Source of the DNA: an uncultured Opitutia bacterium
GTDB lineage: Bacteria > Verrucomicrobiota > Verrucomicrobiia > Opitutales > Opitutaceae
Direction: 5' to 3'
NCBI GenBank assembly: GCA_903877135.1
Contig: CAIRCN010000004.1
Coordinates: 124,001 to 188,000 of the forward strand
DNA length: 64,000 nt
Positions 1-64,000 of this stretch are shown here, piece after piece. Each line of letters opens with the position of its first letter. Position 1 is the first letter of the stretch. A model generated the notes under the pieces. The model saw only the letters and a program-made list of their open reading frames with translations, did not search any database and was not told the origin of the DNA. Made by a program: the position numbers and the translations under genes.

Positions 1-564
1 CACGGCTTGCACTGCGGCGGCCTCGAATTCGCGCTGCGAGGAGCGGACGGCAAAGGCGTTAAGGACGTCACCGTTGGTATCGCAGATGAACTCGACCACC
101 ACCTCGCCGGAAATCCCTGCGCGGCGCATGTCAAAGGGATACACCGGTTTGGCGCGGAATTTCGCCTGTGGAATCTGGTCGAGCTTGCTGATGTCGAAGA
201 CCTCGATGCCCTTGAGCATATTAGAGCGGCTGCCCTGCGGGATGCTGACCAGACCAGGAGCGGGCTTGAGCCCTTCCGGCGGGGGCGGCTGAATCTGCTG
301 CACAAAGGAAGTGTCGGTGATAATCTGCGGCACGTCCGTCTGCATCGGCGGGGCAAAATCGAGAGGAGTGACTGGTTGGTCGTCAGCCTCGACTTTTTCC
401 TCGGGCGGGTCGTCGTCCTTGGGCATTTCCATCAACTGAATGGTGAGAACCTCTTCTTTTGGCTGAGGCTTCTTTGTGGGGTGCCCGAATACCTCGCCAA
501 GCCAAGCCACGCCGCTGTGGACACAGAGGGAGAAAATGATGCCGAAGATTAAATCGCGACGCAT
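1..564 (-). CDS. tonB: Energy transducer TonB (3' end off the window)
   Basis: Periplasm-spanning transducer that passes ExbBD energy to outer-membrane receptors. Reading from ATG at 564 there are 188 codons with no stop before the left edge. Residues 4-21 form one N-terminal membrane anchor carrying His16, the position of the functional His in TonB anchors. A proline- and acid-rich spacer follows (about 30-120), then the start of a TonB C-terminal domain with the typical YPxxxRRAGxxG motif near residues 142-153. It is the last gene of exbB-exbD-exbD-tonB, 22 bp downstream of the second exbD. The receptor substrate cannot be told from this sequence. Confidence 0.93.
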   Translation of the reverse strand, partial: MRRDLIFGIIFSLCVHSGVAWLGEVFGHPTKKPQPKEEVLTIQLMEMPKDDDPPEEKVEADDQPVTPLDFAPPMQTDVPQIITDTSFVQQIQPPPPEGLKPAPGLVSIPQGSRSNMLKGIEVFDISKLDQIPQAKFRAKPVYPFDMRRAGISGEVVVEFICDTNGDVLNAFAVRSSQREFEAAAVQAV

Positions 565-585
565 GGTAATGGGCGGCTTCGTAGT

Positions 586-1020
586 TTAACGACCCGTGCC
601 GCGGACTCGCGTCTCGACTGAAACCTGCTCAATGCCCGCCTTGCGCACTTCATCGAGGGCTAGTATGGTCACGCCGAAACGGGCTTTGTCGTCGCCGGCT
701 ATGAGCACGCGCGGTTTGGCGATTTGTGTTTTGAGGTTTTGGAGCCGTGGGCCGATTTCGCTCACGTTGATCAGTTCCTTGTTCCAATAGCAGGTGCCTT
801 GGTCGGAAACCTGTAGAGTAACGAGGTCGTCGTTGTTTTGTTTCGTATCCGGCTGACCTGCCACCGGCAGATTGACCGGCAGGGACTGAATCTTAGCCAG
901 CGACAGGGTGAAGAGCACGAAAGTCGCGAGCAGAAAGAAAATGACGTCGATCAGCGGGATGATCTCGATGCGCGCCTTCTTCTTTGACTCTTCGATTCGG
1001 GGAATGCTGCCGGCTGCCAT
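586..1020 (-). CDS. exbD: Biopolymer transporter ExbD (second copy)
   Basis: 144 aa ExbD/TolR-family subunit of the proton-driven ExbB-ExbD motor. A short basic N-terminus leads into one transmembrane helix (about 20-42) containing Asp25 in PLIDVIFFLL, the protonatable residue of the family. The rest (about 45-144) is the periplasmic domain. It shares the RIEIIPLIDVIFFLLATFVLFTLSL anchor region almost unchanged with the neighbouring copy but differs in the periplasmic part, so the pair probably acts as a heteromer. The ATG at 1020 lies 45 bp after the first exbD. Confidence 0.95.
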   Translation of the reverse strand: MAAGSIPRIEESKKKARIEIIPLIDVIFFLLATFVLFTLSLAKIQSLPVNLPVAGQPDTKQNNDDLVTLQVSDQGTCYWNKELINVSEIGPRLQNLKTQIAKPRVLIAGDDKARFGVTILALDEVRKAGIEQVSVETRVRGTGR

Positions 1021-1065
1021 AATTGGTTAGGTTGGGCGGACTTGGGGGCGGAGTGGAATGGCGGC

Positions 1066-1503
1066 TCAGGTGCCGGCCGGCTTAACCTTTGTCTCGATGA
1101 GCACTTTCTGGATGCCGGCCTTGCGCACTTCGTCGAAAACGTAGATCGCCTGGCTAAACATGGCATTTTCATCACCGTTGATGAGCACTTTGGCATCTGG
1201 CTCCGGATGATCGAAGTGGAATTTCTTAATGCGCACGAGGAACTCATCGAGCGTCACGGGATCTTTGTCCCACGCGATCGTGCCTTCCATGGTGACCGAG
1301 ATAGTGACGCTGCCGGCGGGATCACGCGGCTCGCCGGTTTCCGATGCCGGCAGGGTCACGGGGATGCCCTGCGACTTGTTCAGCGAGAGCGTGAACAAAA
1401 CAAAGGTGGCCAGCAGGAAGAAGATGACATCGATCAGGGGAATGATTTCGATGCGCGCCCTCTTCTTGCCGCTGCTGTCTCTGCCTCCTGATGATCCGGC
1501 CAT
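1066..1503 (-). CDS. exbD: Biopolymer transporter ExbD (first copy)
   Basis: 145 aa ExbD/TolR family protein. It has a Ser/Gly-rich and basic cytoplasmic start, one membrane helix at about 20-42 with the conserved Asp25, then a periplasmic domain. It follows exbB by 48 bp and precedes the second exbD, so all four genes read as one transcript. Paired exbD genes after one exbB are common in Verrucomicrobiota and Planctomycetota. A TolR role cannot be excluded, because tolB lies elsewhere in this window (51527) and no pal is present. Confidence 0.95.
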   Translation of the reverse strand: MAGSSGGRDSSGKKRARIEIIPLIDVIFFLLATFVLFTLSLNKSQGIPVTLPASETGEPRDPAGSVTISVTMEGTIAWDKDPVTLDEFLVRIKKFHFDHPEPDAKVLINGDENAMFSQAIYVFDEVRKAGIQKVLIETKVKPAGT

Positions 1504-1551
1504 GATGGTTGTGGGCTGAAAGTATGACGAGCCAAACTCGTTATTCTTAGG

Positions 1552-2220
1552 TCAGCGGGCGAAGGGCGCGTTGGTCTCGGACTTCTTGATCAGGATTTCC
1601 AAGGCGTTGGAGGCGTCGGCAACCTCGTGCTTCGCCTCTTCGGTGCGGGCATTAAGGTAGTTGTAGGGGAGCAGCGCGGTCACGGCGATGGCAAGACCGC
1701 AGGCGGTGGCAATCAGGGCTTCGGCCACACCACCGGTGATACTGGCGGCGGCGGTGCTGATGTCGCCCGTCATGCTACCGAAGGTGCGCATCATGCCGGT
1801 GACGGTGCCGAGGAGGCCGAGGAGCGGGGCGGCAGTAATGACAGTGTCAAGCGTGGCCATGCCCTGCTGGAAACGAGCCAGCTCCTGACTGGAGGCGCGG
1901 ATGAAGGCGTTGGAGAGGGAGTATTCCTTATTCGTCAGGGAATAGACGAGAATCTTGGCGACAAAGTCTTTGCTCGGCTTGCCGATCGCGAGCGCGCCCT
2001 CGATGTCGCGCTTCTCGACGCTTTCGAGCATCTTCTCGACAACCTCGGGCTCGCGATGGCTGTTTTCCCGCATGATAAAGAACAGGCGCTCGACAACCAC
2101 AGTCATGCCGAGAAACGAGATGAGCAGAATCGGCCACATGATGGGACCGCCGTGTTTGAACAGCTCCATGGGAGTCTGGTCGCCGAGGAGGAACGCGAGG
2201 GGGAGACTTTGGGTGATCAT
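1552..2220 (-). CDS. exbB: MotA/TolQ/ExbB proton channel protein
   Basis: 222 aa inner-membrane subunit of the ExbBD motor. Three predicted helices lie at about 27-48, 124-146 and 166-188. The last two sit in the MotA/TolQ/ExbB domain, with the family's Gly/Thr-rich stretch LLGLLGTVTGMM at about 133-144. It is the first gene of exbB-exbD-exbD-tonB. The ATG at 2220 is preceded by a pyrimidine-rich stretch rather than a Shine-Dalgarno site. Length and topology match ExbB rather than the longer MotA. Confidence 0.95.
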   Translation of the reverse strand: MITQSLPLAFLLGDQTPMELFKHGGPIMWPILLISFLGMTVVVERLFFIMRENSHREPEVVEKMLESVEKRDIEGALAIGKPSKDFVAKILVYSLTNKEYSLSNAFIRASSQELARFQQGMATLDTVITAAPLLGLLGTVTGMMRTFGSMTGDISTAAASITGGVAEALIATACGLAIAVTALLPYNYLNARTEEAKHEVADASNALEILIKKSETNAPFAR

Positions 2221-2535
2221 AGGAGAAAGGAGGGGGTTGTCGGTGATGTCAGTAAGGACCGGTGGCGGGCGTAGGGATGGAGGAGTTCGCTAGGATGTTA
2301 AGAGCGAGCAACAATAAGGGAAAGCTTGTTTCACGCGGCAACATATTCCGAAATCCATGCCGGCAGCGGCGCTGTGCGAGGGCACTGGATCTGATGGGTG
2401 GGCGGGTGATTCAGCATGGCGCTGAGGGTTTTTTCCAAGGAGAAATTGGGAGGAAGGCGAACTAGGGGTGAATGAAACTTGGCTGTCAACTTTCTTTGTC
2501 GAGAAAGTAATTGACGCGCAGAAAACACCAAAAAA
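2221..2535. other. Intergenic gap between exbB and the tRNA cluster
   Basis: About 315 bases with no convincing reading frame. The only feature seen is a possible minus-strand promoter at 2461-2489, listed separately. If it is used, exbB has a leader of about 240 nt, in which no known riboswitch fold was recognised. Confidence 0.6.
2461..2489 (-). promoter_or_regulatory. Possible sigma-70 promoter for the exb operon
   Basis: A perfect TTGACA (2489-2484) is followed after 17 nt by CCTAGT (2466-2461), which matches the -10 consensus at only three of six positions. It points toward exbB but lies about 240 bp from its start codon. Confidence 0.3.
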
Positions 2536-2610
2536 TGGCTGCCCGACTAGGACTCGAACCTAGACAAAACGAGTCAGAGTCGTTTGTGCTACCATTACAC
2601 TATCGGGCAG
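2536..2610 (-). tRNA. tRNA-Gln (anticodon CTG)
   Basis: The minus strand folds into a full cloverleaf: 7-bp acceptor stem CTGCCCG/CGGGCAG, D-arm with GTAATGGTAGC, anticodon stem AACGA/TCGTT around loop CTCTGAC (anticodon CTG, reads CAG), and T-loop GGTTCGAGTCC. The 3' CCA is encoded (2538-2536). It is the last of three tRNAs, and the flanking T-run downstream could aid termination. GatCAB, encoded at 9880-13096, may act on this tRNA if the organism lacks GlnRS. Confidence 0.97.
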
Positions 2611-2653
2611 AAAATTGCGGTGGGCGCGACCGATGCCGGAGCTCGGATGGAAG

Positions 2654-2728
2654 TGGAGCCGGCGATGGGATTCGAACCCGCAACCGCCTGTTTACAAAAC
2701 AGGTGCTCTACCATTGAGCTACGCCGGC
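2654..2728 (-). tRNA. tRNA-Thr (anticodon TGT)
   Basis: The cloverleaf on the minus strand has acceptor stem GCCGGCG/CGCCGGC, D-arm GCTCAATGGTAGAGC, anticodon stem CCTGT/ACAGG with loop TTTGTAA (anticodon TGT, reads ACA), T-loop GGTTCGAATCC, discriminator T and an encoded CCA. It lies 43 bp upstream of tRNA-Gln. Confidence 0.97.
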
Positions 2729-2811
2729 GCTGAAGAGTCGCGCGCTGTGCCAAGTTTGACTGTGAAACAACGACAAAATACAGAGCCATGCCCAGCCCTG
2801 AAGGCGAAGCA

Positions 2812-2886
<75 letters not shown>

Positions 2887-3249
2887 GAAACCAAGAGGTT
2901 AAAAAACTCATGAAGCGACTGGTGATGTCAACTGCGATTTCGATACCATCCGCCGGAACGCACAGCAGAATACAGGTTCGCGCAAAACCCGGGTGAATGC
3001 GGGAAATTCGGGCACACTCGAGCATGCGGGGCGCCGCGAGAGGATTGTATTTCCCGGAACAACCCTGCACCGTCGCGCTTCATTCCCTGATGATACCAGC
3101 ACTATTTCTACGGTATTTATGCTGGCCTGGCAAAGGCGGCGCGGTGGGCCGATGCAGGCGCCGACCGATTCGAGTTGGACTGGAGCGGAGGGCGGTCGGT
3201 GTTACCGCAGTGATGGGTCAGACTGATTCGATTCGATCCTAAGGTGACG
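2887..3249. other. Intergenic gap between tRNA-Lys and pabB
   Basis: About 360 bases separate the divergent tRNA cluster and pabB. Apart from the tRNA promoter candidate and the pabB ribosome binding site (AAGGTG at 3241-3246, just before ATG 3250), nothing recognisable was seen. Open frames here lack any family resemblance. Confidence 0.6.
2903..2931 (-). promoter_or_regulatory. Possible promoter of the tRNA cluster
   Basis: A perfect TTGACA box (2931-2926) lies 40 nt upstream of the 5' end of tRNA-Lys. At 17-nt spacing the -10 position reads AGTTTT (2908-2903), a weak match. Position and the good -35 make it a plausible tRNA promoter. Confidence 0.4.
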
Positions 3250-4650
3250 ATGGCCCCTTTGAAAGCGATGCCATGGACCGGATGCGAACCCGCGCAGGCG
3301 TTTGCGGCGCTACATTCACGGGCCGGTCTTTTTTGGCTGGACAGCAGTCTGACCGCGCCGGGTGGCGCCCGCTTTTCGGTCATGGGTTGTGCGCCGTTTG
3401 CCCGGTTCAGATCGTGGGGTGAACGATTCTGTTTTGAGTGTAACGGGGTCGCGGCCGAGTGGGGAGCTGGCGATCCGCTACCGGCCCTCGAATACCGGCT
3501 GCAGCAATACCGAGCGGAGCCGGTGCTCGGGATCCCGCTGCCATTTTGTGGCGGGGCGGTGGGTTTCATCGCCTATGACTTGGGTCGCAAGATTGAGCGG
3601 GTGGTGGGGCCTGCTTCGGAAGCCCTCGATACGCCGGACATCAATCTCGCGTGGTATGATGCGGCGGTGGTGTGGGATCACGCGGCGTCCACGGCCTGGC
3701 TGGTGGGTGCAGGATGGTGGCGGCCCCCAGAGGGGGCCATCGCTCAACTCGCCGGCTGGTTGCGCGGCGAGGCGCAATTGCCGGATGAATCCTCGGGGCC
3801 GATGCGGCCGCGGCCTTTTGCGAGCAACATGACCCGGAACGAGTTTCTCGACGCGGTCTGCCGGGTGCGCGAACGGATTGCGGTGGGAGAGATCTATCAG
3901 ATGAACCTCGCGCAGTGTTTCAGCGGCGCGCTGGCGGAGCCGCCGCCCGTGCTCTACCAGCGTTTGCGGCGTCTGAACCCGGCACCGATGGCGGCTTACC
4001 TCGACGCCGGGGACGATTTAGTCCTGCTCAGCAGTTCGCCGGAGCGCTTCATCGAAGTGGAGGCGAATCGGATTCGCACCTTTCCGATCAAGGGCACCCG
4101 GCCCCGGGGGCGGACGCCGACCGAGGACGCCGCGGAGCGTGCCCGGTTGCTCGCGAGTGAAAAGGAGCGCGCGGAACTGCTCATGATTGTCGATCTGATG
4201 CGCAACGATCTCGGGCGCGTCTGCTGCTTTGGGAGCGTGCACATGCGACGGCTGTATGCGTTGGAGTCGTTTGCGACCGTGCATCATCTGGTGGGTGAGG
4301 TGGAGGGCGAACTGCGGCCCGACGTCGGGGTGGCGGCGCTGTTGCGGGCGGTGTTTCCGGGAGGTTCGATCACTGGTGCGCCGAAGATCCGCGCGATGCA
4401 GATCATTGATCAACTCGAGCCGGGTCGGCGCGGAATTTTCTCCGGGGCGATCGGCTATTTTAGCGCCTGCGGTCGCATCGACCTCAACATCGCCATCCGG
4501 ACCATTGTCTGCCGTGGCGCACGCGCGAGCTTTCACCTCGGCGCGGGCATTGTCTGGGACTCCGATCCCGCGGCGGAATACGAGGAGACGTTGGCGAAGG
4601 GCCGCGCCCTCTTTGCCGCGCTCGGGGTGCCAGAGGGAGGTGAAGCATGA
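3250..4650 (+). CDS. pabB: Aminodeoxychorismate synthase component I
   Basis: Converts chorismate plus ammonia to 4-amino-4-deoxychorismate for folate synthesis. About 466 aa, one chorismate-binding fold: N-terminal anthranilate-synthase-I-like part, then the catalytic half with PIKGTRPRG (about residues 279-287). The Lys in PIKGT is typical of PabB, whereas TrpE has PIAGT. The conserved MIVDLMRNDLGR and GGSITGAPK motifs follow. ATG 3250 is preferred over GTG 3244 because an AAGGTG Shine-Dalgarno site lies directly upstream. The stop overlaps pabC by 4 bp, giving translational coupling. No pabA was seen here. Confidence 0.95.
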   Translation: MAPLKAMPWTGCEPAQAFAALHSRAGLFWLDSSLTAPGGARFSVMGCAPFARFRSWGERFCFECNGVAAEWGAGDPLPALEYRLQQYRAEPVLGIPLPFCGGAVGFIAYDLGRKIERVVGPASEALDTPDINLAWYDAAVVWDHAASTAWLVGAGWWRPPEGAIAQLAGWLRGEAQLPDESSGPMRPRPFASNMTRNEFLDAVCRVRERIAVGEIYQMNLAQCFSGALAEPPPVLYQRLRRLNPAPMAAYLDAGDDLVLLSSSPERFIEVEANRIRTFPIKGTRPRGRTPTEDAAERARLLASEKERAELLMIVDLMRNDLGRVCCFGSVHMRRLYALESFATVHHLVGEVEGELRPDVGVAALLRAVFPGGSITGAPKIRAMQIIDQLEPGRRGIFSGAIGYFSACGRIDLNIAIRTIVCRGARASFHLGAGIVWDSDPAAEYEETLAKGRALFAALGVPEGGEA

Positions 4651-5441
4651 TGCGGATTCGCAACGGCCAGCTGCTCGCGTCCGGGCCGGAGCCGGCTGAA
4701 CCGCCCGACGCGGTGGGCGTGTTTGAGACATTGCTACTCCGGACGGGCGCCCCGCAGTTTTTTGCCGAGCATTGTCAGCGCCATGCCGCGGGGTGCGCGC
4801 ATTTCGGCCTCGACACTGCATCGGACGCCGGGACCCTGCGGACCGCAGTCGACACTTTGGTCGCCGTGAACGGAATTTCAGACGGTGTGCTGCGCTGGTC
4901 GACGTGGCGGGAGACTAACGGAAGCGTGAACTGGCAGGTCGGGGTCGAACCGCCGCGACCGCACATGGCCAAGCCCGCTTGGAGCGCGGTGTGCTCGATC
5001 ACCCGGCTTCCGCCCCCGGGTCCGGACGCCGCCCACAAGCACCTTGGGCGCCGGATCTGGCGCGAAGCCCTCCTTACCGCGCGAGCGCAGGGTTTCGACG
5101 AAGTGCTGCTCATGGACCGGCAGGGACGAATCGTGGAGGGCGGGGTATCGAACGTGTTCTGGGTGGCGGGTGGGGTCGTTCGCACGCCGAGCCTGGCGTG
5201 CGGGCCGCTGCCCGGCATTACGCGCGCCCAAGTGATCGCGGTGGCACGCGAAGTGGGTCTGCCGGCGGAGGAGAGCCTGCTCACCCTAGCCGACGTGCAC
5301 GCAGCGCAGGAGCTTTTTGTGACGAATGCACTGGTCGGCATCCGGCCGCTCGCCGCTCTCGATGGCGTGCCGAAGGCGGACCCCGCTCCGGTCACGGCAC
5401 GTCTGCAGGCAGCCTGGCGCGCCGCCTTTGGTTGGAGTTGA
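4647..5441 (+). CDS. pabC: Aminodeoxychorismate lyase (class IV aminotransferase fold)
   Basis: PLP-dependent lyase that releases pyruvate from aminodeoxychorismate to give p-aminobenzoate. 264 aa, usual for PabC. The likely PLP Lys is in AHKHLGRR (about residue 131). The family motifs FDEVLLMD and VEGGVSNVFWV follow, and PGITR-type cofactor phosphate contacts lie near 188. It starts at ATG 4647 inside the pabB stop (ATGATG, so 4650 is also possible). Branched-chain aminotransferases share the fold, but the pabB coupling settles the role. Confidence 0.92.
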   Translation: MMRIRNGQLLASGPEPAEPPDAVGVFETLLLRTGAPQFFAEHCQRHAAGCAHFGLDTASDAGTLRTAVDTLVAVNGISDGVLRWSTWRETNGSVNWQVGVEPPRPHMAKPAWSAVCSITRLPPPGPDAAHKHLGRRIWREALLTARAQGFDEVLLMDRQGRIVEGGVSNVFWVAGGVVRTPSLACGPLPGITRAQVIAVAREVGLPAEESLLTLADVHAAQELFVTNALVGIRPLAALDGVPKADPAPVTARLQAAWRAAFGWS

Positions 5442-5498
5442 CTGCAAGTTTCCCCTTGCCAACCCCGCCCGCGCCCTCTGTTTTCGACCGCTCTCTCC

Positions 5499-5693
5499 AT
5501 GCAAAAGACCAAAAAGTCCGTCGCCAAGCGCTTCAAACTCTCCGCCCGCGGGAAGCTGATTCGCCGCACGCCCGGCTTCCGGCACCTGCTCTCCGCGAAA
5601 AGCACGAAGTCCAAACGCCGTGCCTCTCGCGACAAGCTCGTCGCTAAAGGCCATGCGCCAGCGCTCCTGCGCTGTCTGCCGTTCGGTCTCTGA
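5499..5693 (+). CDS. rpmI: 50S ribosomal protein L35
   Basis: 64 aa, the normal L35 length, starting MQKTKKSVAKRFKLSARGKL. It is strongly basic with the family's GFRHLLSAKSTKSKRR segment and ends in LPFGL, a variant of the usual MLPY/LPF end. The stretch KGHAPALLR just before the end is less basic than usual. It precedes rplT in the standard order, but infC, which often leads this operon, is absent; folate genes lie upstream instead. Confidence 0.93.
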   Translation: MQKTKKSVAKRFKLSARGKLIRRTPGFRHLLSAKSTKSKRRASRDKLVAKGHAPALLRCLPFGL

Positions 5694-5725
5694 CCACCAA
5701 GGCGCGCATCAACCCAAACTTCGCC

Positions 5726-5752
5726 CGGCAGGTGAACTAAGCCGACCTGCCG
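5726..5752 (+). promoter_or_regulatory. Hairpin between rpmI and rplT
   Basis: CGGCAGGT (5726-5733) pairs with ACCTGCCG (5745-5752) around an 11-nt loop. No T-run follows, so it is not a classical terminator. It may be an attenuation or L20-binding structure in the rpmI-rplT leader; that role is inferred. Confidence 0.4.
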
Positions 5753-5781
5753 GCGACTAACCTAAAAAGGATCCCACCAAC

Positions 5782-6165
5782 ATGGCTCGTGCAACCAACT
5801 CCCCCGCGTCGCGCAAGCGTCGCAAGAAAGTGCTGAAATACGCCAGGGGCTATTTCGGCAACAAATCCAAGCTCTTCCGCTACGCGAAAGAAGCCGTCCA
5901 GCACGCCTGGCAATACGCCTACGCCGCCCGCAAGAAAAAGAAGGCCGACCGTCGCGGTCTCTGGATCGTGCGCCTCAACGCCGCTTGCCGCAACAACGGC
6001 ATCAGCTACAGCCGCTTCATCGAGGGCCTCCATGCCGCGAGCATCCAACTCGACCGCAAGGTCCTGAGCGATCTCGCAATTCGCGACGAAGTCGCTTTTA
6101 CCGGCCTGGTCAAGACCGCCCAGGACGCGTTGAAAGCCAAGGCCGCCGCTCTCAAGAAGGCCTAA
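5782..6165 (+). CDS. rplT: 50S ribosomal protein L20
   Basis: 127 aa, slightly longer than typical L20 (about 117-120). The basic N-terminal arm (ASRKRRKKVLKYARGYFG) binds 23S rRNA early in 50S assembly. The globular half contains the family segments LWIVRLNAACRNNGISYSRF and LDRKVLSDLA. It lies 88 bp after rpmI and is followed by a strong terminator at 6213. L20 often represses its own operon; a small hairpin lies in the spacer. Confidence 0.97.
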   Translation: MARATNSPASRKRRKKVLKYARGYFGNKSKLFRYAKEAVQHAWQYAYAARKKKKADRRGLWIVRLNAACRNNGISYSRFIEGLHAASIQLDRKVLSDLAIRDEVAFTGLVKTAQDALKAKAAALKKA

Positions 6166-6212
6166 ACCAAATCCAACGCGAGCCGGGCCGGCTCGCTCTC
6201 TGTTGAGTTTCC

Positions 6213-6254
6213 AGAGGACGGGCTTCAACCGAAGCGCCGTCCTCTTTGTTTTTC
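6213..6254 (+). terminator. Rho-independent terminator after rplT
   Basis: AGAGGACGG (6213-6221) pairs with CCGTCCTCT (6237-6245), with an inner GCTTC/GAAGC stem, followed by TTGTTTTT. It closes the pabB-pabC-rpmI-rplT transcript. Confidence 0.88.
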
Positions 6255-6257
6255 GCC

Positions 6258-6336
6258 CCACGAATGAACCCGCACACCACGCACGAAAACTTGGTTTTCT
6301 GGCTGATTCTTCGTGTTCATTCGTGTTCATTCGTGG
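6258..6336. repeat. Inverted-repeat element upstream of pheS
   Basis: CCACGAATGAAC (6258-6269) and its exact complement GTTCATTCGTGG (6325-6336) bracket about 55 bp. The right arm is doubled in tandem (TTCGTGTTCA twice). The low-complexity style matches dispersed intergenic repeats of Opitutaceae, known to me only as a general pattern. It lies directly before pheS and no gene was seen in it. Confidence 0.6.
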
Positions 6337-6358
6337 TTAGCTTTTCTTGAATTCCTCG

Positions 6359-7402
6359 ATGCAAGACCAACTCACCGCCCTTGTCGCCAAAGCCGCCGCC
6401 GAACTGCCGACGCTGAAAACCCGCCCCGAGTTCGAGGCCGCCAAGGCCCGCTACGTCGGCCCCAACGGCGAATTCACCGCGCTGATGAAGCAGATGGGCG
6501 CCGTCCCGAAGGAGCAACGCCCCGCGATGGGCAAGCTCGTCAACGAGGCGAAGACCCGCCTCCAGTCGCTCCTCGACGCCGCGCTCGCGCAGCTCGAGGC
6601 CGCCGAACTTCAGGCCCAACTCGGCCCCGCAGTCGATCCCACGCTCCCGTCGCCCGACCTCGGCCCCGGCACCCACCACCCGCTGACGCTCGTCCGCGAG
6701 GAGATGTGCCGCATTCTCCGCAAGGTCGGCTTCACCGTCGCCGACGGCCCCGAGGTCGAGACCGAGTATTACTGCTTCGACGCGCTAAACACGCCTGCCG
6801 ACCACCCGGCGCGCGATGCGCAGGACACATTCTATTTTCCCGACGGCGCGCGGTTCGCCAACGTCTCCAAGAAAACCCCCGACGAAAAATACCTCCTCCG
6901 CACGCACACTTCGTCCGTCCAGATCCGCACCATGCTCAAGGGCGCGCCGCCCATCCGCATCGTCTCGCCAGGTCGCGTTTACCGCCGCGACACCACCGAC
7001 GCCACGCACAGCGCCAACTTCCACCAGCTCGAGTGCCTCTACGTGGACAAGAACGTCACGGTCCGCGACCTCAAGGCGCTGCTCGACTACATCTTCGCCT
7101 CGCTCCTCGGCCCGGACACGAAAACCCGCTTCCGCCCGCACTACTTCGGCTATACCGAGCCGAGCTTCGAGGTCGATCTCACCGCCCGACACCTGCCCAA
7201 GGTCAAGAAGGAGTGGATCGAGATAGGCGGCTGTGGCATGGTCGATCCCACCGTCTTCGAGGCCGTCGGCTACGACTCCGAAGTCTGGAGCGGCTACGCC
7301 TTCGGCATGGGCCTTGAGCGCCTCGCGATGCTTCTCTACGGCATCGATGACATCCGCTACTTCTACCAAAACGACCTCCGCTTCCTGAAGCAGTTCGCCT
7401 GA
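6359..7402 (+). CDS. pheS: Phenylalanine-tRNA ligase alpha subunit
   Basis: 347 aa catalytic subunit of the (alpha-beta)2 enzyme that charges tRNA-Phe. An N-terminal coiled-coil (about 1-85) is followed by the class II core: motif 2 near RVYRRDTTDATHSANFHQLE and motif 3 near GFGMGLERLAML-type residues (YAFGMGLERLAMLLYG). ATG 6359 is chosen because the upstream in-frame TTG at 6347 adds only four residues and neither has a clear ribosome site. pheT follows after 9 bp. Confidence 0.97.
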   Translation: MQDQLTALVAKAAAELPTLKTRPEFEAAKARYVGPNGEFTALMKQMGAVPKEQRPAMGKLVNEAKTRLQSLLDAALAQLEAAELQAQLGPAVDPTLPSPDLGPGTHHPLTLVREEMCRILRKVGFTVADGPEVETEYYCFDALNTPADHPARDAQDTFYFPDGARFANVSKKTPDEKYLLRTHTSSVQIRTMLKGAPPIRIVSPGRVYRRDTTDATHSANFHQLECLYVDKNVTVRDLKALLDYIFASLLGPDTKTRFRPHYFGYTEPSFEVDLTARHLPKVKKEWIEIGGCGMVDPTVFEAVGYDSEVWSGYAFGMGLERLAMLLYGIDDIRYFYQNDLRFLKQFA

Positions 7403-7411
7403 GCGCCGCCG

Positions 7412-9877
7412 ATGAAAAATTCCCTTAACTGGCTCAAAGATTACGTCCAGCTCGACGCCTCCGTCGACGAAATCACCCGCGCGATCACCTTTCTCGGCTT
7501 CGAGGTCGAGGGCGTCGCTCACACCGGCGCGCCGAAGCTCTCCAACGTCGTCGTCGGCGAAATCCTCACCCGCGCCAAGCACCCCAACGCCGACAAGCTC
7601 TCCGTCTGCACCGTCGATGTCGGCCCCGCGGGCGGCGTGAAGACCATCGTCTGCGGCGCGCACAACTGCGACGCCGGCAACCGCGTCCTCGTCGCCCTCC
7701 CCGGCGCCGTCCTCCCCGGCAATTTCGAGATCAAGCTCTCCAAAATCCGCGGCCAGGAGTCGCATGGCATGATGTGCTCGCCCGACGAGATTGGCCTCGG
7801 CAGCGATCACAGCGGGCTGCTCCTCCTCGACGGCCGGCCCGCCCTCGGCGCAGCGATCAACGACGTGCTCCCGCCCGGCGACACGGTGTTCGACATTGAG
7901 ATCACGCCGAACCGCCCCGACTGCCAGTCGCACCTCGGCATCGCGCGCGAGCTCGCCGCGTGGTTCAAGCTCCCGCTCCTCTACCCGCAGGAGAAATTCC
8001 GCGGCGATGTCGCCGACGCCCCGGAGCGCACCGATCTACTCCGTGCCGTCCGGGTCGATGCGCCCGAGGACTGTCCGCTCTACACCGCGCATATCCTCAC
8101 TGGCATCAAGGTTGGCCCGAGCCCGGCGTGGCTGCAGGAGCGCCTCAAGGCCGTCGGCCTGCGCCCGATCAACAATGTCGTCGACGTCGGCAACTACGTC
8201 ATGCTCGAGACCGGCCAGCCGCTGCACGCGTTCGACGCGCGCAAACTCGGTGGCAACCAGATTGTCGTCCGCCGCGCCGCCGACGGCGAAAAAATCACCA
8301 CGCTCGACGGCAAGGAGCGCACGCTCAGCAGCCGCATGCTCGTCATCGCCGACGCGCTCCGTCCCGTCGTCATCGCCGGCATCATGGGCGGCGAAAACTC
8401 CGGCGTAAGCGACGACACCACCGACCTCGTGCTCGAGTGCGCGGTCTTCAAACGCCAGTCAATCCGCTGGACGTCGCGCCGCCTCGGCCTCTCCTCCGAC
8501 TCGTCCTATCGTTACGAACGCGGCGTCGATCCGCACGGCGCGTTGGAGGCCGCCTACCGCGCCATCGATCTCATTCTCGAGACGGCGGGCGGCGCGGTCG
8601 CCGGCCCGGCCTACAAGGTCGGCGGCGATGTCCCGTGGCAGCGCGAGATTGTCGTCACCCACGACTACATTACCGAAAAGCTCGGCTTCGACATCCCCGC
8701 CGCCGACATGCGCGCCGCCTTCGAGGCGCTCGAGTTCACCATCAATCGCGAGGAACCCACCATGCACCCGGTGCGCGGCCCCGCCTGGACGGTGGGCATC
8801 CCGAGCTGGCGCGACGACCTCGACCGCCCCATCGACCTCGTCGAGGAAGTTCTCCGCCTTTACGGCACCGAAAAGATTCCCGTCGCCGTCGTCTCGTCCC
8901 CTGGCCTCGTGGGCGACGACGACCCGCTCGTCCTATTCAACCGCCGCGTCACGGACTACCTCGTCGGCCACGACTTTCACGAGTGCGTCAACTACACTCT
9001 GCGCTCCGCTAAGGAGACCGCCACCTGGGTCTCGCAGACCGCCGCGCAGGAACTCGCCCTCGCCAACCCCTTCGTGGACGACCAGTCGCATCTGCGCCCT
9101 ACGCTCGTCATGGGCCTTCTCGAATCTCTGCGGCTCAACCAGTCGCGCGGCGTTGCCGCCACTCGACTCTGCGAGACCGGCCGCGTCTTCATCGAGTACA
9201 ACGGGCAGAACTTCGAGTGTGCCGCCGTGGCCTTCGTCAGCGCTGAACCCGTCGGTGCGCGCGCCTGGCTCAAGCGCGAGCCCGCCGATTTCTACTCGGT
9301 GAAACACCACGTCGCCGCGCTCGCCGCCGCGGCGGGCATCGATCTCTCGCGCCAGCCGCTCGTGCCCGTGACGGGCGCGTTCTTCGGCTGGGAGCAAGGC
9401 CACTCCGCCGCTGCGGGCGAGATGGCCGACGGCTGGACGGCGCGCTTCGGCCTGCTGAATCTCGCGATGGTCAGGTCGCTCGGCATCGAGGGCAAAGTCT
9501 ATGCCGGCATCTTCGCGATTCTCCCGGAGAAAGTCACGGGCGAGGCCGCGCGCCGCCGCTACGCCGACTTCAGCCTGTTCCCCGCCGCGCTGCGCGATCT
9601 CGCACTCGTAGTTGATGCCGCCACGCCGTCGTCCGAGGTGCGCGCAGCCCTCGCTGCGCTCGCGCCCGCCGCGACCGGCGGCGCCTTCGCCGTCGAGACC
9701 GTGGAGGTGTTCGACGTTTACGTCGGCGCGGGCTTGCCCGAGGGCAAGAAGAGCCTCGCCTTTTCCCTCGTGTTTCGCTCTGCCCAGCGCACGCTGACGG
9801 ACGACGAGGTCAACGCCGCGTTCCTCAAGCTACAGGCCGAGCTGGCGCGCACCACGGTCTGGCAGATTCGCAAGTGA
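7412..9877 (+). CDS. pheT: Phenylalanine-tRNA ligase beta subunit
   Basis: 821 aa, near the usual bacterial length of about 800. Domains in order: tRNA-binding EMAP/OB domain (about 40-150), B3/B4 editing domain (about 210-390), B5 domain (about 400-480), catalytic-like core, and a C-terminal anticodon-binding FDX-ACB domain (about 725-818). Editing residues around VRRAADGEKITTLDGKERTL are present. It is expressed with pheS (9-bp gap), and its TGA overlaps a possible GTG start of gatC, so the tRNA-charging genes are transcribed together. Confidence 0.97.
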   Translation: MKNSLNWLKDYVQLDASVDEITRAITFLGFEVEGVAHTGAPKLSNVVVGEILTRAKHPNADKLSVCTVDVGPAGGVKTIVCGAHNCDAGNRVLVALPGAVLPGNFEIKLSKIRGQESHGMMCSPDEIGLGSDHSGLLLLDGRPALGAAINDVLPPGDTVFDIEITPNRPDCQSHLGIARELAAWFKLPLLYPQEKFRGDVADAPERTDLLRAVRVDAPEDCPLYTAHILTGIKVGPSPAWLQERLKAVGLRPINNVVDVGNYVMLETGQPLHAFDARKLGGNQIVVRRAADGEKITTLDGKERTLSSRMLVIADALRPVVIAGIMGGENSGVSDDTTDLVLECAVFKRQSIRWTSRRLGLSSDSSYRYERGVDPHGALEAAYRAIDLILETAGGAVAGPAYKVGGDVPWQREIVVTHDYITEKLGFDIPAADMRAAFEALEFTINREEPTMHPVRGPAWTVGIPSWRDDLDRPIDLVEEVLRLYGTEKIPVAVVSSPGLVGDDDPLVLFNRRVTDYLVGHDFHECVNYTLRSAKETATWVSQTAAQELALANPFVDDQSHLRPTLVMGLLESLRLNQSRGVAATRLCETGRVFIEYNGQNFECAAVAFVSAEPVGARAWLKREPADFYSVKHHVAALAAAAGIDLSRQPLVPVTGAFFGWEQGHSAAAGEMADGWTARFGLLNLAMVRSLGIEGKVYAGIFAILPEKVTGEAARRRYADFSLFPAALRDLALVVDAATPSSEVRAALAALAPAATGGAFAVETVEVFDVYVGAGLPEGKKSLAFSLVFRSAQRTLTDDEVNAAFLKLQAELARTTVWQIRK

Positions 9878-9879
9878 CC

Positions 9880-10170
9880 ATGTCCTCCGCGCCGCAACTA
9901 GACATTGACCACGTCGCCCATCTCGCCCGGCTCGCCCTCACTCCCGAGGAGAAGGCGAAGTTTGCGCAGCAGCTCGGCGATGTGCTCCACCACATCGAAC
10001 AGCTCAAGAAGGTCGATGTCACCGGCGTCGAACCGATGGCGCACGCTGCGCCGGTCTTCAACGTCTGGGCCGACGACGTCGCGCAGCCGGGTCTGCCCGT
10101 CGAGCTCGCGCTGAAAAACGCGCCCGCCCAGCGCGACCACATGGTCGTCGTGCCCAAAGTCGTGGAGTGA
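9880..10170 (+). CDS. gatC: Asp/Glu-tRNA amidotransferase subunit C
   Basis: 96 aa GatC, the belt subunit that holds GatA and GatB together. It shows the family motif [21 protein letters not shown] at the N-terminus and a C-terminal [11 protein letters not shown] segment matching the usual LRxDxV stretch. ATG 9880 is chosen; GTG 9874, inside the pheT stop, would add two residues. First of gatC-gatA-gatB. Confidence 0.95.
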
Positions 10171-10178
10171 GCGCGCCC

Positions 10179-11641
10179 ATGTCGTCTGAACTTTTTTTCC
10201 AGCCCATCGCGCAACTCGCCGCCGCGCTCGACGCGAAAAAGTTTTCGTCCGTCGAACTCACGCGCGCCGTCATCGCCCGCACGAAGGCCGTTGAGGCGCG
10301 CGTCCACGCCTTCAACTCCTTCGACGAGGCCGCTGTGCTCGCGCAGGCCGCCGCCTCCGACGCCCGCCGCGCCGCGGGGCAGGCGAGGGGTCCGCTCAAC
10401 GGCATCCCCATCGGCCTGAAAGATGTCATCGCCGTCGCCGGCCAGCCGCTGACCGCATCGAGCAAGATTCTCGCAAACTTCGTCTCGCCCTACGACGCGA
10501 CCGTCACGGTGAAGTTGAAACACGCCGGCGCCGTCCTCTGGGGCCGGCTCAACTGCGATGAGTTCGCGATGGGCTCCTCGACGGAAAATTCCGCCAACGG
10601 CCCGACCTCGAATCCGTGGGATCTCGCGCGTGTGCCCGGCGGTTCGTCGGGCGGCAGCGCCGCGGCGCTCGCCGCCGGCGAGGCCAGCGCGACGCTCGGC
10701 TCCGACACCGGCGGCTCGATCCGGCAACCGGCGGCGCTCTGCGGCGTCGTCGGGCTAAAGCCCACCTACGGCCTCGTCTCGCGCTATGGCCTTGTGGCTT
10801 TCGCCTCTTCCCTCGATCAGATCGGTCCGCTCGCCCGTACCGTCGAGGACGCGGCGATCATGCTCGGCGCGATCGCCGGCCACGATGAGCGCGACTCGAC
10901 GTCGTTCCGGACGGAGATTCCGGATTACCGCGCCGAGCTGAAGACGCGCCGCGGCCCGTGGCGGCTTGGCATCCCGAAGGAATATTTCGGCGAGGGCCTC
11001 GATCCGGAAATCGGCGCGGCCGTCGAGCAGGTGATCGCGTTCTACCAAAAACAGGGTTGCGAAATCAAAGAGGTCTCGCTGCCGCACACGCGCTACTGCC
11101 TCGACACCTACTACGTCATCGCAACGGCCGAGGCGTCGTCGAACCTCGCGCGTTTCGACGGCATCCGCTACGGCCACCGCTCGAAGAACGCGACCGACAT
11201 CGTCGATCTCTATTTCCAGTCGCGCGCCGAGGGTTTCGGCGCCGAGGTGAAGCGCCGGATCATCCTCGGCACCTACGTGCTCTCGAGCGGCTACTATGAC
11301 GCCTACTACCTCCGTGCGCAAAAGGTCCGCACGCTCATCCGGCAGGATTTTATGAACGCGTTTCGCGAGGTCGATGCGCTGCTGACGCCGACTTCGCCGA
11401 TGCCCGCCTTTAAGCTCGGTGAGAAAGCCGACCCACTCGCGCTCTACCTCTGCGACATCTACACCATCGGCGTGAACCTCGCCGGCCTGCCCGGCATCAG
11501 CGTGCCGTGCGGCTTCACGCAATCGGGCCTGCCCATCGGCGCGCAACTCATCGGCCAGCCCTTCTGCGAGACCGATCTCCTCGCCATCGCCCACGCCTAT
11601 GAGCAGGCGCACGGCTGGAACACGAAGTTTCCCTTCCTCTG

Positions 11642-11642
<1 letters not shown>
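10179..11642 (+). CDS. gatA: Asp/Glu-tRNA amidotransferase subunit A
   Basis: 487 aa amidase-signature enzyme that frees ammonia from glutamine for GatB. The Ser-cisSer-Lys triad is visible: Lys in GLKDVIA (about 81), and the two Ser in the [11 protein letters not shown] / [12 protein letters not shown] signature (about 155-180). ATG 10179 is preferred; GTG 10167, overlapping gatC's stop, is an alternative. Its TGA overlaps the gatB ATG by one base, so the three subunits are coupled. Confidence 0.97.
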
Positions 11643-13096
<1,454 letters not shown>

Positions 13097-13178
13097 ACCG
13101 CAAGCGGGGATGGCGGCCGCGCGCTCCCGCGCCCAAAGCGACGGCGTTACTTGCGGCGGGGACAAGGCAGGTTTATAC

Positions 13179-13940
13179 ATGGCCATGAACCCTACTGATT
13201 CTCATACGCGTCGTGATGCCATCAAAACGCTGGGTGCCGGCGCCGCCTTGCTGGGCCTCGGTCTGATCCCCTCCGGCGCTGCTGTGGCCGCTGGTGTGGT
13301 GCCGCCACCGGCTGCGCCCCAACCATTTTCCCTTCCTAAACTGGGCTACGCCTACGGTGCGCTCGAGCCACACATCGATGCGCGCACGATGGAGATTCAC
13401 CACACGAAGCACCACCAAGCCTATATCACGAATGCCAACAAGGCGCTGGCAGACTATCCGGCTTTGCAGCAGCACACCACCGAGGACATTCTGCGCAACC
13501 TCGGGGCGATGCCGGAAAAAATCCGCACGGCGCTGCGCAACAACGTCGGCGGGCACGCCAATCACTCGATTTTCTGGAAGGTGATTGGTCCCGCTTCCGG
13601 CGGCAGAGTCGTCGGGGCCGAATTGGCCAAAGCCATAGACCGGTCGTTCGGCTCGCTCGATAAGTGCAAGGTGCAGTTTTCTGACGCGGCGATGAAGCGT
13701 TTTGGCAGCGGCTGGGCATGGCTGTGTGTGAAAAACGGCGGGCTGGAGATCCTGGCCACCGCGGACCAAGACTCGCCGCTCAGCGATGGAGGAGTGCCTT
13801 TGCTAGGGCTCGATGTTTGGGAACACGCCTATTATCTGCACTACCAGAACCGTCGCGCCGACTATGTGTCGGCGTTTTGGCATGTGGTCAACTGGACTCA
13901 GGTCGGGGAGAGCTTTGCTCACGCGATGATGACGGCGTGA
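13179..13940 (+). CDS. Tat-exported Fe/Mn superoxide dismutase
   Basis: 253 aa. A twin-arginine signal (THTRRDAIK-type, about residues 8-35: [20 protein letters not shown]) precedes a complete SOD fold. Ligand motifs are [19 protein letters not shown] and [16 protein letters not shown] in the C-terminal half carries the Gln typical of Mn-type enzymes. The start is ATG 13179 (13185 also possible), since the upstream in-frame stretch overlaps gatB and lacks a signal. The enzyme probably acts in the periplasm against superoxide. A cytoplasmic paralogue is at 52807. Confidence 0.93.
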
Positions 13941-13974
13941 ACGGCGAGCGCTTTGGCGCAAGCAATCGCAGCAG

Positions 13975-14003
13975 TAAAAAGCGCAGACCGGGCGGTCTGC
14001 GCT
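13975..14003 (-). terminator. Terminator of the Fur-like gene
   Basis: AGCGCAGACC (13980-13989) pairs with GGTCTGCGCT (13994-14003) around a 4-nt loop. On the minus strand the stem is followed by TTTT, 30 bp after the Fur-like stop codon. Confidence 0.75.
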
Positions 14004-14033
14004 ATGGATCAAGAATGGATCGGTCTTGGCTGC

Positions 14034-14540
14034 TCAGCGCACCGCCACGCTGGGAACGGCGATCTGCTTGTCGACGCGGTTGCCGGTCGGTGGCACGCCG
14101 AAGAATTCGACCGCATGACTGATGCTCGTGTAGCCGCGGGCGCGCAGCGCGTCTTCCACCTGCTGCACACAGCGCCGCAGTTCGACAACGGCGACCTCAT
14201 CGAGGGCTGTCAGCTCATTGGTGTTTTTGCAGATGATGTGGTAGCGCTGGGCTCCGCCGAGATTGATGGTGTAGAGGCTCGTGCCGCTGTGATTGAAGGA
14301 CCGATGGACAAGATGAATTTCCTCAAACGCAGCCAAACAGCGATAGACGGTCACCAAATCACAACAGCTTGTAGGCAGATCGCCATGGATTTGCTCAATT
14401 CTGGTGGGCTGACCACGATGAATGAGTGCCCGCAAAATGGCGATGCGCGGCTGAGTGAGGCGGAGACCCGCGGATTTCAGGTGGGCGCAGGCCAACTTAA
14501 GCGAGTCTTGCGCATGATTGTCATTTTGGGCATCTGTCAT
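14034..14540 (-). CDS. Fur-family transcriptional regulator, atypical metal site
   Basis: About 168 aa from ATG 14540; in-frame ATGs at 14570 and 14618 are alternatives. The N-terminal winged helix (LRLTQPRIAILRAL, then DLVTVYRCLAAFEE, the Fur DNA-reading helix) is clear. The C-terminal dimer domain keeps RYHIIC, corresponding to the HHHxxC site, but the second Cys of the usual CxxC zinc pair is missing (CKNTNELTALDE). The target metal or signal therefore cannot be called. It is convergent with the Tat-SOD gene, so control of SOD is a reasonable guess only. Confidence 0.85.
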   Translation of the reverse strand: MTDAQNDNHAQDSLKLACAHLKSAGLRLTQPRIAILRALIHRGQPTRIEQIHGDLPTSCCDLVTVYRCLAAFEEIHLVHRSFNHSGTSLYTINLGGAQRYHIICKNTNELTALDEVAVVELRRCVQQVEDALRARGYTSISHAVEFFGVPPTGNRVDKQIAVPSVAVR

Positions 14541-14722
14541 GGGGTAGTTGTTTTGGGTGGAAGCGATCATTGGTGACGATTTTGAAAACAACGTGACGAC
14601 GGGCGATGTAATTATCACTCAATTGCATCAGGTCTTTGCCTTAAGTCGCACGGGCGATGCTCTAGCTTTGGTTGCGAGTTGCGCGCACGGGGTGGGTGTG
14701 CTTACTCACGCCGAATATCATC

Positions 14723-15160
14723 ATGCAAGACCCGGATTTTGCCGAAATAGTCGGTCTGATTTACAAGGAGGACCCGCGCTTCGATCGCAAGGCCTATGAT
14801 TTTGTCCGCCTAGGGCTCGACCACACGGTTAAGGCCTTCAAAAAGGCAGAGGCCGCCCGGAGCCAGCGGTCGCGACATGTGACTGGTCAGGAATTGCTTG
14901 AAGGGCTACGCGCTTACGCTTTGGACCAGTATGGCCCGCTGGCCAAAACCGTCCTGAATGCTTGGGGAGTCCGGCGTTGTTCCGATTTTGGCGACATCGT
15001 TTTCAACCTCATCGAATACCATGTCTTCAGTAAAACCGAAAGCGATCGCCGCGAAGATTTCGGCGATATTTTCACGTTCGAGGAAGCGTTCGTGAAACCT
15101 TTTTTGCCCGCCAACTCCGCGCCGGGTTCATCTGCCGCCGAAGCCTTGGGCCCGGCCTGA
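14723..15160 (+). CDS. Minf_1886-like conserved protein
   Basis: 145 aa from ATG 14723. It begins MQDPDFAEIVGLIYKEDPRF and has a conserved middle (YDFVRLGLDHTVKAF, TGQELLEGLRAYALDQYGPLAKTVLNAWGV, DFGDIVFNLIE). This matches, from memory, the small Minf_1886 family found mainly in Verrucomicrobiota and Planctomycetota, whose function is unknown. No signal peptide or membrane segment. It is divergent from the Fur-like gene and 24 bp upstream of the M16 protease gene, with which it is probably co-transcribed. Confidence 0.8.
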   Translation: MQDPDFAEIVGLIYKEDPRFDRKAYDFVRLGLDHTVKAFKKAEAARSQRSRHVTGQELLEGLRAYALDQYGPLAKTVLNAWGVRRCSDFGDIVFNLIEYHVFSKTESDRREDFGDIFTFEEAFVKPFLPANSAPGSSAAEALGPA

Positions 15161-15184
15161 ATCGCCTCCAAAAATCCAACTGGC

Positions 15185-17746
15185 ATGGCCATCTCTTCCA
15201 TCGCCGCGGCGGACCTTCGCCTGCTCGCGCCCTTCTGGCACGAGTCTGTCGAGCGCACTGTGCTACCCAATGGCCTCACGCTGATCCTGAAGCACGACCG
15301 CTCTGCCGCGCTCGCCTCTGTGCAGGTTTGGGTGAAATCCGGCAGCATCCACGAGGGTGCGCAGTTAGGTGCCGGTCTCTCGCATTACCTTGAGCACATG
15401 CTGTTCAAAGGCACCAAACGCCGCGCCGGCCGCGACATTTCCGCCACGGTGCAGGCCCATGGCGGTTACATCAACGCCTACACCACTTTTGACCGCACGG
15501 TTTACTACATCGATCTGCCGAGCGAACACACAACGGTGGCCATCGATCTGCTGGCCGACGCCGTGCTGCACTCCACCCTGCTGGCCGCGGAATGCGCGAA
15601 GGAGAAAGACGTCATCTTGCGCGAGATCGCGATGACCAAAGACGATCCCGACAACCGGCTCTGGGACACGCTTTTCTCGACCGCCTTCCGTGAGCATCCC
15701 TACCGCCAGCCCATCATTGGGCATCGCGACGTGTTCTCGTCCGTCACCCGCGACGACATTCTCGGCTACTACCGGGCGCGCTACTTGCCGAACAACCTCG
15801 TCGTGGTGATTGTCGGCGATATCGACATCGCCGCTACACGTGCCGCCGTCGCCCAACACTTCGGCGCGACGCCCCGCGCGTGCCTTGCCCCTGTGCTGGT
15901 GCCCGCCGAGCCGCTCCAGCTCGCCGCGCGCGCCGACCACCGGTTCGAGGACGTGGAACTCACCCGTGCCGCCCTCGCCTGGCCGATCCCCGGCCTCACG
16001 CACGAGGACGCGCCAGCGCTCGACCTGCTCGCCACGATCCTCGGCAGCGGCGACGCCTCTATTCTTTGGCAGGAAATTCGTGAGCAGGCCGGCCTTGTTC
16101 ACACCATCGACGCCTCGAGCTGGAATCCTGGTTCGAGCGGACTCTTCTGCATTGCCTTCACCGCGGAGACTGCGAAACGCGAGGCGGCAGTGGCGGCGAT
16201 CCACCGCACGCTCGCCCGCTGGACGGCGCGGGTTTTTCCAATCGCGCATCTCCGCAAAGCGCTCCGTCAGCTCGTTGTTGGCGAGATCAACTCGCGCAAA
16301 ACGATGAGCGGTCAAGCCTCGCGTCTCGGCGTGGCTGAAGTCGTCGTCGGCGATCTCGACCACAGTCGCGCCTATTTTGAGCGGCTCAGCACGGTCACGC
16401 CGGCCGAACTGCGGCGCTTGCTGAAAGCCTACATCGTCCCCGCGCGGCTCACCTCGATCTCCCTCAATCCCGCCGCTTCAGCCAAGGTGGTGAGTCCGGC
16501 TGGCACAGCCGTGGCCGCGACGCCCGATTTTTCCGAAATCAAACTCTCCAACGGCGCTCGGCTCCTCCTACAGCGCGACCCGCGCCTTCCGAATCTGCAC
16601 CTCCGCCTCATCGTGCAGGGCGGTCCTCTGTTCGAGGAGCCCGGCCGGCGCGGGGCGACTGCGCTGCTCGCGACGATGCTTACCAAAGACACACACCGTC
16701 GCACGGCCGCCGCCGTCGCCGGGCATATCGAGAGCGTGGGTGGCTCGTTCTATTCCTTTTCTGGCAACAACAGTCTCGGCCTCGCCGTCGAGGTGCTTCC
16801 GCCCGACGTCGGCCGCGCCTTCGATGTCCTCGCCGATGCGGTGCTCGTGCCGGCGTTCAAACCGGCGACCTTCAAACTTGAGCGTGACGCGCAGGTCGCC
16901 GCGCTGCAGCAGGATGCCGACGACGTCGTCACGTTCGCACGCAAGCTGCTGCGAAAAAAATTCTTTGGCACACACCCGCTCGCGCTCGACGCGCAGGGCG
17001 ACGAAGCCGGGGTGAAGTCGCTCGCGCCGGCCGACCTGGCCGCGTTGCGTCGCCGCCTGTTCGTGGCGCCGAATGTCGTGCTCGCCGTCGCCGGCGACTT
17101 CGACCCGAAGCAACTCGCGCCGAAGCTCAGGGCGTTCCTCGCGAAACTGCCGCGCGGCGCGGCACCGGTTTACACCGGACGTTTCCTAGGTGCGGCCCAG
17201 GTGGGCGATTCCACCGAGACGCAGCCGCGCGAGCAGGCGGTCGTGCTGCAGGCGTTCTCTGGGCCGCGCGTCAACGCCGACGATTACCATGTCGGCGAGG
17301 TGGCCGACGAGCTCTTCAGCGGCATGGCGTCGCGGTTGTTCGAGCGCGTGCGCGAGGAGAAGGGGCTCGCCTATTTCGTGCGCTCGGGGCGTGTGACTGG
17401 ACTCGACGCGGGCATGTTTTTTTTCATCGCGGGCACGCAGCCGGGTCGCGAAGGCGAGGTGCTGGCCGAAGTCGAGGCGGAAATCGCACGGGTGCAGGCG
17501 GGCGCGGTTGAGCCGGCGGAACTCACCCGCTGCCAGGCGCGGCTCAAGGCCGGCCAGCGCCAGAGCCTGCAGACCAATTCCGCCCGGGCGATGCAGGCCG
17601 GCCTGAACGCCCTGCAGGGTCAGCCGATCAACGCCTGGAAGGACTACGATGCGAAGATCGACGCCGTCACGATTGCTGGTCTGACTGCCTTTGCCCGGCG
17701 TCACTTCACCCGCGAGGGCCGCACGCAGCTCGTGGTCAAACCGTGA
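15185..17746 (+). CDS. Tandem M16 family zinc peptidase
   Basis: 853 aa with two M16 units. The N-terminal unit (about 20-450) has the inverted zinc motif HYLEH and the downstream Glu in KEKDVILREIAM, so it should be active. The C-terminal unit (about 455-853) has no HxxEH where it would be expected (ATALLATMLTKDT) and is probably a structural partner, as in pitrilysin-type clamshell enzymes. No clear signal peptide is present, though family members are often periplasmic. Likely role: breakdown of peptides. Confidence 0.92.
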   Translation: MAISSIAAADLRLLAPFWHESVERTVLPNGLTLILKHDRSAALASVQVWVKSGSIHEGAQLGAGLSHYLEHMLFKGTKRRAGRDISATVQAHGGYINAYTTFDRTVYYIDLPSEHTTVAIDLLADAVLHSTLLAAECAKEKDVILREIAMTKDDPDNRLWDTLFSTAFREHPYRQPIIGHRDVFSSVTRDDILGYYRARYLPNNLVVVIVGDIDIAATRAAVAQHFGATPRACLAPVLVPAEPLQLAARADHRFEDVELTRAALAWPIPGLTHEDAPALDLLATILGSGDASILWQEIREQAGLVHTIDASSWNPGSSGLFCIAFTAETAKREAAVAAIHRTLARWTARVFPIAHLRKALRQLVVGEINSRKTMSGQASRLGVAEVVVGDLDHSRAYFERLSTVTPAELRRLLKAYIVPARLTSISLNPAASAKVVSPAGTAVAATPDFSEIKLSNGARLLLQRDPRLPNLHLRLIVQGGPLFEEPGRRGATALLATMLTKDTHRRTAAAVAGHIESVGGSFYSFSGNNSLGLAVEVLPPDVGRAFDVLADAVLVPAFKPATFKLERDAQVAALQQDADDVVTFARKLLRKKFFGTHPLALDAQGDEAGVKSLAPADLAALRRRLFVAPNVVLAVAGDFDPKQLAPKLRAFLAKLPRGAAPVYTGRFLGAAQVGDSTETQPREQAVVLQAFSGPRVNADDYHVGEVADELFSGMASRLFERVREEKGLAYFVRSGRVTGLDAGMFFFIAGTQPGREGEVLAEVEAEIARVQAGAVEPAELTRCQARLKAGQRQSLQTNSARAMQAGLNALQGQPINAWKDYDAKIDAVTIAGLTAFARRHFTREGRTQLVVKP

Positions 17747-17801
17747 TCTGCCATAGTTGAGGCTGGATTTTGCTCCCGCGCCTTGCCAAGGTCGTCTGCG
17801 C

Positions 17802-18095
17802 ATGAAAACCCATACCTCAAAATTAGTTCTCGTCGGTAGCTTGCTCGCTTTCGCCTGTGCCGTCACGGTGCCGGCTCTTCGCGCTGCTGACACACCTCCT
17901 GCTACTCCGGCCGCCCCGGCCCCAGCCAAAGAAAAGAAAATCAGCAAGAAGGACCTCGAAAAATACGACACAAACCACGACGGCAAACTGGATGACGCCG
18001 AACTGGCCGCGATGAAAGCCGACAAGGCCAAGATAAAGGCCCAGCGCAAGGCCAAGACCGTTCCCAACCCCACGGGTGCGACTCAGGAAAAGTAA
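17802..18095 (+). CDS. Small exported EF-hand protein
   Basis: 97 aa from ATG 17802. A signal peptide (about 1-27, ending PALRAA) is followed by an Ala/Pro-rich linker and one canonical calcium-binding EF-hand loop, DTNHDGKLDDAE (about 60-71), then a Lys-rich tail. It is probably a periplasmic calcium-binding protein; a single EF-hand suggests it pairs as a dimer. Such short EF-hand proteins are frequent in Verrucomicrobiota and Planctomycetota. A strong terminator follows at 18124. Confidence 0.85.
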   Translation: MKTHTSKLVLVGSLLAFACAVTVPALRAADTPPATPAAPAPAKEKKISKKDLEKYDTNHDGKLDDAELAAMKADKAKIKAQRKAKTVPNPTGATQEK

Positions 18096-18123
18096 GCTCC
18101 AATACACCCAATTCCTCGACAAG

Positions 18124-18150
18124 AGCCCCGGCCAACACCGGGGCTTTTTT
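18124..18150 (+). terminator. Rho-independent terminator after the EF-hand gene
   Basis: AGCCCCGG (18124-18131) and CCGGGGCT (18138-18145) form a perfect 8-bp stem with a 6-nt loop followed by a T-run to 18150. The last T bases overlap the stop codon of nadK, which converges from the other strand. Confidence 0.92.
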
Positions 18151-19000
18151 ATGGGCGCGCCTTGGGCGCCTCTGCCGCGCCGCCACTCCAGTTGAGCTTG
18201 GTGCGCACGACAGAGAAATGAGAATAGCCGACGCGCTGCGCCAGCGCCAGGCGGCGGCGCGAGACTGAGATGGCGATGGGCGTGCCGACGCCGACCTTGA
18301 GATTGCGCTGGCCGTCCATCGCGACCAGCAGACGCGCGCCCGGCGAGCGGTTGCAGACTCGCAGCTTCACGCCCTCGCGGAAGATGATCGAACGGTTACT
18401 CAGGGTGTGGGGGCAGATGGGCGTCATCGCGATCACTGCAGCGTCAGGATGTATGAGCGGGCCGCCGGCGGAGAGATTGTAGGCGGTCGAGCCGGTGGGC
18501 GTCGAAAAGATCAGGCCGTCGCAGTAATATTCGGTGACGAGTTCGCCGTCGGCAAACACCTCGAGGCGCACGAGCCGTGAGTTGATCTCGTCCTTGATCA
18601 GCACGTCGTTGAGCGCGAGGTCGTGTGCGCCGGGACCGGTCGAGCAGTCGAGCATCGAGCGGTGTGTCAGGGTGAACCCCCCGGTGAGCAATTGGACAAA
18701 ATCCGCGCGCGCCTCGTCGGCAGAGAACGTCGTCAGGAAACCCAGGCTGCCGCGATTTACGCCGATGATCGGAATGTGTTCCAACGCGGCTTCGCGCGCG
18801 ACGCCGAGGAGCGTGCCGTCGCCACCGATTACACAGCACGCGTCAACTCGGCAGAGAAATTCCTTGGGCAGCGGAAAGCGCGTCGTCTGCCGGAGCTTCA
18901 CCCCGGCCCACCGCGCCAGCGCGGTAAGCTCGCGGGCGAGCTCGTGCGCCCCGGGCTTGTCCCCGTTGACCACGACGGCGAGTTGGCGGATGGGCTTCAT
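18149..19000 (-). CDS. nadK: NAD kinase
   Basis: 283 aa ATP-NAD kinase making NADP. The catalytic GGDGTLL motif is at about 59-65, the NAD-binding NDVLI at about 130, and the [15 protein letters not shown] loop at about 166-180, all hallmarks of the family. It is the last gene of the SGNH hydrolase-tlyA-nadK run. Its ATG (19000) overlaps the tlyA stop by 4 bp. Its stop lies in the T-run of the convergent terminator. Confidence 0.96.
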
Positions 19001-19770
19001 CGGTGCGGGGCAGCGTGGGCGGTTTCCTTGCGCAGTCCGAGCAGAAATTCACGGTTGCCGTCCGCGCCGGTGATGGGCGAATCCGTGGTGCCGATGAGCA
19101 TCGCGCCGGGTAGCTCGGTCAGCGCAAAGTCGCGCACGCCGGTGAGCACGGCCTCCTGGACCGCGGGATCGCGGATGACGCCGCGGCCCTTGTCGGCCTC
19201 GGACTTGCCGGCTTCGAATTGGGGTTTCACCAGCGCGACGAGCACGCCGCCGAGGCGCAGCAGCGGCCAGACCGTGGGTAGCACTGATTTCAGCGAGATG
19301 AAGGACAGGTCCATCACCACCGCGTCGAATTCGCTGCGCGGCAGGTCGGCGGCCGTGAGGTGGCGGGCGTTGATTTTCTCGAGATTGGTAACGCGTGGGT
19401 CGGCGCGCAGCTTGGCGTGCAACTGCGCCCGGCCGACATCGACGCACACGGCGTCGGTCGCCCCGGCTTGGAGCGCGCAGTCGGTGAAGCCGCCGGTCGA
19501 GGCGCCGACGTCGAGCACGTGGGCGCCTCGAAGGTCGAGGGCGAAGTGCGCGAGGGCACCGGCGAGTTTTTCGCCGCCGCGGCTGACGAAACGCGGCGGC
19601 TGCTCGATGGTGAGTTCTAGGTCGGCGGGAAAATCCTTCCCGGGCTTGTCGAGCCGCTCGGTGCCGCGGAGGACGCGGCCGCTCATGATCAACGCCTTCG
19701 CCTGCGCCCGCGAAGCCGCGAGGCCGCGGGTGACCAGCAGTTCGTCGAGTCGGATCTTGGCGACGGCCAT
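18997..19770 (-). CDS. tlyA: TlyA family rRNA (cytidine-2'-O)-methyltransferase
   Basis: 257 aa from ATG 19770; the frame stays open further upstream but that part lies inside the SGNH hydrolase gene. An N-terminal S4 RNA-binding domain ([25 protein letters not shown], read in two parts) is followed by an FtsJ-type Rossmann methyltransferase ([16 protein letters not shown] site; [15 protein letters not shown]). The family modifies 16S/23S rRNA cytidines; haemolysin naming is historical. The order tlyA-nadK with a 4-bp overlap is widespread in bacteria. Confidence 0.93.
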
Positions 19771-19775
19771 GGATA

Positions 19776-20423
19776 TTACATCGGCACGCCGATGGCACTG
19801 AGGAACGCGCGGGCGATGATGGCGTGACCGACGTTGTTGGGATGCACTCGATCCCACGCGATGGCATTGGCGTGCATGTGCGCCAGCACGGCGTCGAAGG
19901 CCGCCTGTGTGTCGATGAAGTGCGCATCGTGCTTGGCGGCGACACGCTTCACGATGGCGCCATATTCGTCCATACGGGCGCGCATGGCGTCGGCGCGATT
20001 GGGCTCGATGTAAAACGGGGCCAGCAGGATCAGGCCTGTGACCTTGGGGCGAGTCTGGCGGATGAGCGCGTTCAGCGTCTTTTCGTAGACCTCTGGCGAG
20101 ACGTGAATCTCGGTCTGGCGCGGCAGGTCGAACTGGCGCCACACGTCGTTGACGCCGATCATCACGGCTAGCCAGTCAGGCTTGAGGGCGAGCACGTCGG
20201 TTTGCCAGCGAGCCTTGAGGTTGAGCACCGTGTCACCCGAAGTGCCCATGTTTACGACGCGGATAGCGGCGGATGGATGAATCGCAGCGAGGAGGCCATC
20301 GACCAGCGAGACGTAGCCCTTGCCGGTGGCACCGAACAGGCCTTCGCCGACGGGTCGTGCGCGTTCGCAGTCTGTGATCGAGTCGCCGATGAAGAGGAGT
20401 TTCGTGCGGGGCGCGAGTTTCAT
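19776..20423 (-). CDS. SGNH/GDSL-family hydrolase
   Basis: 215 aa. All four SGNH blocks are present: block I GDSIT (Ser nucleophile, about 14), block II Gly in NMGTSGDT, block III Asn in GVNDVW, and block V Asp-x-x-His in WDRVHPN (about 194). No signal peptide, so probably cytoplasmic. It resembles the lipase/acetylesterase branch that deacylates sugars or lipids; the substrate is not predictable. It ends 5 bp before tlyA. Confidence 0.92.
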
Positions 20424-20481
20424 CGGGCACAGCGTAGCGGCGTTGCGCCGCTTGGCCAGCCGTTCGTGAACAGATGCAAGC

Positions 20482-20553
20482 AGGGGCGGTTATCCTTAAC
20501 CGCACTGAGTTGACCTTTGCCGTGCAAGGGCGGTTAGGGATAACCGCCCCTAC
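20482..20553. repeat. Pair of inverted REP-like palindromes
   Basis: Two self-complementary hairpins, GCGGTTA-TCCT-TAACCGC (20486-20503) and GGGCGGTTA-GGGA-TAACCGCCC (20528-20549), sit 24 bp apart in opposite orientation, flanked by AGGGG/CCCCT. This arrangement is like REP/BIME elements. It lies between phyH and the SGNH hydrolase gene, both on the minus strand. Confidence 0.75.
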
Positions 20554-20556
20554 CTT

Positions 20557-21330
20557 TCAGTTCGACACCAGCGGGAAGAGGTCGCTGTTGAGCTTCTGGC
20601 CCGCAGTCAGTCCCAGCGGATCGGTCACAGGATGGGTGACCGGGTGGTAAGTGGTGCCGTCGGGCATGTAGATTATCGCGATGGCCTCGCGCATGCCGTC
20701 GGAGCGGTTGGGACCGGCGTAGTGAAATGTCATGCCGTTGTGCACAGTGCAGGAGCCGGCCTTCAGCTCGCAGGTCACGGGTTTCAGGCCCTTCGTCTGG
20801 GGCGCGACGGCGTGAAGATCCTGCGGTGTGACGAGGTTGACGGGCTCGATGTCGAGCATCTTCTGGGTGCCCGGGATGAACGACATGCAGCCGTTCTGAA
20901 TCGTGGTGTCGCGTAGGGCGATCCAGATTGTGAGCTGGTGCATCTTCTGCTCGTGCGGCCAGTAGGGCGTGTCCTGATGCCACGGCGTCTTGGCGCCAGA
21001 GTGCGGTTCCTTGTAGAGTGCGTGGTCATGCCAGAGGCGGACACTGAGGCCGCTCAGGCGCGAGGCGATGCTGCCGAGGCGGCGGCTCGTTACGAACGGC
21101 TTCACTGCCGGGTGGCGGTGCCAGAGGTTCACGCACTGGATGAAAATCTGTTCGTAGCTACTCCTGACGCGGTTGGGGTCGAGCTTGGCGGTGTCCTCCT
21201 TCACCGCATCGTTCACGGCGTTGCGGAACGCCTCGAGATCGGTGCCCATGAGGACATCGTTCAGTTGAATGTAGCCGTCGCGCTGGTAGGCGGCGATTTG
21301 CTGCGGGGTGAGAGGATATTCGTCGGTCAT
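20557..21330 (-). CDS. Phytanoyl-CoA dioxygenase (PhyH) family protein
   Basis: 257 aa Fe(II)/2-oxoglutarate oxygenase. The metal site is seen as WHQDTPYW (HxD) and the later His in GMTFHYAGPNRS, with a downstream Arg for 2-oxoglutarate. The frame is open further upstream, but that part is antisense to, and overlaps, the glycosylase region; ATG 21330 gives the natural PhyH N-terminus (LTPQQIAAYQRDGYIQL). The substrate is unknown; family members hydroxylate lipids and small secondary metabolites. Confidence 0.92.
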   Translation of the reverse strand: MTDEYPLTPQQIAAYQRDGYIQLNDVLMGTDLEAFRNAVNDAVKEDTAKLDPNRVRSSYEQIFIQCVNLWHRHPAVKPFVTSRRLGSIASRLSGLSVRLWHDHALYKEPHSGAKTPWHQDTPYWPHEQKMHQLTIWIALRDTTIQNGCMSFIPGTQKMLDIEPVNLVTPQDLHAVAPQTKGLKPVTCELKAGSCTVHNGMTFHYAGPNRSDGMREAIAIIYMPDGTTYHPVTHPVTDPLGLTAGQKLNSDLFPLVSN

Positions 21331-21377
21331 GGCAATGCGTGGTGGGCGCCGGAACAAGGATAGGGAACCGCGCGAAG

Positions 21378-22199
21378 TCAAAGTTTTTGGCGCGCGGGAG
21401 ACCAGCAGGTGGTGCGGCCGCCGACGGCCGCACGGAGGAGGCTCACACCGGTTCGCGGGCAGCGGCCTCCGTCCTCCCAGCGGTGCCAGAAGAGCCAGGA
21501 TTTCGGGATATGAACGTTCAGATCGGGCGGGAGATAAGCGCCTTTGCCGGCAATCGTGCTGAACGCGAGCCGGCAGACTTTCCGGCACTCGCGATACAGC
21601 GCGCCGACCTCGGTCGGTGTGAGTGAACCAGCGGTCCGGCGCGGATGAATCGCCGCGCGCCAAAGCACCTCGTCGGCCATCCAGTTCCCGATGCCCGGAA
21701 AACGCTCCTGCATGAGCAGCACGGTCTTGATCGGCGCGCGGGCGCGGCGCTGGAGGAACTGCGCTACGGCCCCGACGCTGAAGGCGTCGGACAAAATCGG
21801 CGGTGCGATTTTGGTCCACCAATCCGGCGGGTTTTTTGCGGTGGCGAATCTCACAGCGCCGAACATCCGCGGGTCGCTGAACACCAGAGCGCGCTGCTGC
21901 TGGCGAAGGACGAGATGGTCGTGTTTGCGCGACGCGTAGTTCGGTGGCTCGACGCGGAGTTCGCCGCTCAGGCCGAGGTGGACACCGAGCCAGCCGCCGC
22001 CGCTGAAACAAAACAACATCTGCTTGGCCGCCGTCTTGGAGCAGAGAAGTTTTGCGCCGGTGAGCTGGTGCCGCAGGAGCGCGACTTTGCAGTTGCGGTA
22101 GATCTTGGCGCGGTCGTGCGCGAGCACGGCGAGCACGCGGGCACCGTGGCCAGCGCCCCAGCGTTTGCGAAAAAATTCAACTTCGGCCAGCTCGGGCAT
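21378..22199 (-). CDS. Fpg/Nei-family DNA glycosylase
   Basis: 273 aa base-excision repair enzyme. The mature N-terminus MPELAEVEFF gives the catalytic Pro2-Glu3 pair of the family, which fixes ATG 22199 as the start. The helix-two-turn-helix segment (FPGIGNWMADEVLWRAAIHP) is intact. The C-terminal zinc finger looks degenerate: one Cys remains in GGRCPRTG and one in GGRTTCWSP where four are usual, although the Arg of GGRTT is kept. It may be a zincless-finger enzyme of the Fpg/Nei type; substrate (8-oxoG or oxidised pyrimidine) is uncertain. Confidence 0.9.
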   Translation of the reverse strand: MPELAEVEFFRKRWGAGHGARVLAVLAHDRAKIYRNCKVALLRHQLTGAKLLCSKTAAKQMLFCFSGGGWLGVHLGLSGELRVEPPNYASRKHDHLVLRQQQRALVFSDPRMFGAVRFATAKNPPDWWTKIAPPILSDAFSVGAVAQFLQRRARAPIKTVLLMQERFPGIGNWMADEVLWRAAIHPRRTAGSLTPTEVGALYRECRKVCRLAFSTIAGKGAYLPPDLNVHIPKSWLFWHRWEDGGRCPRTGVSLLRAAVGGRTTCWSPARQKL

Positions 22200-22242
22200 A
22201 GGTTGGAGGCAGGGCAGTGGCGGCGTGACGAACCTGGGCTGG

Positions 22243-23178
22243 TCAGGTTTCGAGGCGGCCGTAGCTGCGCAGCGTCCGCAGCGCTCCGAGCGTGAGGACG
22301 GCTTGCCACTTGCGCCGCGAGGCTTCCCACGCCTGCGGGAAAGCGTCGCCCCAGCTCCAATGTGGCATCCACGAACCATCCGGGGCCTGATGCGCGATCA
22401 GGAAATCGAGATTGCGCGCGATGTCGGGTGCGAGCTGTTCGTGCCAGGGCGAGGCTGCATCCGGCGCAACATCGAGCGGGCGCAGGCCGTAGCCGGTCCA
22501 TTTCGCAGGGTCGCGTTCGACGCCCCGGTCAATCCATCCGGGCAGCCGGCGTGCGAGCAGGGCACGCAATTCGTCCGGCAGGCCGGGCGCACGATGCAGC
22601 CGAACGTAGCACACGAGGCCGTGCATCTCGACATCTTCGCTGGCGGCGTTCAGTCGCGACGAAATTGCCCGTGTGACCTGCGTTCGTAATTTCTCAGTCG
22701 CGGGAATGGGAAATGCATACAGGCAGCCGAGCGCGTCCGGTCTGGGGTTGTCCTGAAATCGTCCAAATTGTTCGGCAAAGTTCTCTGAGTAATGCCACCA
22801 CGGCGCGTGCGGGTGGGAGTTGTCGTGCGGCGGGATGATCGGCCATGCGTTGAGCGCTTGGTCATAAGATACCACGAGATAACGAAGTGCGGGGAGCACC
22901 AGCGGGTGGTCGGAGCCCGCGCCGATGTCTTGGAGGATGCGGAGCGCATGGCAGGTGCTGAGCACCGACGAGACTGGGGCGCCGAAATCCGCCTCAAGGC
23001 CGGTGAAACCGCCGTCGGCATTTTGAAAAGCAGCCAGTTGCTCTGCCACGGCCGCGGCCGGGCTCTGCTCGAAGTGAAAGGTAAACTGCGCCTGCTCCAA
23101 CGGCCGGGTGGTTTGTAGAAATGCGGCCGCGCGCTGGAAGGTTTCGTGTGGCAGGCGGAGCGAATGATGGTTGGGCAT
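22243..23178 (-). CDS. Terpenoid-cyclase/prenyltransferase-fold protein
   Basis: 311 aa. Repeats such as LAAFQNADGGF and a later HQAPDGSW resemble QW-type repeats of (alpha/alpha)6 barrels in squalene cyclases and prenyltransferase beta subunits. The DxDD motif of squalene-hopene cyclases was not seen and the protein is only half their length, so a catalytic role is doubtful. No signal peptide. It starts 9 bp after gmhB and precedes the glycosylase by 43 bp, so it is co-transcribed with LPS heptose genes. Confidence 0.82.
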   Translation of the reverse strand: MPNHHSLRLPHETFQRAAAFLQTTRPLEQAQFTFHFEQSPAAAVAEQLAAFQNADGGFTGLEADFGAPVSSVLSTCHALRILQDIGAGSDHPLVLPALRYLVVSYDQALNAWPIIPPHDNSHPHAPWWHYSENFAEQFGRFQDNPRPDALGCLYAFPIPATEKLRTQVTRAISSRLNAASEDVEMHGLVCYVRLHRAPGLPDELRALLARRLPGWIDRGVERDPAKWTGYGLRPLDVAPDAASPWHEQLAPDIARNLDFLIAHQAPDGSWMPHWSWGDAFPQAWEASRRKWQAVLTLGALRTLRSYGRLET

Positions 23179-23186
23179 AAAGCAGC

Positions 23187-23720
23187 TCAGGACTTCAGTG
23201 TCGCGACGAATTCGGCGACGCTCGGATAAACCGGAATGCTGTGGGCTGCTACGTCTGGAAGCGTGCGCGGGTCGATATTGCCGGTGCAGACAGCGGCGAC
23301 GTTGACCTTCGCCGCGAGGCCGGCGCCGATGTCGGTCGCAGAGTCGCCGACCATCCAGCTTTGCGCGGGATCGAGGTTGTGCGCGGCGATCTGCTCGAGG
23401 ATGAAACGCGGCGAGGGTTTGCGGTATGCCATCGGCAGGCCCGGCGCCTCGGGCGCGATGCAGACGCCGACGAAGAGCGGCGAGCCGAGGCCGAGCAGTT
23501 GTTCCATGCGGGCGTTGACGCGGAGCGTAGCGTCGAGCGTGTGATAGCCGCGGCCGATGCCGGACTGGTTGGTGAAGAGGAAGAGTTGGTAGCCGAGCGA
23601 GCGGGCAAGCCGCAGTGCGTCGGCGGTGCCGGGGATGAGTTCCACGCCGGCGGGGTCGGCGAGGTAAACTTTGTCGAGGATGAGCGTGCCGTCGCGGTCG
23701 AGGAACAGCGCCTTGTTCAT
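23187..23720 (-). CDS. gmhB: D,D-heptose 1,7-bisphosphate phosphatase
   Basis: 177 aa HAD phosphatase. The nucleophile motif FLDRDGTL (about 6-13), the FTNQSGIGRG loop and MVGDSATDIGAG motif identify the GmhB/HisB-N subgroup. The adjacent RfaE1 kinase (4-bp overlap) makes heptose bisphosphate phosphatase the best call. The family's zinc-binding Cys set is partly absent: only one Cys lies in the relevant loop (GVCIAPEAPG), so it is a zinc-poor variant. Confidence 0.88.
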   Translation of the reverse strand: MNKALFLDRDGTLILDKVYLADPAGVELIPGTADALRLARSLGYQLFLFTNQSGIGRGYHTLDATLRVNARMEQLLGLGSPLFVGVCIAPEAPGLPMAYRKPSPRFILEQIAAHNLDPAQSWMVGDSATDIGAGLAAKVNVAAVCTGNIDPRTLPDVAAHSIPVYPSVAEFVATLKS

Positions 23721-24694
23721 GACTCTTGCGCGACGTAGGCCTGCAGCTCGGCGGGCGTGACGGTGGCGGTGCCGAGTTTGCCAACGACGACGCCGGCGGC
23801 GGCATTGGCGAAGTGCGCGGCCTGCTCGAGGGTGGCGCCGGCGGTGAGCGCGAGCGCGAGGGCGGCCAGGGCGGTGTCGCCGGCGCCGGAGACATCGTAA
23901 ACCTCGCGCGCGGCGGTGGGGATGGTTTTGAGGATTTTGCCGCCGGTGCTGAGGAGCATGCCATCTTCGCCGAGGGTGATGACGAGGTTTTTTGTGCCGT
24001 AGAGCCGGTGGAGGCGAGCGCAGACCTCGGCGGCGGGGTAGCCGGCGTGTGGCGTGAGCTCCATGCCGGCGAGTTCGAGCGACTCGCGCTTGTTGGGCGT
24101 GAGGAGGTCGAGGTCGCGGAAAGCGAGTTTGCGGCGGGGCTTAGGGTCGAGGGCGACGAACTTGCCGGCGGCGCGGGCGCGCTTCGTCACGCGGTCGACG
24201 AGGTCGTCGCTGAGGATGCCCTTGGCGTAGTCGGAGAAAATCACCGCGTCGCATTCCTGCAGCGCCGGGCTTAGCAGCTCCGCGGCGGCCGAGCCGGGAA
24301 ACTGATAGGCGATAGGCGGGGCCTCGCGGTCGAGGCGGCAGAGTTGCTGGTGCTGCACGAGCACTCGGGTCTTGACGATGGTGGGGCCGGTGCCGGGCGT
24401 GGAGAGCGGCGTGATTTTCTTCTCGCGTAGAATAGCCGCGAGGCGTTCGCCGGCCTCGTCCAGGCCGATGAAGCCGGCGACGGTGCACCGGGCGCCGAGC
24501 GAGGCGATGTTGAGGGCGACGTTGGCGGCGCCGCCGGCGGTCCACGAATCGCGGGCGATGTCCACCACCGGCACCGGCGCCTCGGGCGAGATGCGCGTGG
24601 CATCGCCCCAGATATAGTGGTCGAGCATCACGTCGCCGATGACGAGAAACCGGAGCTGCGAGATTTTCTTCAGGAGCGAGGGCAGGCCTTTCAT
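23717..24694 (-). CDS. rfaE1: D-glycero-beta-D-manno-heptose-7-phosphate kinase
   Basis: 325 aa PfkB/ribokinase-family enzyme of ADP-heptose synthesis for LPS core. The N-terminal FLVIGDVMLDHYIWGDATRISPEAP region is typical of HldE kinase domains, and the ATP/catalytic signature DVSGAGDTALAALALAL (about 262-278) is complete. The adenylyltransferase half of HldE is missing, so that step needs a separate rfaE2/hldC. Its ATG overlaps the M24 peptidase stop by one base and its stop overlaps gmhB. Confidence 0.93.
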   Translation of the reverse strand: MKGLPSLLKKISQLRFLVIGDVMLDHYIWGDATRISPEAPVPVVDIARDSWTAGGAANVALNIASLGARCTVAGFIGLDEAGERLAAILREKKITPLSTPGTGPTIVKTRVLVQHQQLCRLDREAPPIAYQFPGSAAAELLSPALQECDAVIFSDYAKGILSDDLVDRVTKRARAAGKFVALDPKPRRKLAFRDLDLLTPNKRESLELAGMELTPHAGYPAAEVCARLHRLYGTKNLVITLGEDGMLLSTGGKILKTIPTAAREVYDVSGAGDTALAALALALTAGATLEQAAHFANAAAGVVVGKLGTATVTPAELQAYVAQES

Positions 24695-25833
24695 CAGAGT
24701 TCCCAGTTGTAAGGATAGCGGGAGAGCATTTTGGGCGCACGGTCAGTGACCTGCACGACGTCCTCGAAGCGGCAGCCGCCGACGCCGGGATAGTAGAGGC
24801 CGGGCTCGACGGTGACGACGGTGCCTTTTTTCAGCGCCATGGAAACGGTGGCGCTCATGCGCGGCATCTCGTGGACGGCGAGGCCAAGCCCGTGGCCGGT
24901 GCCGTGGAAGAAGCCCACCGAGCCCTGCGGCGTGGGCTGCGTCACGAAGCCCGCGGCGTCGAACGTCGCCACGACGCGCTGGTGCACGGTGCGGCCGTTG
25001 ATGCCGGCGCGAATTTCCTTCAGCGCGGCGAGTTGGGCGGCGCGGACGGCGGCGACGAGTTTCCGCTGGGCGTCGGTCGGCTGGCCGCGCAGGAAGGTGC
25101 GGGTCATGTCGCCGAAGTAACCGGTCTTGGTGACGCGCGGGAAAATATCGATGATGATGAGCTGGTGCGGGCGCAGCGGGCCGGAGCCGCGGTTGTGCGG
25201 GTCGCAGGCCTGGTCGCCGCCGGCCACAATGGTCGAGCCGCCGGCGTTGCCGCCTTCGGCGAGGATGGCGGACTCGATGGCGAAGCGCAGGCGCTCCGAG
25301 GTGAGCGGGCGGCCCTCGTGGAGAAGGCTGCGGCCGCGGATGGCGGCGCCGCGGAGGATTTGCTCGGCCACCGCGTAACCGCCGGCGCAAAGGCGGTTGC
25401 CCTCGCGGATGGCGGCGGCCTCGGCGGCGGTCTTGATTTCGCGTTCGGGGAAGAGTTCGCCGTTAGCCAACTGGAGTTTTACGCCGAGTTCGCCGAGTTT
25501 GACGAAGAGGCCGGCGGGAAAATCGTCGGGCACGCGGAAACCTTTCACGCCGTGGGCGCGGGCGAGTTCTGCGATGACCTCGGCGACGCCAACCTTGCGG
25601 TCCGGCCAGCGTTGCTCGGCGCGCGCCAGCCACTCTTCCTGCGAGAGCACTTCGTCGAAGGTGCCCGCCTTGGTGACGCGGCCGAACTCGAGCGCCCGCT
25701 GCACAGTGATCCGGCGGGAGCCCGCGGCGAAGGCGATGAACGGGTCAGGCACCTCGACGCGGCTGAAATATAGCTGGTCGGCGCTGGTCGCGGTGTTGGC
25801 GTAGAGGAGGGGAGAGAGCGGGGAGCGGGTCAC
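24694..25833 (-). CDS. M24 family Xaa-Pro-type aminopeptidase
   Basis: 379 aa from GTG 25833; the frame is open far upstream, but that part runs antisense through the DUF192 gene. An N-terminal creatinase-like domain (about 1-140) precedes a pita-bread catalytic domain with the five metal ligands: Asp in IIDIFPR, Asp in GDMTRT, His in FHGTGHGLG, Glu in VTVEPGLY and Glu in CRFEDVV. First gene of the rfaE1-gmhB run. No ribosome binding site was seen, leaving the start uncertain. Confidence 0.9.
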   Translation of the reverse strand: MTRSPLSPLLYANTATSADQLYFSRVEVPDPFIAFAAGSRRITVQRALEFGRVTKAGTFDEVLSQEEWLARAEQRWPDRKVGVAEVIAELARAHGVKGFRVPDDFPAGLFVKLGELGVKLQLANGELFPEREIKTAAEAAAIREGNRLCAGGYAVAEQILRGAAIRGRSLLHEGRPLTSERLRFAIESAILAEGGNAGGSTIVAGGDQACDPHNRGSGPLRPHQLIIIDIFPRVTKTGYFGDMTRTFLRGQPTDAQRKLVAAVRAAQLAALKEIRAGINGRTVHQRVVATFDAAGFVTQPTPQGSVGFFHGTGHGLGLAVHEMPRMSATVSMALKKGTVVTVEPGLYYPGVGGCRFEDVVQVTDRAPKMLSRYPYNWEL

Positions 25834-25876
25834 GGTAGAGAGAGATTGAGTTGGGTGAACGAGGTGATTACCCACG

Positions 25877-26419
25877 GTGTCTGTGAAAAACGCAAATCTG
25901 GTTTCGCGGGTCTCCTTCTGGCTGCCACCGCTGCTGGCATCGCTGCTGTTGGCGGCGTGCGACGGTTCGAGGACTTCGGCGTCCGCCCCGGTGAAAACCG
26001 TGGAGGATTTCTTCGCCATCCGCGTCGGCGCCCGGACCGTGCGCATGCAGCTCGCCGTGCTGCCAGCTGAAATGGAGCACGGCCTGATGGGCCGGAGCGA
26101 CCTCGGCCAGGACGAGGGCATGCTCTTCGTTTACAATCGGCCGCAGAGCCTGAGTTTTTGGATGCGCAACACGCCCACACCGCTCGACATCGGTTTCTTC
26201 AACACTGAGGGCGGGCTCGAGGAGATCTACCCGATGTTTCCCTTCGACGAGACGCCGATTCCGTCGCGGAGCAACCGGCTCCAGTTCGCGCTGGAGATGA
26301 GTCAGGGCTGGTATCGCGACAATAGTATTCAGCCTGGTGCGCAGCTCGACCTCAAGGCACTGGCCGAGGCGCTGAAAGCGCGGGGTTTTGAACCGCGACG
26401 GTTTGGGCTCGGGCCGTAG
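25877..26419 (+). CDS. DUF192 lipoprotein
   Basis: 180 aa. The N-terminus has a lipoprotein signal with lipobox LAAC (Cys28). The rest is a DUF192 domain (about 42-165) with characteristic MEHGLMGRSDL, GMLFVY and FWMRNTPTPLDIGFF segments. The function of DUF192 is unknown; exported members often lie near envelope genes. It starts at GTG 25877 (GTG 25883 possible), only 43 bp from the divergent M24 gene, so the two share a promoter region. Confidence 0.9.
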   Translation: MSVKNANLVSRVSFWLPPLLASLLLAACDGSRTSASAPVKTVEDFFAIRVGARTVRMQLAVLPAEMEHGLMGRSDLGQDEGMLFVYNRPQSLSFWMRNTPTPLDIGFFNTEGGLEEIYPMFPFDETPIPSRSNRLQFALEMSQGWYRDNSIQPGAQLDLKALAEALKARGFEPRRFGLGP

Positions 26420-26474
26420 GACACGCCGCGGCCCGCGGAAGCGCGATGAGGCGCCTTGCGAGGGCGGCACCTGC

Positions 26475-26957
26475 TCAAGGCGTCGGCCTGAACGCCTTGG
26501 CGGCGAGAAAATTCGGGTTGACGACAAATTCGTATTTCAGCCCGTCCGGGTCGGCGAAGAACGTGGCATAGTAGCCGTCGCCATATTCCGGACAATCGCA
26601 TGGCGGATCCTCGATCGTGCACAGCCCCTGGTGTGTCAGGGGAACGAGCACCTCGGTGTAGAAGCGATCCACATCGGCGCGGTCAGCGGCGCAGAACGCG
26701 AGATGATGGTGATGCCCCACCGCGCCCTTGACGTGCGCCATCGACGCCAGTTGAGGGTCGGCCTGGCCGATGCCAATTTCGTGCGGCGTGTCCAAGTCCC
26801 AGCGTTTCCAGTCTTCGTAACGGTGGCCTTCGCCGTAGTTGCTCCCGCTCAGTTCGTAGCCGAAATAACGAAATATGGCCCCGTAAAACGGTGATGAGCG
26901 CGCCACGTCCGACACAACAATGATCAGGTGATGCAGCAGACCGCGATGGGGGTTCAT
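26475..26957 (-). CDS. VOC (glyoxalase/bleomycin resistance) superfamily protein
   Basis: 160 aa metalloenzyme-fold protein with two beta-alpha-beta-beta-beta modules. N-terminal LHHLIIVVSDVARSSPFY, the central GHHHHLAFCA and the C-terminal DPDGLKYEFV are standard VOC landmarks, with His and Glu positioned as metal ligands. Substrate unknown. It stands alone on the minus strand between the DUF192 gene and the acetylesterase gene, 20 bp downstream of the latter. Confidence 0.9.
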   Translation of the reverse strand: MNPHRGLLHHLIIVVSDVARSSPFYGAIFRYFGYELSGSNYGEGHRYEDWKRWDLDTPHEIGIGQADPQLASMAHVKGAVGHHHHLAFCAADRADVDRFYTEVLVPLTHQGLCTIEDPPCDCPEYGDGYYATFFADPDGLKYEFVVNPNFLAAKAFRPTP

Positions 26958-26977
26958 GGACTGCGCAAGAGGTATCG

Positions 26978-27943
26978 CTACAGCCCCAGCATGAAGTTGA
27001 AGGTCTGGTCGCTCTCGCCGGGGATGCCTTCGTGGCCGTAATCGGGGAAGATCGCCATGCTCTTCTTCGAAGTGATTTTGTTATAGGCGGCGAACTGCGA
27101 GCTGGGCGGGCAGATGGTGTCCATCAGGCCGGTATACATGAGCACCTCAGCCTGGATGCGCGGGGCGAGGTGCTGGCAGTCGATGTAGCCGAGCTTCGTG
27201 AAAATCTCGTTCTCGCGCTCGTGCCGCGGGTCGCATTGGCGGAAGAACGTCCGCAGCTCCTCGTAGGCGTCCTTGGCGAGGTCCATCTCCCAGACACGAC
27301 GGTAGTCGCACAGAAACGGGAAGACCGGCGCGGCGCGCTTGATGCGCGGCTCGAGCGCGGCGCAGGCGAGGGTGAGTGCGCCGCCCTGCGAGCCACCCAT
27401 GGCGCCGATGCGGGCGGCGTCCACCTCTGGAAAGTCCATCACCACCCGGGCGAGCTGGGCGGTGTCGAGGAAGATTTGACGGAAGGCGAGCTTGCGCGGG
27501 TCGGGATCCTCGAGGCCGCGGATGATGTGGCCGCGGTAGGTCGTGCCGAGCACGCGGGCGTTGTCCTCGGAGCGGCCGCCCTGGCCGCGACAGTCGAGCG
27601 CGGCGACGCAGAAGCCCTCGCCCGACCACGCAAGGCGGCTGGAGAAGTCACCGCTGTTGCCGGTGTAGCCGTGGAACTGGAGCACGGCGGGGGCCTTGCC
27701 GGCAGACTTTTTCGGGCGGATGTATTTCGCATAGACGCGTGCCCCGCCGACGCCGGTGAACCAAAGATCAAACGCCTCGCTGTGGCTGGGCGTGATGGCG
27801 GTGGTCGGCACGAGTTCGGGTTTGGGATCGGTGGCGTCGAGCTCGCGCAGTGCCTCGGCCCAGTAGACATCGAAGTCGGCTGGGCGGGGGTTGAGGCCCT
27901 GATAAACTTTCAGCTCGGCGAGAGGTTTGTCGATGAGGGGCAT
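26978..27943 (-). CDS. Acetylxylan esterase / cephalosporin-C deacetylase family
   Basis: 321 aa alpha/beta hydrolase of the AXE1 (CE7) family, which removes acetyl groups from xylo-oligosaccharides and other small esters. Key motifs: oxyanion region QFHGYTGNSGDF, RGQGGRSED, nucleophile GGSQGGALT (Ser about 184), Asp in GLMDTICPP and His in DYGHEG. ATG 27943 is the natural start (PLAELKVYQGLNPRPADFD). Cytoplasmic. Fits a polysaccharide-degrading lifestyle. Confidence 0.93.
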   Translation of the reverse strand: MPLIDKPLAELKVYQGLNPRPADFDVYWAEALRELDATDPKPELVPTTAITPSHSEAFDLWFTGVGGARVYAKYIRPKKSAGKAPAVLQFHGYTGNSGDFSSRLAWSGEGFCVAALDCRGQGGRSEDNARVLGTTYRGHIIRGLEDPDPRKLAFRQIFLDTAQLARVVMDFPEVDAARIGAMGGSQGGALTLACAALEPRIKRAAPVFPFLCDYRRVWEMDLAKDAYEELRTFFRQCDPRHERENEIFTKLGYIDCQHLAPRIQAEVLMYTGLMDTICPPSSQFAAYNKITSKKSMAIFPDYGHEGIPGESDQTFNFMLGL

Positions 27944-27950
27944 CGGGGGA

Positions 27951-27982
27951 AATTTGATTTTCGATTGCGGATCTTGGATTGA
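27951..27982. repeat. Script-like dispersed repeat (ATTTTCGATT type)
   Basis: The segment is AT-rich and made of GATTTTCGATT and TCTTGGATT units. It resembles the element inside the transglutaminase gene at 35024-35055. It lies upstream of the acetylesterase start and codes for nothing evident. Confidence 0.5.
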
Positions 27983-28069
27983 GGAAGCGGTGTGGATTAG
28001 GCGGGCGCGGGTTGAGAGGGCGAACTTTTTCGCGTTGTCTTCGAGCCCGCGGAAACGCCTCATCGGCGC

Positions 28070-28768
28070 ATGAAAGTAGCATTCATCAGTGGCACCAGCA
28101 TCGTCAACTCCTCGCTATTCGCGACGTGGGAGGTGAAGACCATCGAGACGCAGTTCGGGGCGGTCACCTACAAGTCCCTCGGCGACCATGCGCTAATCAA
28201 CCGGCACGGCTATGCGTTTCCGCTGCCGCCGCACTCAATTAACTACCGCGCCAACATCCGCGCGCTGGCCGACCTTGGCTTTCAGGACATCGTGTCGCTC
28301 AACTCCGTGGGCTCGCTGAAAAAGGAGCTGCCCCCGGGGACGTTTGTTTCGTGTAGTGACTACGTCGGGCTGCAGCAGGGGCCGGCGACGTTCTTCGATA
28401 CGGAGCTGAAGGGTGGGGCGCCGGTGATCGCGAACAACCTCATCCCAAAACTCATCGGCGAACTCGCGCCGGAATTCCGGATTCTCCCGGGCAAGGTTTA
28501 CGTGCAAATGCGCGGACCGCGTTTCGAGACGAAGGCCGAAATCCGCATCGTGCAAAGCTGGGGCGACGTGATCGGCATGACCGCCGCTCACGAGGCCGAT
28601 CTGTGCACCGAACTCGGCCTCCGTTACAACAGCCTAGCGCTGATCGACAACTACGCGAATGGGCTCGAGGGCACCGACATCGATTTCGCGCGGTTCAATG
28701 ACCTCGTGAAGGACAACCAGGCGAAGGTAAACCGGCTCTTCACGCGGATGCTGGAAATTCTGGGCTGA
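28070..28768 (+). CDS. Nucleoside phosphorylase family protein (MTAP/PNP-like)
   Basis: 232 aa, shorter than MTA phosphorylase (about 280-290). Family signatures: NSVGSLKKELPPGTFVSCSDYV (phosphate/purine site, in parts), YVQMRGPRFETKAEIR, and MTAAHEADLCTELGL near the nucleoside pocket. These fit phosphorolysis of methylthioadenosine or a 6-oxopurine nucleoside. The N-terminal phosphate loop GTS is present (GTSIVNSS). The substrate is not decided by sequence. It precedes a dehydrogenase gene by 24 bp. Confidence 0.85.
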   Translation: MKVAFISGTSIVNSSLFATWEVKTIETQFGAVTYKSLGDHALINRHGYAFPLPPHSINYRANIRALADLGFQDIVSLNSVGSLKKELPPGTFVSCSDYVGLQQGPATFFDTELKGGAPVIANNLIPKLIGELAPEFRILPGKVYVQMRGPRFETKAEIRIVQSWGDVIGMTAAHEADLCTELGLRYNSLALIDNYANGLEGTDIDFARFNDLVKDNQAKVNRLFTRMLEILG

Positions 28769-28792
28769 TTACGCGCCGGCGCGGACAATTTT

Positions 28793-29632
28793 ATGAGCAA
28801 AACCATCGGCGTCATTGGGCTCGGAATTATTGGCAGCGTCTACGCGCGGAACTACGCCGCTGCGGGCGTGCTCATTGGAACATGGAACCGCACGCCCCAG
28901 CCGGTGGCACCCCGGTGGCGCGCTACGCCCGAAGCGGTGGCCGCGGCGGCGGACGTCGTGCAGCTCGTCGTGTCCGACCCGCCAGCGGTGGAGGCGGTGC
29001 TGCGGAGGATCGCGCCCGTGCTTGGGCCGGGGAAAATTGTCGTGCAGTCGAGCACGATCGACCCGGCGAGCAGCACGCGGTTTGCCGCGCTGGTGGCGGC
29101 GCGCGGGGCGCGCTACCTAGAGGCGCCGTTCACCGGCAGTAAGCCGGCCGCTGAGGCGAAAAAGACGGTCTTTTACCTCGGCGGCGATCCCGCGCTGATC
29201 GCCGAGGTGGAGCCGTTGCTCGCGTTGACCTCGGAGCACCGGATCGTCATCGGCACCATCGAGCAGGCGTCGGCGCTCAAGCTGGCGATGAACGTCAACC
29301 TAGCGGTGCAGATTCAGGGCACCTGCGAGGCGCTCATTTTGGCGCGGCGCGCAGGCATCTCCGACGACGTGTTTTTTGCGGTCTTCGCGAAAAACATGGG
29401 CTACTCGCCGCTCACGAAGCTGAAGGAGCCGAAGCTGCGGGCCGGCGATTTCTCGCCGCAATTTTCAATCAAGCACATGCACAAGGACCTCCGGCTCGCG
29501 GCTTCCATCGGTGACTGTAAAGATTTTCCCGCGCTCGCCACGGTGCGCGAACAGCTGGCCCATGCGGAACGCGCCGGCTACGCCGACGAAGACTATACGG
29601 CGCTGATCAGGCTGTTTGCAGAGAAAGGCTGA
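28793..29632 (+). CDS. NAD(P)-dependent oxidoreductase, beta-hydroxyacid dehydrogenase family
   Basis: 279 aa, usual length for 3-hydroxyisobutyrate/tartronate semialdehyde reductases. A Rossmann GLGIIGSVYARN motif begins at residue 9. The substrate-binding signature is altered to FTGSKPAA (usually DAPVSGG). The catalytic Lys lies in ALKLAMNVNL (about 170). Related to the glyoxylate reductase/GLYR1 group. The exact substrate is unknown. Confidence 0.9.
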   Translation: MSKTIGVIGLGIIGSVYARNYAAAGVLIGTWNRTPQPVAPRWRATPEAVAAAADVVQLVVSDPPAVEAVLRRIAPVLGPGKIVVQSSTIDPASSTRFAALVAARGARYLEAPFTGSKPAAEAKKTVFYLGGDPALIAEVEPLLALTSEHRIVIGTIEQASALKLAMNVNLAVQIQGTCEALILARRAGISDDVFFAVFAKNMGYSPLTKLKEPKLRAGDFSPQFSIKHMHKDLRLAASIGDCKDFPALATVREQLAHAERAGYADEDYTALIRLFAEKG

Positions 29633-29724
29633 TGCGGCCCGGTGGAAACGGGCGGCGTGGCGAGGTCAGGTTGCCAGACTATGTGCGTTCCACGATTTCG
29701 TGAGAGGCGGTCGGGGGACCGCGT

Positions 29725-30759
29725 TCATTTTGCGCGGGCCAGGGCTTTTTCGACGAACTGGTTGGTGAACGTCGCTTCGATTCTCGCGGCTTTATATTGG
29801 GGAAACTGGGCGGCGACGACCGCAGCCTCGGCCCGGGCGGCTTCTGCGGGCATGAGCCCGTCGGTGGCGAACATCTTCACGCCTTCGTGCAGCACGCTAG
29901 GCGACTGGTTCGCGCCCGTCGCCATTTCCGGCACGAGCTGCGCGATGGCCGCGACGCCGTGCGTGTTGATGTATCGCAGGGTGCGCACAAATGCGTGGAC
30001 CAGCCGCTGCGCGAGCTCCGGGTGCGCGGCGGCGTAGGTGGCTGACATGGAGAGCACGGTGGTGGGAAACACCGAGCCGACCGCGTGCCGCGTGCCCTCG
30101 ACGGAATACAAGTCGAGAAACGGCACCGCGACCCCTTGCGCGAGGTAGTAGCTTGCATCGGGCTCGGGAGCGACGACTAGGTCGGCTCCCCCGCTCAGGA
30201 GTTGCGTGGCGATCTGCGCCTTGGCGCTCGTCGCGAGCCGCGTGTAGTCGGTGAGCGCGCAGCCTGCATGCAGGACGACCCAGTTGGCCGCGGTGGTTTT
30301 CGCGGAGTGCGGCCCGCCAGAGATGATGCGCCGGCCCTTGAGATCGGCGGGGCCGTTGACCTTGCCCTTGAGCTGCGACGCGAGCAGCATCTGGTAACCC
30401 GGCGTGACGGCGAGCGTGACGACGGCGACGGTCGGGTTTCCTTCCTCGACCTGCGCGACGATCGTGTGGTGGTAGTAGGCCACCATACCGGCGATGCGCC
30501 CGTCGGTCATCTGACCGTCGATTTCGGCGCTCGCTGCGGTTTCCTTAAGCGTCACCTGCAAACCCTCGTCGCGAAAATAGCCGAGCCGTTCAGCCAGCAA
30601 CACCGGGAGATTGCGGACGACGTTGACGCCGTCGACGGCAAGAACGACCGAGGTGGGCGCCGAGGCAGTTGCGCAAGCGGAGTGGCCACCGGAGAGAACA
30701 CCGGCCGCGATGGCAATGAGGTAAATAAAACCGGAGCTGAGGGATGGATGCGCACGCAT
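29725..30759 (-). CDS. ABC transporter substrate-binding protein, NMT1/THI5-like
   Basis: 344 aa from ATG 30759, chosen because a signal peptide (about 1-30, ending HSACA) then lies at the N-terminus. The body resembles SsuA/TauA/ThiY-type binding proteins (VRNLPVLLAERLGYFRDEGLQVTL). The usual ligands are aliphatic sulfonates, nitrate or pyrimidine precursors. No permease or ATPase gene lies next to it, so it is an orphan in this window. Confidence 0.88.
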   Translation of the reverse strand: MRAHPSLSSGFIYLIAIAAGVLSGGHSACATASAPTSVVLAVDGVNVVRNLPVLLAERLGYFRDEGLQVTLKETAASAEIDGQMTDGRIAGMVAYYHHTIVAQVEEGNPTVAVVTLAVTPGYQMLLASQLKGKVNGPADLKGRRIISGGPHSAKTTAANWVVLHAGCALTDYTRLATSAKAQIATQLLSGGADLVVAPEPDASYYLAQGVAVPFLDLYSVEGTRHAVGSVFPTTVLSMSATYAAAHPELAQRLVHAFVRTLRYINTHGVAAIAQLVPEMATGANQSPSVLHEGVKMFATDGLMPAEAARAEAAVVAAQFPQYKAARIEATFTNQFVEKALARAK

Positions 30760-30873
30760 GGAATCGGGGGCAGATTCAGCCCATTGGCTGAACGCCTGAT
30801 GAATCAATGCTTAACTTTCTTTCAGTCGCAAATCCGTTTGCCGATATAGCGAATGGCGTTAAGCTTGGCGCTT

Positions 30874-31845
30874 ATGAGTGACTTCGTGCAAGGCGGGCAG
30901 ATCACCGAGGCGAGACAGGCGCTGGAGCGGCTGCGTGCCAACATGCGGCTCACCATCCGTGGCAAGGACGATGTCATCGAGCAGGTGCTCGTGTGCCTCG
31001 TCGCCGGCGGGCATTTGCTCATCGAGGACTTGCCAGGCGTGGGCAAAACCACGCTCGCCTACTCGCTGGCGCGCTCGATGGACTGTGCGTTCTCGCGCAT
31101 CCAGTTCACGAGCGACCTGCTGCCGAGCGACGTGACGGGCGTCGGAATCTACGACGAGACCGTGAAGGAGTTTATATTCAAAAAGGGACCGGTGTTCGCA
31201 AACGTCGTGCTGGCGGACGAGATCAACCGCGCCACGCCGAAGACGCAGTCGGCGTTGCTTGAGGTGATGGACCGGGCGCGGGTGACGATCGATGGCGAGG
31301 CGCACGCGGTGGGCGCGCCGTTCATGGTGTTCGCGACGCAGAATCCGGTGGACTACGAGGGCACCTTTCCACTGCCGGAGAGCCAGATGGACCGGTTTCT
31401 CATGCGGCTGCAGATGGGCTACCCGCAGCCGGTGGATGAAATCGAGATCCTGCGCACGCAGCGCGGGGGCTATGACGGCATCGCACTCAACGCGGCGATC
31501 ACGCGCGGCGACGTGCTCAAGCTTCAAGCGCTCGCACACGAGGTGTTCATCGAGGACAGCGTGCTCGACTACATTTTGAAGATCGTGACTGCCACGCGCA
31601 CGGAAGCCGAGTTCCGCGCCGGTGTGAGCGTGCGCGGCGGACTGGCGCTGCGCACGGCGGCGCAGGCCCGGGCGCTGGTGGGCGGCCGGGATTTTGTGCT
31701 GCCCGACGACGTAGCGGTGCTGGTCGGCCCGATTCTAGTGCACCGGCTGTCGCTGGCCCGCCAGTCGAGCGATGCGTTGGAGGAACGCCGCACGGTGAGC
31801 GCGGTGCTGAAGCGGATCGTGGCGGCGATTCCCGCGCCGGCCTGA
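30874..31845 (+). CDS. MoxR family AAA+ ATPase
   Basis: 323 aa from ATG 30874 (30853 adds seven residues). Walker A GVGKTTLAY (about 57-65), Walker B VVLADEINRATPKTQSALLE and sensor 1 FATQNPVDYEGTFPLPESQ identify MoxR, AAA_3 subfamily. The C-terminal lid follows. MoxR proteins act as chaperones for adjacent complexes; here it leads a MoxR-DUF58-transglutaminase cluster, coupled to the next gene by TGATG. Confidence 0.94.
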   Translation: MSDFVQGGQITEARQALERLRANMRLTIRGKDDVIEQVLVCLVAGGHLLIEDLPGVGKTTLAYSLARSMDCAFSRIQFTSDLLPSDVTGVGIYDETVKEFIFKKGPVFANVVLADEINRATPKTQSALLEVMDRARVTIDGEAHAVGAPFMVFATQNPVDYEGTFPLPESQMDRFLMRLQMGYPQPVDEIEILRTQRGGYDGIALNAAITRGDVLKLQALAHEVFIEDSVLDYILKIVTATRTEAEFRAGVSVRGGLALRTAAQARALVGGRDFVLPDDVAVLVGPILVHRLSLARQSSDALEERRTVSAVLKRIVAAIPAPA

Positions 31846-33101
31846 TGGGTGCGCCGATGAACGCACCGCCTTCAAACGAGTGGAGCGGACCCGGCGCGCA
31901 CGGCGTGCGGCAGAAATTCACTTGGAACGCGCTGCTGTGGGCGCTCGTGTTTCCGCAACGGCGGCAGCAGACGCTGCCGACGATTTCGGGCGTGCTGCTG
32001 ATCGGGCTGGCGCTGGGAATTGGCTCGGCCGCCTACAACTCGGCGAACAATATCCTATTCATCACGCTGTCGCTCCTGCTGGCGTGCCTGATCCTGAGCG
32101 GCGTGCTTGCGCTGCTCAATTTTCGCGGCGTGCAGTGGCGGCTGCACGTGGCGCCGCCGCTACGAGTCGGGCAGGAGGTGGTGGTCACGCTCGACCTGCG
32201 CAACGCCAAAACGTTTTTGCCGACCTACGGGCTGTGGTTCGATCTGGTCGCCCGCGCGGTGGAGCGGGGCGCGCCCGCCAAGGCGGAGTCGACCATCACG
32301 GCGCGAGGAGTCGACGTGCGCGCGGCGCTGGTGCGCGCCGAACAGGCCGAGGCGAGGGAGCGGCTGTTCCTCCGCACACGGCTCGACCCGGCGGGTGAGG
32401 CGCGGATGGAATGGGTGTTCAAAACGGCGCGGCGTGGCGGGCTACGCGTGGAGTTGGATGGCATCGGGTCGCTCTTTCCGTTTGGTTTCTTGAAAAAACT
32501 CCTCCGGGCGGAGGTGAACGAGGAGATGGTTGTCTGGCCGGCGCCGGTCGAATACCAGCGGTTCACCGTCGCGTCGGCGCAGCGGCCAGCGACGGGCATG
32601 CGGGTGGCGCGGGCGGGCAATGGCGTCGATCTGTTGGCGCTGCGGCGCTACGCGGCGGGCGACTCGCACCGGCTGATCCACTGGAAGGCCAGCGCGCGCT
32701 CCCGCCAACTGCTCGTGCGGCAGTTTACGGCGGAGAGTGCCGAAGGGTTTTCGCTGCGGCTGGACACGGACGCCGCGATCTGGCCGCGGGCGGAGCAGTT
32801 TGAGCTGGTGGTGAGCTTCGTTGGCACACTGGCCGAAGATTTGTTTCGTGCGGGCACGCTCGTGAGTGTTGCGCTCGACGCGGTGCCCGCGGTGCCGGTG
32901 CGGCGGGTGCGCGACCTCGAGGCGTTTCTCGACCGGCTCGCGGTGGTGGAGCCGCGCAAGGAAGGCGACTCGCAGCGCCCCGCCGAAACCGACTTGGCTT
33001 TTAACGGTGCGCACGGTAGAAAGAACCTGATCACCTTCGCACCCGACGGGGCGAGGGGCGCGGCGGCTTTCGTCGATGGAGAAAAGATTGCCGCAGCTTA
33101 G
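31845..33101 (+). CDS. DUF58 domain membrane protein
   Basis: 418 aa; ATG 31845 overlaps the moxR stop, and ATG 31857 is also possible. Two N-terminal transmembrane helices lie at about 42-90 (LLIGLALGIGSAAYN and LLLACLILSGVLALLNF). The DUF58 domain, related to von Willebrand A folds, lies at about 240-380 (GVDLLALRRYAAGDSHRLIHWKASA is its core). It is thought to work with MoxR in assembly or stress roles. It overlaps the next gene by 26 bp. Confidence 0.92.
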   Translation: MGAPMNAPPSNEWSGPGAHGVRQKFTWNALLWALVFPQRRQQTLPTISGVLLIGLALGIGSAAYNSANNILFITLSLLLACLILSGVLALLNFRGVQWRLHVAPPLRVGQEVVVTLDLRNAKTFLPTYGLWFDLVARAVERGAPAKAESTITARGVDVRAALVRAEQAEARERLFLRTRLDPAGEARMEWVFKTARRGGLRVELDGIGSLFPFGFLKKLLRAEVNEEMVVWPAPVEYQRFTVASAQRPATGMRVARAGNGVDLLALRRYAAGDSHRLIHWKASARSRQLLVRQFTAESAEGFSLRLDTDAAIWPRAEQFELVVSFVGTLAEDLFRAGTLVSVALDAVPAVPVRRVRDLEAFLDRLAVVEPRKEGDSQRPAETDLAFNGAHGRKNLITFAPDGARGAAAFVDGEKIAAA

Positions 33102-35277
33102 CCTCGACGAGCTGCTCCAGCTCAAATGGCTGCTCGGCGGCGTGCTCACGTTGCTGGCGGGGTGGACGGTGTTTTACCTCGACATCGAGGCGGTGTGGCC
33201 GGTGGCGGTGACGACGGCCTGCGTGCTGGTGGGGGTAGTGCGTCCGGATTGGCTGGCGCGTGTGCCGCGGCTCGTGCACCGGCTCGCGTTTCCCGGCATC
33301 GTGGTGTTTTTCATCGGCGACCTGTGGCTGTCGGGAGAAATTCTTCCGGCGATGGTGCGGCTCGACATGCTGCTGCTGCTCTACCGCGGCATCACTTACC
33401 GCAAGAAGCGCGACGACCTGCAGGTGGTCGTGCTCGGGCTTTTCCTGATCGTGGTGGCGGGCGTGCTGACGGTGTCGCTCGCGTTTGCGGTGCAGATCCT
33501 CGCGTTCACGGCGTGCGCGCTGGGTTTTCTCCTCGCGGTCACACTCGCAGAATCGGCCGGGGCGGGGCTGGCGGAGAGCAGCGGTGGCACGCCGAGCTGG
33601 ACGCAGGTGGACTGGTGGCGGCTTTTTGGACGGATGCGAGAGGTGACGGACTGGCGCGTGGTGGCGCTCGGCGCGGGATTGTTCGCCGGGGTCGTGGCGC
33701 TGTCGGCGCTGCTGTTTCTGGCAATCCCGCGGTTCCAGCTCGAGAACAGCCTGTTTCTCGAGCGGTTCATTTCCAAGAAGGCGAAGACGGGCTTCAACGA
33801 TAACGTGCGCTTTGGCGAGGTGACCGAGATCCAGCAGGACAACAGCGTGGCGCTCAGCGTAGACGTGTCAGACCGGAGCCAGATTCCCGCCACACCCTAC
33901 TGGCGGATGCTTGTGCTTGACGAATACCGCGACGGCACGTTCCGGCTGTCGGCCGGGTTGAGGCGCGCGGCGTTTCCGGTCGAGCGGACGGAGGCGATGA
34001 TGCGAGGCGCGGCGAAACCGAAACTGGGGTCGGCGGTTTACTGGACGTTCTATCTCGAGTCGGGTGTGAGCCGCTACCTGCCGCTGCTCGGGGCTTTCGA
34101 GGATCTGCGCTTCCGTGAGCTGCAGAGTTTCCGGCTGGGCCGTGAGCTGAGTGTCGTCGCACTCCGCAACGAACCAGTGACGATGACGGCCTACCGCGTG
34201 GAGGGCATGGAGGCGGGTAGTGCGCTGGCCGATGCTGATTTTGCTGCGCGGTTGAAAGCCAACGCCGCCAGTCCCCGCGTGGCGGGCAGTCTGCTCCTAC
34301 GGCCCGGCGTGGGTGAGTCGGACCGGGGTGCGCTGGCGCGGATCGTCGGTGAGATCACGGGTGGGACGAAATTGCCGGCGGAGGAGTTCGGGCGGCGGGC
34401 GGTGACATGGCTGCGGGAGCGGCACACCTATTCGCTTCAACCGAAAACGCCGGCGGGCGGAGGCGATGCGCTTGTGCGCTGGCTGGTGTCGCGCGAGGCG
34501 GGGCACTGCGAGCTATTCGCCGGGTCGCTCGTCATGCTGGCGCGTGCGGCGGGCCTGCCGGCACGCATGGTCGTCGGCTTCAAGGGTGGCACATGGAACG
34601 CCTACTCGAACAATTTCACGATCCGTAACTCTGATGCGCACGCCTGGGGCGAAGTTTTCGATGCGGCCGGAGGGACGTGGGTGCGCGCGGACCCCACTCC
34701 AGGCGCGGCGAACGCCGCCGGCGACGACACCAAGGGCGAGGCGACGCTGGTGGCGCGGCTCGACAGCAGTTGGTCGGCGCGCTTAGACAGCCTGCGAATC
34801 TTTTGGTATCGCCGTATCGTCAACTTCGACGAGCGCTCGCAGGTCGAGACGCTGAAGGCGGTCAAGGAAGCGACCGAGAACTCAGGCCGAATGATGCGCG
34901 AGGCGATAGAGCGCGCGGTGCAGGCGTTCAAGGCGTGGCTTCTAAGGCCGTGGGATGCGCGGCGGTTGGCGAACGGAATGGCCGTGCTGACCGCGCTGGC
35001 GGGCGCCGGGTGGGCCGTGGTGAATATTCGATTTTGGATTTTCAATTTTGGATTAGGGAAACGGCGGCGCGAGGATCCGGTAAGGGCGGAGGCGGGGCGG
35101 TGGCTGCGGAAGTTGAGCGGAGACGCGAGGCGGGCGGACGAAGGCGTGGTCGCGGAGTTGCAGCAGCTGCGCTTCGGCGCGCCAGGCACTTGGCCGGAGC
35201 CGCGAGAGGTTTTCCTGCGGGCGCGGCGGGCCTGCCGTGAGGCTGGGCGGGTCAGGACGTCTTCGGCAGCGCGATGA
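33076..35277 (+). CDS. TgpA-like transmembrane transglutaminase
   Basis: 733 aa. A block of N-terminal membrane helices (about 10-225, DUF3488) is followed by a periplasmic transglutaminase-like domain with the Cys in EAGHCELFAGS (about 477), His in NSDAHAWGEV and Asp in RADPTPG. A last membrane helix (about 632-650) and a cytoplasmic DUF4129-like tail end the protein. The stretch just after that helix is encoded by a low-complexity repeat (35024-35055). It converges on mrdA with a 26-bp overlap. Confidence 0.93.
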   Translation: MEKRLPQLSLDELLQLKWLLGGVLTLLAGWTVFYLDIEAVWPVAVTTACVLVGVVRPDWLARVPRLVHRLAFPGIVVFFIGDLWLSGEILPAMVRLDMLLLLYRGITYRKKRDDLQVVVLGLFLIVVAGVLTVSLAFAVQILAFTACALGFLLAVTLAESAGAGLAESSGGTPSWTQVDWWRLFGRMREVTDWRVVALGAGLFAGVVALSALLFLAIPRFQLENSLFLERFISKKAKTGFNDNVRFGEVTEIQQDNSVALSVDVSDRSQIPATPYWRMLVLDEYRDGTFRLSAGLRRAAFPVERTEAMMRGAAKPKLGSAVYWTFYLESGVSRYLPLLGAFEDLRFRELQSFRLGRELSVVALRNEPVTMTAYRVEGMEAGSALADADFAARLKANAASPRVAGSLLLRPGVGESDRGALARIVGEITGGTKLPAEEFGRRAVTWLRERHTYSLQPKTPAGGGDALVRWLVSREAGHCELFAGSLVMLARAAGLPARMVVGFKGGTWNAYSNNFTIRNSDAHAWGEVFDAAGGTWVRADPTPGAANAAGDDTKGEATLVARLDSSWSARLDSLRIFWYRRIVNFDERSQVETLKAVKEATENSGRMMREAIERAVQAFKAWLLRPWDARRLANGMAVLTALAGAGWAVVNIRFWIFNFGLGKRRREDPVRAEAGRWLRKLSGDARRADEGVVAELQQLRFGAPGTWPEPREVFLRARRACREAGRVRTSSAAR
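35024..35055. repeat. Script-like repeat inside the transglutaminase gene
   Basis: The 10-bp unit ATTTTGGATT occurs at 35031-35040 and 35045-35054 and is preceded by ATATTCG. It is AT-rich within a very GC-rich gene. It encodes roughly IRFWIFNFG without breaking the frame. A related element lies at 27951. Confidence 0.7.
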
Positions 35278-37222
35278 ACGCTGACGGGTTTTGCTTTTTC
35301 TCGAAGTATTTCCTCAGCACGGCCTGGGCGATCGGCGCGGCGTAGCGTCCGCCGCCGTAGTTTTCACCCGGCGTGTCGCCCTGTACGGCGACGGCCACGG
35401 CAATCTCAGGATTGTCCGCAGGCGCGAAGCAGATGAACCAGGCGACGTTGATGGTGCCGGTGCCGGTGCGGATTTGTGCGGTGCCGGTCTTCCCTGCGAT
35501 GCGCAGTCCGGGAATCCTGAGCGACGACAGCGTGGTGAGAATGTCCGCGGTGCCCTCGGTGGTGCAGCCCTCCATGCCGCCGACGAGCGCGGTGCGTTGC
35601 ACCGGGGTGAGGCCGATGGAATCGGTGTGCTGGGTGGGAGTGTCTGCGCGGTGCACCAGCGTAGGCTTGGTAAAAATTTCACCGCGGGCGACGGAGGCGA
35701 CGAAACACGCCATCTGCAGAGGTGTCACGCCGATGAAGCCCTGGCCGATGGCCATGTTGGCGGTGTCGCCGGGGAACCATTTCTCGTCCTTCGTCCGCTG
35801 TTTCCAGACGGTGTCGGGGATGAGCATGCGCGTGGTTTCGTTGGGCAGCTCGATGCCGGTGGGCCGGTCGAGATGGAAGCGCGCGGCTTCGGCGGCGAGG
35901 GTGTCGGCGCCGGTGCGTAGGCCGGCTTCGTAGAAATAGATGTCGCAACTGTGGGCGATGGCGTCGCGGAGCGTGATGTTGCCGTGCACGCCGCGGCCGT
36001 TGTCGCAGTAGAAAAGCCGGTTGCCGATGCGGGTGACGCCGGTGCAATCGACAATGACGTCGGTCGACTCGACGGCGTGGTGGTCGAGCGCGGCGATGGC
36101 GGTGAGAATCTTAAAGGTCGAGCCGGGTGGGAACACGCCGCTGACGGCGAGGTTGGTCCAGGCCTTGCGCGCCTCGATGTCGGCGGCGGCGGCGTGGCTG
36201 AGCCGGGGCGAAAACTCGGAAAGATCATAGTCCGGTTTGCTGGCGAGCGTGAGCACTTCGCCCGTGCGGACATCAATGGCGGCGACGGCACCGGCGTTTT
36301 CGGTCTTGGTCAGTTCGTTTTCGGCGATGAGCTGGAGGTCGATGTCGAGCGAGGTGATCAGGTTCTTGCCCTGAACCGGCCGGCGGCGGTCGAGCGGAGG
36401 GTTGATTTTGTAGCCCGAGGGATCGACGCGGAAAATCGTGCCGCCGGTCTCGCCTTGCAACTGGAGGTCGAAGACATTCTCCAGCCCGTCGCGGCCGACC
36501 GTGCCCTTCATCTTGAAGGTTTTCAGGCCCTCGCCGGGAAAATCCTCGGAGTCGATGTCAGGATTGATGCTGACGTAGCCGAGCGTGTGCGCAGCGGCGG
36601 AGCGGTAGGGATAGTAGCGCGTGCTCGAGGTGTAGACCTGCAGCGGCGACCGCACCGTCAGCCGCTCGAGGAGCCGCGCGTATTCGTCAGGCTCGAGGTC
36701 ATCGAGGAGCATGTAGGGCAGCAGGAGCTGACGGAGGAAGTGGCGCTGGAGGGCGGCGCTGTCGACCTGCTCGTTGCGGCGGAGGATGGTGTTGACCTCG
36801 TCGAGGTAACGTTGAACTACACTCGCGCGGGCGATCTCCTCCATCTGCGCCGAGGTTGGCAGCTCTTTGTCGCCGGTGTCGCGGTAGTTTTTACGGACAC
36901 GGATAAACTCTCGGCGGAACTCGGCGCGGAGTTCGTCGAGATAGAGCACGACGGCGAAGCGCGGACGGTTGCCGACGAGCAGGCGGCCGTCGCGGTCGTA
37001 AATGTTGCCGCGTGGGCCGGGCACGAGGATGCGCCGCTGGTTCTGCACACGCTCGCGCTCGTGGTAGATGTCGGTCCGAAACAACTGCTGGTAGGCGAGC
37101 CCGGCGGCGACAATCGCGAGGAGCCCCGCGATGACAAAGTAGAAAAAGATGACGCGCGGCTGGTAGCTCTTGTGCGACTCAAGCAGGCTGCCGGGGCGCT
37201 CGGCGAGGTTGTTCTTGGGCAT
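35252..37222 (-). CDS. mrdA: Penicillin-binding protein 2 (elongasome transpeptidase)
   Basis: 656 aa class B PBP. One membrane anchor (about 24-46) precedes the PBP dimer domain (about 65-270) and the transpeptidase: SxxK as PPGSTFKILTA, second motif SCD in AHSCDIYFY (E. coli PBP2 has SAD) and KTG in IAGKTGTAQIR. It cross-links peptidoglycan during side-wall growth with MreBCD and RodA; rodA is not in the window. Last gene of the mre cluster, starting 15 bp after mreD. Confidence 0.96.
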   Translation of the reverse strand: MPKNNLAERPGSLLESHKSYQPRVIFFYFVIAGLLAIVAAGLAYQQLFRTDIYHERERVQNQRRILVPGPRGNIYDRDGRLLVGNRPRFAVVLYLDELRAEFRREFIRVRKNYRDTGDKELPTSAQMEEIARASVVQRYLDEVNTILRRNEQVDSAALQRHFLRQLLLPYMLLDDLEPDEYARLLERLTVRSPLQVYTSSTRYYPYRSAAAHTLGYVSINPDIDSEDFPGEGLKTFKMKGTVGRDGLENVFDLQLQGETGGTIFRVDPSGYKINPPLDRRRPVQGKNLITSLDIDLQLIAENELTKTENAGAVAAIDVRTGEVLTLASKPDYDLSEFSPRLSHAAAADIEARKAWTNLAVSGVFPPGSTFKILTAIAALDHHAVESTDVIVDCTGVTRIGNRLFYCDNGRGVHGNITLRDAIAHSCDIYFYEAGLRTGADTLAAEAARFHLDRPTGIELPNETTRMLIPDTVWKQRTKDEKWFPGDTANMAIGQGFIGVTPLQMACFVASVARGEIFTKPTLVHRADTPTQHTDSIGLTPVQRTALVGGMEGCTTEGTADILTTLSSLRIPGLRIAGKTGTAQIRTGTGTINVAWFICFAPADNPEIAVAVAVQGDTPGENYGGGRYAAPIAQAVLRKYFEKKQNPSAFIALPKTS

Positions 37223-37237
37223 GGCTGGGAGCGCGGC

Positions 37238-37762
37238 TCAGGCGAGGCTGTCGCGCCCGGGGCCAGCTAAGGCGATGACGCGCGCTTGCAGGGCAAAGAA
37301 CCACGGAGCGACGAGCGCCAGAAAAACCTGCGAGCAAATCAGGTCGAAGATTAGCCGCGGCCACGCCGAGGCCGGCGAGGGCAGCCGACCGATCTGCGTG
37401 AACGAAAAGACGAGGAAGAGTGCGAGGTTCGCAAGCAGGGCCACAATGACGCGAGCCATGGTTTCGTCGCGGGGCACCCGGTCGCGGGCGTTAAAAGTGA
37501 TGGTGTGGGCGGCGGCAAAGAGTAGGGTGTGGGTGCCGAAGGCGACAGGCGAATTGGCGTCGGCGAGCAGCCCGGCCAGCACGACCGCAGCCAATCCGTC
37601 GCGCTGCGGCAGCACGAGTGCAGCGTAGGTAATCGTGAGTCCGCCAGTGAAAAGGTAGAGGTGGTAATCCGCCAACTCGTGATTCACCTGCGCGACCAGC
37701 GCCCAGAGGAGGGCGAGGGTGAGAAATATGACGAGGGCACGGAACATGAGAGGGAGATTCAC
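37238..37762 (-). CDS. mreD: Rod shape-determining protein MreD
   Basis: 174 aa integral membrane protein with about five hydrophobic helices, matching MreD size and topology. Sequence conservation of MreD is low, so the call rests on position: it overlaps the mreC stop by 4 bp and precedes mrdA. It has the characteristic N-terminal start with short hydrophobic helices (LVIFLTLALLWALVAQV) and a YAALVLPQRDG-like loop. Function: inner-membrane part of the elongasome. Confidence 0.88.
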   Translation of the reverse strand: MNLPLMFRALVIFLTLALLWALVAQVNHELADYHLYLFTGGLTITYAALVLPQRDGLAAVVLAGLLADANSPVAFGTHTLLFAAAHTITFNARDRVPRDETMARVIVALLANLALFLVFSFTQIGRLPSPASAWPRLIFDLICSQVFLALVAPWFFALQARVIALAGPGRDSLA

Positions 37763-38589
37763 TCCGTGTTCAACGGCACGAGCACGGTGACTTCGGTCAA
37801 ATCGCTCAGCCGGGGGTCGAGTTGCACCTCGCCCGTTTTGAACAGCCCATCGGTGCTGGGCTCGACCTTAGTGACGGTGCCGAGCAGGAGGCCGGCGGGG
37901 AACACACCGCCGAGGCCCGAGGTGACGAGACGCTTGGGCATGAGGTCGCTGGCGTAGATGTCGAGCGGCACGAATTCGATCTCGGCGCGCGCCGGGCCGA
38001 AAGTGGGGTTGATGCCGCCCTGAAAGCTGATCGGCCGGGTGTCGCCCTCGAGGGTGGCGGCGAGGCGGAGGTTGGGGCTGCTGATGAGCTCGACCACCGA
38101 GGTGTAGGCGTGGACTTCGGTCACGCGGCCGACGACGCCGCCGGTGAAAACGACGGGGGCGCCGACGGGGATGCCGAAATTCTTACCTTTGCGGATTTCA
38201 AGCCGCTGCCACCAGCCGGAAAAATCGCGCCGCATGACGCGCGCCGGTTCCGAGCGGTAGTCAGGATGGGACGGGAGCCGCAGCAGGTTTTCGAGCCGGC
38301 CAACCTCGGCCTCGAGCTCAGTGTTTTGCTGCACGGAGAGCGCATAAGAGGCGTTGAGGCGGGCCAGATCGCGGCCGGCCTCGATGAGTTCGCTCTCCGA
38401 ATGCAGGCGCAGCGTCCAGTATTGCTGCAGGTCGCGGGCATAGGAGGCGATGACGCCGACGGGCGCGGTGAACTCGAAGAAGCTCGCGCGGAAAAACGAC
38501 TTGATCGCCACCGGCACCACGAGCCAGGCGGCGACGACGAGGCCGAGGGTCAGGAACGGGCGAGCTTGGGTGAGGCGTTCGTGGGACAC
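37759..38589 (-). CDS. mreC: Rod shape-determining protein MreC
   Basis: 276 aa, starting at GTG 38589. A single membrane anchor (about 13-33) is followed by a coiled-coil (about 60-105) and the beta-rich periplasmic domain with the family landmarks GAPVVFTGGVVGRVTEV and YASDLMPKRLVTSGLGGVFPAGLLLGTV. It connects cytoplasmic MreB with periplasmic PBPs. mreD overlaps its end; a hairpin-bearing 110-bp gap separates it from the small membrane gene upstream. Confidence 0.95.
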   Translation of the reverse strand: MSHERLTQARPFLTLGLVVAAWLVVPVAIKSFFRASFFEFTAPVGVIASYARDLQQYWTLRLHSESELIEAGRDLARLNASYALSVQQNTELEAEVGRLENLLRLPSHPDYRSEPARVMRRDFSGWWQRLEIRKGKNFGIPVGAPVVFTGGVVGRVTEVHAYTSVVELISSPNLRLAATLEGDTRPISFQGGINPTFGPARAEIEFVPLDIYASDLMPKRLVTSGLGGVFPAGLLLGTVTKVEPSTDGLFKTGEVQLDPRLSDLTEVTVLVPLNTE

Positions 38590-38636
38590 GGTGTGGCGAG
38601 CGAAAGCCGACTATTTGCCTAGGGAACCTACGGAAG

Positions 38637-38657
38637 GCACGGAAAATGTTTCCGTGC
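38637..38657. repeat. Perfect hairpin between mreC and the upstream small gene
   Basis: GCACGGAAA (38637-38645) pairs with TTTCCGTGC (38649-38657) around a 3-nt loop, next to another CGGAAGGCACGG-style repeat. No T-run follows on the minus strand, so it is probably a dispersed repeat or an RNA-processing site in the mre transcript rather than a terminator. Confidence 0.6.
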
Positions 38658-38699
38658 ACAATAGACGTTCTGGGGCGTGCGATGCCGCCGGGTGAGCGA

Positions 38700-38993
38700 T
38701 CAAGCTCGGACGGAACCGAATAGGCTGGCGTGGTAGCGGTTTTCGTTAACACGCCACAACACGAGGTAAGCCCAAGCAAAGGCGATTGTACTCGTGAAAA
38801 GCAGGAAGGCAGACAGACCCCAAGGCGTCACAAGATGGTTGTTCTTCCAAGTGAGCAGGAAAACTAGCAGCAGTTGACCTAAGAGCGAGATGGCCGTCGA
38901 AACCGTGGAGAAAAGAATCCGTCCCATCAGACGGACTTTGCGCCACCGGGTCTGTTCCTGTTCAGTGCGGATTGGACGCGAGAAGGGAAACAT
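38700..38993 (-). CDS. Small two-helix membrane protein in the mre cluster
   Basis: 97 aa from ATG 38993, which has an AGGAG ribosome binding site 10 nt upstream; GTG 39008, overlapping the mreB stop, is an alternative. Two predicted membrane helices lie at about 25-46 (ISLLGQLLLVFLLTW) and 55-78 (LSAFLLFTSTIAFAWAYLV), with an Arg-rich N-terminus that is likely cytoplasmic. I recognise no family. Position between mreB and mreC suggests a link to cell-shape machinery, but that is inference. Confidence 0.75.
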   Translation of the reverse strand: MFPFSRPIRTEQEQTRWRKVRLMGRILFSTVSTAISLLGQLLLVFLLTWKNNHLVTPWGLSAFLLFTSTIAFAWAYLVLWRVNENRYHASLFGSVRA

Positions 38994-39004
38994 GACCCCG
39001 CTCC

Positions 39005-40018
39005 TCACACGTTCTGCATCAGCCAGGCGAGGTCGTTGAGGACGGCGCCGGTGCCGTTGGCTACGGCGGAGAGCGGGTCTTCGGCGACGGTGACGGGCAG
39101 GCCGGTCTTTTCGCTGAGGAGCCGGTCGATGCCGCGGATGAGTGCGCCGCCGCCGGCCATGACGAAGCCGCGGTCCACGAGGTCGGCCGAGAGTTCGGGT
39201 GGGCAGCGTTCGAGGGTGACGCGCACGGCGTCCACGATGGAGGCGATGGTGTCGGCGAGGGCCTCGCGGATTTCCTGCGAGGTGACGTGGATAGTCTTCG
39301 GCAGGCCGGCCACGGAGTCGCGGCCCTTGACCTCCATCGTGAGTTCCTCGTCGAGCGGATAGGCTGAGCCGACGCGCAGCTTGATTTCCTCCGCGGTGCG
39401 CTCACCGATGAGGAGGTTGTAGGCACGCTTCATGTAGTTGATGATGGCGGTGTCGAGTTCGTCGCCGGCGACGCGGATAGATTTTGAAAACACGATGCCG
39501 TTGAGCGAAATGACGGCGATCTCGGTGGTGCCGCCGCCGATGTCCACGATCATGTTGGCCGCGGGCTCGTCGATGGGCAGACCGACCCCGATGGCGGCGG
39601 CCATGGGCTCGGGAATAGTGATGACGTCGCGGGCGCCGGCGTGGAGGGCGGAGTCTTTCACGGCGCGTTTCTCGACCTCGGTGATGCCGGAGGGAATGGC
39701 GATGACGACGCGGGGCGGGGCGCGGAAGGAGCCGCTGCTGACTTTGCGGATGAAATAGCGTAGCATCGCCTCGGTGACGTCGAAGTCGGCGATGACGCCG
39801 TCCTTCATGGGGCGGATGGCCGTGATGTTGCCGGGGGTGCGCCCGAGCATGCGCTTGGCCTCGTCGCCGACGGCGCGGACTTTGCGTGTGACGGTGTCGA
39901 GGGCCACGACCGAGGGTTCACGGAGGACGATGCCCTTGTCCTTGACGTAAACGAGCGTGTTGGCGGTGCCTAGGTCGATGCCGATGTCGTTGGAGAAGTA
40001 ACCGAGGAAGTTGGCCAT
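39005..40018 (-). CDS. mreB: Rod shape-determining protein MreB
   Basis: 337 aa bacterial actin. The nucleotide-binding phosphate loops are visible: [21 protein letters not shown] at the start (in parts) and [18 protein letters not shown] near 160-180, and adenosine motif [13 protein letters not shown] near 290. It polymerises along the membrane to guide lateral wall synthesis. First gene of the mre cluster. A leader hairpin (40036-40053) lies just upstream, and a TTGACA box at 40079-40074 is a possible -35 element. Confidence 0.97.
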
Positions 40019-40035
40019 GTTTGCGAGTTGGGGCT

Positions 40036-40053
40036 GTTTCCGCCGACGGAAAC
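40036..40053 (-). promoter_or_regulatory. Hairpin in the mreB leader
   Basis: GTTTCCG (40036-40042) pairs with CGGAAAC (40047-40053) around 4 nt, 17 nt upstream of the mreB start codon. It would lie in the 5' untranslated region and could affect ribosome access; no protein or RNA partner is known. Confidence 0.4.
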
Positions 40054-40151
40054 GAATCGGCGCGGGAGCGGAGTGTCAACGAGGGAAATCGTCGCGCTGC
40101 GGGCTTGACGCTGGCGGGGCGGCGGCGCGTGCTGGTCGCGGCGCAGCTCTT

Positions 40152-42461
40152 ATGCACGGCATCCTTTTCATCCAGGATTTGGCGGTGGTCCTCCTCGTGG
40201 CTGGCGCGGTGGGCTGGGTGTGCCAGCGGCTGGGCCTGTCGGTCATCGTGGGCTATCTGGCAGCAGGCATGGTCATTGGGCCCTACACGCCACCTTTTGC
40301 ACTCGTGTCGGACCCCGGGCGCATCGCGACGCTGGCGCAGGTCGGGCTGGTGTTCCTGATGTTCTCCATCGGCCTCCAACTCAGCCTGCGGAAGATGCGC
40401 CGGTTGGGGTTTTCGCTGATGGCGGCGACTTTTGGTGGCTCCCTGGTGGTATACTACCTGACGCGGCTATTTGGCGCGACGCTCGGTTGGAGCAGCACGG
40501 AGAGTCTGTTTCTGGCCGGCATGCTGATGGTGTCTTCGTCGGCGATCATCAGCAAGATTCTGCACGCGACCGGCACGAACCATGAACGCGTTGGGCAACT
40601 GGCCATGGGGATTTCGGTGCTGGAGGACGTGGTGGCGGTGGTGATGCTGGCGCTGCTCAACTCCGTCGTGCGGCTCGGCAGCGCGAGCGGCGCCAGCGCG
40701 GCGGGGCTGGGGGAGACTCTGCTGACGCTGGGAGCGTTTGTGGTGCTCGCGGGCATCGGCGGGCTCCTGCTGGTGCCGTGGCTGCTCAAGCGCATGAGCG
40801 TCTCGGCCGACGAGGAACTGCAGACGCTGGGGCTCGCGGCGCTGCTGTTCGGGCTCGCGGTGGTGGCGACGCTGGCGGGCTACTCGCTGGCGCTGGGCGC
40901 GTTTCTGCTCGGCACGATCGTCGCGGAGACGCCGCACCGGCATCAGGTCGAGCGGACGTTCGAGGGGATGCGCGACGTGTTCAGCGCGGTATTTTTTGTG
41001 GCGATCGGCCTGCAGATTGACGTGCGTGAACTGTGGGGCACGGCGGGACTGATTGCCGGCATGGCGACATTCACGCTATTGGCACGACCGCTGGCGGTGA
41101 CGACCGGACTCACGCTTGTCGGCACGTCGGTGAAGGATGCGCTGCGCACGGGACTGACGGCCACGCCGATCGGCGAATTTTCCTTCATCATCGCCCAGCT
41201 AGGAGTGGGGGCGGCGGTCGTGCCGGCGCGATTTTACCCGATGGCGGTAGGCGTGTCGCTACTCACGACGCTGATGGCTCCGGTGCTCACGCGCCGTTCG
41301 GAGAAAATTGCCGAGGCGGTGCTGGCGCGGCAGCCGCGCTGGCTCGCAGATTGGGTGCGGGCCTACCACGGCTGGCTGGGGGGGCTGCAGCAGCGCAATG
41401 CCCGCAATCTACTCTGGCAACTCAGCCGTAAGCGCATCGTGCAGGTGGGCGTGGGCATGCTGTTCGTGACGGGCTTGGTAGTGTTTTCGGAGCAGCTTTT
41501 TGCGCTGACCGAGGACTGGCTCGGGCGCGACAGGCTGTTTCCTCACGGGCTGGAAGTGATTTTCTGGACGGGGCTGGTGCTCGTGATCCTCGCGCCGCTG
41601 GTCGCCATCTGGCGCAATCTTTCTGCTATGGCCATGCTCTATGCCGAGATTTGGGAGAAAGGCCGCCCGCAGCCGAAGCGCTTGCGGCCACTGGTCGAGG
41701 CGGCGCTGAAAATCGTGGCGGGTGCGGGGCTGTTTGTCTGGCTAACCGCGATTTTGCCTGCCGAGGGCACGGCGAAATGGCTGTTGTTGATGAGCGCGCT
41801 GATCGCGCTGGTCGCCCTGCTGCTGCTGCGGAGAAAACTCATTTATTGGCACAGCGAGATGGAGGTCGAGTTGCTCAGCGTGATCGAGACGGGTGACAAC
41901 CGGATGACGGCGACGACCGCGCCGTGGCTGCAGCCGCATGGCGACTGGAACCTGCACATGATCGACTGCACGCTCCCCGATCTGGCCGACTGCCAGGGGA
42001 AGAAAATTTCCGAGCTCAAACTCAGGTCGCGCTTCGGCTGCTCGGTGGTGGGGATCGAGCGGCAGGGTTTCATGATTCCGCTGCCGCCGGCCGACGCGGT
42101 GCTCTATCCGCGCGACAAGGTGCTGCTGCTGGGCACCGGCGAACAGGTGACGGCGGGCAAGACGTTTCTGGGCGCGGTGTCGGGTGCGCCGGCGGCCGAC
42201 TCGCTGTTTGAGGAGGTGCGGATGGAGGCGCTCTCGGTGCCCACGTGGAGCCGTGCGGTGGGACTGTCGCTGGCCGAGCTCGCCCCGGCCCGCAGGCACA
42301 ACGTGCAGATCGCCGGCGTGCATCGCGGCGGCACCCGAATTCTCAACCCCAGCGCGGACGAGAGGCTCTGTGCCGGGGACGAGGCGCTGGTGCTCGGCGC
42401 ACCCCTGCACATCCAGGAGTTCAAATCCTGGTTGCGGGAGCGGCCGGGCGAAAGCGCATAG
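40152..42461 (+). CDS. KefB-type cation:proton antiporter with two RCK_C domains
   Basis: 769 aa from ATG 40152; the open frame further upstream overlaps mreB antisense and lacks helices. The N-terminal Na+/H+ exchanger-type domain (CPA2, about 1-380) has many membrane helices with motifs GYLAAGMVIGP and ALGAFLLGTI. Additional helices follow, and the cytoplasmic tail carries two TrkA_C/RCK_C domains (about 600-675 and 695-765) without an RCK_N domain. It probably exports K+ in exchange for protons. RCK_C domains in other bacteria bind c-di-AMP. Confidence 0.92.
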   Translation: MHGILFIQDLAVVLLVAGAVGWVCQRLGLSVIVGYLAAGMVIGPYTPPFALVSDPGRIATLAQVGLVFLMFSIGLQLSLRKMRRLGFSLMAATFGGSLVVYYLTRLFGATLGWSSTESLFLAGMLMVSSSAIISKILHATGTNHERVGQLAMGISVLEDVVAVVMLALLNSVVRLGSASGASAAGLGETLLTLGAFVVLAGIGGLLLVPWLLKRMSVSADEELQTLGLAALLFGLAVVATLAGYSLALGAFLLGTIVAETPHRHQVERTFEGMRDVFSAVFFVAIGLQIDVRELWGTAGLIAGMATFTLLARPLAVTTGLTLVGTSVKDALRTGLTATPIGEFSFIIAQLGVGAAVVPARFYPMAVGVSLLTTLMAPVLTRRSEKIAEAVLARQPRWLADWVRAYHGWLGGLQQRNARNLLWQLSRKRIVQVGVGMLFVTGLVVFSEQLFALTEDWLGRDRLFPHGLEVIFWTGLVLVILAPLVAIWRNLSAMAMLYAEIWEKGRPQPKRLRPLVEAALKIVAGAGLFVWLTAILPAEGTAKWLLLMSALIALVALLLLRRKLIYWHSEMEVELLSVIETGDNRMTATTAPWLQPHGDWNLHMIDCTLPDLADCQGKKISELKLRSRFGCSVVGIERQGFMIPLPPADAVLYPRDKVLLLGTGEQVTAGKTFLGAVSGAPAADSLFEEVRMEALSVPTWSRAVGLSLAELAPARRHNVQIAGVHRGGTRILNPSADERLCAGDEALVLGAPLHIQEFKSWLRERPGESA

Positions 42462-42480
42462 CGGCAACCGGGACGGGCAC

Positions 42481-42514
42481 AAAAAAAACGCGCCCGGTTG
42501 AGCGCGTTTGGGGG
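42481..42514 (-). terminator. Terminator of tatA
   Basis: AAACGCGC (42486-42493) pairs with GCGCGTTT (42502-42509). On the minus strand the stem runs into eight T residues. It lies 24 bp after the tatA stop and may also end the convergent antiporter transcript. Confidence 0.88.
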
Positions 42515-42537
42515 AGAACGGAGTGGTGAACTTGGGC

Positions 42538-42780
42538 TCAGTTCGAGCCGTGCGTCGCAGGAGGCTCGTTCTTCTTGACGTCAGCGGCGGGTTTGGCGTC
42601 GGTGGCCGGCTTGGCCTCGTCATCGTCCTTGCTCGCCTTCTTGAATTCCTTGATGGACTGGCCAAGGCCCTTGGCGAGCGAGGGCAGTTTCGAGCCACCG
42701 AAGAGCACGAGGATGATCAGGAGAATGATGAGCAGCTCTTGGCCGCCCAAAATGCCCGCGAAGACAAGAGTGGTATCCAT
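42538..42780 (-). CDS. tatA: Sec-independent protein translocase TatA
   Basis: 80 aa pore subunit of the twin-arginine system. An N-terminal membrane helix with [22 protein letters not shown] leads into an amphipathic helix ([18 protein letters not shown]) and a charged, disordered tail: the standard TatA plan, with the FG hinge intact. tatB and tatC are not adjacent. Relevant here because the SOD at 13179 carries a Tat signal. It ends at a strong terminator (42481). Confidence 0.95.
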
Positions 42781-42854
42781 GGGAGTAAAGCTATTGAGGT
42801 GGGTCGGGCTGTAAAGCGGTAATGCAGGCGGGAGCGAGCAGCGTATACCGCAAA

Positions 42855-44705
<1,851 letters not shown>

Positions 44706-44773
44706 GGTGATGTAATGGGTCTCTCTATATATACGCGAAACCGCGGCAAAAGCCACGCGGGCGCCAAAATGGC

Positions 44774-46642
44774 TCAGACAGCCGCCGTTAACGTGATAGG
44801 CTGGCGGAGCAGGCGGTGCAGTTCGGAACGTTGTTTCAAGAGAGAAATTGGGTCAGACTCACTGTCCGCACGCGGATTGGCCAAAGCAAGTTCTATTTGC
44901 TGGAGGCGCGGTTCGAGGGCGCGGGCACGGATCTGGCGCAAACCCTCGCCGGCGACTTTGGCCGGGTCGTCGATGACCGGGGTTTCAAACAGCAGAGTCG
45001 CGACGAGCGCGCGTTCCTCGGGCGTTTCGAGCAGCTGGTCGAGGTGATCGCGGCCCGGCCAGTCGCCGTGCTCAATCTCGCCCATGAACCGGTTGAGCAG
45101 CACGCCGGCTGGATGGCTCGTGTCGATCCATTCATGCGGGAGCGCCGTGCTGAGCGGCTTGCCGAGCGTCTCGAAATGCAAGCACAGCAGGAGCATATGG
45201 TGCTCGGGAGTATTGGTGGAGACGGCGGAGGCGACTGGCCCCACATCCTGGCGGGCAGCCTCCGGTCGGGTGGCAACCTGGCGGGCTTGGCGCGCCGCAA
45301 GGCCGCGATACTCGCGCTCGACGACGTTGGGTTGGAGCCAGAGATGGGCCGCAGCCTCCGTCATCAAGTTCACCCGGACGGCGTCGCTGTCGCTGGCGGC
45401 GATGAACTCCACGATAGATTGCGCGGCGCGTGCGCGCTGTTCGGCGCTCGATTTCCCGGGGTCTGGCAGAAAAGTCCGGCAGGCAAACTTCATGGCGCTC
45501 TGCGCATCGCGTTTCACCTCGTCGTAGGCGGCGAGCCCGCGTTCGAGAAAGAGCAGGTCAGGATCAAGTTTCGTCTCGCCGGCAAGCGTGAGGAAACGCA
45601 CCTCGAGGCCGGCCTTCAACGCCATCGGCAAAAAACGCAGCGCGGCCTTCTGCCCGGCGCTGTCGCTGTCGAAAAAGCATTCGACCTGCGTGTGGTAGCG
45701 GCGCAGCAGCACAAGCTGTGGTTCCGTGATCGACGTGCCTTGCGGGGCGATGGCGGCCTTGAGGCCGACGGACCAGCAGCGCAGTGCGTCGAGCTGGCCC
45801 TCGACCATCACGAACGGTTTACCTTCGCCGACGTTGCTCCGGGCACGGTCAAGGTTGAAGAGCAGGTTGCCCTTCGTGAAAATCGGCGTTTCGGGCGAGT
45901 TGACGTATTTGGCCTCTTTGGCCGGATCGTCGTCTGGCGTGAGCGTGGTCTGTCGCGCGGTGAATGCCACCACGCGGCCCTGGTGGTCGCGGATCGGAAT
46001 CATCAGACGGCCGCGGAAGCGCGGACGCAGCGCGCCGAGCGTGATCTGGGCGTCGTCATAGATGAAAAACAGCCCGCAGCGCCGCAGCGCCTCCTCGGTA
46101 TATTTTCGTTTCAGCAGCGCATGGCCGAGCCCGCTGCCCGCGGCGTCCGCCACGCCGATCTTGAACTCGTCGGCAAGTTCGAGGGTGAAGCGCCGTTTTT
46201 CGACCCAGTATTGGCGCATGAAGTCGCCTGCGGCGCCGCGCGCTTTGAACGCTTGGTGGAAATGCTCCGCAGCCTGCTCGTGCAGGTCGAAAATCTCCTG
46301 CCGCAGTGAACGCTCCTCACGGCTCGGCCCACCGGCACCCTCCTCGTATTCGATGACGATGCCGAAGCGCTGACCGAGCGCCTCGACCGCCTCGGTGAAG
46401 TTCAACTGCTCGGTTTCGCGGATGAACGTGATGGCGTCGCCGGCCTTGCCGCAGCCGAAGCATTTGTAGAACCCCTTGTCCGGGTCGACGTTGAAGGACG
46501 GCGTTTTCTCGTTGTGAAAAGGGCACAGGCCCTTGAGCCGCGCCCCGCCGGCCTTGCGGAGCGTAACCACGCGCGACACGACGTCGGCGAGGTTGACCCG
46601 CAACTTGATGTCGCGGACACAGGTGGGCTTGATGGCAGGCAT
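44774..46642 (-). CDS. dnaG: DNA primase
   Basis: 622 aa enzyme that lays RNA primers at the replication fork. The CHC2 zinc finger is intact ([11 protein letters not shown] then CFGCGKAGD, about residues 40-68). The Toprim catalytic core has [11 protein letters not shown] and the acidic DSDSAGQKA (about 280-345). A C-terminal helicase-binding domain follows. It forms a dnaG-rpoD unit; rpsU, often first in this operon, is absent. A TTGACA box at 46708-46703 may be its -35 element. Confidence 0.96.
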
Positions 46643-46764
46643 GAACGGCGGTTCGCGGGCGGGAGATGGGCGAAGAATGCACTTTCAACCGGCCCGGTGG
46701 ACTGTCAAGTTTCGCGCTCGCAAAGGAAACATTCACGGTTTCTGGGCGACATACTATCCTCAAC

Positions 46765-47814
46765 ATGCGGTTCTTCTTCCTCCGGCTTTCCCTTGCAATC
46801 ATCGGTGCGTTTTCGGCTGTGGCTATTCGTGGCAATCCGCCCGCCACCCCGGCGGCCAAGCCTGAAATGGCCCCCGTTTGGGAGGCGCGCCTGCCGGCGT
46901 TTGACGAGGCGACTTACGCGCGGGAGGTCGAGGCGCTTATCCTGAATTTCGAGAACGTGACTGGGCGGCGGCTGGTTCCCGGCGCGAAGAAAAAAGTCGG
47001 GCTGAAAATCTACAGCGACTCGGGCCCGGGCATGGCCACGCCGATCCCGCTGGTGCAGGCTGTGATCACAGCGTTGGAAAAACGCGGGTTTAAGACACAG
47101 AACATTTTCCTTGTTGGGCTCAACCAGCTGCGACTGCGCATGACCGGCTACCTGCCCTCGTTGGTGACGGGTGAGACGCCGTTCAAGGGGCACCCGGTCT
47201 ATGTGCTCGAGTCGGGTAAGTTCTATGACCCGGTCTGGTTCTACGATTCGCCGCTACCGCAGCGGTTCGACCCGATTTTCGCCGAGCAACAGACGAAGGA
47301 TTTCTCCAACACGTCGACGAAGGACGAAGACCGCAAGAGCTTCCTCGCGACGCCGCTCTTCCTCGACGCCGATTTCTGGATCAACCTGCCGGTCTACACC
47401 GACCACAGCACGCTGGGCGTGAATGGCGCGCTCGTGAACGCCACGCTCTGGAACGCCTCGAATACCGCCCGTTTCTTCCGCTCACCCGCCAACGCGCCCG
47501 CCGCTGTCGCGGAAATGAGCGCCATCCCGGAACTGCGGGAAACATGGATGTTCACGCTCGCCAGCCTCGAGCACTACCAGTTCATCGGCGGCCCGTTCTT
47601 CAACTCGCTCTATTCCGCCTCCGAACCTTTACTGTGGCTGAGCACCGATCCGGTGATCATGGACGCGATGATGCGCGACCGTATCGACCGCCTGCGCAAG
47701 CAAACCGGCTTCGAGCCGATCTCGGAGGAAATTCGCACGCTGGAGTTCGCCGAGACACTGGGCGTCGGGTCCACGCAGATCAAACTGGCCAAAATCATCG
47801 AGGTGGGCCGCTAA
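46765..47814 (+). CDS. Exported DUF362 domain protein
   Basis: 349 aa from ATG 46765. A signal peptide (about 1-22) is followed by a DUF362-like domain: KVGLKIYSDSGPGMATPIPLVQAVI (in parts) near residue 78 matches the conserved segment of these proteins. No ferredoxin cluster motif was seen. DUF362 proteins have no settled function, although some act in metal or quinone-related chemistry. Divergent from dnaG and followed by nuoA after 75 bp. Confidence 0.8.
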   Translation: MRFFFLRLSLAIIGAFSAVAIRGNPPATPAAKPEMAPVWEARLPAFDEATYAREVEALILNFENVTGRRLVPGAKKKVGLKIYSDSGPGMATPIPLVQAVITALEKRGFKTQNIFLVGLNQLRLRMTGYLPSLVTGETPFKGHPVYVLESGKFYDPVWFYDSPLPQRFDPIFAEQQTKDFSNTSTKDEDRKSFLATPLFLDADFWINLPVYTDHSTLGVNGALVNATLWNASNTARFFRSPANAPAAVAEMSAIPELRETWMFTLASLEHYQFIGGPFFNSLYSASEPLLWLSTDPVIMDAMMRDRIDRLRKQTGFEPISEEIRTLEFAETLGVGSTQIKLAKIIEVGR

Positions 47815-47889
47815 ACGCGGGCGACTGGCGTCCGATCGCACAAATTCCCTCTTGTCACGCCCGCTCTGCTCGGGCCAATTTCTACCGCG

Positions 47890-48264
47890 ATGACACCCGC
47901 CGCGTATCTTCCGTTTCTGATCCAGGCTCTGCTGGCCGCCGGTATCACGGGCCTGGTGATCGGCGCGAGCCACTTCTTCGGCCAGCGCGCGAAGCCTTCC
48001 AAGATCAAGGACTCGGCCTACGAGTGCGGCATCGCGGGCGACGGCCTCAGTCACACGCGCTTCTCGGTGAAATTCTACCTCACCGCGCTGCTCTTCATGC
48101 TCTTCGACCTCGAGGTCGTGATTCTAATTCCGTGGACGTTTATCTACCGTGAATTTCTCGCCCACCAGATTTCCATCCTCGGTCCAATCCTGTTTTTCAT
48201 CGGCGTTCTGGTCTTGGGGCTCTTCTACGAAATCCGGAAGGGCGCGCTCGAGTGGGAGAAGTGA
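47890..48264 (+). CDS. nuoA: NADH-quinone oxidoreductase subunit A
   Basis: 124 aa complex I membrane subunit with three helices (about 8-26, 62-84, 94-115). Family motifs are the loop AYECG (about 44) and RFSVKFYLTALLFMLFDLEVV, including the essential acidic residues of the second helix. It stands apart from other nuo genes: none of nuoB-N is in the window, which is unusual because nuoA normally heads the operon. Followed 43 bp later by the EIIA-DAC gene. Confidence 0.95.
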   Translation: MTPAAYLPFLIQALLAAGITGLVIGASHFFGQRAKPSKIKDSAYECGIAGDGLSHTRFSVKFYLTALLFMLFDLEVVILIPWTFIYREFLAHQISILGPILFFIGVLVLGLFYEIRKGALEWEK

Positions 48265-48307
48265 ACCTGGCGTGACCAGCTTGGGTTGCCCCGGATAAAT
48301 CCACACC

Positions 48308-49648
48308 ATGCGGCTCGACCGAATCATCGCACGGAGTCGCATCGTCGATCTCCACAGCCTCGACCTCGAAGGTGCGTTGCACGAGCTGCTCGCGGTGTGC
48401 GTGGAGAAATTTTCCGACCTGAAGCCAGAGATGTTGCTCAAGGGCCTGCTGGCGCGCGAAAGCACGATGACGACCTACCTCGGTCTCGGCGTCGCGCTGC
48501 CGCATGTACGCGTCAAGATGCGTCGGCGCTACATCCTCGCGATCGGCCGCAGCCGTGCGGGCATCCGGCACGACGGCGCGCTGGCAGACGAGCGGGTGCG
48601 GCTCATCATGATGCTGATCGCGGGCGAAAACGCGCGCGATTACCTGCAGGTGCTCGCCTCGATCGCGCAGCAGGTGAAGGAGGCCGACCTCGTTGACAAT
48701 CTCGTTAACGCGCCCGACCTCGACACCCTCCACGAACGACTTGTCGGCGATTTTGGCGGCATCCGCCCGGTGCAGGCGCAGCAAAACCGCGTCAACCGCC
48801 TGATGTTTCGCGAAGCTGAGCGTGTGGCGCGTGGTGCCGACTGCCGGGCGCTCATGGTGTTTGGCGACACGTTCATCGGCGGTATCGAGGCCGGCGCACT
48901 GCCGTCGAAACTCAAAACCATCCTCGTCACCCGCAATCTGATCGAGCCGGGCGAGGACCAGAAGGAGTTTTCCGAGACCATTCAGGTGCGCTCGTTCTCG
49001 AGTCAGCGCCTCGCCCAGTTGCGCAGCGCGATCCTCGTGGCGCTGATGCGCGGTGTGATCGCCTTCAAGGACCGCGTCTGCTGTATCGGCGGCGTCACCG
49101 GCAGCAACCAGTTCGACACGCTCATCGTCGTCGATATCGACAAGGAATTCCAGACGCTCCTCACCCGCCAGACTGACCTTCTGCCCGCCGACGTGAAGCC
49201 CGAGGTGCTCGAGCGCGTGATTGCCGTCGCGACGGAGCTCGCCGTCGAGGGTCGCGAGGGACGCCCGGTCGGCTGCCTGTTTGTCATCGGCGACAACGAC
49301 CGGGTGGCGGAACTGACAAAGCCACTCGTGCTCAATCCGTTTTATGGTTACAAGGAGGAAGACCGTAACATCCTCAATCCCTTCATGGATGAGACGGTGA
49401 AGGAGTTTTCTTCGATTGATGGGGCGTTCATCATCCGGGGCGACGGGGTGGTGGAATCTGCCGGCAGCCTGATACAGGCCACGGCCAATGACTACACCCT
49501 GCCGAGCGGTCTTGGCAGCCGCCACGCCGCCGCGGCTGCCGTCAGTGTCGCCACGCAGAGCATTGCCATTGTCGTCTCGTCCAGCACCGGCCAAGTGACG
49601 CTGTTCCGCCGCGGCGTCATGCTGCCGCTGACGGAAAAGCGCCGCTGA
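48308..49648 (+). CDS. PtsN-like EIIA domain fused to a diadenylate cyclase
   Basis: 446 aa with three parts. Residues 1-145 resemble PTS EIIA type 2/EIIA-Ntr, with the phosphorylatable His66 in GVALPHVRV. Residues about 165-290 resemble the pyruvate-kinase-C-like module found in archaeal DacZ cyclases (ALMVFGDTFIGG). Residues about 325-440 match a DisA_N/DAC domain: DGA at 371-373 and RHA at 405-407, where most DACs have RHR, plus IVVSSSTGQVTLFRRG. The domain predicts synthesis of c-di-AMP from two ATP. No membrane helix, so cytosolic. Activity needs testing because of the altered RHR. Confidence 0.85.
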   Translation: MRLDRIIARSRIVDLHSLDLEGALHELLAVCVEKFSDLKPEMLLKGLLARESTMTTYLGLGVALPHVRVKMRRRYILAIGRSRAGIRHDGALADERVRLIMMLIAGENARDYLQVLASIAQQVKEADLVDNLVNAPDLDTLHERLVGDFGGIRPVQAQQNRVNRLMFREAERVARGADCRALMVFGDTFIGGIEAGALPSKLKTILVTRNLIEPGEDQKEFSETIQVRSFSSQRLAQLRSAILVALMRGVIAFKDRVCCIGGVTGSNQFDTLIVVDIDKEFQTLLTRQTDLLPADVKPEVLERVIAVATELAVEGREGRPVGCLFVIGDNDRVAELTKPLVLNPFYGYKEEDRNILNPFMDETVKEFSSIDGAFIIRGDGVVESAGSLIQATANDYTLPSGLGSRHAAAAAVSVATQSIAIVVSSSTGQVTLFRRGVMLPLTEKRR

Positions 49649-49735
49649 ACGGCTTCGGATTCGGAGGCCTGTGACTTTAGGATTGCGCCGGCCCGGCCTC
49701 GCCCTTTGTTCTGACCCCTCAATCCATTTACCACT

Positions 49736-49900
49736 ATGCAAGAACTCGTCACCCTGGAATGCACCGAAGCCAAAAAAGAGGGGAAACCCGTTTCCCGCTA
49801 CCTCACGTTCCGGAACAAGAAGACCGTGACCGAGCGCATCGAGAAGAAGAAATATAACCCCCATCTCAAGCGCCATACGCTGCACAAGGAGATCAAGTAA
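49736..49900 (+). CDS. rpmG: 50S ribosomal protein L33, zinc-free type
   Basis: 54 aa, [18 protein letters not shown] to HTLHKEIK. The usual two zinc CxxC pairs are reduced to a single Cys9, the second position being Ala (CTEA) and the C-terminal pair replaced by NPHL. So this is a C-minus, zinc-independent L33. Many bacteria keep such a paralogue for zinc shortage, but it can also be the only copy. A UUCG-loop terminator follows at 49926. Confidence 0.93.
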
Positions 49901-49925
49901 ATCTCCGTTGCCATCTTTCCTACCC

Positions 49926-49957
49926 AGCCGGACCTTCGGGTCCGGCTTTTTTGTTTT
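49926..49957 (+). terminator. Rho-independent terminator after rpmG
   Basis: AGCCGGACC (49926-49934) and GGTCCGGCT (49939-49947) form a perfect 9-bp stem capped by a TTCG tetraloop and followed by TTTTTTGTTTT. Confidence 0.95.
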
Positions 49958-49982
49958 CTCTACCCGGTCGCAGGCCCCGGAA

Positions 49983-50252
49983 TCAGAGCCCCTTTTTCTC
50001 CACCGCAAATGATGGCGAGCTGCCCTGGCCGGGCATGACTAGATGCTGCCGCCGTGCCGCCCGCCAGCCTTCGCGGTGCCGGCGAATCCAGTCGAGCAGC
50101 GCGCGCTCAAAACCGATGTCATAGCCCAGCCGCTCCGACTCCAGCCACTTGTGTTTCAGGATCTCCTCCCGCTCGGCCAGGAACTCCTGGTAGAGGCTGG
50201 ATTGCTTGACGAATTCGCGATTGGTCGCGGGCTCTTGGGCGGTCGATGTCAT
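49983..50252 (-). CDS. Small conserved-looking cytoplasmic protein, function unknown
   Basis: 89 aa from ATG 50252 (50303 is possible). It is charged and helical, with SSLYQEFLAEREEILKHKWLESE and LGYDIGFERALLDWIRRHREGW. The pattern HKWLESERLGYDIG recalls a helical segment seen in DUF4032-type proteins, but I do not recognise a family with confidence. No membrane or signal sequence. It sits 72 bp after mrp, on the same strand, and may be co-transcribed with it. Confidence 0.7.
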   Translation of the reverse strand: MTSTAQEPATNREFVKQSSLYQEFLAEREEILKHKWLESERLGYDIGFERALLDWIRRHREGWRAARRQHLVMPGQGSSPSFAVEKKGL

Positions 50253-50324
50253 GCGGCAGGTCTGCGGGGGCAAAAATGAGAGGGACGAGGCCCTGCCTGT
50301 CAATGCCGCCGATTTCCCAAAATG

Positions 50325-51422
50325 TCACACACGCGGCACTGCGGGGCGGGCCAGTTGCTGCAACAGCGTCTGGGCGATCTCGCGGAAGGTGTCGGCCGCG
50401 GCACTCTGCGGCCGACCTACGACGATGGGCACGCCCGTGTCGCCGCCTTCGCGGATCTCGGAAATTAACGGCACCTGCCCGAGGAGGGTGGTGCCGAGCT
50501 TTTCGGCGATCATCGCGCCGCCGCCCGTGCCGAACAGGTCGTGCCGCTGGCCCGCGGGGTCGAGGAAATAGCTCATGTTCTCGGCGACGCCGAGCAGGGG
50601 GACGTTGACCTTCTGGAACATCAGGCCGCCTTTGCGGGCGACGTTGGTGGCGGCGAGTTGGGGCGTGGTCACGAGCACTGCACCGTCGAGCGGGAGCGTC
50701 TGCACGAGCGAAAGCTGGGCGTCGCCCGTGCCCGGCGGCAGGTCCACCAGCAGCACGTCGAGCTCGCCCCATTTCACGTTTTGGACGAACTGCTGGATGG
50801 TTTTCATGATCATCGGCCCGCGCCAGACAACCGGGGTGTTTTCGTCCACGAGAAACCCCATGCTCATGACCTTCACGCCGTGGTGCTCCATCGGGACCAG
50901 CATCGCCTCGGCGCCGTCGCCCTCGACCTCTGGGCGACCGCTCAGGCCCATCATCAAGGGCACGCTGGGGCCATAGATGTCGCAATCCATCAAACCCACC
51001 TGACCGGGCCGGCCCTGCAAGTCGAGGACTTGTGCAAGAGCGCACGCGAGGTTGACGGAAAAAGTGCTTTTGCCCACGCCACCCTTGCCCGAAGCGATGG
51101 CGATGGCGTGTTTGATGGTTTTTGGAGCGGCGGCGTTGCCGCCCAGGTTTCCACCGGTGCCTGCGGAGGCCGGCGTTTTCGCCGGCGAAACCGCCACGTC
51201 GATGATCGTCTCCTTCACGCCGGGCACGGCGAGAAGACACTTCTCGACCTCTCTTTTGAGCTGCAGCGGGATCTTCGGGTCGCTAGTCGTCAGCGCCAGC
51301 GAGACCTTGGCCGTGCCATCGACCATCGCTGCCGACCGCACTAGGCCGAACGACACGATGTCGCGGCTGAAGCCGGGATATTTAACTTGCTTGAGGTGTT
51401 CTTTGAGATCGTCGGAAGTCAC
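50325..51422 (-). CDS. mrp: Mrp/NBP35 family iron-sulfur carrier ATPase
   Basis: 365 aa. An N-terminal FeS-assembly (DUF59/MIP18) domain (about 5-85) is fused to a P-loop ATPase with the deviant Walker A GKGGVGKSTFSVNLA (about 114-128) and LVDLPPGTGDAQ. The Cys pair of some ApbC proteins (CxxC near the C-terminus) was not seen. The family delivers Fe-S clusters to apo-enzymes in the cytoplasm. Confidence 0.93.
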   Translation of the reverse strand: MTSDDLKEHLKQVKYPGFSRDIVSFGLVRSAAMVDGTAKVSLALTTSDPKIPLQLKREVEKCLLAVPGVKETIIDVAVSPAKTPASAGTGGNLGGNAAAPKTIKHAIAIASGKGGVGKSTFSVNLACALAQVLDLQGRPGQVGLMDCDIYGPSVPLMMGLSGRPEVEGDGAEAMLVPMEHHGVKVMSMGFLVDENTPVVWRGPMIMKTIQQFVQNVKWGELDVLLVDLPPGTGDAQLSLVQTLPLDGAVLVTTPQLAATNVARKGGLMFQKVNVPLLGVAENMSYFLDPAGQRHDLFGTGGGAMIAEKLGTTLLGQVPLISEIREGGDTGVPIVVGRPQSAAADTFREIAQTLLQQLARPAVPRV

Positions 51423-51526
51423 GGGAGGGAAATTGTCGCCAAGGGAGGAAATAAAAGTTGTTATGCGTGGTTGGGGTGTAAATAGAAATGCCGAAGTTCG
51501 TCATCTTTAGCCTCCCTTTCCTCGAC

Positions 51527-52726
51527 ATGCAAAAAATCCTACGCTTTTTCCTCCTGCTCGCCGCCGTCGCGGCCCCGGTTCTGGCCCAACGCGATATCGG
51601 CGTCGTCGATGTTATCGCCGAGAACAAAACCATCCCGGTCCGCGTGTCGGCCAACACCCCCGAGCTGAACGACCTCGCGCTGCGGGCGTTTCGCGTGCAC
51701 GGCCGCTACCGGCTCACGGCGAGCGGCTACGCCTACGACATCCGTTTCTCTGCTGTGACTGCCACGCAGGTGCAGGTCGACATCACCAAGGGCTCGGCGG
51801 CCACGCCAGTTGCCTCGACGGTGGTCACCGGCACGAGCAGCCGAAACGCCCTCTTTCGCGCCGCTGACTTTGCCGTCGAGAAGACGAACGGCCTCGGCCT
51901 CAAGGGCTTTTTCACGGCGCGCCTCGCGACGATCGGCGAGCGCACCGGTCGCCAGGAAATCTACACCTCGGACCTCTTCTTCGGCGAGATGAAGCAGATC
52001 ACGCGCGACAACGCCTTCGCCCTCATGCCGCGCTGGTCGCCCGACGGCTCGAAACTCCTATACACCAGCTTCTACAAGTCCGGCTTTCCCGACATTTTCC
52101 AGATCGACCTCAACACCTACCAGCGCACGAGCTTCGTGAGCTTCCGGGGCACCAACGCCGGCGCGCGCTACAGCCCCACCGGCCAGCAGGTCGCCATGGT
52201 GCTGAGCGGCGAGGGCACGCCGGAAATCTACATCAGCAACGCCCAGGGCCGCCAAGTCTCGCGCAAGACTCGTTCCGACGCCGTGAAATCCTCGCCGTGC
52301 TTCTCGCCCGACGGCTCCCGGCTCGTTTTCGCCATGGAACCCGGCCCGCAGCTCTACCTGATGGCCACCTCGGGCGGCGGCGTCTCGCGCGTCACTTCCG
52401 GGATCAGCGGCTACTGCGCGGAGCCCGATTGGAGCCACGCCAAACCCAACAAGATCGCCTTCACGATCGCGGTCGGCCGGCCGCTGCGATACCAGATCGC
52501 GGTGCTCGATCTGTCGACGCGGCGGAGCGAGCAGGTGTCTAAAGCGCCGTTCGACGGCATCGAGCCATGCTGGCTCGCCGACGGCCGCCACCTCGTCTAT
52601 ACCGCGCGCACCTCGTCCGCGAGCCGCATATGCATTCTCGACACTGAGACGGGCAAGAGCGAGCCGGTGAGCCCGAGTTCGCTTGGCTCGATGATGTCGG
52701 CTAACGTCTGGACGCCGCCACGGTAA
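51527..52726 (+). CDS. tolB: TolB-like beta-propeller protein
   Basis: 399 aa from ATG 51527; a signal peptide (about 1-20, cleavage after VLA) precedes a TolB N-terminal domain and a six-bladed WD40-like propeller. Repeated blades read MPRWSPDGSKLLYTSF, ARYSPTGQQVAMVLS and PCFSPDGSRLVFAME. It probably works with a Tol motor in outer-membrane stability. No pal or tolA is adjacent; the ExbBD pair at 1066-2220 or unlinked genes may supply the motor. Confidence 0.88.
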   Translation: MQKILRFFLLLAAVAAPVLAQRDIGVVDVIAENKTIPVRVSANTPELNDLALRAFRVHGRYRLTASGYAYDIRFSAVTATQVQVDITKGSAATPVASTVVTGTSSRNALFRAADFAVEKTNGLGLKGFFTARLATIGERTGRQEIYTSDLFFGEMKQITRDNAFALMPRWSPDGSKLLYTSFYKSGFPDIFQIDLNTYQRTSFVSFRGTNAGARYSPTGQQVAMVLSGEGTPEIYISNAQGRQVSRKTRSDAVKSSPCFSPDGSRLVFAMEPGPQLYLMATSGGGVSRVTSGISGYCAEPDWSHAKPNKIAFTIAVGRPLRYQIAVLDLSTRRSEQVSKAPFDGIEPCWLADGRHLVYTARTSSASRICILDTETGKSEPVSPSSLGSMMSANVWTPPR

Positions 52727-52753
52727 CCGCGACACCCGCGCCGGTGGAAATAA

Positions 52754-52782
52754 CAAAGCCGCACCAGTCCGGTGCGGCTTTG
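52754..52782. terminator. Bidirectional terminator between tolB and sod
   Basis: CAAAGCCGCACC (52754-52765) and GGTGCGGCTTTG (52771-52782) form a 12-bp stem with 5-nt loop. It lies between two convergent genes, 28 bp after tolB and 25 bp after the SOD stop, and can serve both although T-runs are short. Confidence 0.85.
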
Positions 52783-52806
52783 TAGTGAGAGAATTGGACG
52801 CAGTGC

Positions 52807-53439
52807 TTACTTCGTCGCGGCGGCGAAATTAGCCTCGGCAGCGTCCCAGTTGACGACGTTCCAGAACGCCGCGATGTAGTCGGGTCGGCGGTTTTGGTAG
52901 TTGAGGTAGTAGGCGTGCTCCCAGACATCGAGCGCGAGCACGGGCTTGCCCTCGAGACCGGCGACGGCCTTGCCCATCAGCGGGCTGTCCTGATTGGCGG
53001 TCGAGCCGACGGCGAGCGTCTTGTCCGCGCTGACGACGAGCCAGGCCCAGCCGGAGCCGAAGCGCGTGGCGCCGGCCTTGACGAACTCCGCCTTGAAATT
53101 GTCGAATGAGCCAAACGTCGCCGTGATCGCCGAGGCGAGCGAACCCTTCGGATGGCAGCCCTTGCCCGGCCCCATGACGGTCCAGAAGAACGAGTGGTTT
53201 GAGTGGCCGCCGGCGTTGTTGCGCACGCCACCGCGGATGGCGTCGGGCACTTTGCTTAGGTCGGCGATGAGGGCATTGACGTCGAGGGCCGCGAGCGCGG
53301 CATGGTCCTTGAGGAGATTGTTGGCGTTGGTGATGTAGGCCTGGTGATGCTTCGAGTGATGGATCTCCATCGTCTTTGCATCGATGTGCGGCACGAGAGC
53401 GTCGTAAGCGTAAGGCAGTTTCGGGAGTTCGTAAGCCAT
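52807..53439 (-). CDS. sodA: Superoxide dismutase, Mn-type, cytoplasmic
   Basis: 210 aa, standard Fe/Mn SOD length, no signal peptide. Ligand motifs [19 protein letters not shown] and [10 protein letters not shown] are complete, and [11 protein letters not shown] carries the Mn-type Gln. It starts at ATG 53439. It is clearly homologous to the Tat-exported SOD at 13179, so this genome has one cytosolic and one exported form. It is followed by a bidirectional terminator and preceded by tadA. Confidence 0.96.
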
Positions 53440-53501
53440 GGTAGTGTTATATGCTGGGTTGAAGAAATGAGAACGGAAGATGCAACTGCCTTCCGCTATC
53501 G

Positions 53502-54074
53502 TCAACTCGGCGGGCCAAAAACTGGCGGGTTGTCCTCCGGAGCTGGCACTCCGATTCCCTGCGTGCGCTTGACCTTGAAGAACGCCTGCAGGAGTTCGCG
53601 GCACTCGCCTTCGAGCACGCCGCCGGCGGTGAGTTCGAGGTGGTGGTTCACGCGCGGCAGGTCGTTGAGGTTGGCTGCGCCGCCGAGGCAGCCCATCTTG
53701 GGGTCGGGCACGGCGTAGCATACGCGTTTGACGCGCGCCATGAGCATCGCGCCCGAGCACATCGGGCACGGCTCCTTCGTCACATAGAACGTCGCGCCCT
53801 CCAGCCGCCAGTCACCGAGCGCGGCGGCAGCCTGCGTGAGCGCGAGCATCTCGGCGTGCGCGGTGGGATCCTTGGCCCCCTCGACGGTGTTGTGCGCCGA
53901 GGCGACGATCTCGCCGCCGACCTCGATCACGGCGCCGATAGGTACCTCGTCGTCGCGCCAGGCGTCGATGGCCTGGTTGTAGGCGAGGCTCATGAAAAAC
54001 CCGTCGTCGCGCACGAGTTGCGAGGGAAAACGCTTCTCGAACGGGCAGGGGGGCGGCGGGGGATGGGCGGGCAT
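53502..54074 (-). CDS. tadA: tRNA-specific adenosine deaminase
   Basis: 190 aa zinc deaminase converting A34 to inosine in tRNA-Arg(ACG). The active site motif TAHAEMLAL (HAE) and the zinc pair PCPMCSGAM are intact. The N-terminal stretch before the domain (about 1-25) is proline-rich and may be an over-long start; [22 protein letters not shown] from ATG about 53992 would give a 163 aa form closer to E. coli TadA. Function in nucleoside salvage is less likely. Confidence 0.92.
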
Positions 54075-54191
54075 GCGGGAAGTAGGGCGCGAGGGAAAGC
54101 CTTGCTTACGCGCGGGGTTTCCGCCTTACAAGGGGCTTTTCCGCGCACCCGCTTATGATGCAATACCTTTCCGGCAACACTCCCTCCTCCC

Positions 54192-54461
54192 ATGGCAGAC
54201 GGTAATTCGATCGAAGTGGAGGGCCGGGTCGTCGCGGTGCTGCCCGGCACGATGTTCAAGGTGCAGTTGAACAACGCCACCCAGCACGTCGTGCTCGCGC
54301 ACATCTCGGGCAAGCTACGGAAAAACTTTATCAAGATCGCCGCGGGCGACATGGTGAAGATGGAGATGAGCCCCTACGATCTCGACAAGGCGCGCATCAC
54401 TTTTCGGATGAAGGAGACCAACTCCAACTACGTCCCGCCGCCGCGCCGCAGGCAGTATTGA
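54192..54461 (+). CDS. infA: Translation initiation factor IF-1
   Basis: 89 aa S1-type OB-fold protein. The core [24 protein letters not shown] and [19 protein letters not shown] are standard. The C-terminus is about 17 residues longer than the 72-residue E. coli protein and ends in a basic Pro/Arg tail (PPPRRRQY). It binds the ribosomal A site with IF-2 and IF-3. It is close to xerD on the same strand. Confidence 0.95.
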
Positions 54462-54523
54462 GCCGCGCTTGGGCTTGCGGTGGACGGCGGGAAACGCCGC
54501 ACTGCTCGGGAAACGCCGTTCGC

Positions 54524-55471
54524 ATGGCCCGCCCAAAACAATCCCGCGTTGACGCCAGCCGCGCCCCCGCCGCCTTCGTCGGCGACATCGAGGGTTTTCT
54601 CGGCTACATCGGCCTCGAACGCGGCCTGTCGGCCAACACGTTGCTCGGCTACCGCCGCGACCTCGACCAGGCCGCGGCCTTTCTCGCGCGGCGCGGCGCG
54701 GCCGACTGGTGCAGCGTCACGGGCGTGCAGGCGGGCGAGTGGCTTCACTCGCTGAGCGCGGCCGACTACACCGTCGCGAGCCTCGCGCGCAAGCTCACCG
54801 CCCTGCGCGTCCTCGCGCGCCACCTCGTGCGCGAGAAACTGCGCGATGACGACTTCACCGCGATCCTCTCCGCGCCGAAAACCGTCCGGCGCATGCCCGG
54901 CACGCTCACGCCGGAGGAAGTCGCACGGCTCCTCGCCGCGCCGAGCGGGGGCGACGCCCGCGCGCTGCGCGACCGGGCGCTGCTGGAGCTGTTTTACTCG
55001 AGCGGCCTTCGCGTGTCGGAGCTCGCGGCGCTCACGCTGCAGCAGGTGGACCTTGAGCACGGTTTCCTGCGGGTTTTCGGCAAGGGCTCCAAGGAGCGCG
55101 TCGTCCCCGTCGGCGGCCGGGCGGTGGATGCTCTCACGACCTACGTCGTCGCGGGCCGGCCGCAGCTCGTGAAGACGCCCACAGGCAGCCAGCTTTTCCT
55201 CAACAACCGCGGCGCGGCGCTCTCGCGGGTGATGCTCTGGATGCTCGTCAAAAAATACGCGAAGCGCGCCGGCATCACCAAGTCCGTGAAACCCCACGCG
55301 CTCCGCCACTCGTTCGCCACGCACCTGCTCACCGGCGGCGCCGATCTGCGCGCCATCCAGGAGATGCTCGGCCACGCCAGCATTTCCACGACGCAGATCT
55401 ACACAGCCGTGGAGCCGCGCCGGCTCCTCGACCACCACGCGAAATTCCATCCGCGCAACCGGCCGGAGTGA
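54524..55471 (+). CDS. xerD: Tyrosine recombinase XerD-like
   Basis: 315 aa from ATG 54524. An N-terminal core-binding SAM-like domain (about 15-105) is followed by the catalytic domain with Arg in SGLRVSEL, Lys in GKGSKERVV, HxxR in HALRHSFATH, His in GHASI and nucleophile Tyr in TQIYTAV. It resolves chromosome dimers at dif with XerC. Length and the complete catalytic set fit a housekeeping Xer rather than a phage integrase; no att sites or mobile genes flank it. XerC versus XerD is not certain. Confidence 0.9.
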   Translation: MARPKQSRVDASRAPAAFVGDIEGFLGYIGLERGLSANTLLGYRRDLDQAAAFLARRGAADWCSVTGVQAGEWLHSLSAADYTVASLARKLTALRVLARHLVREKLRDDDFTAILSAPKTVRRMPGTLTPEEVARLLAAPSGGDARALRDRALLELFYSSGLRVSELAALTLQQVDLEHGFLRVFGKGSKERVVPVGGRAVDALTTYVVAGRPQLVKTPTGSQLFLNNRGAALSRVMLWMLVKKYAKRAGITKSVKPHALRHSFATHLLTGGADLRAIQEMLGHASISTTQIYTAVEPRRLLDHHAKFHPRNRPE

Positions 55472-55475
55472 TGTG

Positions 55476-56519
55476 TCACCGCAGCGGCGCGACGTCGCCG
55501 ACACCAGCGCGGGCGCGCTTCATATGGTTCCAGCGCCAAGAGTCCAAATCCGCCCAGCGGCCGACCTTGAGCGTGATCTCGATCACGTCCCCGGCGGCGA
55601 AATCATCGCGGTCCGTGCGGAGCACGCGAAACCCCCAGTGAGGCGCGCGGCCCGGGTCGAGCGGGCCCGAACTCAGGATGAGGTCGTCATCCACCAGAGC
55701 GCGGAAATACACCGCGTAGCCGTCGAGCCGACCGGCGTGCACCACCGTGCGCTTGAAGGTGATCTCATGCGGCAACGCCGCCTCGTTCACCGTGTGCAGA
55801 TCGATCGTCAGCACCGGCGCCGGTTCGCCGAGGAAATGCTCGATCAGCGCGAGGTCGCTGCTGCGGAGCTGGTAGTAGTCCGGGTCCTGCGGGCGATGCC
55901 GCTCCAGCACCGAATAGTCGTAGCCGAGCACCTCGAGTTCCCAGATGAACGGGACGTGCCGCCCGTCGCGCACCTTGACCGGCTCGCAATAAAATTCGAA
56001 ACGGCTTGGCAGAATCAGCCCGCCTGGCTTCAGCACGCGGTCGCGCAGATCGCTTACGTTGGCCACCATGTCCTCGTCGAACAAGCCGTCGCCCATCTGC
56101 TCGTGTAGGATCACATCGACCGGTTCGGCGACCGAAAACTTCGTGCTGTGCGTGGCGACAAACTCGACGCGCTCGATCCGGTTGGCCGCCGCCAGTGTGC
56201 GCGCGGTTTCCAAGATCGTAGAGTGGTCGATGGCATAGACCTTCGAGGCGCCGCGCCGTGAGGCGAGGGCGGCGAGAATCCCGGTGCCGGTGCCGAGATC
56301 GACGACGCGGTCGCCCGGCTGGATGTGGCGCTGGATGGCCGCGCGGTAGAACTCCATGCGCGGCTTGTCCGCCAGCATCCGCTCCTGTTGGTAAAAGTCG
56401 GAAAAATAGCGGCCGTTGAAGTCGCGATAACGCTCCTCGGCCGAGCGGCTCCGCGCCAGGAGGCGACGGACTGCGGAGACAGCACGGGCGCCGAGGCGCC
56501 GCAGAGATGGAAAGGACAT
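55476..56519 (-). CDS. Protein arginine methyltransferase-like enzyme
   Basis: 347 aa from ATG 56519 (ATG 56579 adds 20 residues). A PRMT-like SAM fold: YFSDFYQQERMLAD, motif I VVDLGTGTGILAALA, KVYAID, then HEQMGDGLFDEDM, whose two Glu residues are nine positions apart as in the PRMT double-E loop (SEWMGY...YESM). The C-terminal beta-barrel-like half ends in WRWNHMKRA, where eukaryotic PRMTs have the THW loop. Bacterial PRMT homologues are uncommon; substrate and activity are unknown. It is convergent with xerD, 4 bp apart. Confidence 0.85.
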   Translation of the reverse strand: MSFPSLRRLGARAVSAVRRLLARSRSAEERYRDFNGRYFSDFYQQERMLADKPRMEFYRAAIQRHIQPGDRVVDLGTGTGILAALASRRGASKVYAIDHSTILETARTLAAANRIERVEFVATHSTKFSVAEPVDVILHEQMGDGLFDEDMVANVSDLRDRVLKPGGLILPSRFEFYCEPVKVRDGRHVPFIWELEVLGYDYSVLERHRPQDPDYYQLRSSDLALIEHFLGEPAPVLTIDLHTVNEAALPHEITFKRTVVHAGRLDGYAVYFRALVDDDLILSSGPLDPGRAPHWGFRVLRTDRDDFAAGDVIEITLKVGRWADLDSWRWNHMKRARAGVGDVAPLR

Positions 56520-56656
56520 GAATTTCCGGAGTAAGGAGCCCCGGTCGGTCACTGTGCGCCGCGCCGACGCCGAGCGCAACTGGAAGTGTGAACGGGATGT
56601 TGGCTCGGCGGGTTAGACCCCATACCATCCACCGACGCATTGGACTACCTTGGGGG

Positions 56657-56851
56657 ATGCCTCTCATAAACGTGGTCGTCACCTTGATTGTCATCGGCGT
56701 GGTGCTCTGGTTGATCAACCTCATCCCGATGCAGAGCACGATCAAATCCATCCTCAACGCCGTGGTCGTGATCGCCGTCATCCTATGGCTGTTATATGGT
56801 TTCGGTATCATCAATGGCTCGGGCAACGTGCACATGCCGATGATAAAGTAG
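56657..56851 (+). CDS. Thivi_2564-like small membrane protein
   Basis: 64 aa from ATG 56657, with a GGGGG ribosome site 2-6 nt upstream. Two membrane helices: INVVVTLIVIGVVLWLINLIP and ILNAVVVIAVILWLLYGFG, joined by a short basic turn. This matches, from memory, the Thivi_2564 family of two-helix membrane proteins of unknown function. Followed by a gene-poor stretch. Confidence 0.82.
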   Translation: MPLINVVVTLIVIGVVLWLINLIPMQSTIKSILNAVVVIAVILWLLYGFGIINGSGNVHMPMIK

Positions 56852-56950
56852 CGGCTTGGGTCGGAAGCGCGCCGCAGACACGGGAACTCACTCGAGTAGC
56901 TCGGTCGCAACAACACGTGCGAGCTTCAACCGCCTGACACATCAGGAGGA

Positions 56951-57163
56951 TTACGGCGCGAGCGCGGGGACTGGCGGCTGTCCTTTATGGCCGGGCCAGA
57001 AAGCCAGGTTGTTCGTCGTCACGTAGGTGATCATGGCCACCATGATGAAGAATGCGGCCACCCAGAAAAACGGGCTGTGATGCATCCGTTTCCAGTAAGG
57101 ACCGTGCGGTGGGTGTTCGGCGGCGTGGGCTCCCCCGTGTTGCTGCAATTTGGGATCGTTCAT
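56951..57163 (-). CDS. Small single-pass membrane protein
   Basis: 70 aa from ATG 57163 (a longer form from 57235 is open but lacks support). A His-rich N-terminus (HGGAHAAEHPPHGPYWKRMHH, read in parts) is followed by one membrane helix at about 33-54 (FWVAAFFIMVAMITYVT) and a proline-rich end. I recognise no family; the shape resembles small accessory subunits of respiratory complexes, but that is only a resemblance. Confidence 0.65.
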   Translation of the reverse strand: MNDPKLQQHGGAHAAEHPPHGPYWKRMHHSPFFWVAAFFIMVAMITYVTTNNLAFWPGHKGQPPVPALAP

Positions 57164-57477
57164 AGGCGAGGTTATTGACACCTCTGGTCCGTCAAGGTCG
57201 CCGACAATTTTTGCGAATAATCCGGGACGTCGCACATATTGCTCCCACGTCGCTACAATGGTAAATGGTAAAGCATGGCATTTTACTTTGCGTCTATCCG
57301 TCGAAAGATTCGCCGCACCGACTAACGTTAGGAGATCGATGGCAGAGCTAACAATGAAACGTAAAGCGGTCGGCGTTGATTGGAAGCGTAACGCTGACCG
57401 AGCGCACTATGCCCTGCGCGTTTTGGCAAAGCTGCCTCTCCTGTATTTGCCTGTGGCTGGGGTGCGGCAAACAGTGG
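57164..57477. other. Gene-poor, AT-richer gap with a hairpin
   Basis: About 314 bases between the small membrane gene and the end of purL. Base composition looks richer in A and T than the flanks. A plus-strand ORF from ATG 57339 (87 aa) has an AGGAG site 4-8 nt upstream but runs antisense into purL and has no recognisable domain. A near-perfect 11-bp hairpin lies at 57367-57400 (CGGTCGGCGTT with AACGCTGACCG), and the palindrome CTAACGTTAG at 57322-57331. No function assigned. Confidence 0.5.
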
Positions 57478-60400
57478 TCAGCCCTCCACCCAAGCCTTCG
57501 CATTGCAGAAGAGCTTCATCCAAGGGGAGTCTTCGCTCCAAGTGCTTGGTGCCCAGCTCATGCATGCGGAGCGGAAGACGCGCTCGGGGTGGGGCATCAT
57601 GATCGTCACACGACCGGTGGTCGTCGTGAGGGCGGTCATGCCACGGGGCGAGCCATTGGGGTTGAGCGGGTAGCGTTCGGTGGGCTGGTGGTGGTTGTCG
57701 ACGAACCGAGCGACGACAAGGCCGGAGGTGCTGCAACGCAGCGCAGCGGCGGCGTCCGTGAACTCGGTGAATCCTTCACCGTGCGCGACGGCGATGGGAA
57801 TGACAGAACCTTCCATGCCGGCGAAGAGGATACTCGGTGACGGCTCGATCTTTACGGAGACGTAGCGTCCTTCGTAGCGCTCGCTCTGGTTCTGCACGAA
57901 ACGCGGCCAGTGGTCGGAGCCGGGGATGATGGAGTGCAGGTTACTCATCATCTGGCAGCCGTTGCAGACGCCGAGCGCGAAGGTGTCCTCGCGGGCGAAA
58001 AAGGCGGCGAACTCGGCGCGGGCGCGTTCATGGAAGAGGATGCTCTTCGCCCAGCCCTCACCGGCGCCGAGGACGTCACCGTAGCTGAAACCGCCGCAAG
58101 CAGCTAGGCCGCGGAAATCGCGGAGCGACACGCGGCCGCTGAGGATGTCGGTCATGTGGACGTCGATGGCCTTGAAGCCGGCGCGGGTAAAGGCGGCGGC
58201 CATCTCGACTTCGCCGTTTACGCCTTGTTCGCGCAAAACAACGAGGCGCGGTTTTGCGAGTTGAAGGTTGGAAGTTGAAGGTTGAAAGCCGGCGGTTGAA
58301 TCGGAGTCCGGACCTTCAACTTTCAACATGGCGCTTTCAACTTTGCCATAGGCAAACGTGATCTTCGGCGTGATGCCGGGGTTCGTTGGGTCGAGTCGCA
58401 GTTGGTGCTCGGACTCGGCGGCGGCGGGGTTGTCGCGGAGGGCGGCGATCCGGCGGGTGACGTCGGACCAGATCGCGCGGAGCGCGAAGAGGTTTCCCTC
58501 GAAGATGGGTTTTCCGCCTCGGGTGATGCGGATGGCGTGGGTGCGGTTGAGCGTGCCGAGGCGTGTAGTGCAGGCTTTGAAACCGTGCTCACGCAGCGTG
58601 AGGTAAACGTCGTCGAGGTCGTCGGCGCGAATCTGGATGACGGCGCCGAGTTCTTCGGCGAAGAGTGAGGAGAAAACTTCGTGACCCGGCGGGATTTCGA
58701 GATCGACGCCCATATGGCCGGCGAAGGCCATCTCGACGACGGTGGCGAGGAGGCCCCCATCGGAGCGGTCGTGGTAGGCGAGGAGTTTCTGCTGGCGGCC
58801 GAGGAACTGGATCGCGTTCCAGAAGTTCTTCAGGTCCTTCGGATGGTCGACGTCGGGCGTGGCTTCGCCCATCTGCGAAACGGTCTGCGCGAGGATAGAG
58901 CCGCCGAGGCGGTTCTTACCGCGGCCGAGATCAATGAGGAGCAGAACGGTGTCGTCGAGTTGTTGGAGCTGCGGAGTGAGGGTGAGGCGAATGTCGGTGA
59001 CGGGGGCGAAGGCGGAGACGATGAGCGAGACGGGGGCGGTGATGCGTTTTTTCTCTCCGGTGGCGGCGTCGCTCCATCCCGTGCTCATGCTCATCGAATC
59101 CTTGCCGACGGGGATCGTGATGCCGAGGGCGGGACAGAGTTCCATGCCGACGGCCTGGACGGCGGCGTAGAGATCGGCGCCGTCGCCAGGGATGGCGGGC
59201 GCGGCCATCCAGTTGGCCGAGAGGTTCACTTTGCCGAGGTCGCCGACCTGCGCGGCAGCGAGATTGGTGAGCGCTTCGCCGATGGCGAGGCGGGCGGACG
59301 CGGCGGCGTTGTTCACGGCGATGGGCGTGCGTTCGCCCATCGCCATCGACTCGCCGGTGTAAACGTCGAAGGCGGCGGCGGTGACGGCGCAGTCGGCCAC
59401 GGGCACCTGCCACGGACCGACCATCTGGTCGCGGGCGATGAGGCCGCCGAGCGTGCGGTCGCCGATGGAGATGAGAAACGTTTTGTCGGCGACGGTCGGA
59501 TGGGCGAGGACACGGTGGATGGCTTCGGCGAGCGCGGCACGCTCGGCTGCGACGGGTGTCGCGGCATCGGCCGGCGCGAGCATCGAGAGATCGAGCGGGT
59601 GGAGCGGGCGCTTCTGCGTGGCGTCGGTGCGCGCCATGCGGGGCGGTTTGCCGAGCAGCACGTCGAGCTGAAGATCGATAGGCGTATTCTTGAACTGCGG
59701 GTCATCGACGATGAGGCGTTTTTCCGCGGTGGCTTCGCCGACGACGGCGAAGGGGCAGCGTTCGCGTTCGCAGAGTTTTTCAAACGTGGCGAGGTGGGCG
59801 ACGGGGACGGCGAGGACGTAGCGCTCTTGCGATTCGTTGCACCAGATTTCGAGCGGTGACATGCCGGGTTCGTCGTTGGGGAGCGCGCGAAGGTTGAACT
59901 TGCCACCGCGGCCACCGTCGTTGACGAGTTCGGGGAGCGCGTTGGACACGCCGCCGGCGCCGACATCGTGGATGAACGAGATGGGATTGTCGTCACCGAG
60001 GGCCCAGCAGCGGTCGATGACCTCCTGGCAGCGGCGCTCCATCTCGGCGTTGTCGCGCTGGACGCTGGCGAAATCGAGATCCTCGTTGCCGTGGCCGCTA
60101 GACATCGAGCTGGCGGCGCCGCCGCCGAGGCCGATGAGCATGGCGGGTCCGCCGAGGACGATGAGTTGGTCGCCGGGGTTGATGGCGCCCTTCTTAATGT
60201 GCTCGGCCTTGATGTTGCCGAGGCCGCCGGCAAGCATGATGGGCTTGTGGTAGCCGCGGAGTTCGGGGCCGTGGGCGCCGGGAACCTTGGCCTCGAAAGT
60301 GCGGAAGTAGCCGTTGATGGCGGGGCGGCCGAACTCGTTGTTGAAGGCCGCGCCGCCGAGCGGGCCCTCGATCATGATGTCGAGCGCGGAGACGATGCGG

Positions 60401-61473
60401 CCGGGTTTGCCATGGTCCTTTTCCCACGGCTGGATGGCGCCGGGGATCTTGAGATTGGAAACGCTGAAGCCGACGAGCCCGGCCTTCGGTTTCGCTCCGC
60501 GGCCGGTGGCACCTTCGTCGCGGATTTCGCCGCCGGAGCCGGTCGCGGCGCCGGGAAACGGCGAGATGGCGGTGGGATGATTATGCGTCTCGACCTTGCA
60601 GAGGAGGTGAATCTCCTCGTCGTGCGCGGCGTATTCCTGGGTGCGCGGATCGACGTAGAAGCGGCCGCCGCGGCTGCCGGTGAGGACGGCGGCGTTGTCC
60701 TTGTAGGCGGAAAGGATGCCGTCGCTGTGCAGCGTATAGGTATTCTTGATCATCTGGAACAGCGAGCGGTCGCGCGTGGCACCGTCGATTTCCCAGGTAG
60801 AGTTGAAGATTTTGTGGCGGCAGTGCTCGGAGTTGGCCTGGGCAAACATCATCAGCTCGATGTCGTTTGGGTCGCGACCGAGGGCTATGAAGGCTTTGAC
60901 GAGGTAGTCGATTTCGTCGTCGGCGAGGGCCAGGCCAAGCGCGGTGTTAGCCGCGACGAGAGCGTCGCGGCCCTGTGCTAGAAGAGGCACGTTCGTCATC
61001 GGGCGTGGCTGCCCGTGGCGGAAGAGGACCTCGCAGGCGGCGACGTCCGGGAAGACGGCCTGCGTCATCCGGTCGTGGAGCTTGGAGGCGAGGTTTTTTT
61101 GCTGATCGGCGGTCGGTGCCATCGCGCCGCAATCGACGGTGTAGGCGACGATGCGCTCGATGCGCTTCACGGTCATGAGGCCGCAGATATGGGCGATATC
61201 AGTGGCCTTCGAGGACCACGGGGAGATCGTGCCGGGGCGGGGGGCGACGATCTGGACCACGCCGGTGACGGGGGTGGCGGTGCGGCGAGGGCCGTAAGTG
61301 AGGAGTTTTTCGAGAACGACGCCCTGGGCAGCGGTCAGTTCGGCGCTCGTTTCGCCGACGTGGACGAATTCGGCGTTGACGGCGCGGACTGGCAGACCGG
61401 AAGAGGCGAGGTCCTGCAGAAGTTTCTGGAGGCGGAACGGGGAAAGGGCCGGAGAGCCGCGGAAGATCAGCAT
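57478..61473 (-). CDS. purL: Phosphoribosylformylglycinamidine synthase (large, single-chain)
   Basis: 1331 aa from ATG 61473, the E. coli-like form (about 1295 aa) in which synthetase and glutaminase are fused. [11 protein letters not shown] marks the true N-terminus. The FGAM synthetase halves (about 210-640 and 650-1030) include [14 protein letters not shown] and [16 protein letters not shown]. The glutaminase has Cys in [11 protein letters not shown] (about 1165) and the catalytic His in AHGEGF. An extra segment, about residues 1043-1072, is encoded by an inverted low-complexity repeat between domains. Divergent from purF. Confidence 0.95.
58259..58345. repeat. Inverted script-like repeat inside purL
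   Basis: Left part is a tandem of GTTGAAGGTT-like units (58260-58288). Right part holds the complementary ACCTTCAACTTTCAAC (58311-58327) followed by another CTTTCAACTTT. The stretch translates in frame (about [10 protein letters not shown] and [11 protein letters not shown]) and sits in the linker before the glutaminase domain. Its composition differs sharply from the surrounding gene. Confidence 0.75.
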
Positions 61474-61636
61474 GGTCGGAGAAGGGATGTTCCAAACATC
61501 ACCGGCGCGGTCAAGGAGCGTAAGGGTCATGTGTGGCAACTTTACGCGTCGCTGACGGAGAAAGCCGTTGACCATTGCCGGGCACTTAGCGCAATCAACA
61601 GCGACCAATGGCGGACACTTCGGCGACCCACCACCT

Positions 61637-63547
61637 ATGAGCGACCGCATCAACCACGAATGCGGCGTCGCCCTCGTGCGGTTGCTCAAGCCGCTCGCCT
61701 ACTACCAGGAGAAATACGGCTCGCCGCTCTGGGGCTTCACCAAGCTTTTCCTGCTGATGGAAAAGCAGCACAACCGCGGCCAAGACGGCGCTGGGGTCGC
61801 CTGCGTGAAGGGCGACATGCCGGCGGGCGAGGCGTTCATGTTCCGCGAGCGCAGCGTGAAATCTAACCCGCTGGACAAGATTTTCAAGGCGCTGCTAGCG
61901 CAGTATGACGAAAAGGTGCGGGCTGGCACGATTCATCCCGAGTTCGCCGAGACAGTGAAGCAGCACTTCGACTTCGGCGGGGAGCTGCTGCTCGGCCACC
62001 TGCGCTACGGCACCAGCGGTGGCTACAACATCTCGTCGTGCCACCCGTATTTCCGACGCAGCCCGTGGCCGACGCGCAACCTCGCGCTCTGCGGCAACTT
62101 CAACCTGACCAACACTGCCGAGCTCAATGCGTCGCTCATCGGCATGGGCCAGCACCCTATTTTCGCGACCGACACGCAGGCGATCCTCGAAAAAATCGGC
62201 TTCTTCCTCGATGAGGAGCACGAGGACATCTACCGCTTCCTGCGCACCCGCGGGCTCGACGGCGCGGAGATTTCCCGGCGCATCAGCGAGGATCTCGACC
62301 TGACCCGGGTGCTCACACGCGCCTCGCAGAAATGGGACGGGGGCTTTACACTCTGCGGCCTCATCGGCAACGGCGACGCCTTTGTCGCGCGCGATCCCTC
62401 GGGTATCCGGCCGTGTTTCTGGTTTCAGAACGACGAAGTGGTGGCCTTCGCTTCCGAGCGCGCGCCGCTCATGACGGTGTTCGACCTTGCGGTCGAGGAG
62501 GTGAAGGAGGTCATGCCCGGACACGTTGTGGTCATCAAGCGCCGCGGGACCGTCACGCAGAACCAGTTCACCTCGCCGCTGCTGCGGGCCTCCTGCTCGT
62601 TCGAGCGCATTTATTTCTCCCGCGGCAACGATCTCGACATCTACCGCGAGCGGCAGGCGCTCGGCGGCGGGCTGGCCGACCAGGTGATCCGGGCGATTGA
62701 CCACGACTGGGCCAACACGGTTTTCAGCTTCATTCCCAACACCGCCGAGGTCGCCTACTATGGGTTGATGTCGGCGCTGCGCACGCGCCGCCGCGACGAG
62801 GTCAAGGCCGCGATCATGCAGGCGAGCGCCGAGGGCGGTCTGACCGAGGCGCTGCTCGATGAGCTGATTCTGCGCAACTGGCCGCGGGGCGAGAAGGTCG
62901 TCTCGAAGGACATCAAGCTGCGCACATTCATCGGCCAGGAAAATCTCCGCAACCAGCTCGTGAGCCACGTCTATGACATCACCTACGGCTCGGTGCGCGC
63001 CGGGCAGGACAACCTAGTGTGCGTGGACGACTCTATCGTGCGTGGCACGACGCTGCGCCGCTCGATTCTGCGCATTTTGGCGCGGCTCAAGCCACGCAAA
63101 ATCATCATCATCTCCACGGCACCGCAGATCCGCTACCCGGATTGCTACGGCATCGATATGTCTGAACTGGGAAAATTTGTGGCCTTCGAGGCGACCGTTG
63201 CGCTGCTGAAGGAACGAGGGCAGGGGGCGTTGCTCGACGAGGTTTATGAGCTGTGCCGCGAGGAGGTGGCCCGGGGCGGCGCGACGAACCATGTGCGGAA
63301 GATCTACGAGCCGTTTACGCCGGAGCAGATTTCCGCGAAGATTGTTGAGCGCGTGCGGCCCAAGGGTATCGAGTGGCAGGGCGAGGTGGAAATTATTTTC
63401 CAGACGATCGAGAACCTCCACGCCGCGGTGCCACAGCACACCGGCGACTGGTATTTCACGGGGAAATATCCGACGCCGGGCGGCTATCGCGTGGCCAATC
63501 AGGCCTACCTGAATTACTACGAAAAGAGCGAAGGCCGGTCATATTAA
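61637..63547 (+). CDS. purF: Amidophosphoribosyltransferase, long Bacteroidetes-like type
   Basis: 636 aa from ATG 61637, against about 480-510 for usual PurF. The N-terminal nucleophile Cys9 follows a short leader ([16 protein letters not shown]), so an eight-residue propeptide is predicted. [29 protein letters not shown] identifies the Ntn glutaminase. The phosphoribosyltransferase motif [15 protein letters not shown] lies near 465. It carries out the first step of purine synthesis. The extended form resembles Bacteroidetes PurF, from memory. purM follows after 6 bp. Confidence 0.95.
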
Positions 63548-63553
63548 CCACCC

Positions 63554-64000
63554 ATGGCGCTGAGCTACGAATCCTCCGGCGTGCGCTACGACCAGCTTGA
63601 TGCGTTCAAACGGGCGTGCCAGCAGGCGGCACGCACCACCGCTGGGCTACTGGCGGAGCACGGCTACGCGGAACCGGCGACGACGCGGGGCGAGAGCGCC
63701 TACCTGATGGAGGCGCCGGACCACTATCTCGCGCACGTCGAGGAGGGGCTCGGCACAAAAAACCTGGTCGCCGATGCTGTCTATGCGGCGACGGGGAAGA
63801 ATTTCTATCGCGAGATCGCTATCGATACGGTCGCCACGATCGTCAACGATCTGGTGACGTGCGGCGCGCTGCCGATCTCGGTGGCGATGCATGCCGCGGT
63901 GGGCGACTCGGGCTGGTTCAGCGATGTCGGGCGGATGAACACCTTGGTCGAGGGATGGGCTGAGGGGTGTCGGCTGGCCGGGGCGGTATGGGGCGGCGGC
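63554..64000 (+). CDS. purM: Phosphoribosylformylglycinamidine cyclo-ligase (3' end off the window)
   Basis: 149 codons run to the right edge without a stop. The N-terminal half of the AIR synthetase fold is visible: SYESSGVRYDQLDAFKR, then GLGTKNLVADA and DTVATIVNDLVTCGALPISV, the typical ATP-binding segment. It converts FGAM to AIR, the step after PurL, and follows purF by 6 bp, so purF-purM form one transcript divergent from purL. Full length is probably about 340 aa or more. Confidence 0.92.
   Translation, partial: MALSYESSGVRYDQLDAFKRACQQAARTTAGLLAEHGYAEPATTRGESAYLMEAPDHYLAHVEEGLGTKNLVADAVYAATGKNFYREIAIDTVATIVNDLVTCGALPISVAMHAAVGDSGWFSDVGRMNTLVEGWAEGCRLAGAVWGGG

Follow-up and report, generated by a model that had tools for sequence, protein, structure and literature searches.

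Diadenylate cyclases and potassium control

Two routes of potassium control are known in bacteria, the PTS-Ntr and cyclic di-AMP (c-di-AMP), a messenger that acts as a potassium signal. In the former, the EIIA-Ntr domain normally reads the energy and nitrogen status of the cell. The latter is the product of diadenylate cyclases (DACs), most of which carry an RHR motif. To our knowledge, the control of diadenylate cyclase activity is poorly understood for most classes of the enzyme. One of these classes, DacD, was reportedly defined in a review by Corrigan and Gruendling in 2013. Braun et al. 2019 (PMC6741144), who cite Corrigan and Gruendling 2013 for the DAC classes, list under DacD Lacunisphaera limnophila, Coraliomargarita, Puniceicoccaceae and members of the Opitutae. 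In the literature searched, DacD was found together with c-di-AMP in this one paper only, and neither biochemical or genetic work on DacD nor any account of an EIIA-DAC fusion or its regulation was found.

The protein described here is encoded in a window of 64,000 nucleotides of DNA from an uncultured bacterium of the Opitutaceae (Opitutales), and it joins an EIIA domain, a DacZ_P domain and a DAC domain in a single chain. Archaeal DacZ, as in Haloferax volcanii (NF041371), has the same order of DacZ_P and DAC, and its model matches residues 236-438 of the fusion with 121.3 bits. The equivalog cut-off, however, is 430 bits, far above this score, and the fusion has an additional EIIA domain, is bacterial and does not lie beside mscS. 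CdaA (DacA) of Bacillus and Listeria shares the DAC fold and the presumed role of potassium control via riboswitch, KimA and Kdp. Unlike CdaA, the fusion has no membrane domain (no CdaA_N match) and scores 31 bits against TIGR00159, for which the cut-off is 188.8; within the order it takes the place of CdaA. The DisA model NF010009 gives 22 bits against an equivalog cut-off of 201. EIIA-Ntr (PtsN) of the Proteobacteria has the same fold and active histidine, but is free-standing, whereas here the domain is fused to a nucleotide cyclase. All NCBIfam matches to the protein (PtsN, FruA-type IIA, DacZ, CdaA and DisA) are weak and sub-threshold, and thus no existing equivalog model names it.

The fusion nevertheless seems to belong to a class that has a name already, DacD, an assignment made by the clade of the listed members and not by their sequences: these members come from the Opitutales/Puniceicoccales, where the fusion is near-universal as the sole DAC. 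The original prediction held that the known bacterial synthases carry no EIIA domain; as the listed DacD members come from this clade (PMC6741144), that statement was wrong or incomplete.

Architecture of the fusion protein

The dacD-like gene is one complete open reading frame of 446 codons on the + strand (48308..49648), with its ATG at 48308 and its stop codon ending at 49648. The EIIA-Ntr (PtsN-like) domain spans residues 1-150 (48308..48757, +), and the Pfam profile PTS_EIIA_2 (PF00359) matches residues 15-143 with 61.5 bits (E 1.1e-16; cut-off 27). It is followed by DacZ_P (PF21755), a probable sensor domain, at residues 160-283 (48785..49156, +; 100.5 bits, E 6.8e-29, far above the gathering score), and by the catalytic DAC domain (PF02457) at residues 312-437 (49241..49618, +; 77.5 bits, E 8.3e-22; cut-off 27). 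In an AlphaFold2 model of the protein (pLDDT 86.8), residues 1-148 match the fold of Escherichia coli EIIA-Ntr (PtsN, 1a6j) with a Z score of 21.2, and residues ~290-445 match DisA and CdaA with Z scores of 14-16. Among the matches listed, which the EIIA and DAC domains fill, there was no pyruvate-kinase-like fold match for DacZ_P. His66 (48503..48505, +) lies in the PtsN-type active-site motif GVALPHVRVK, where it aligns with the phosphorylatable histidine of PtsN. The PF00359 and PF02457 matches are both far above cut-off, and the three modules, their boundaries and coordinates and the intact His66 had all been correctly read in the original prediction.

The domain scores, together with full-length homologues of the same architecture, 36-84% identical and found in most of the order, rule out chance, assembly error or a frame artefact as the source of the fusion. 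The protein is real and conserved, and very probably functional.

The gene lies 43 nt downstream of nuoA (Oxidored_q4; 47890..48264, +) on the same strand. This gene for complex I chain 3 is found 12-230 nt upstream of the fusion gene, again on the same strand, at 73 loci in 15 of the 24 families of the order. No gene for a kinase partner adjoins the fusion gene. Elsewhere in the window, three tRNA genes identified with Rfam are clustered at 2539-2886 on the - strand.

Distribution in the order and beyond

The Opitutales are bacteria of soil and water. Of 132 genomes examined from the order, 119 have a match to the fusion protein, most of them with the full EIIA-DacZ_P-DAC arrangement, and in the Opitutaceae genome of the window it is the only DAC gene. 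Among the matches listed, those from named organisms belong to Opitutus, Opitutaceae and Cephaloticoccus and are 76-85% identical. In other orders of the class, almost every sampled genome has instead a DAC that scores as CdaA type. Outside the order but within the phylum, the fusion recurs at ~33% identity in two families, f18 (G004) and f24 (G035, G160 and G248), and in the f24 genomes CdaA is present beside it. A simple history would be that the fusion is old in the phylum and later became the sole DAC of this order. Viral origin or spread was considered and rejected, viral contigs having yielded no relative.

Other arrangements of these domains were observed. Stand-alone DacZ_P-DAC proteins of ~300 aa that read RHV or RHL are encoded at L122-L125 (G364, G335, G173 and G324), in three of the four genomes as a paralogue beside the fusion. 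A CdaA of ~400 aa with a C-terminal extension past the DAC domain, and with RHA for RHR, is encoded at L269 and L270 (G347 and G224), in G224 beside the fusion.

Evidence for an active cyclase

The strongest sign of a live cyclase is its functional context, which includes a riboswitch in its own genome and the joint loss of DAC and phosphodiesterase described below. A c-di-AMP riboswitch (RF00379) is detected in this genome with 57.4 bits against a gathering score of 38. It lies 110 nt before a gene whose product, of 651 aa, is homologous to KimA, a potassium importer (E 6e-65 against PDB 6s3k). After the kimA homologue, the same strand carries kdpA, kdpB and kdpC, with kdpD, identified by sequence, beyond. 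A search for a transcription terminator after the riboswitch gave no site on the transcribed strand. In Bacillus thuringiensis, a c-di-AMP riboswitch shuts off kdp, the kdpFABC operon (PMC6488665). The riboswitch described here is likewise upstream of a kdp locus, but the kimA homologue stands between it and kdpABC, and the genome is that of a member of the Verrucomicrobiota with kdpD and an EIIA-fused synthase.

In other genomes of the order, the riboswitch stands before the gene for KimA, for a TrkH/KtrB-type transporter or for a Band_7 protein. It was detected in just 7 of the 132 genomes, and hence other c-di-AMP receptors must exist. An unusual target is found in G085 (L279, 3890-6106), where the genes downstream of the riboswitch encode a Band_7/SPFH-domain protein and what is likely to be a carbonic anhydrase.

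Further evidence concerns the catalytic motifs. The DGA motif (residues 371-373; 49418..49426, +) includes the catalytic Asp371, and the place of RHR is taken by RHA (residues 405-407; 49520..49528, +). D371, G372, R405 and H406 do not vary in any of the 117 homologues of the order that cover the region. The third position of RHR, in contrast, is free in these 117 proteins, being A in 93, S in 13 and M, T, V or G in the rest, but never R. Fused homologues outside the order have R (G004) or T (f24) at this position, and two CdaA proteins of the order read RHA. As the third position varies in this manner, the DAC site probably tolerates RHA, which would then not be a broken site. The full RHR would so be typical of DACs and not defining, and the alignments indicate that its third residue may be dispensable in a large natural lineage.

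It had been proposed that the RHA is either tolerated or the mark of a sensor. The first of these stands, whilst the second, a catalytically dead DAC that binds c-di-AMP or ATP, is highly improbable and is rejected as the main reading. It has in its favour the RHA where RHR is expected, but it would require a dead enzyme to be the only DAC in a genome with a c-di-AMP riboswitch, and to have kept D371, R405 and H406 invariant while the third position changed. Moreover, although that position is never R in the order, PgpH-type phosphodiesterases are found in 116 of its 132 genomes and are lost together with the DAC.

This joint loss is the second element of the functional context. PgpH is absent in 9 of the 13 genomes without a DAC, in which the absence was checked with PF02457, compared with 7 of the 119 others (Fisher p 3e-7), and among genomes at least 90% complete it is absent in 7 of 10 compared with 3 of 95 (p 6e-7); by family, the losses represent about three separate events (f3, G304 and G348), such that the p-value overstates their independence. 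Five genomes of family f3 (G102, G337, G358, G378 and G389) have neither DAC nor PgpH, an apparent complete loss of c-di-AMP signalling. In the window genome no PgpH was found by either profile or protein query, and a 359-aa DHH protein encoded beside truB may be a candidate c-di-AMP hydrolase there. Considered together, the invariant residues, the riboswitch context and the co-loss of DAC and PgpH make it very probable that the fusion is the active and sole c-di-AMP synthase of this genome.

The EIIA domain and the fate of His66

The window genome encodes an EI of ~586-587 aa with three PEP-utiliser domains (G000:C56) and an HPr with an intact GIHARP site (G000:C20). A search confined to the PTS_EIIC family, among the EIIC families, gave no match in this genome. 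With EI and HPr present and PTS_EIIC absent, the phosphorelay looks regulatory. At L128 (2920-3717) and L126 (3896-4480), in the window genome and G389, the gene for a P-type cation ATPase is immediately followed by another EIIA-like gene, separate from the fusion.

Across the order, the histidine tends to go where EI has gone. In EI-positive genomes, His66 is kept in 81 of 90 domain-bearing proteins, which span ~20 families and identities down to ~36%, compared with 10 of 28 proteins in EI-negative genomes, the others having Y, C, N, K or L in its place or missing the domain. In family f82 the histidine has been replaced by Y and in f83 by C, N or L, while in f80 and part of f81 the EIIA domain is gone or truncated and DacZ_P-DAC stays. 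In the EI-less f82, the remaining HPr (L162-L166) has lost its active-site Arg, reading GLHATP, GLHAIP or GLHTAP, and has kept the GKSIMGLMML region, alongside the H66Y change in EIIA.

In a loss-only likelihood model, which used the DAC tree of the protein itself as the species tree, His-loss has a rate of 0.82 without EI and 0.076 with it (likelihood-ratio p 0.002), so that His66 or the entire EIIA domain is lost ~11 times faster where EI is missing. With equal branch lengths, the same model gives p 3e-5. A test of EI against His66 on independent pairs gave p 0.5-1 from ~5 such pairs, too few for power. Genome reduction is a confounder in these comparisons, as the majority of genomes without EI have only 0.8-1.1 Mb and show decay in general. 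The co-decay of His66 and EI backs control by the PEP phosphorelay, but does not show it, and it likewise lends support to the original suggestion that phosphorylation by the PTS could set the level of c-di-AMP.

The correlation has exceptions. Two EI-positive families are without His66, f64 (Y66) and f3 (S or C66), the latter including genera that have lost c-di-AMP synthesis. Since His66 has been lost in these families and is kept in several EI-less genomes, phosphorylation is not needed everywhere. The two EI-positive families without the histidine would also fit an active synthase whose EIIA domain is a structural or stabilizing remnant with no present regulatory role. This seems improbable in view of the retention of His66 in 81 of the 90 EI-positive proteins and ~20 families, and of the faster decay where EI is gone.

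The main rival to a gated cyclase is also an active synthase, in which EIIA would be an output or docking module acting on partners such as potassium transporters or KdpD. Fusion would then only keep the two potassium regulators together, with the cyclase tuned by DacZ_P. Free PtsN acts by binding to partners, and in Sinorhizobium unphosphorylated PtsN1 binds KdpD (PMC9239096); kdpD is present in the window genome. The retention of EIIA with His66 replaced throughout families f64 and f82 similarly points to a function that needs no phosphate transfer. On the other side, the loss of EIIA from f80 and part of f81 with DacZ_P-DAC kept implies that the cyclase works without EIIA, and the co-decay with EI implies that the phosphate matters in most lineages. 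We consider the docking module a real but rather unlikely alternative.

A proposed PTS-Ntr-gated diadenylate cyclase

On balance, it seems reasonably probable that this Opitutaceae bacterium has the fusion protein as its sole c-di-AMP synthase, that this enzyme is a diadenylate cyclase gated by the PTS-Ntr, and that its product acts on potassium supply. Within this scheme, catalytic activity, phosphorylation of His66 and its effect on the cyclase rate are steps that we infer. EI and HPr, whose genes lie at other sites in the genome, would take phosphate from PEP and hand it on to His66 in the EIIA domain. The DacZ_P-DAC half would dimerize or oligomerize and join two molecules of ATP to form c-di-AMP, and the phosphorylation state of His66 would be relayed via DacZ_P to alter cyclase output. 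c-di-AMP would then act on potassium supply, at least via the ydaO-type riboswitch upstream of kimA, kdpABC and kdpD. As a guess, the unphosphorylated form is slightly favoured as the active one, in which case low PEP or nitrogen sufficiency would restrict potassium uptake. The chances are about even that the PTS-Ntr and c-di-AMP routes are merged outright, with the phosphate on His66 directly setting the rate of the only cyclase and its product switching kimA-kdp by riboswitch.

Implications

As the sequence class is already named, the novelty lies in the link of the PEP phosphorelay to c-di-AMP and in the evidence for that link. Because the only cyclase of the order carries an input domain that is well understood and can be phosphorylated, its control is directly testable, and the case concerns bacteria whose c-di-AMP has received very little study. 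If the cyclase is gated, a single molecule would join carbon and nitrogen status, conveyed by the PEP phosphorelay, to potassium homeostasis, and an entire bacterial order would possess a phosphorelay-gated diadenylate cyclase. One protein may thus tie the fuel state of the cell to its potassium supply.
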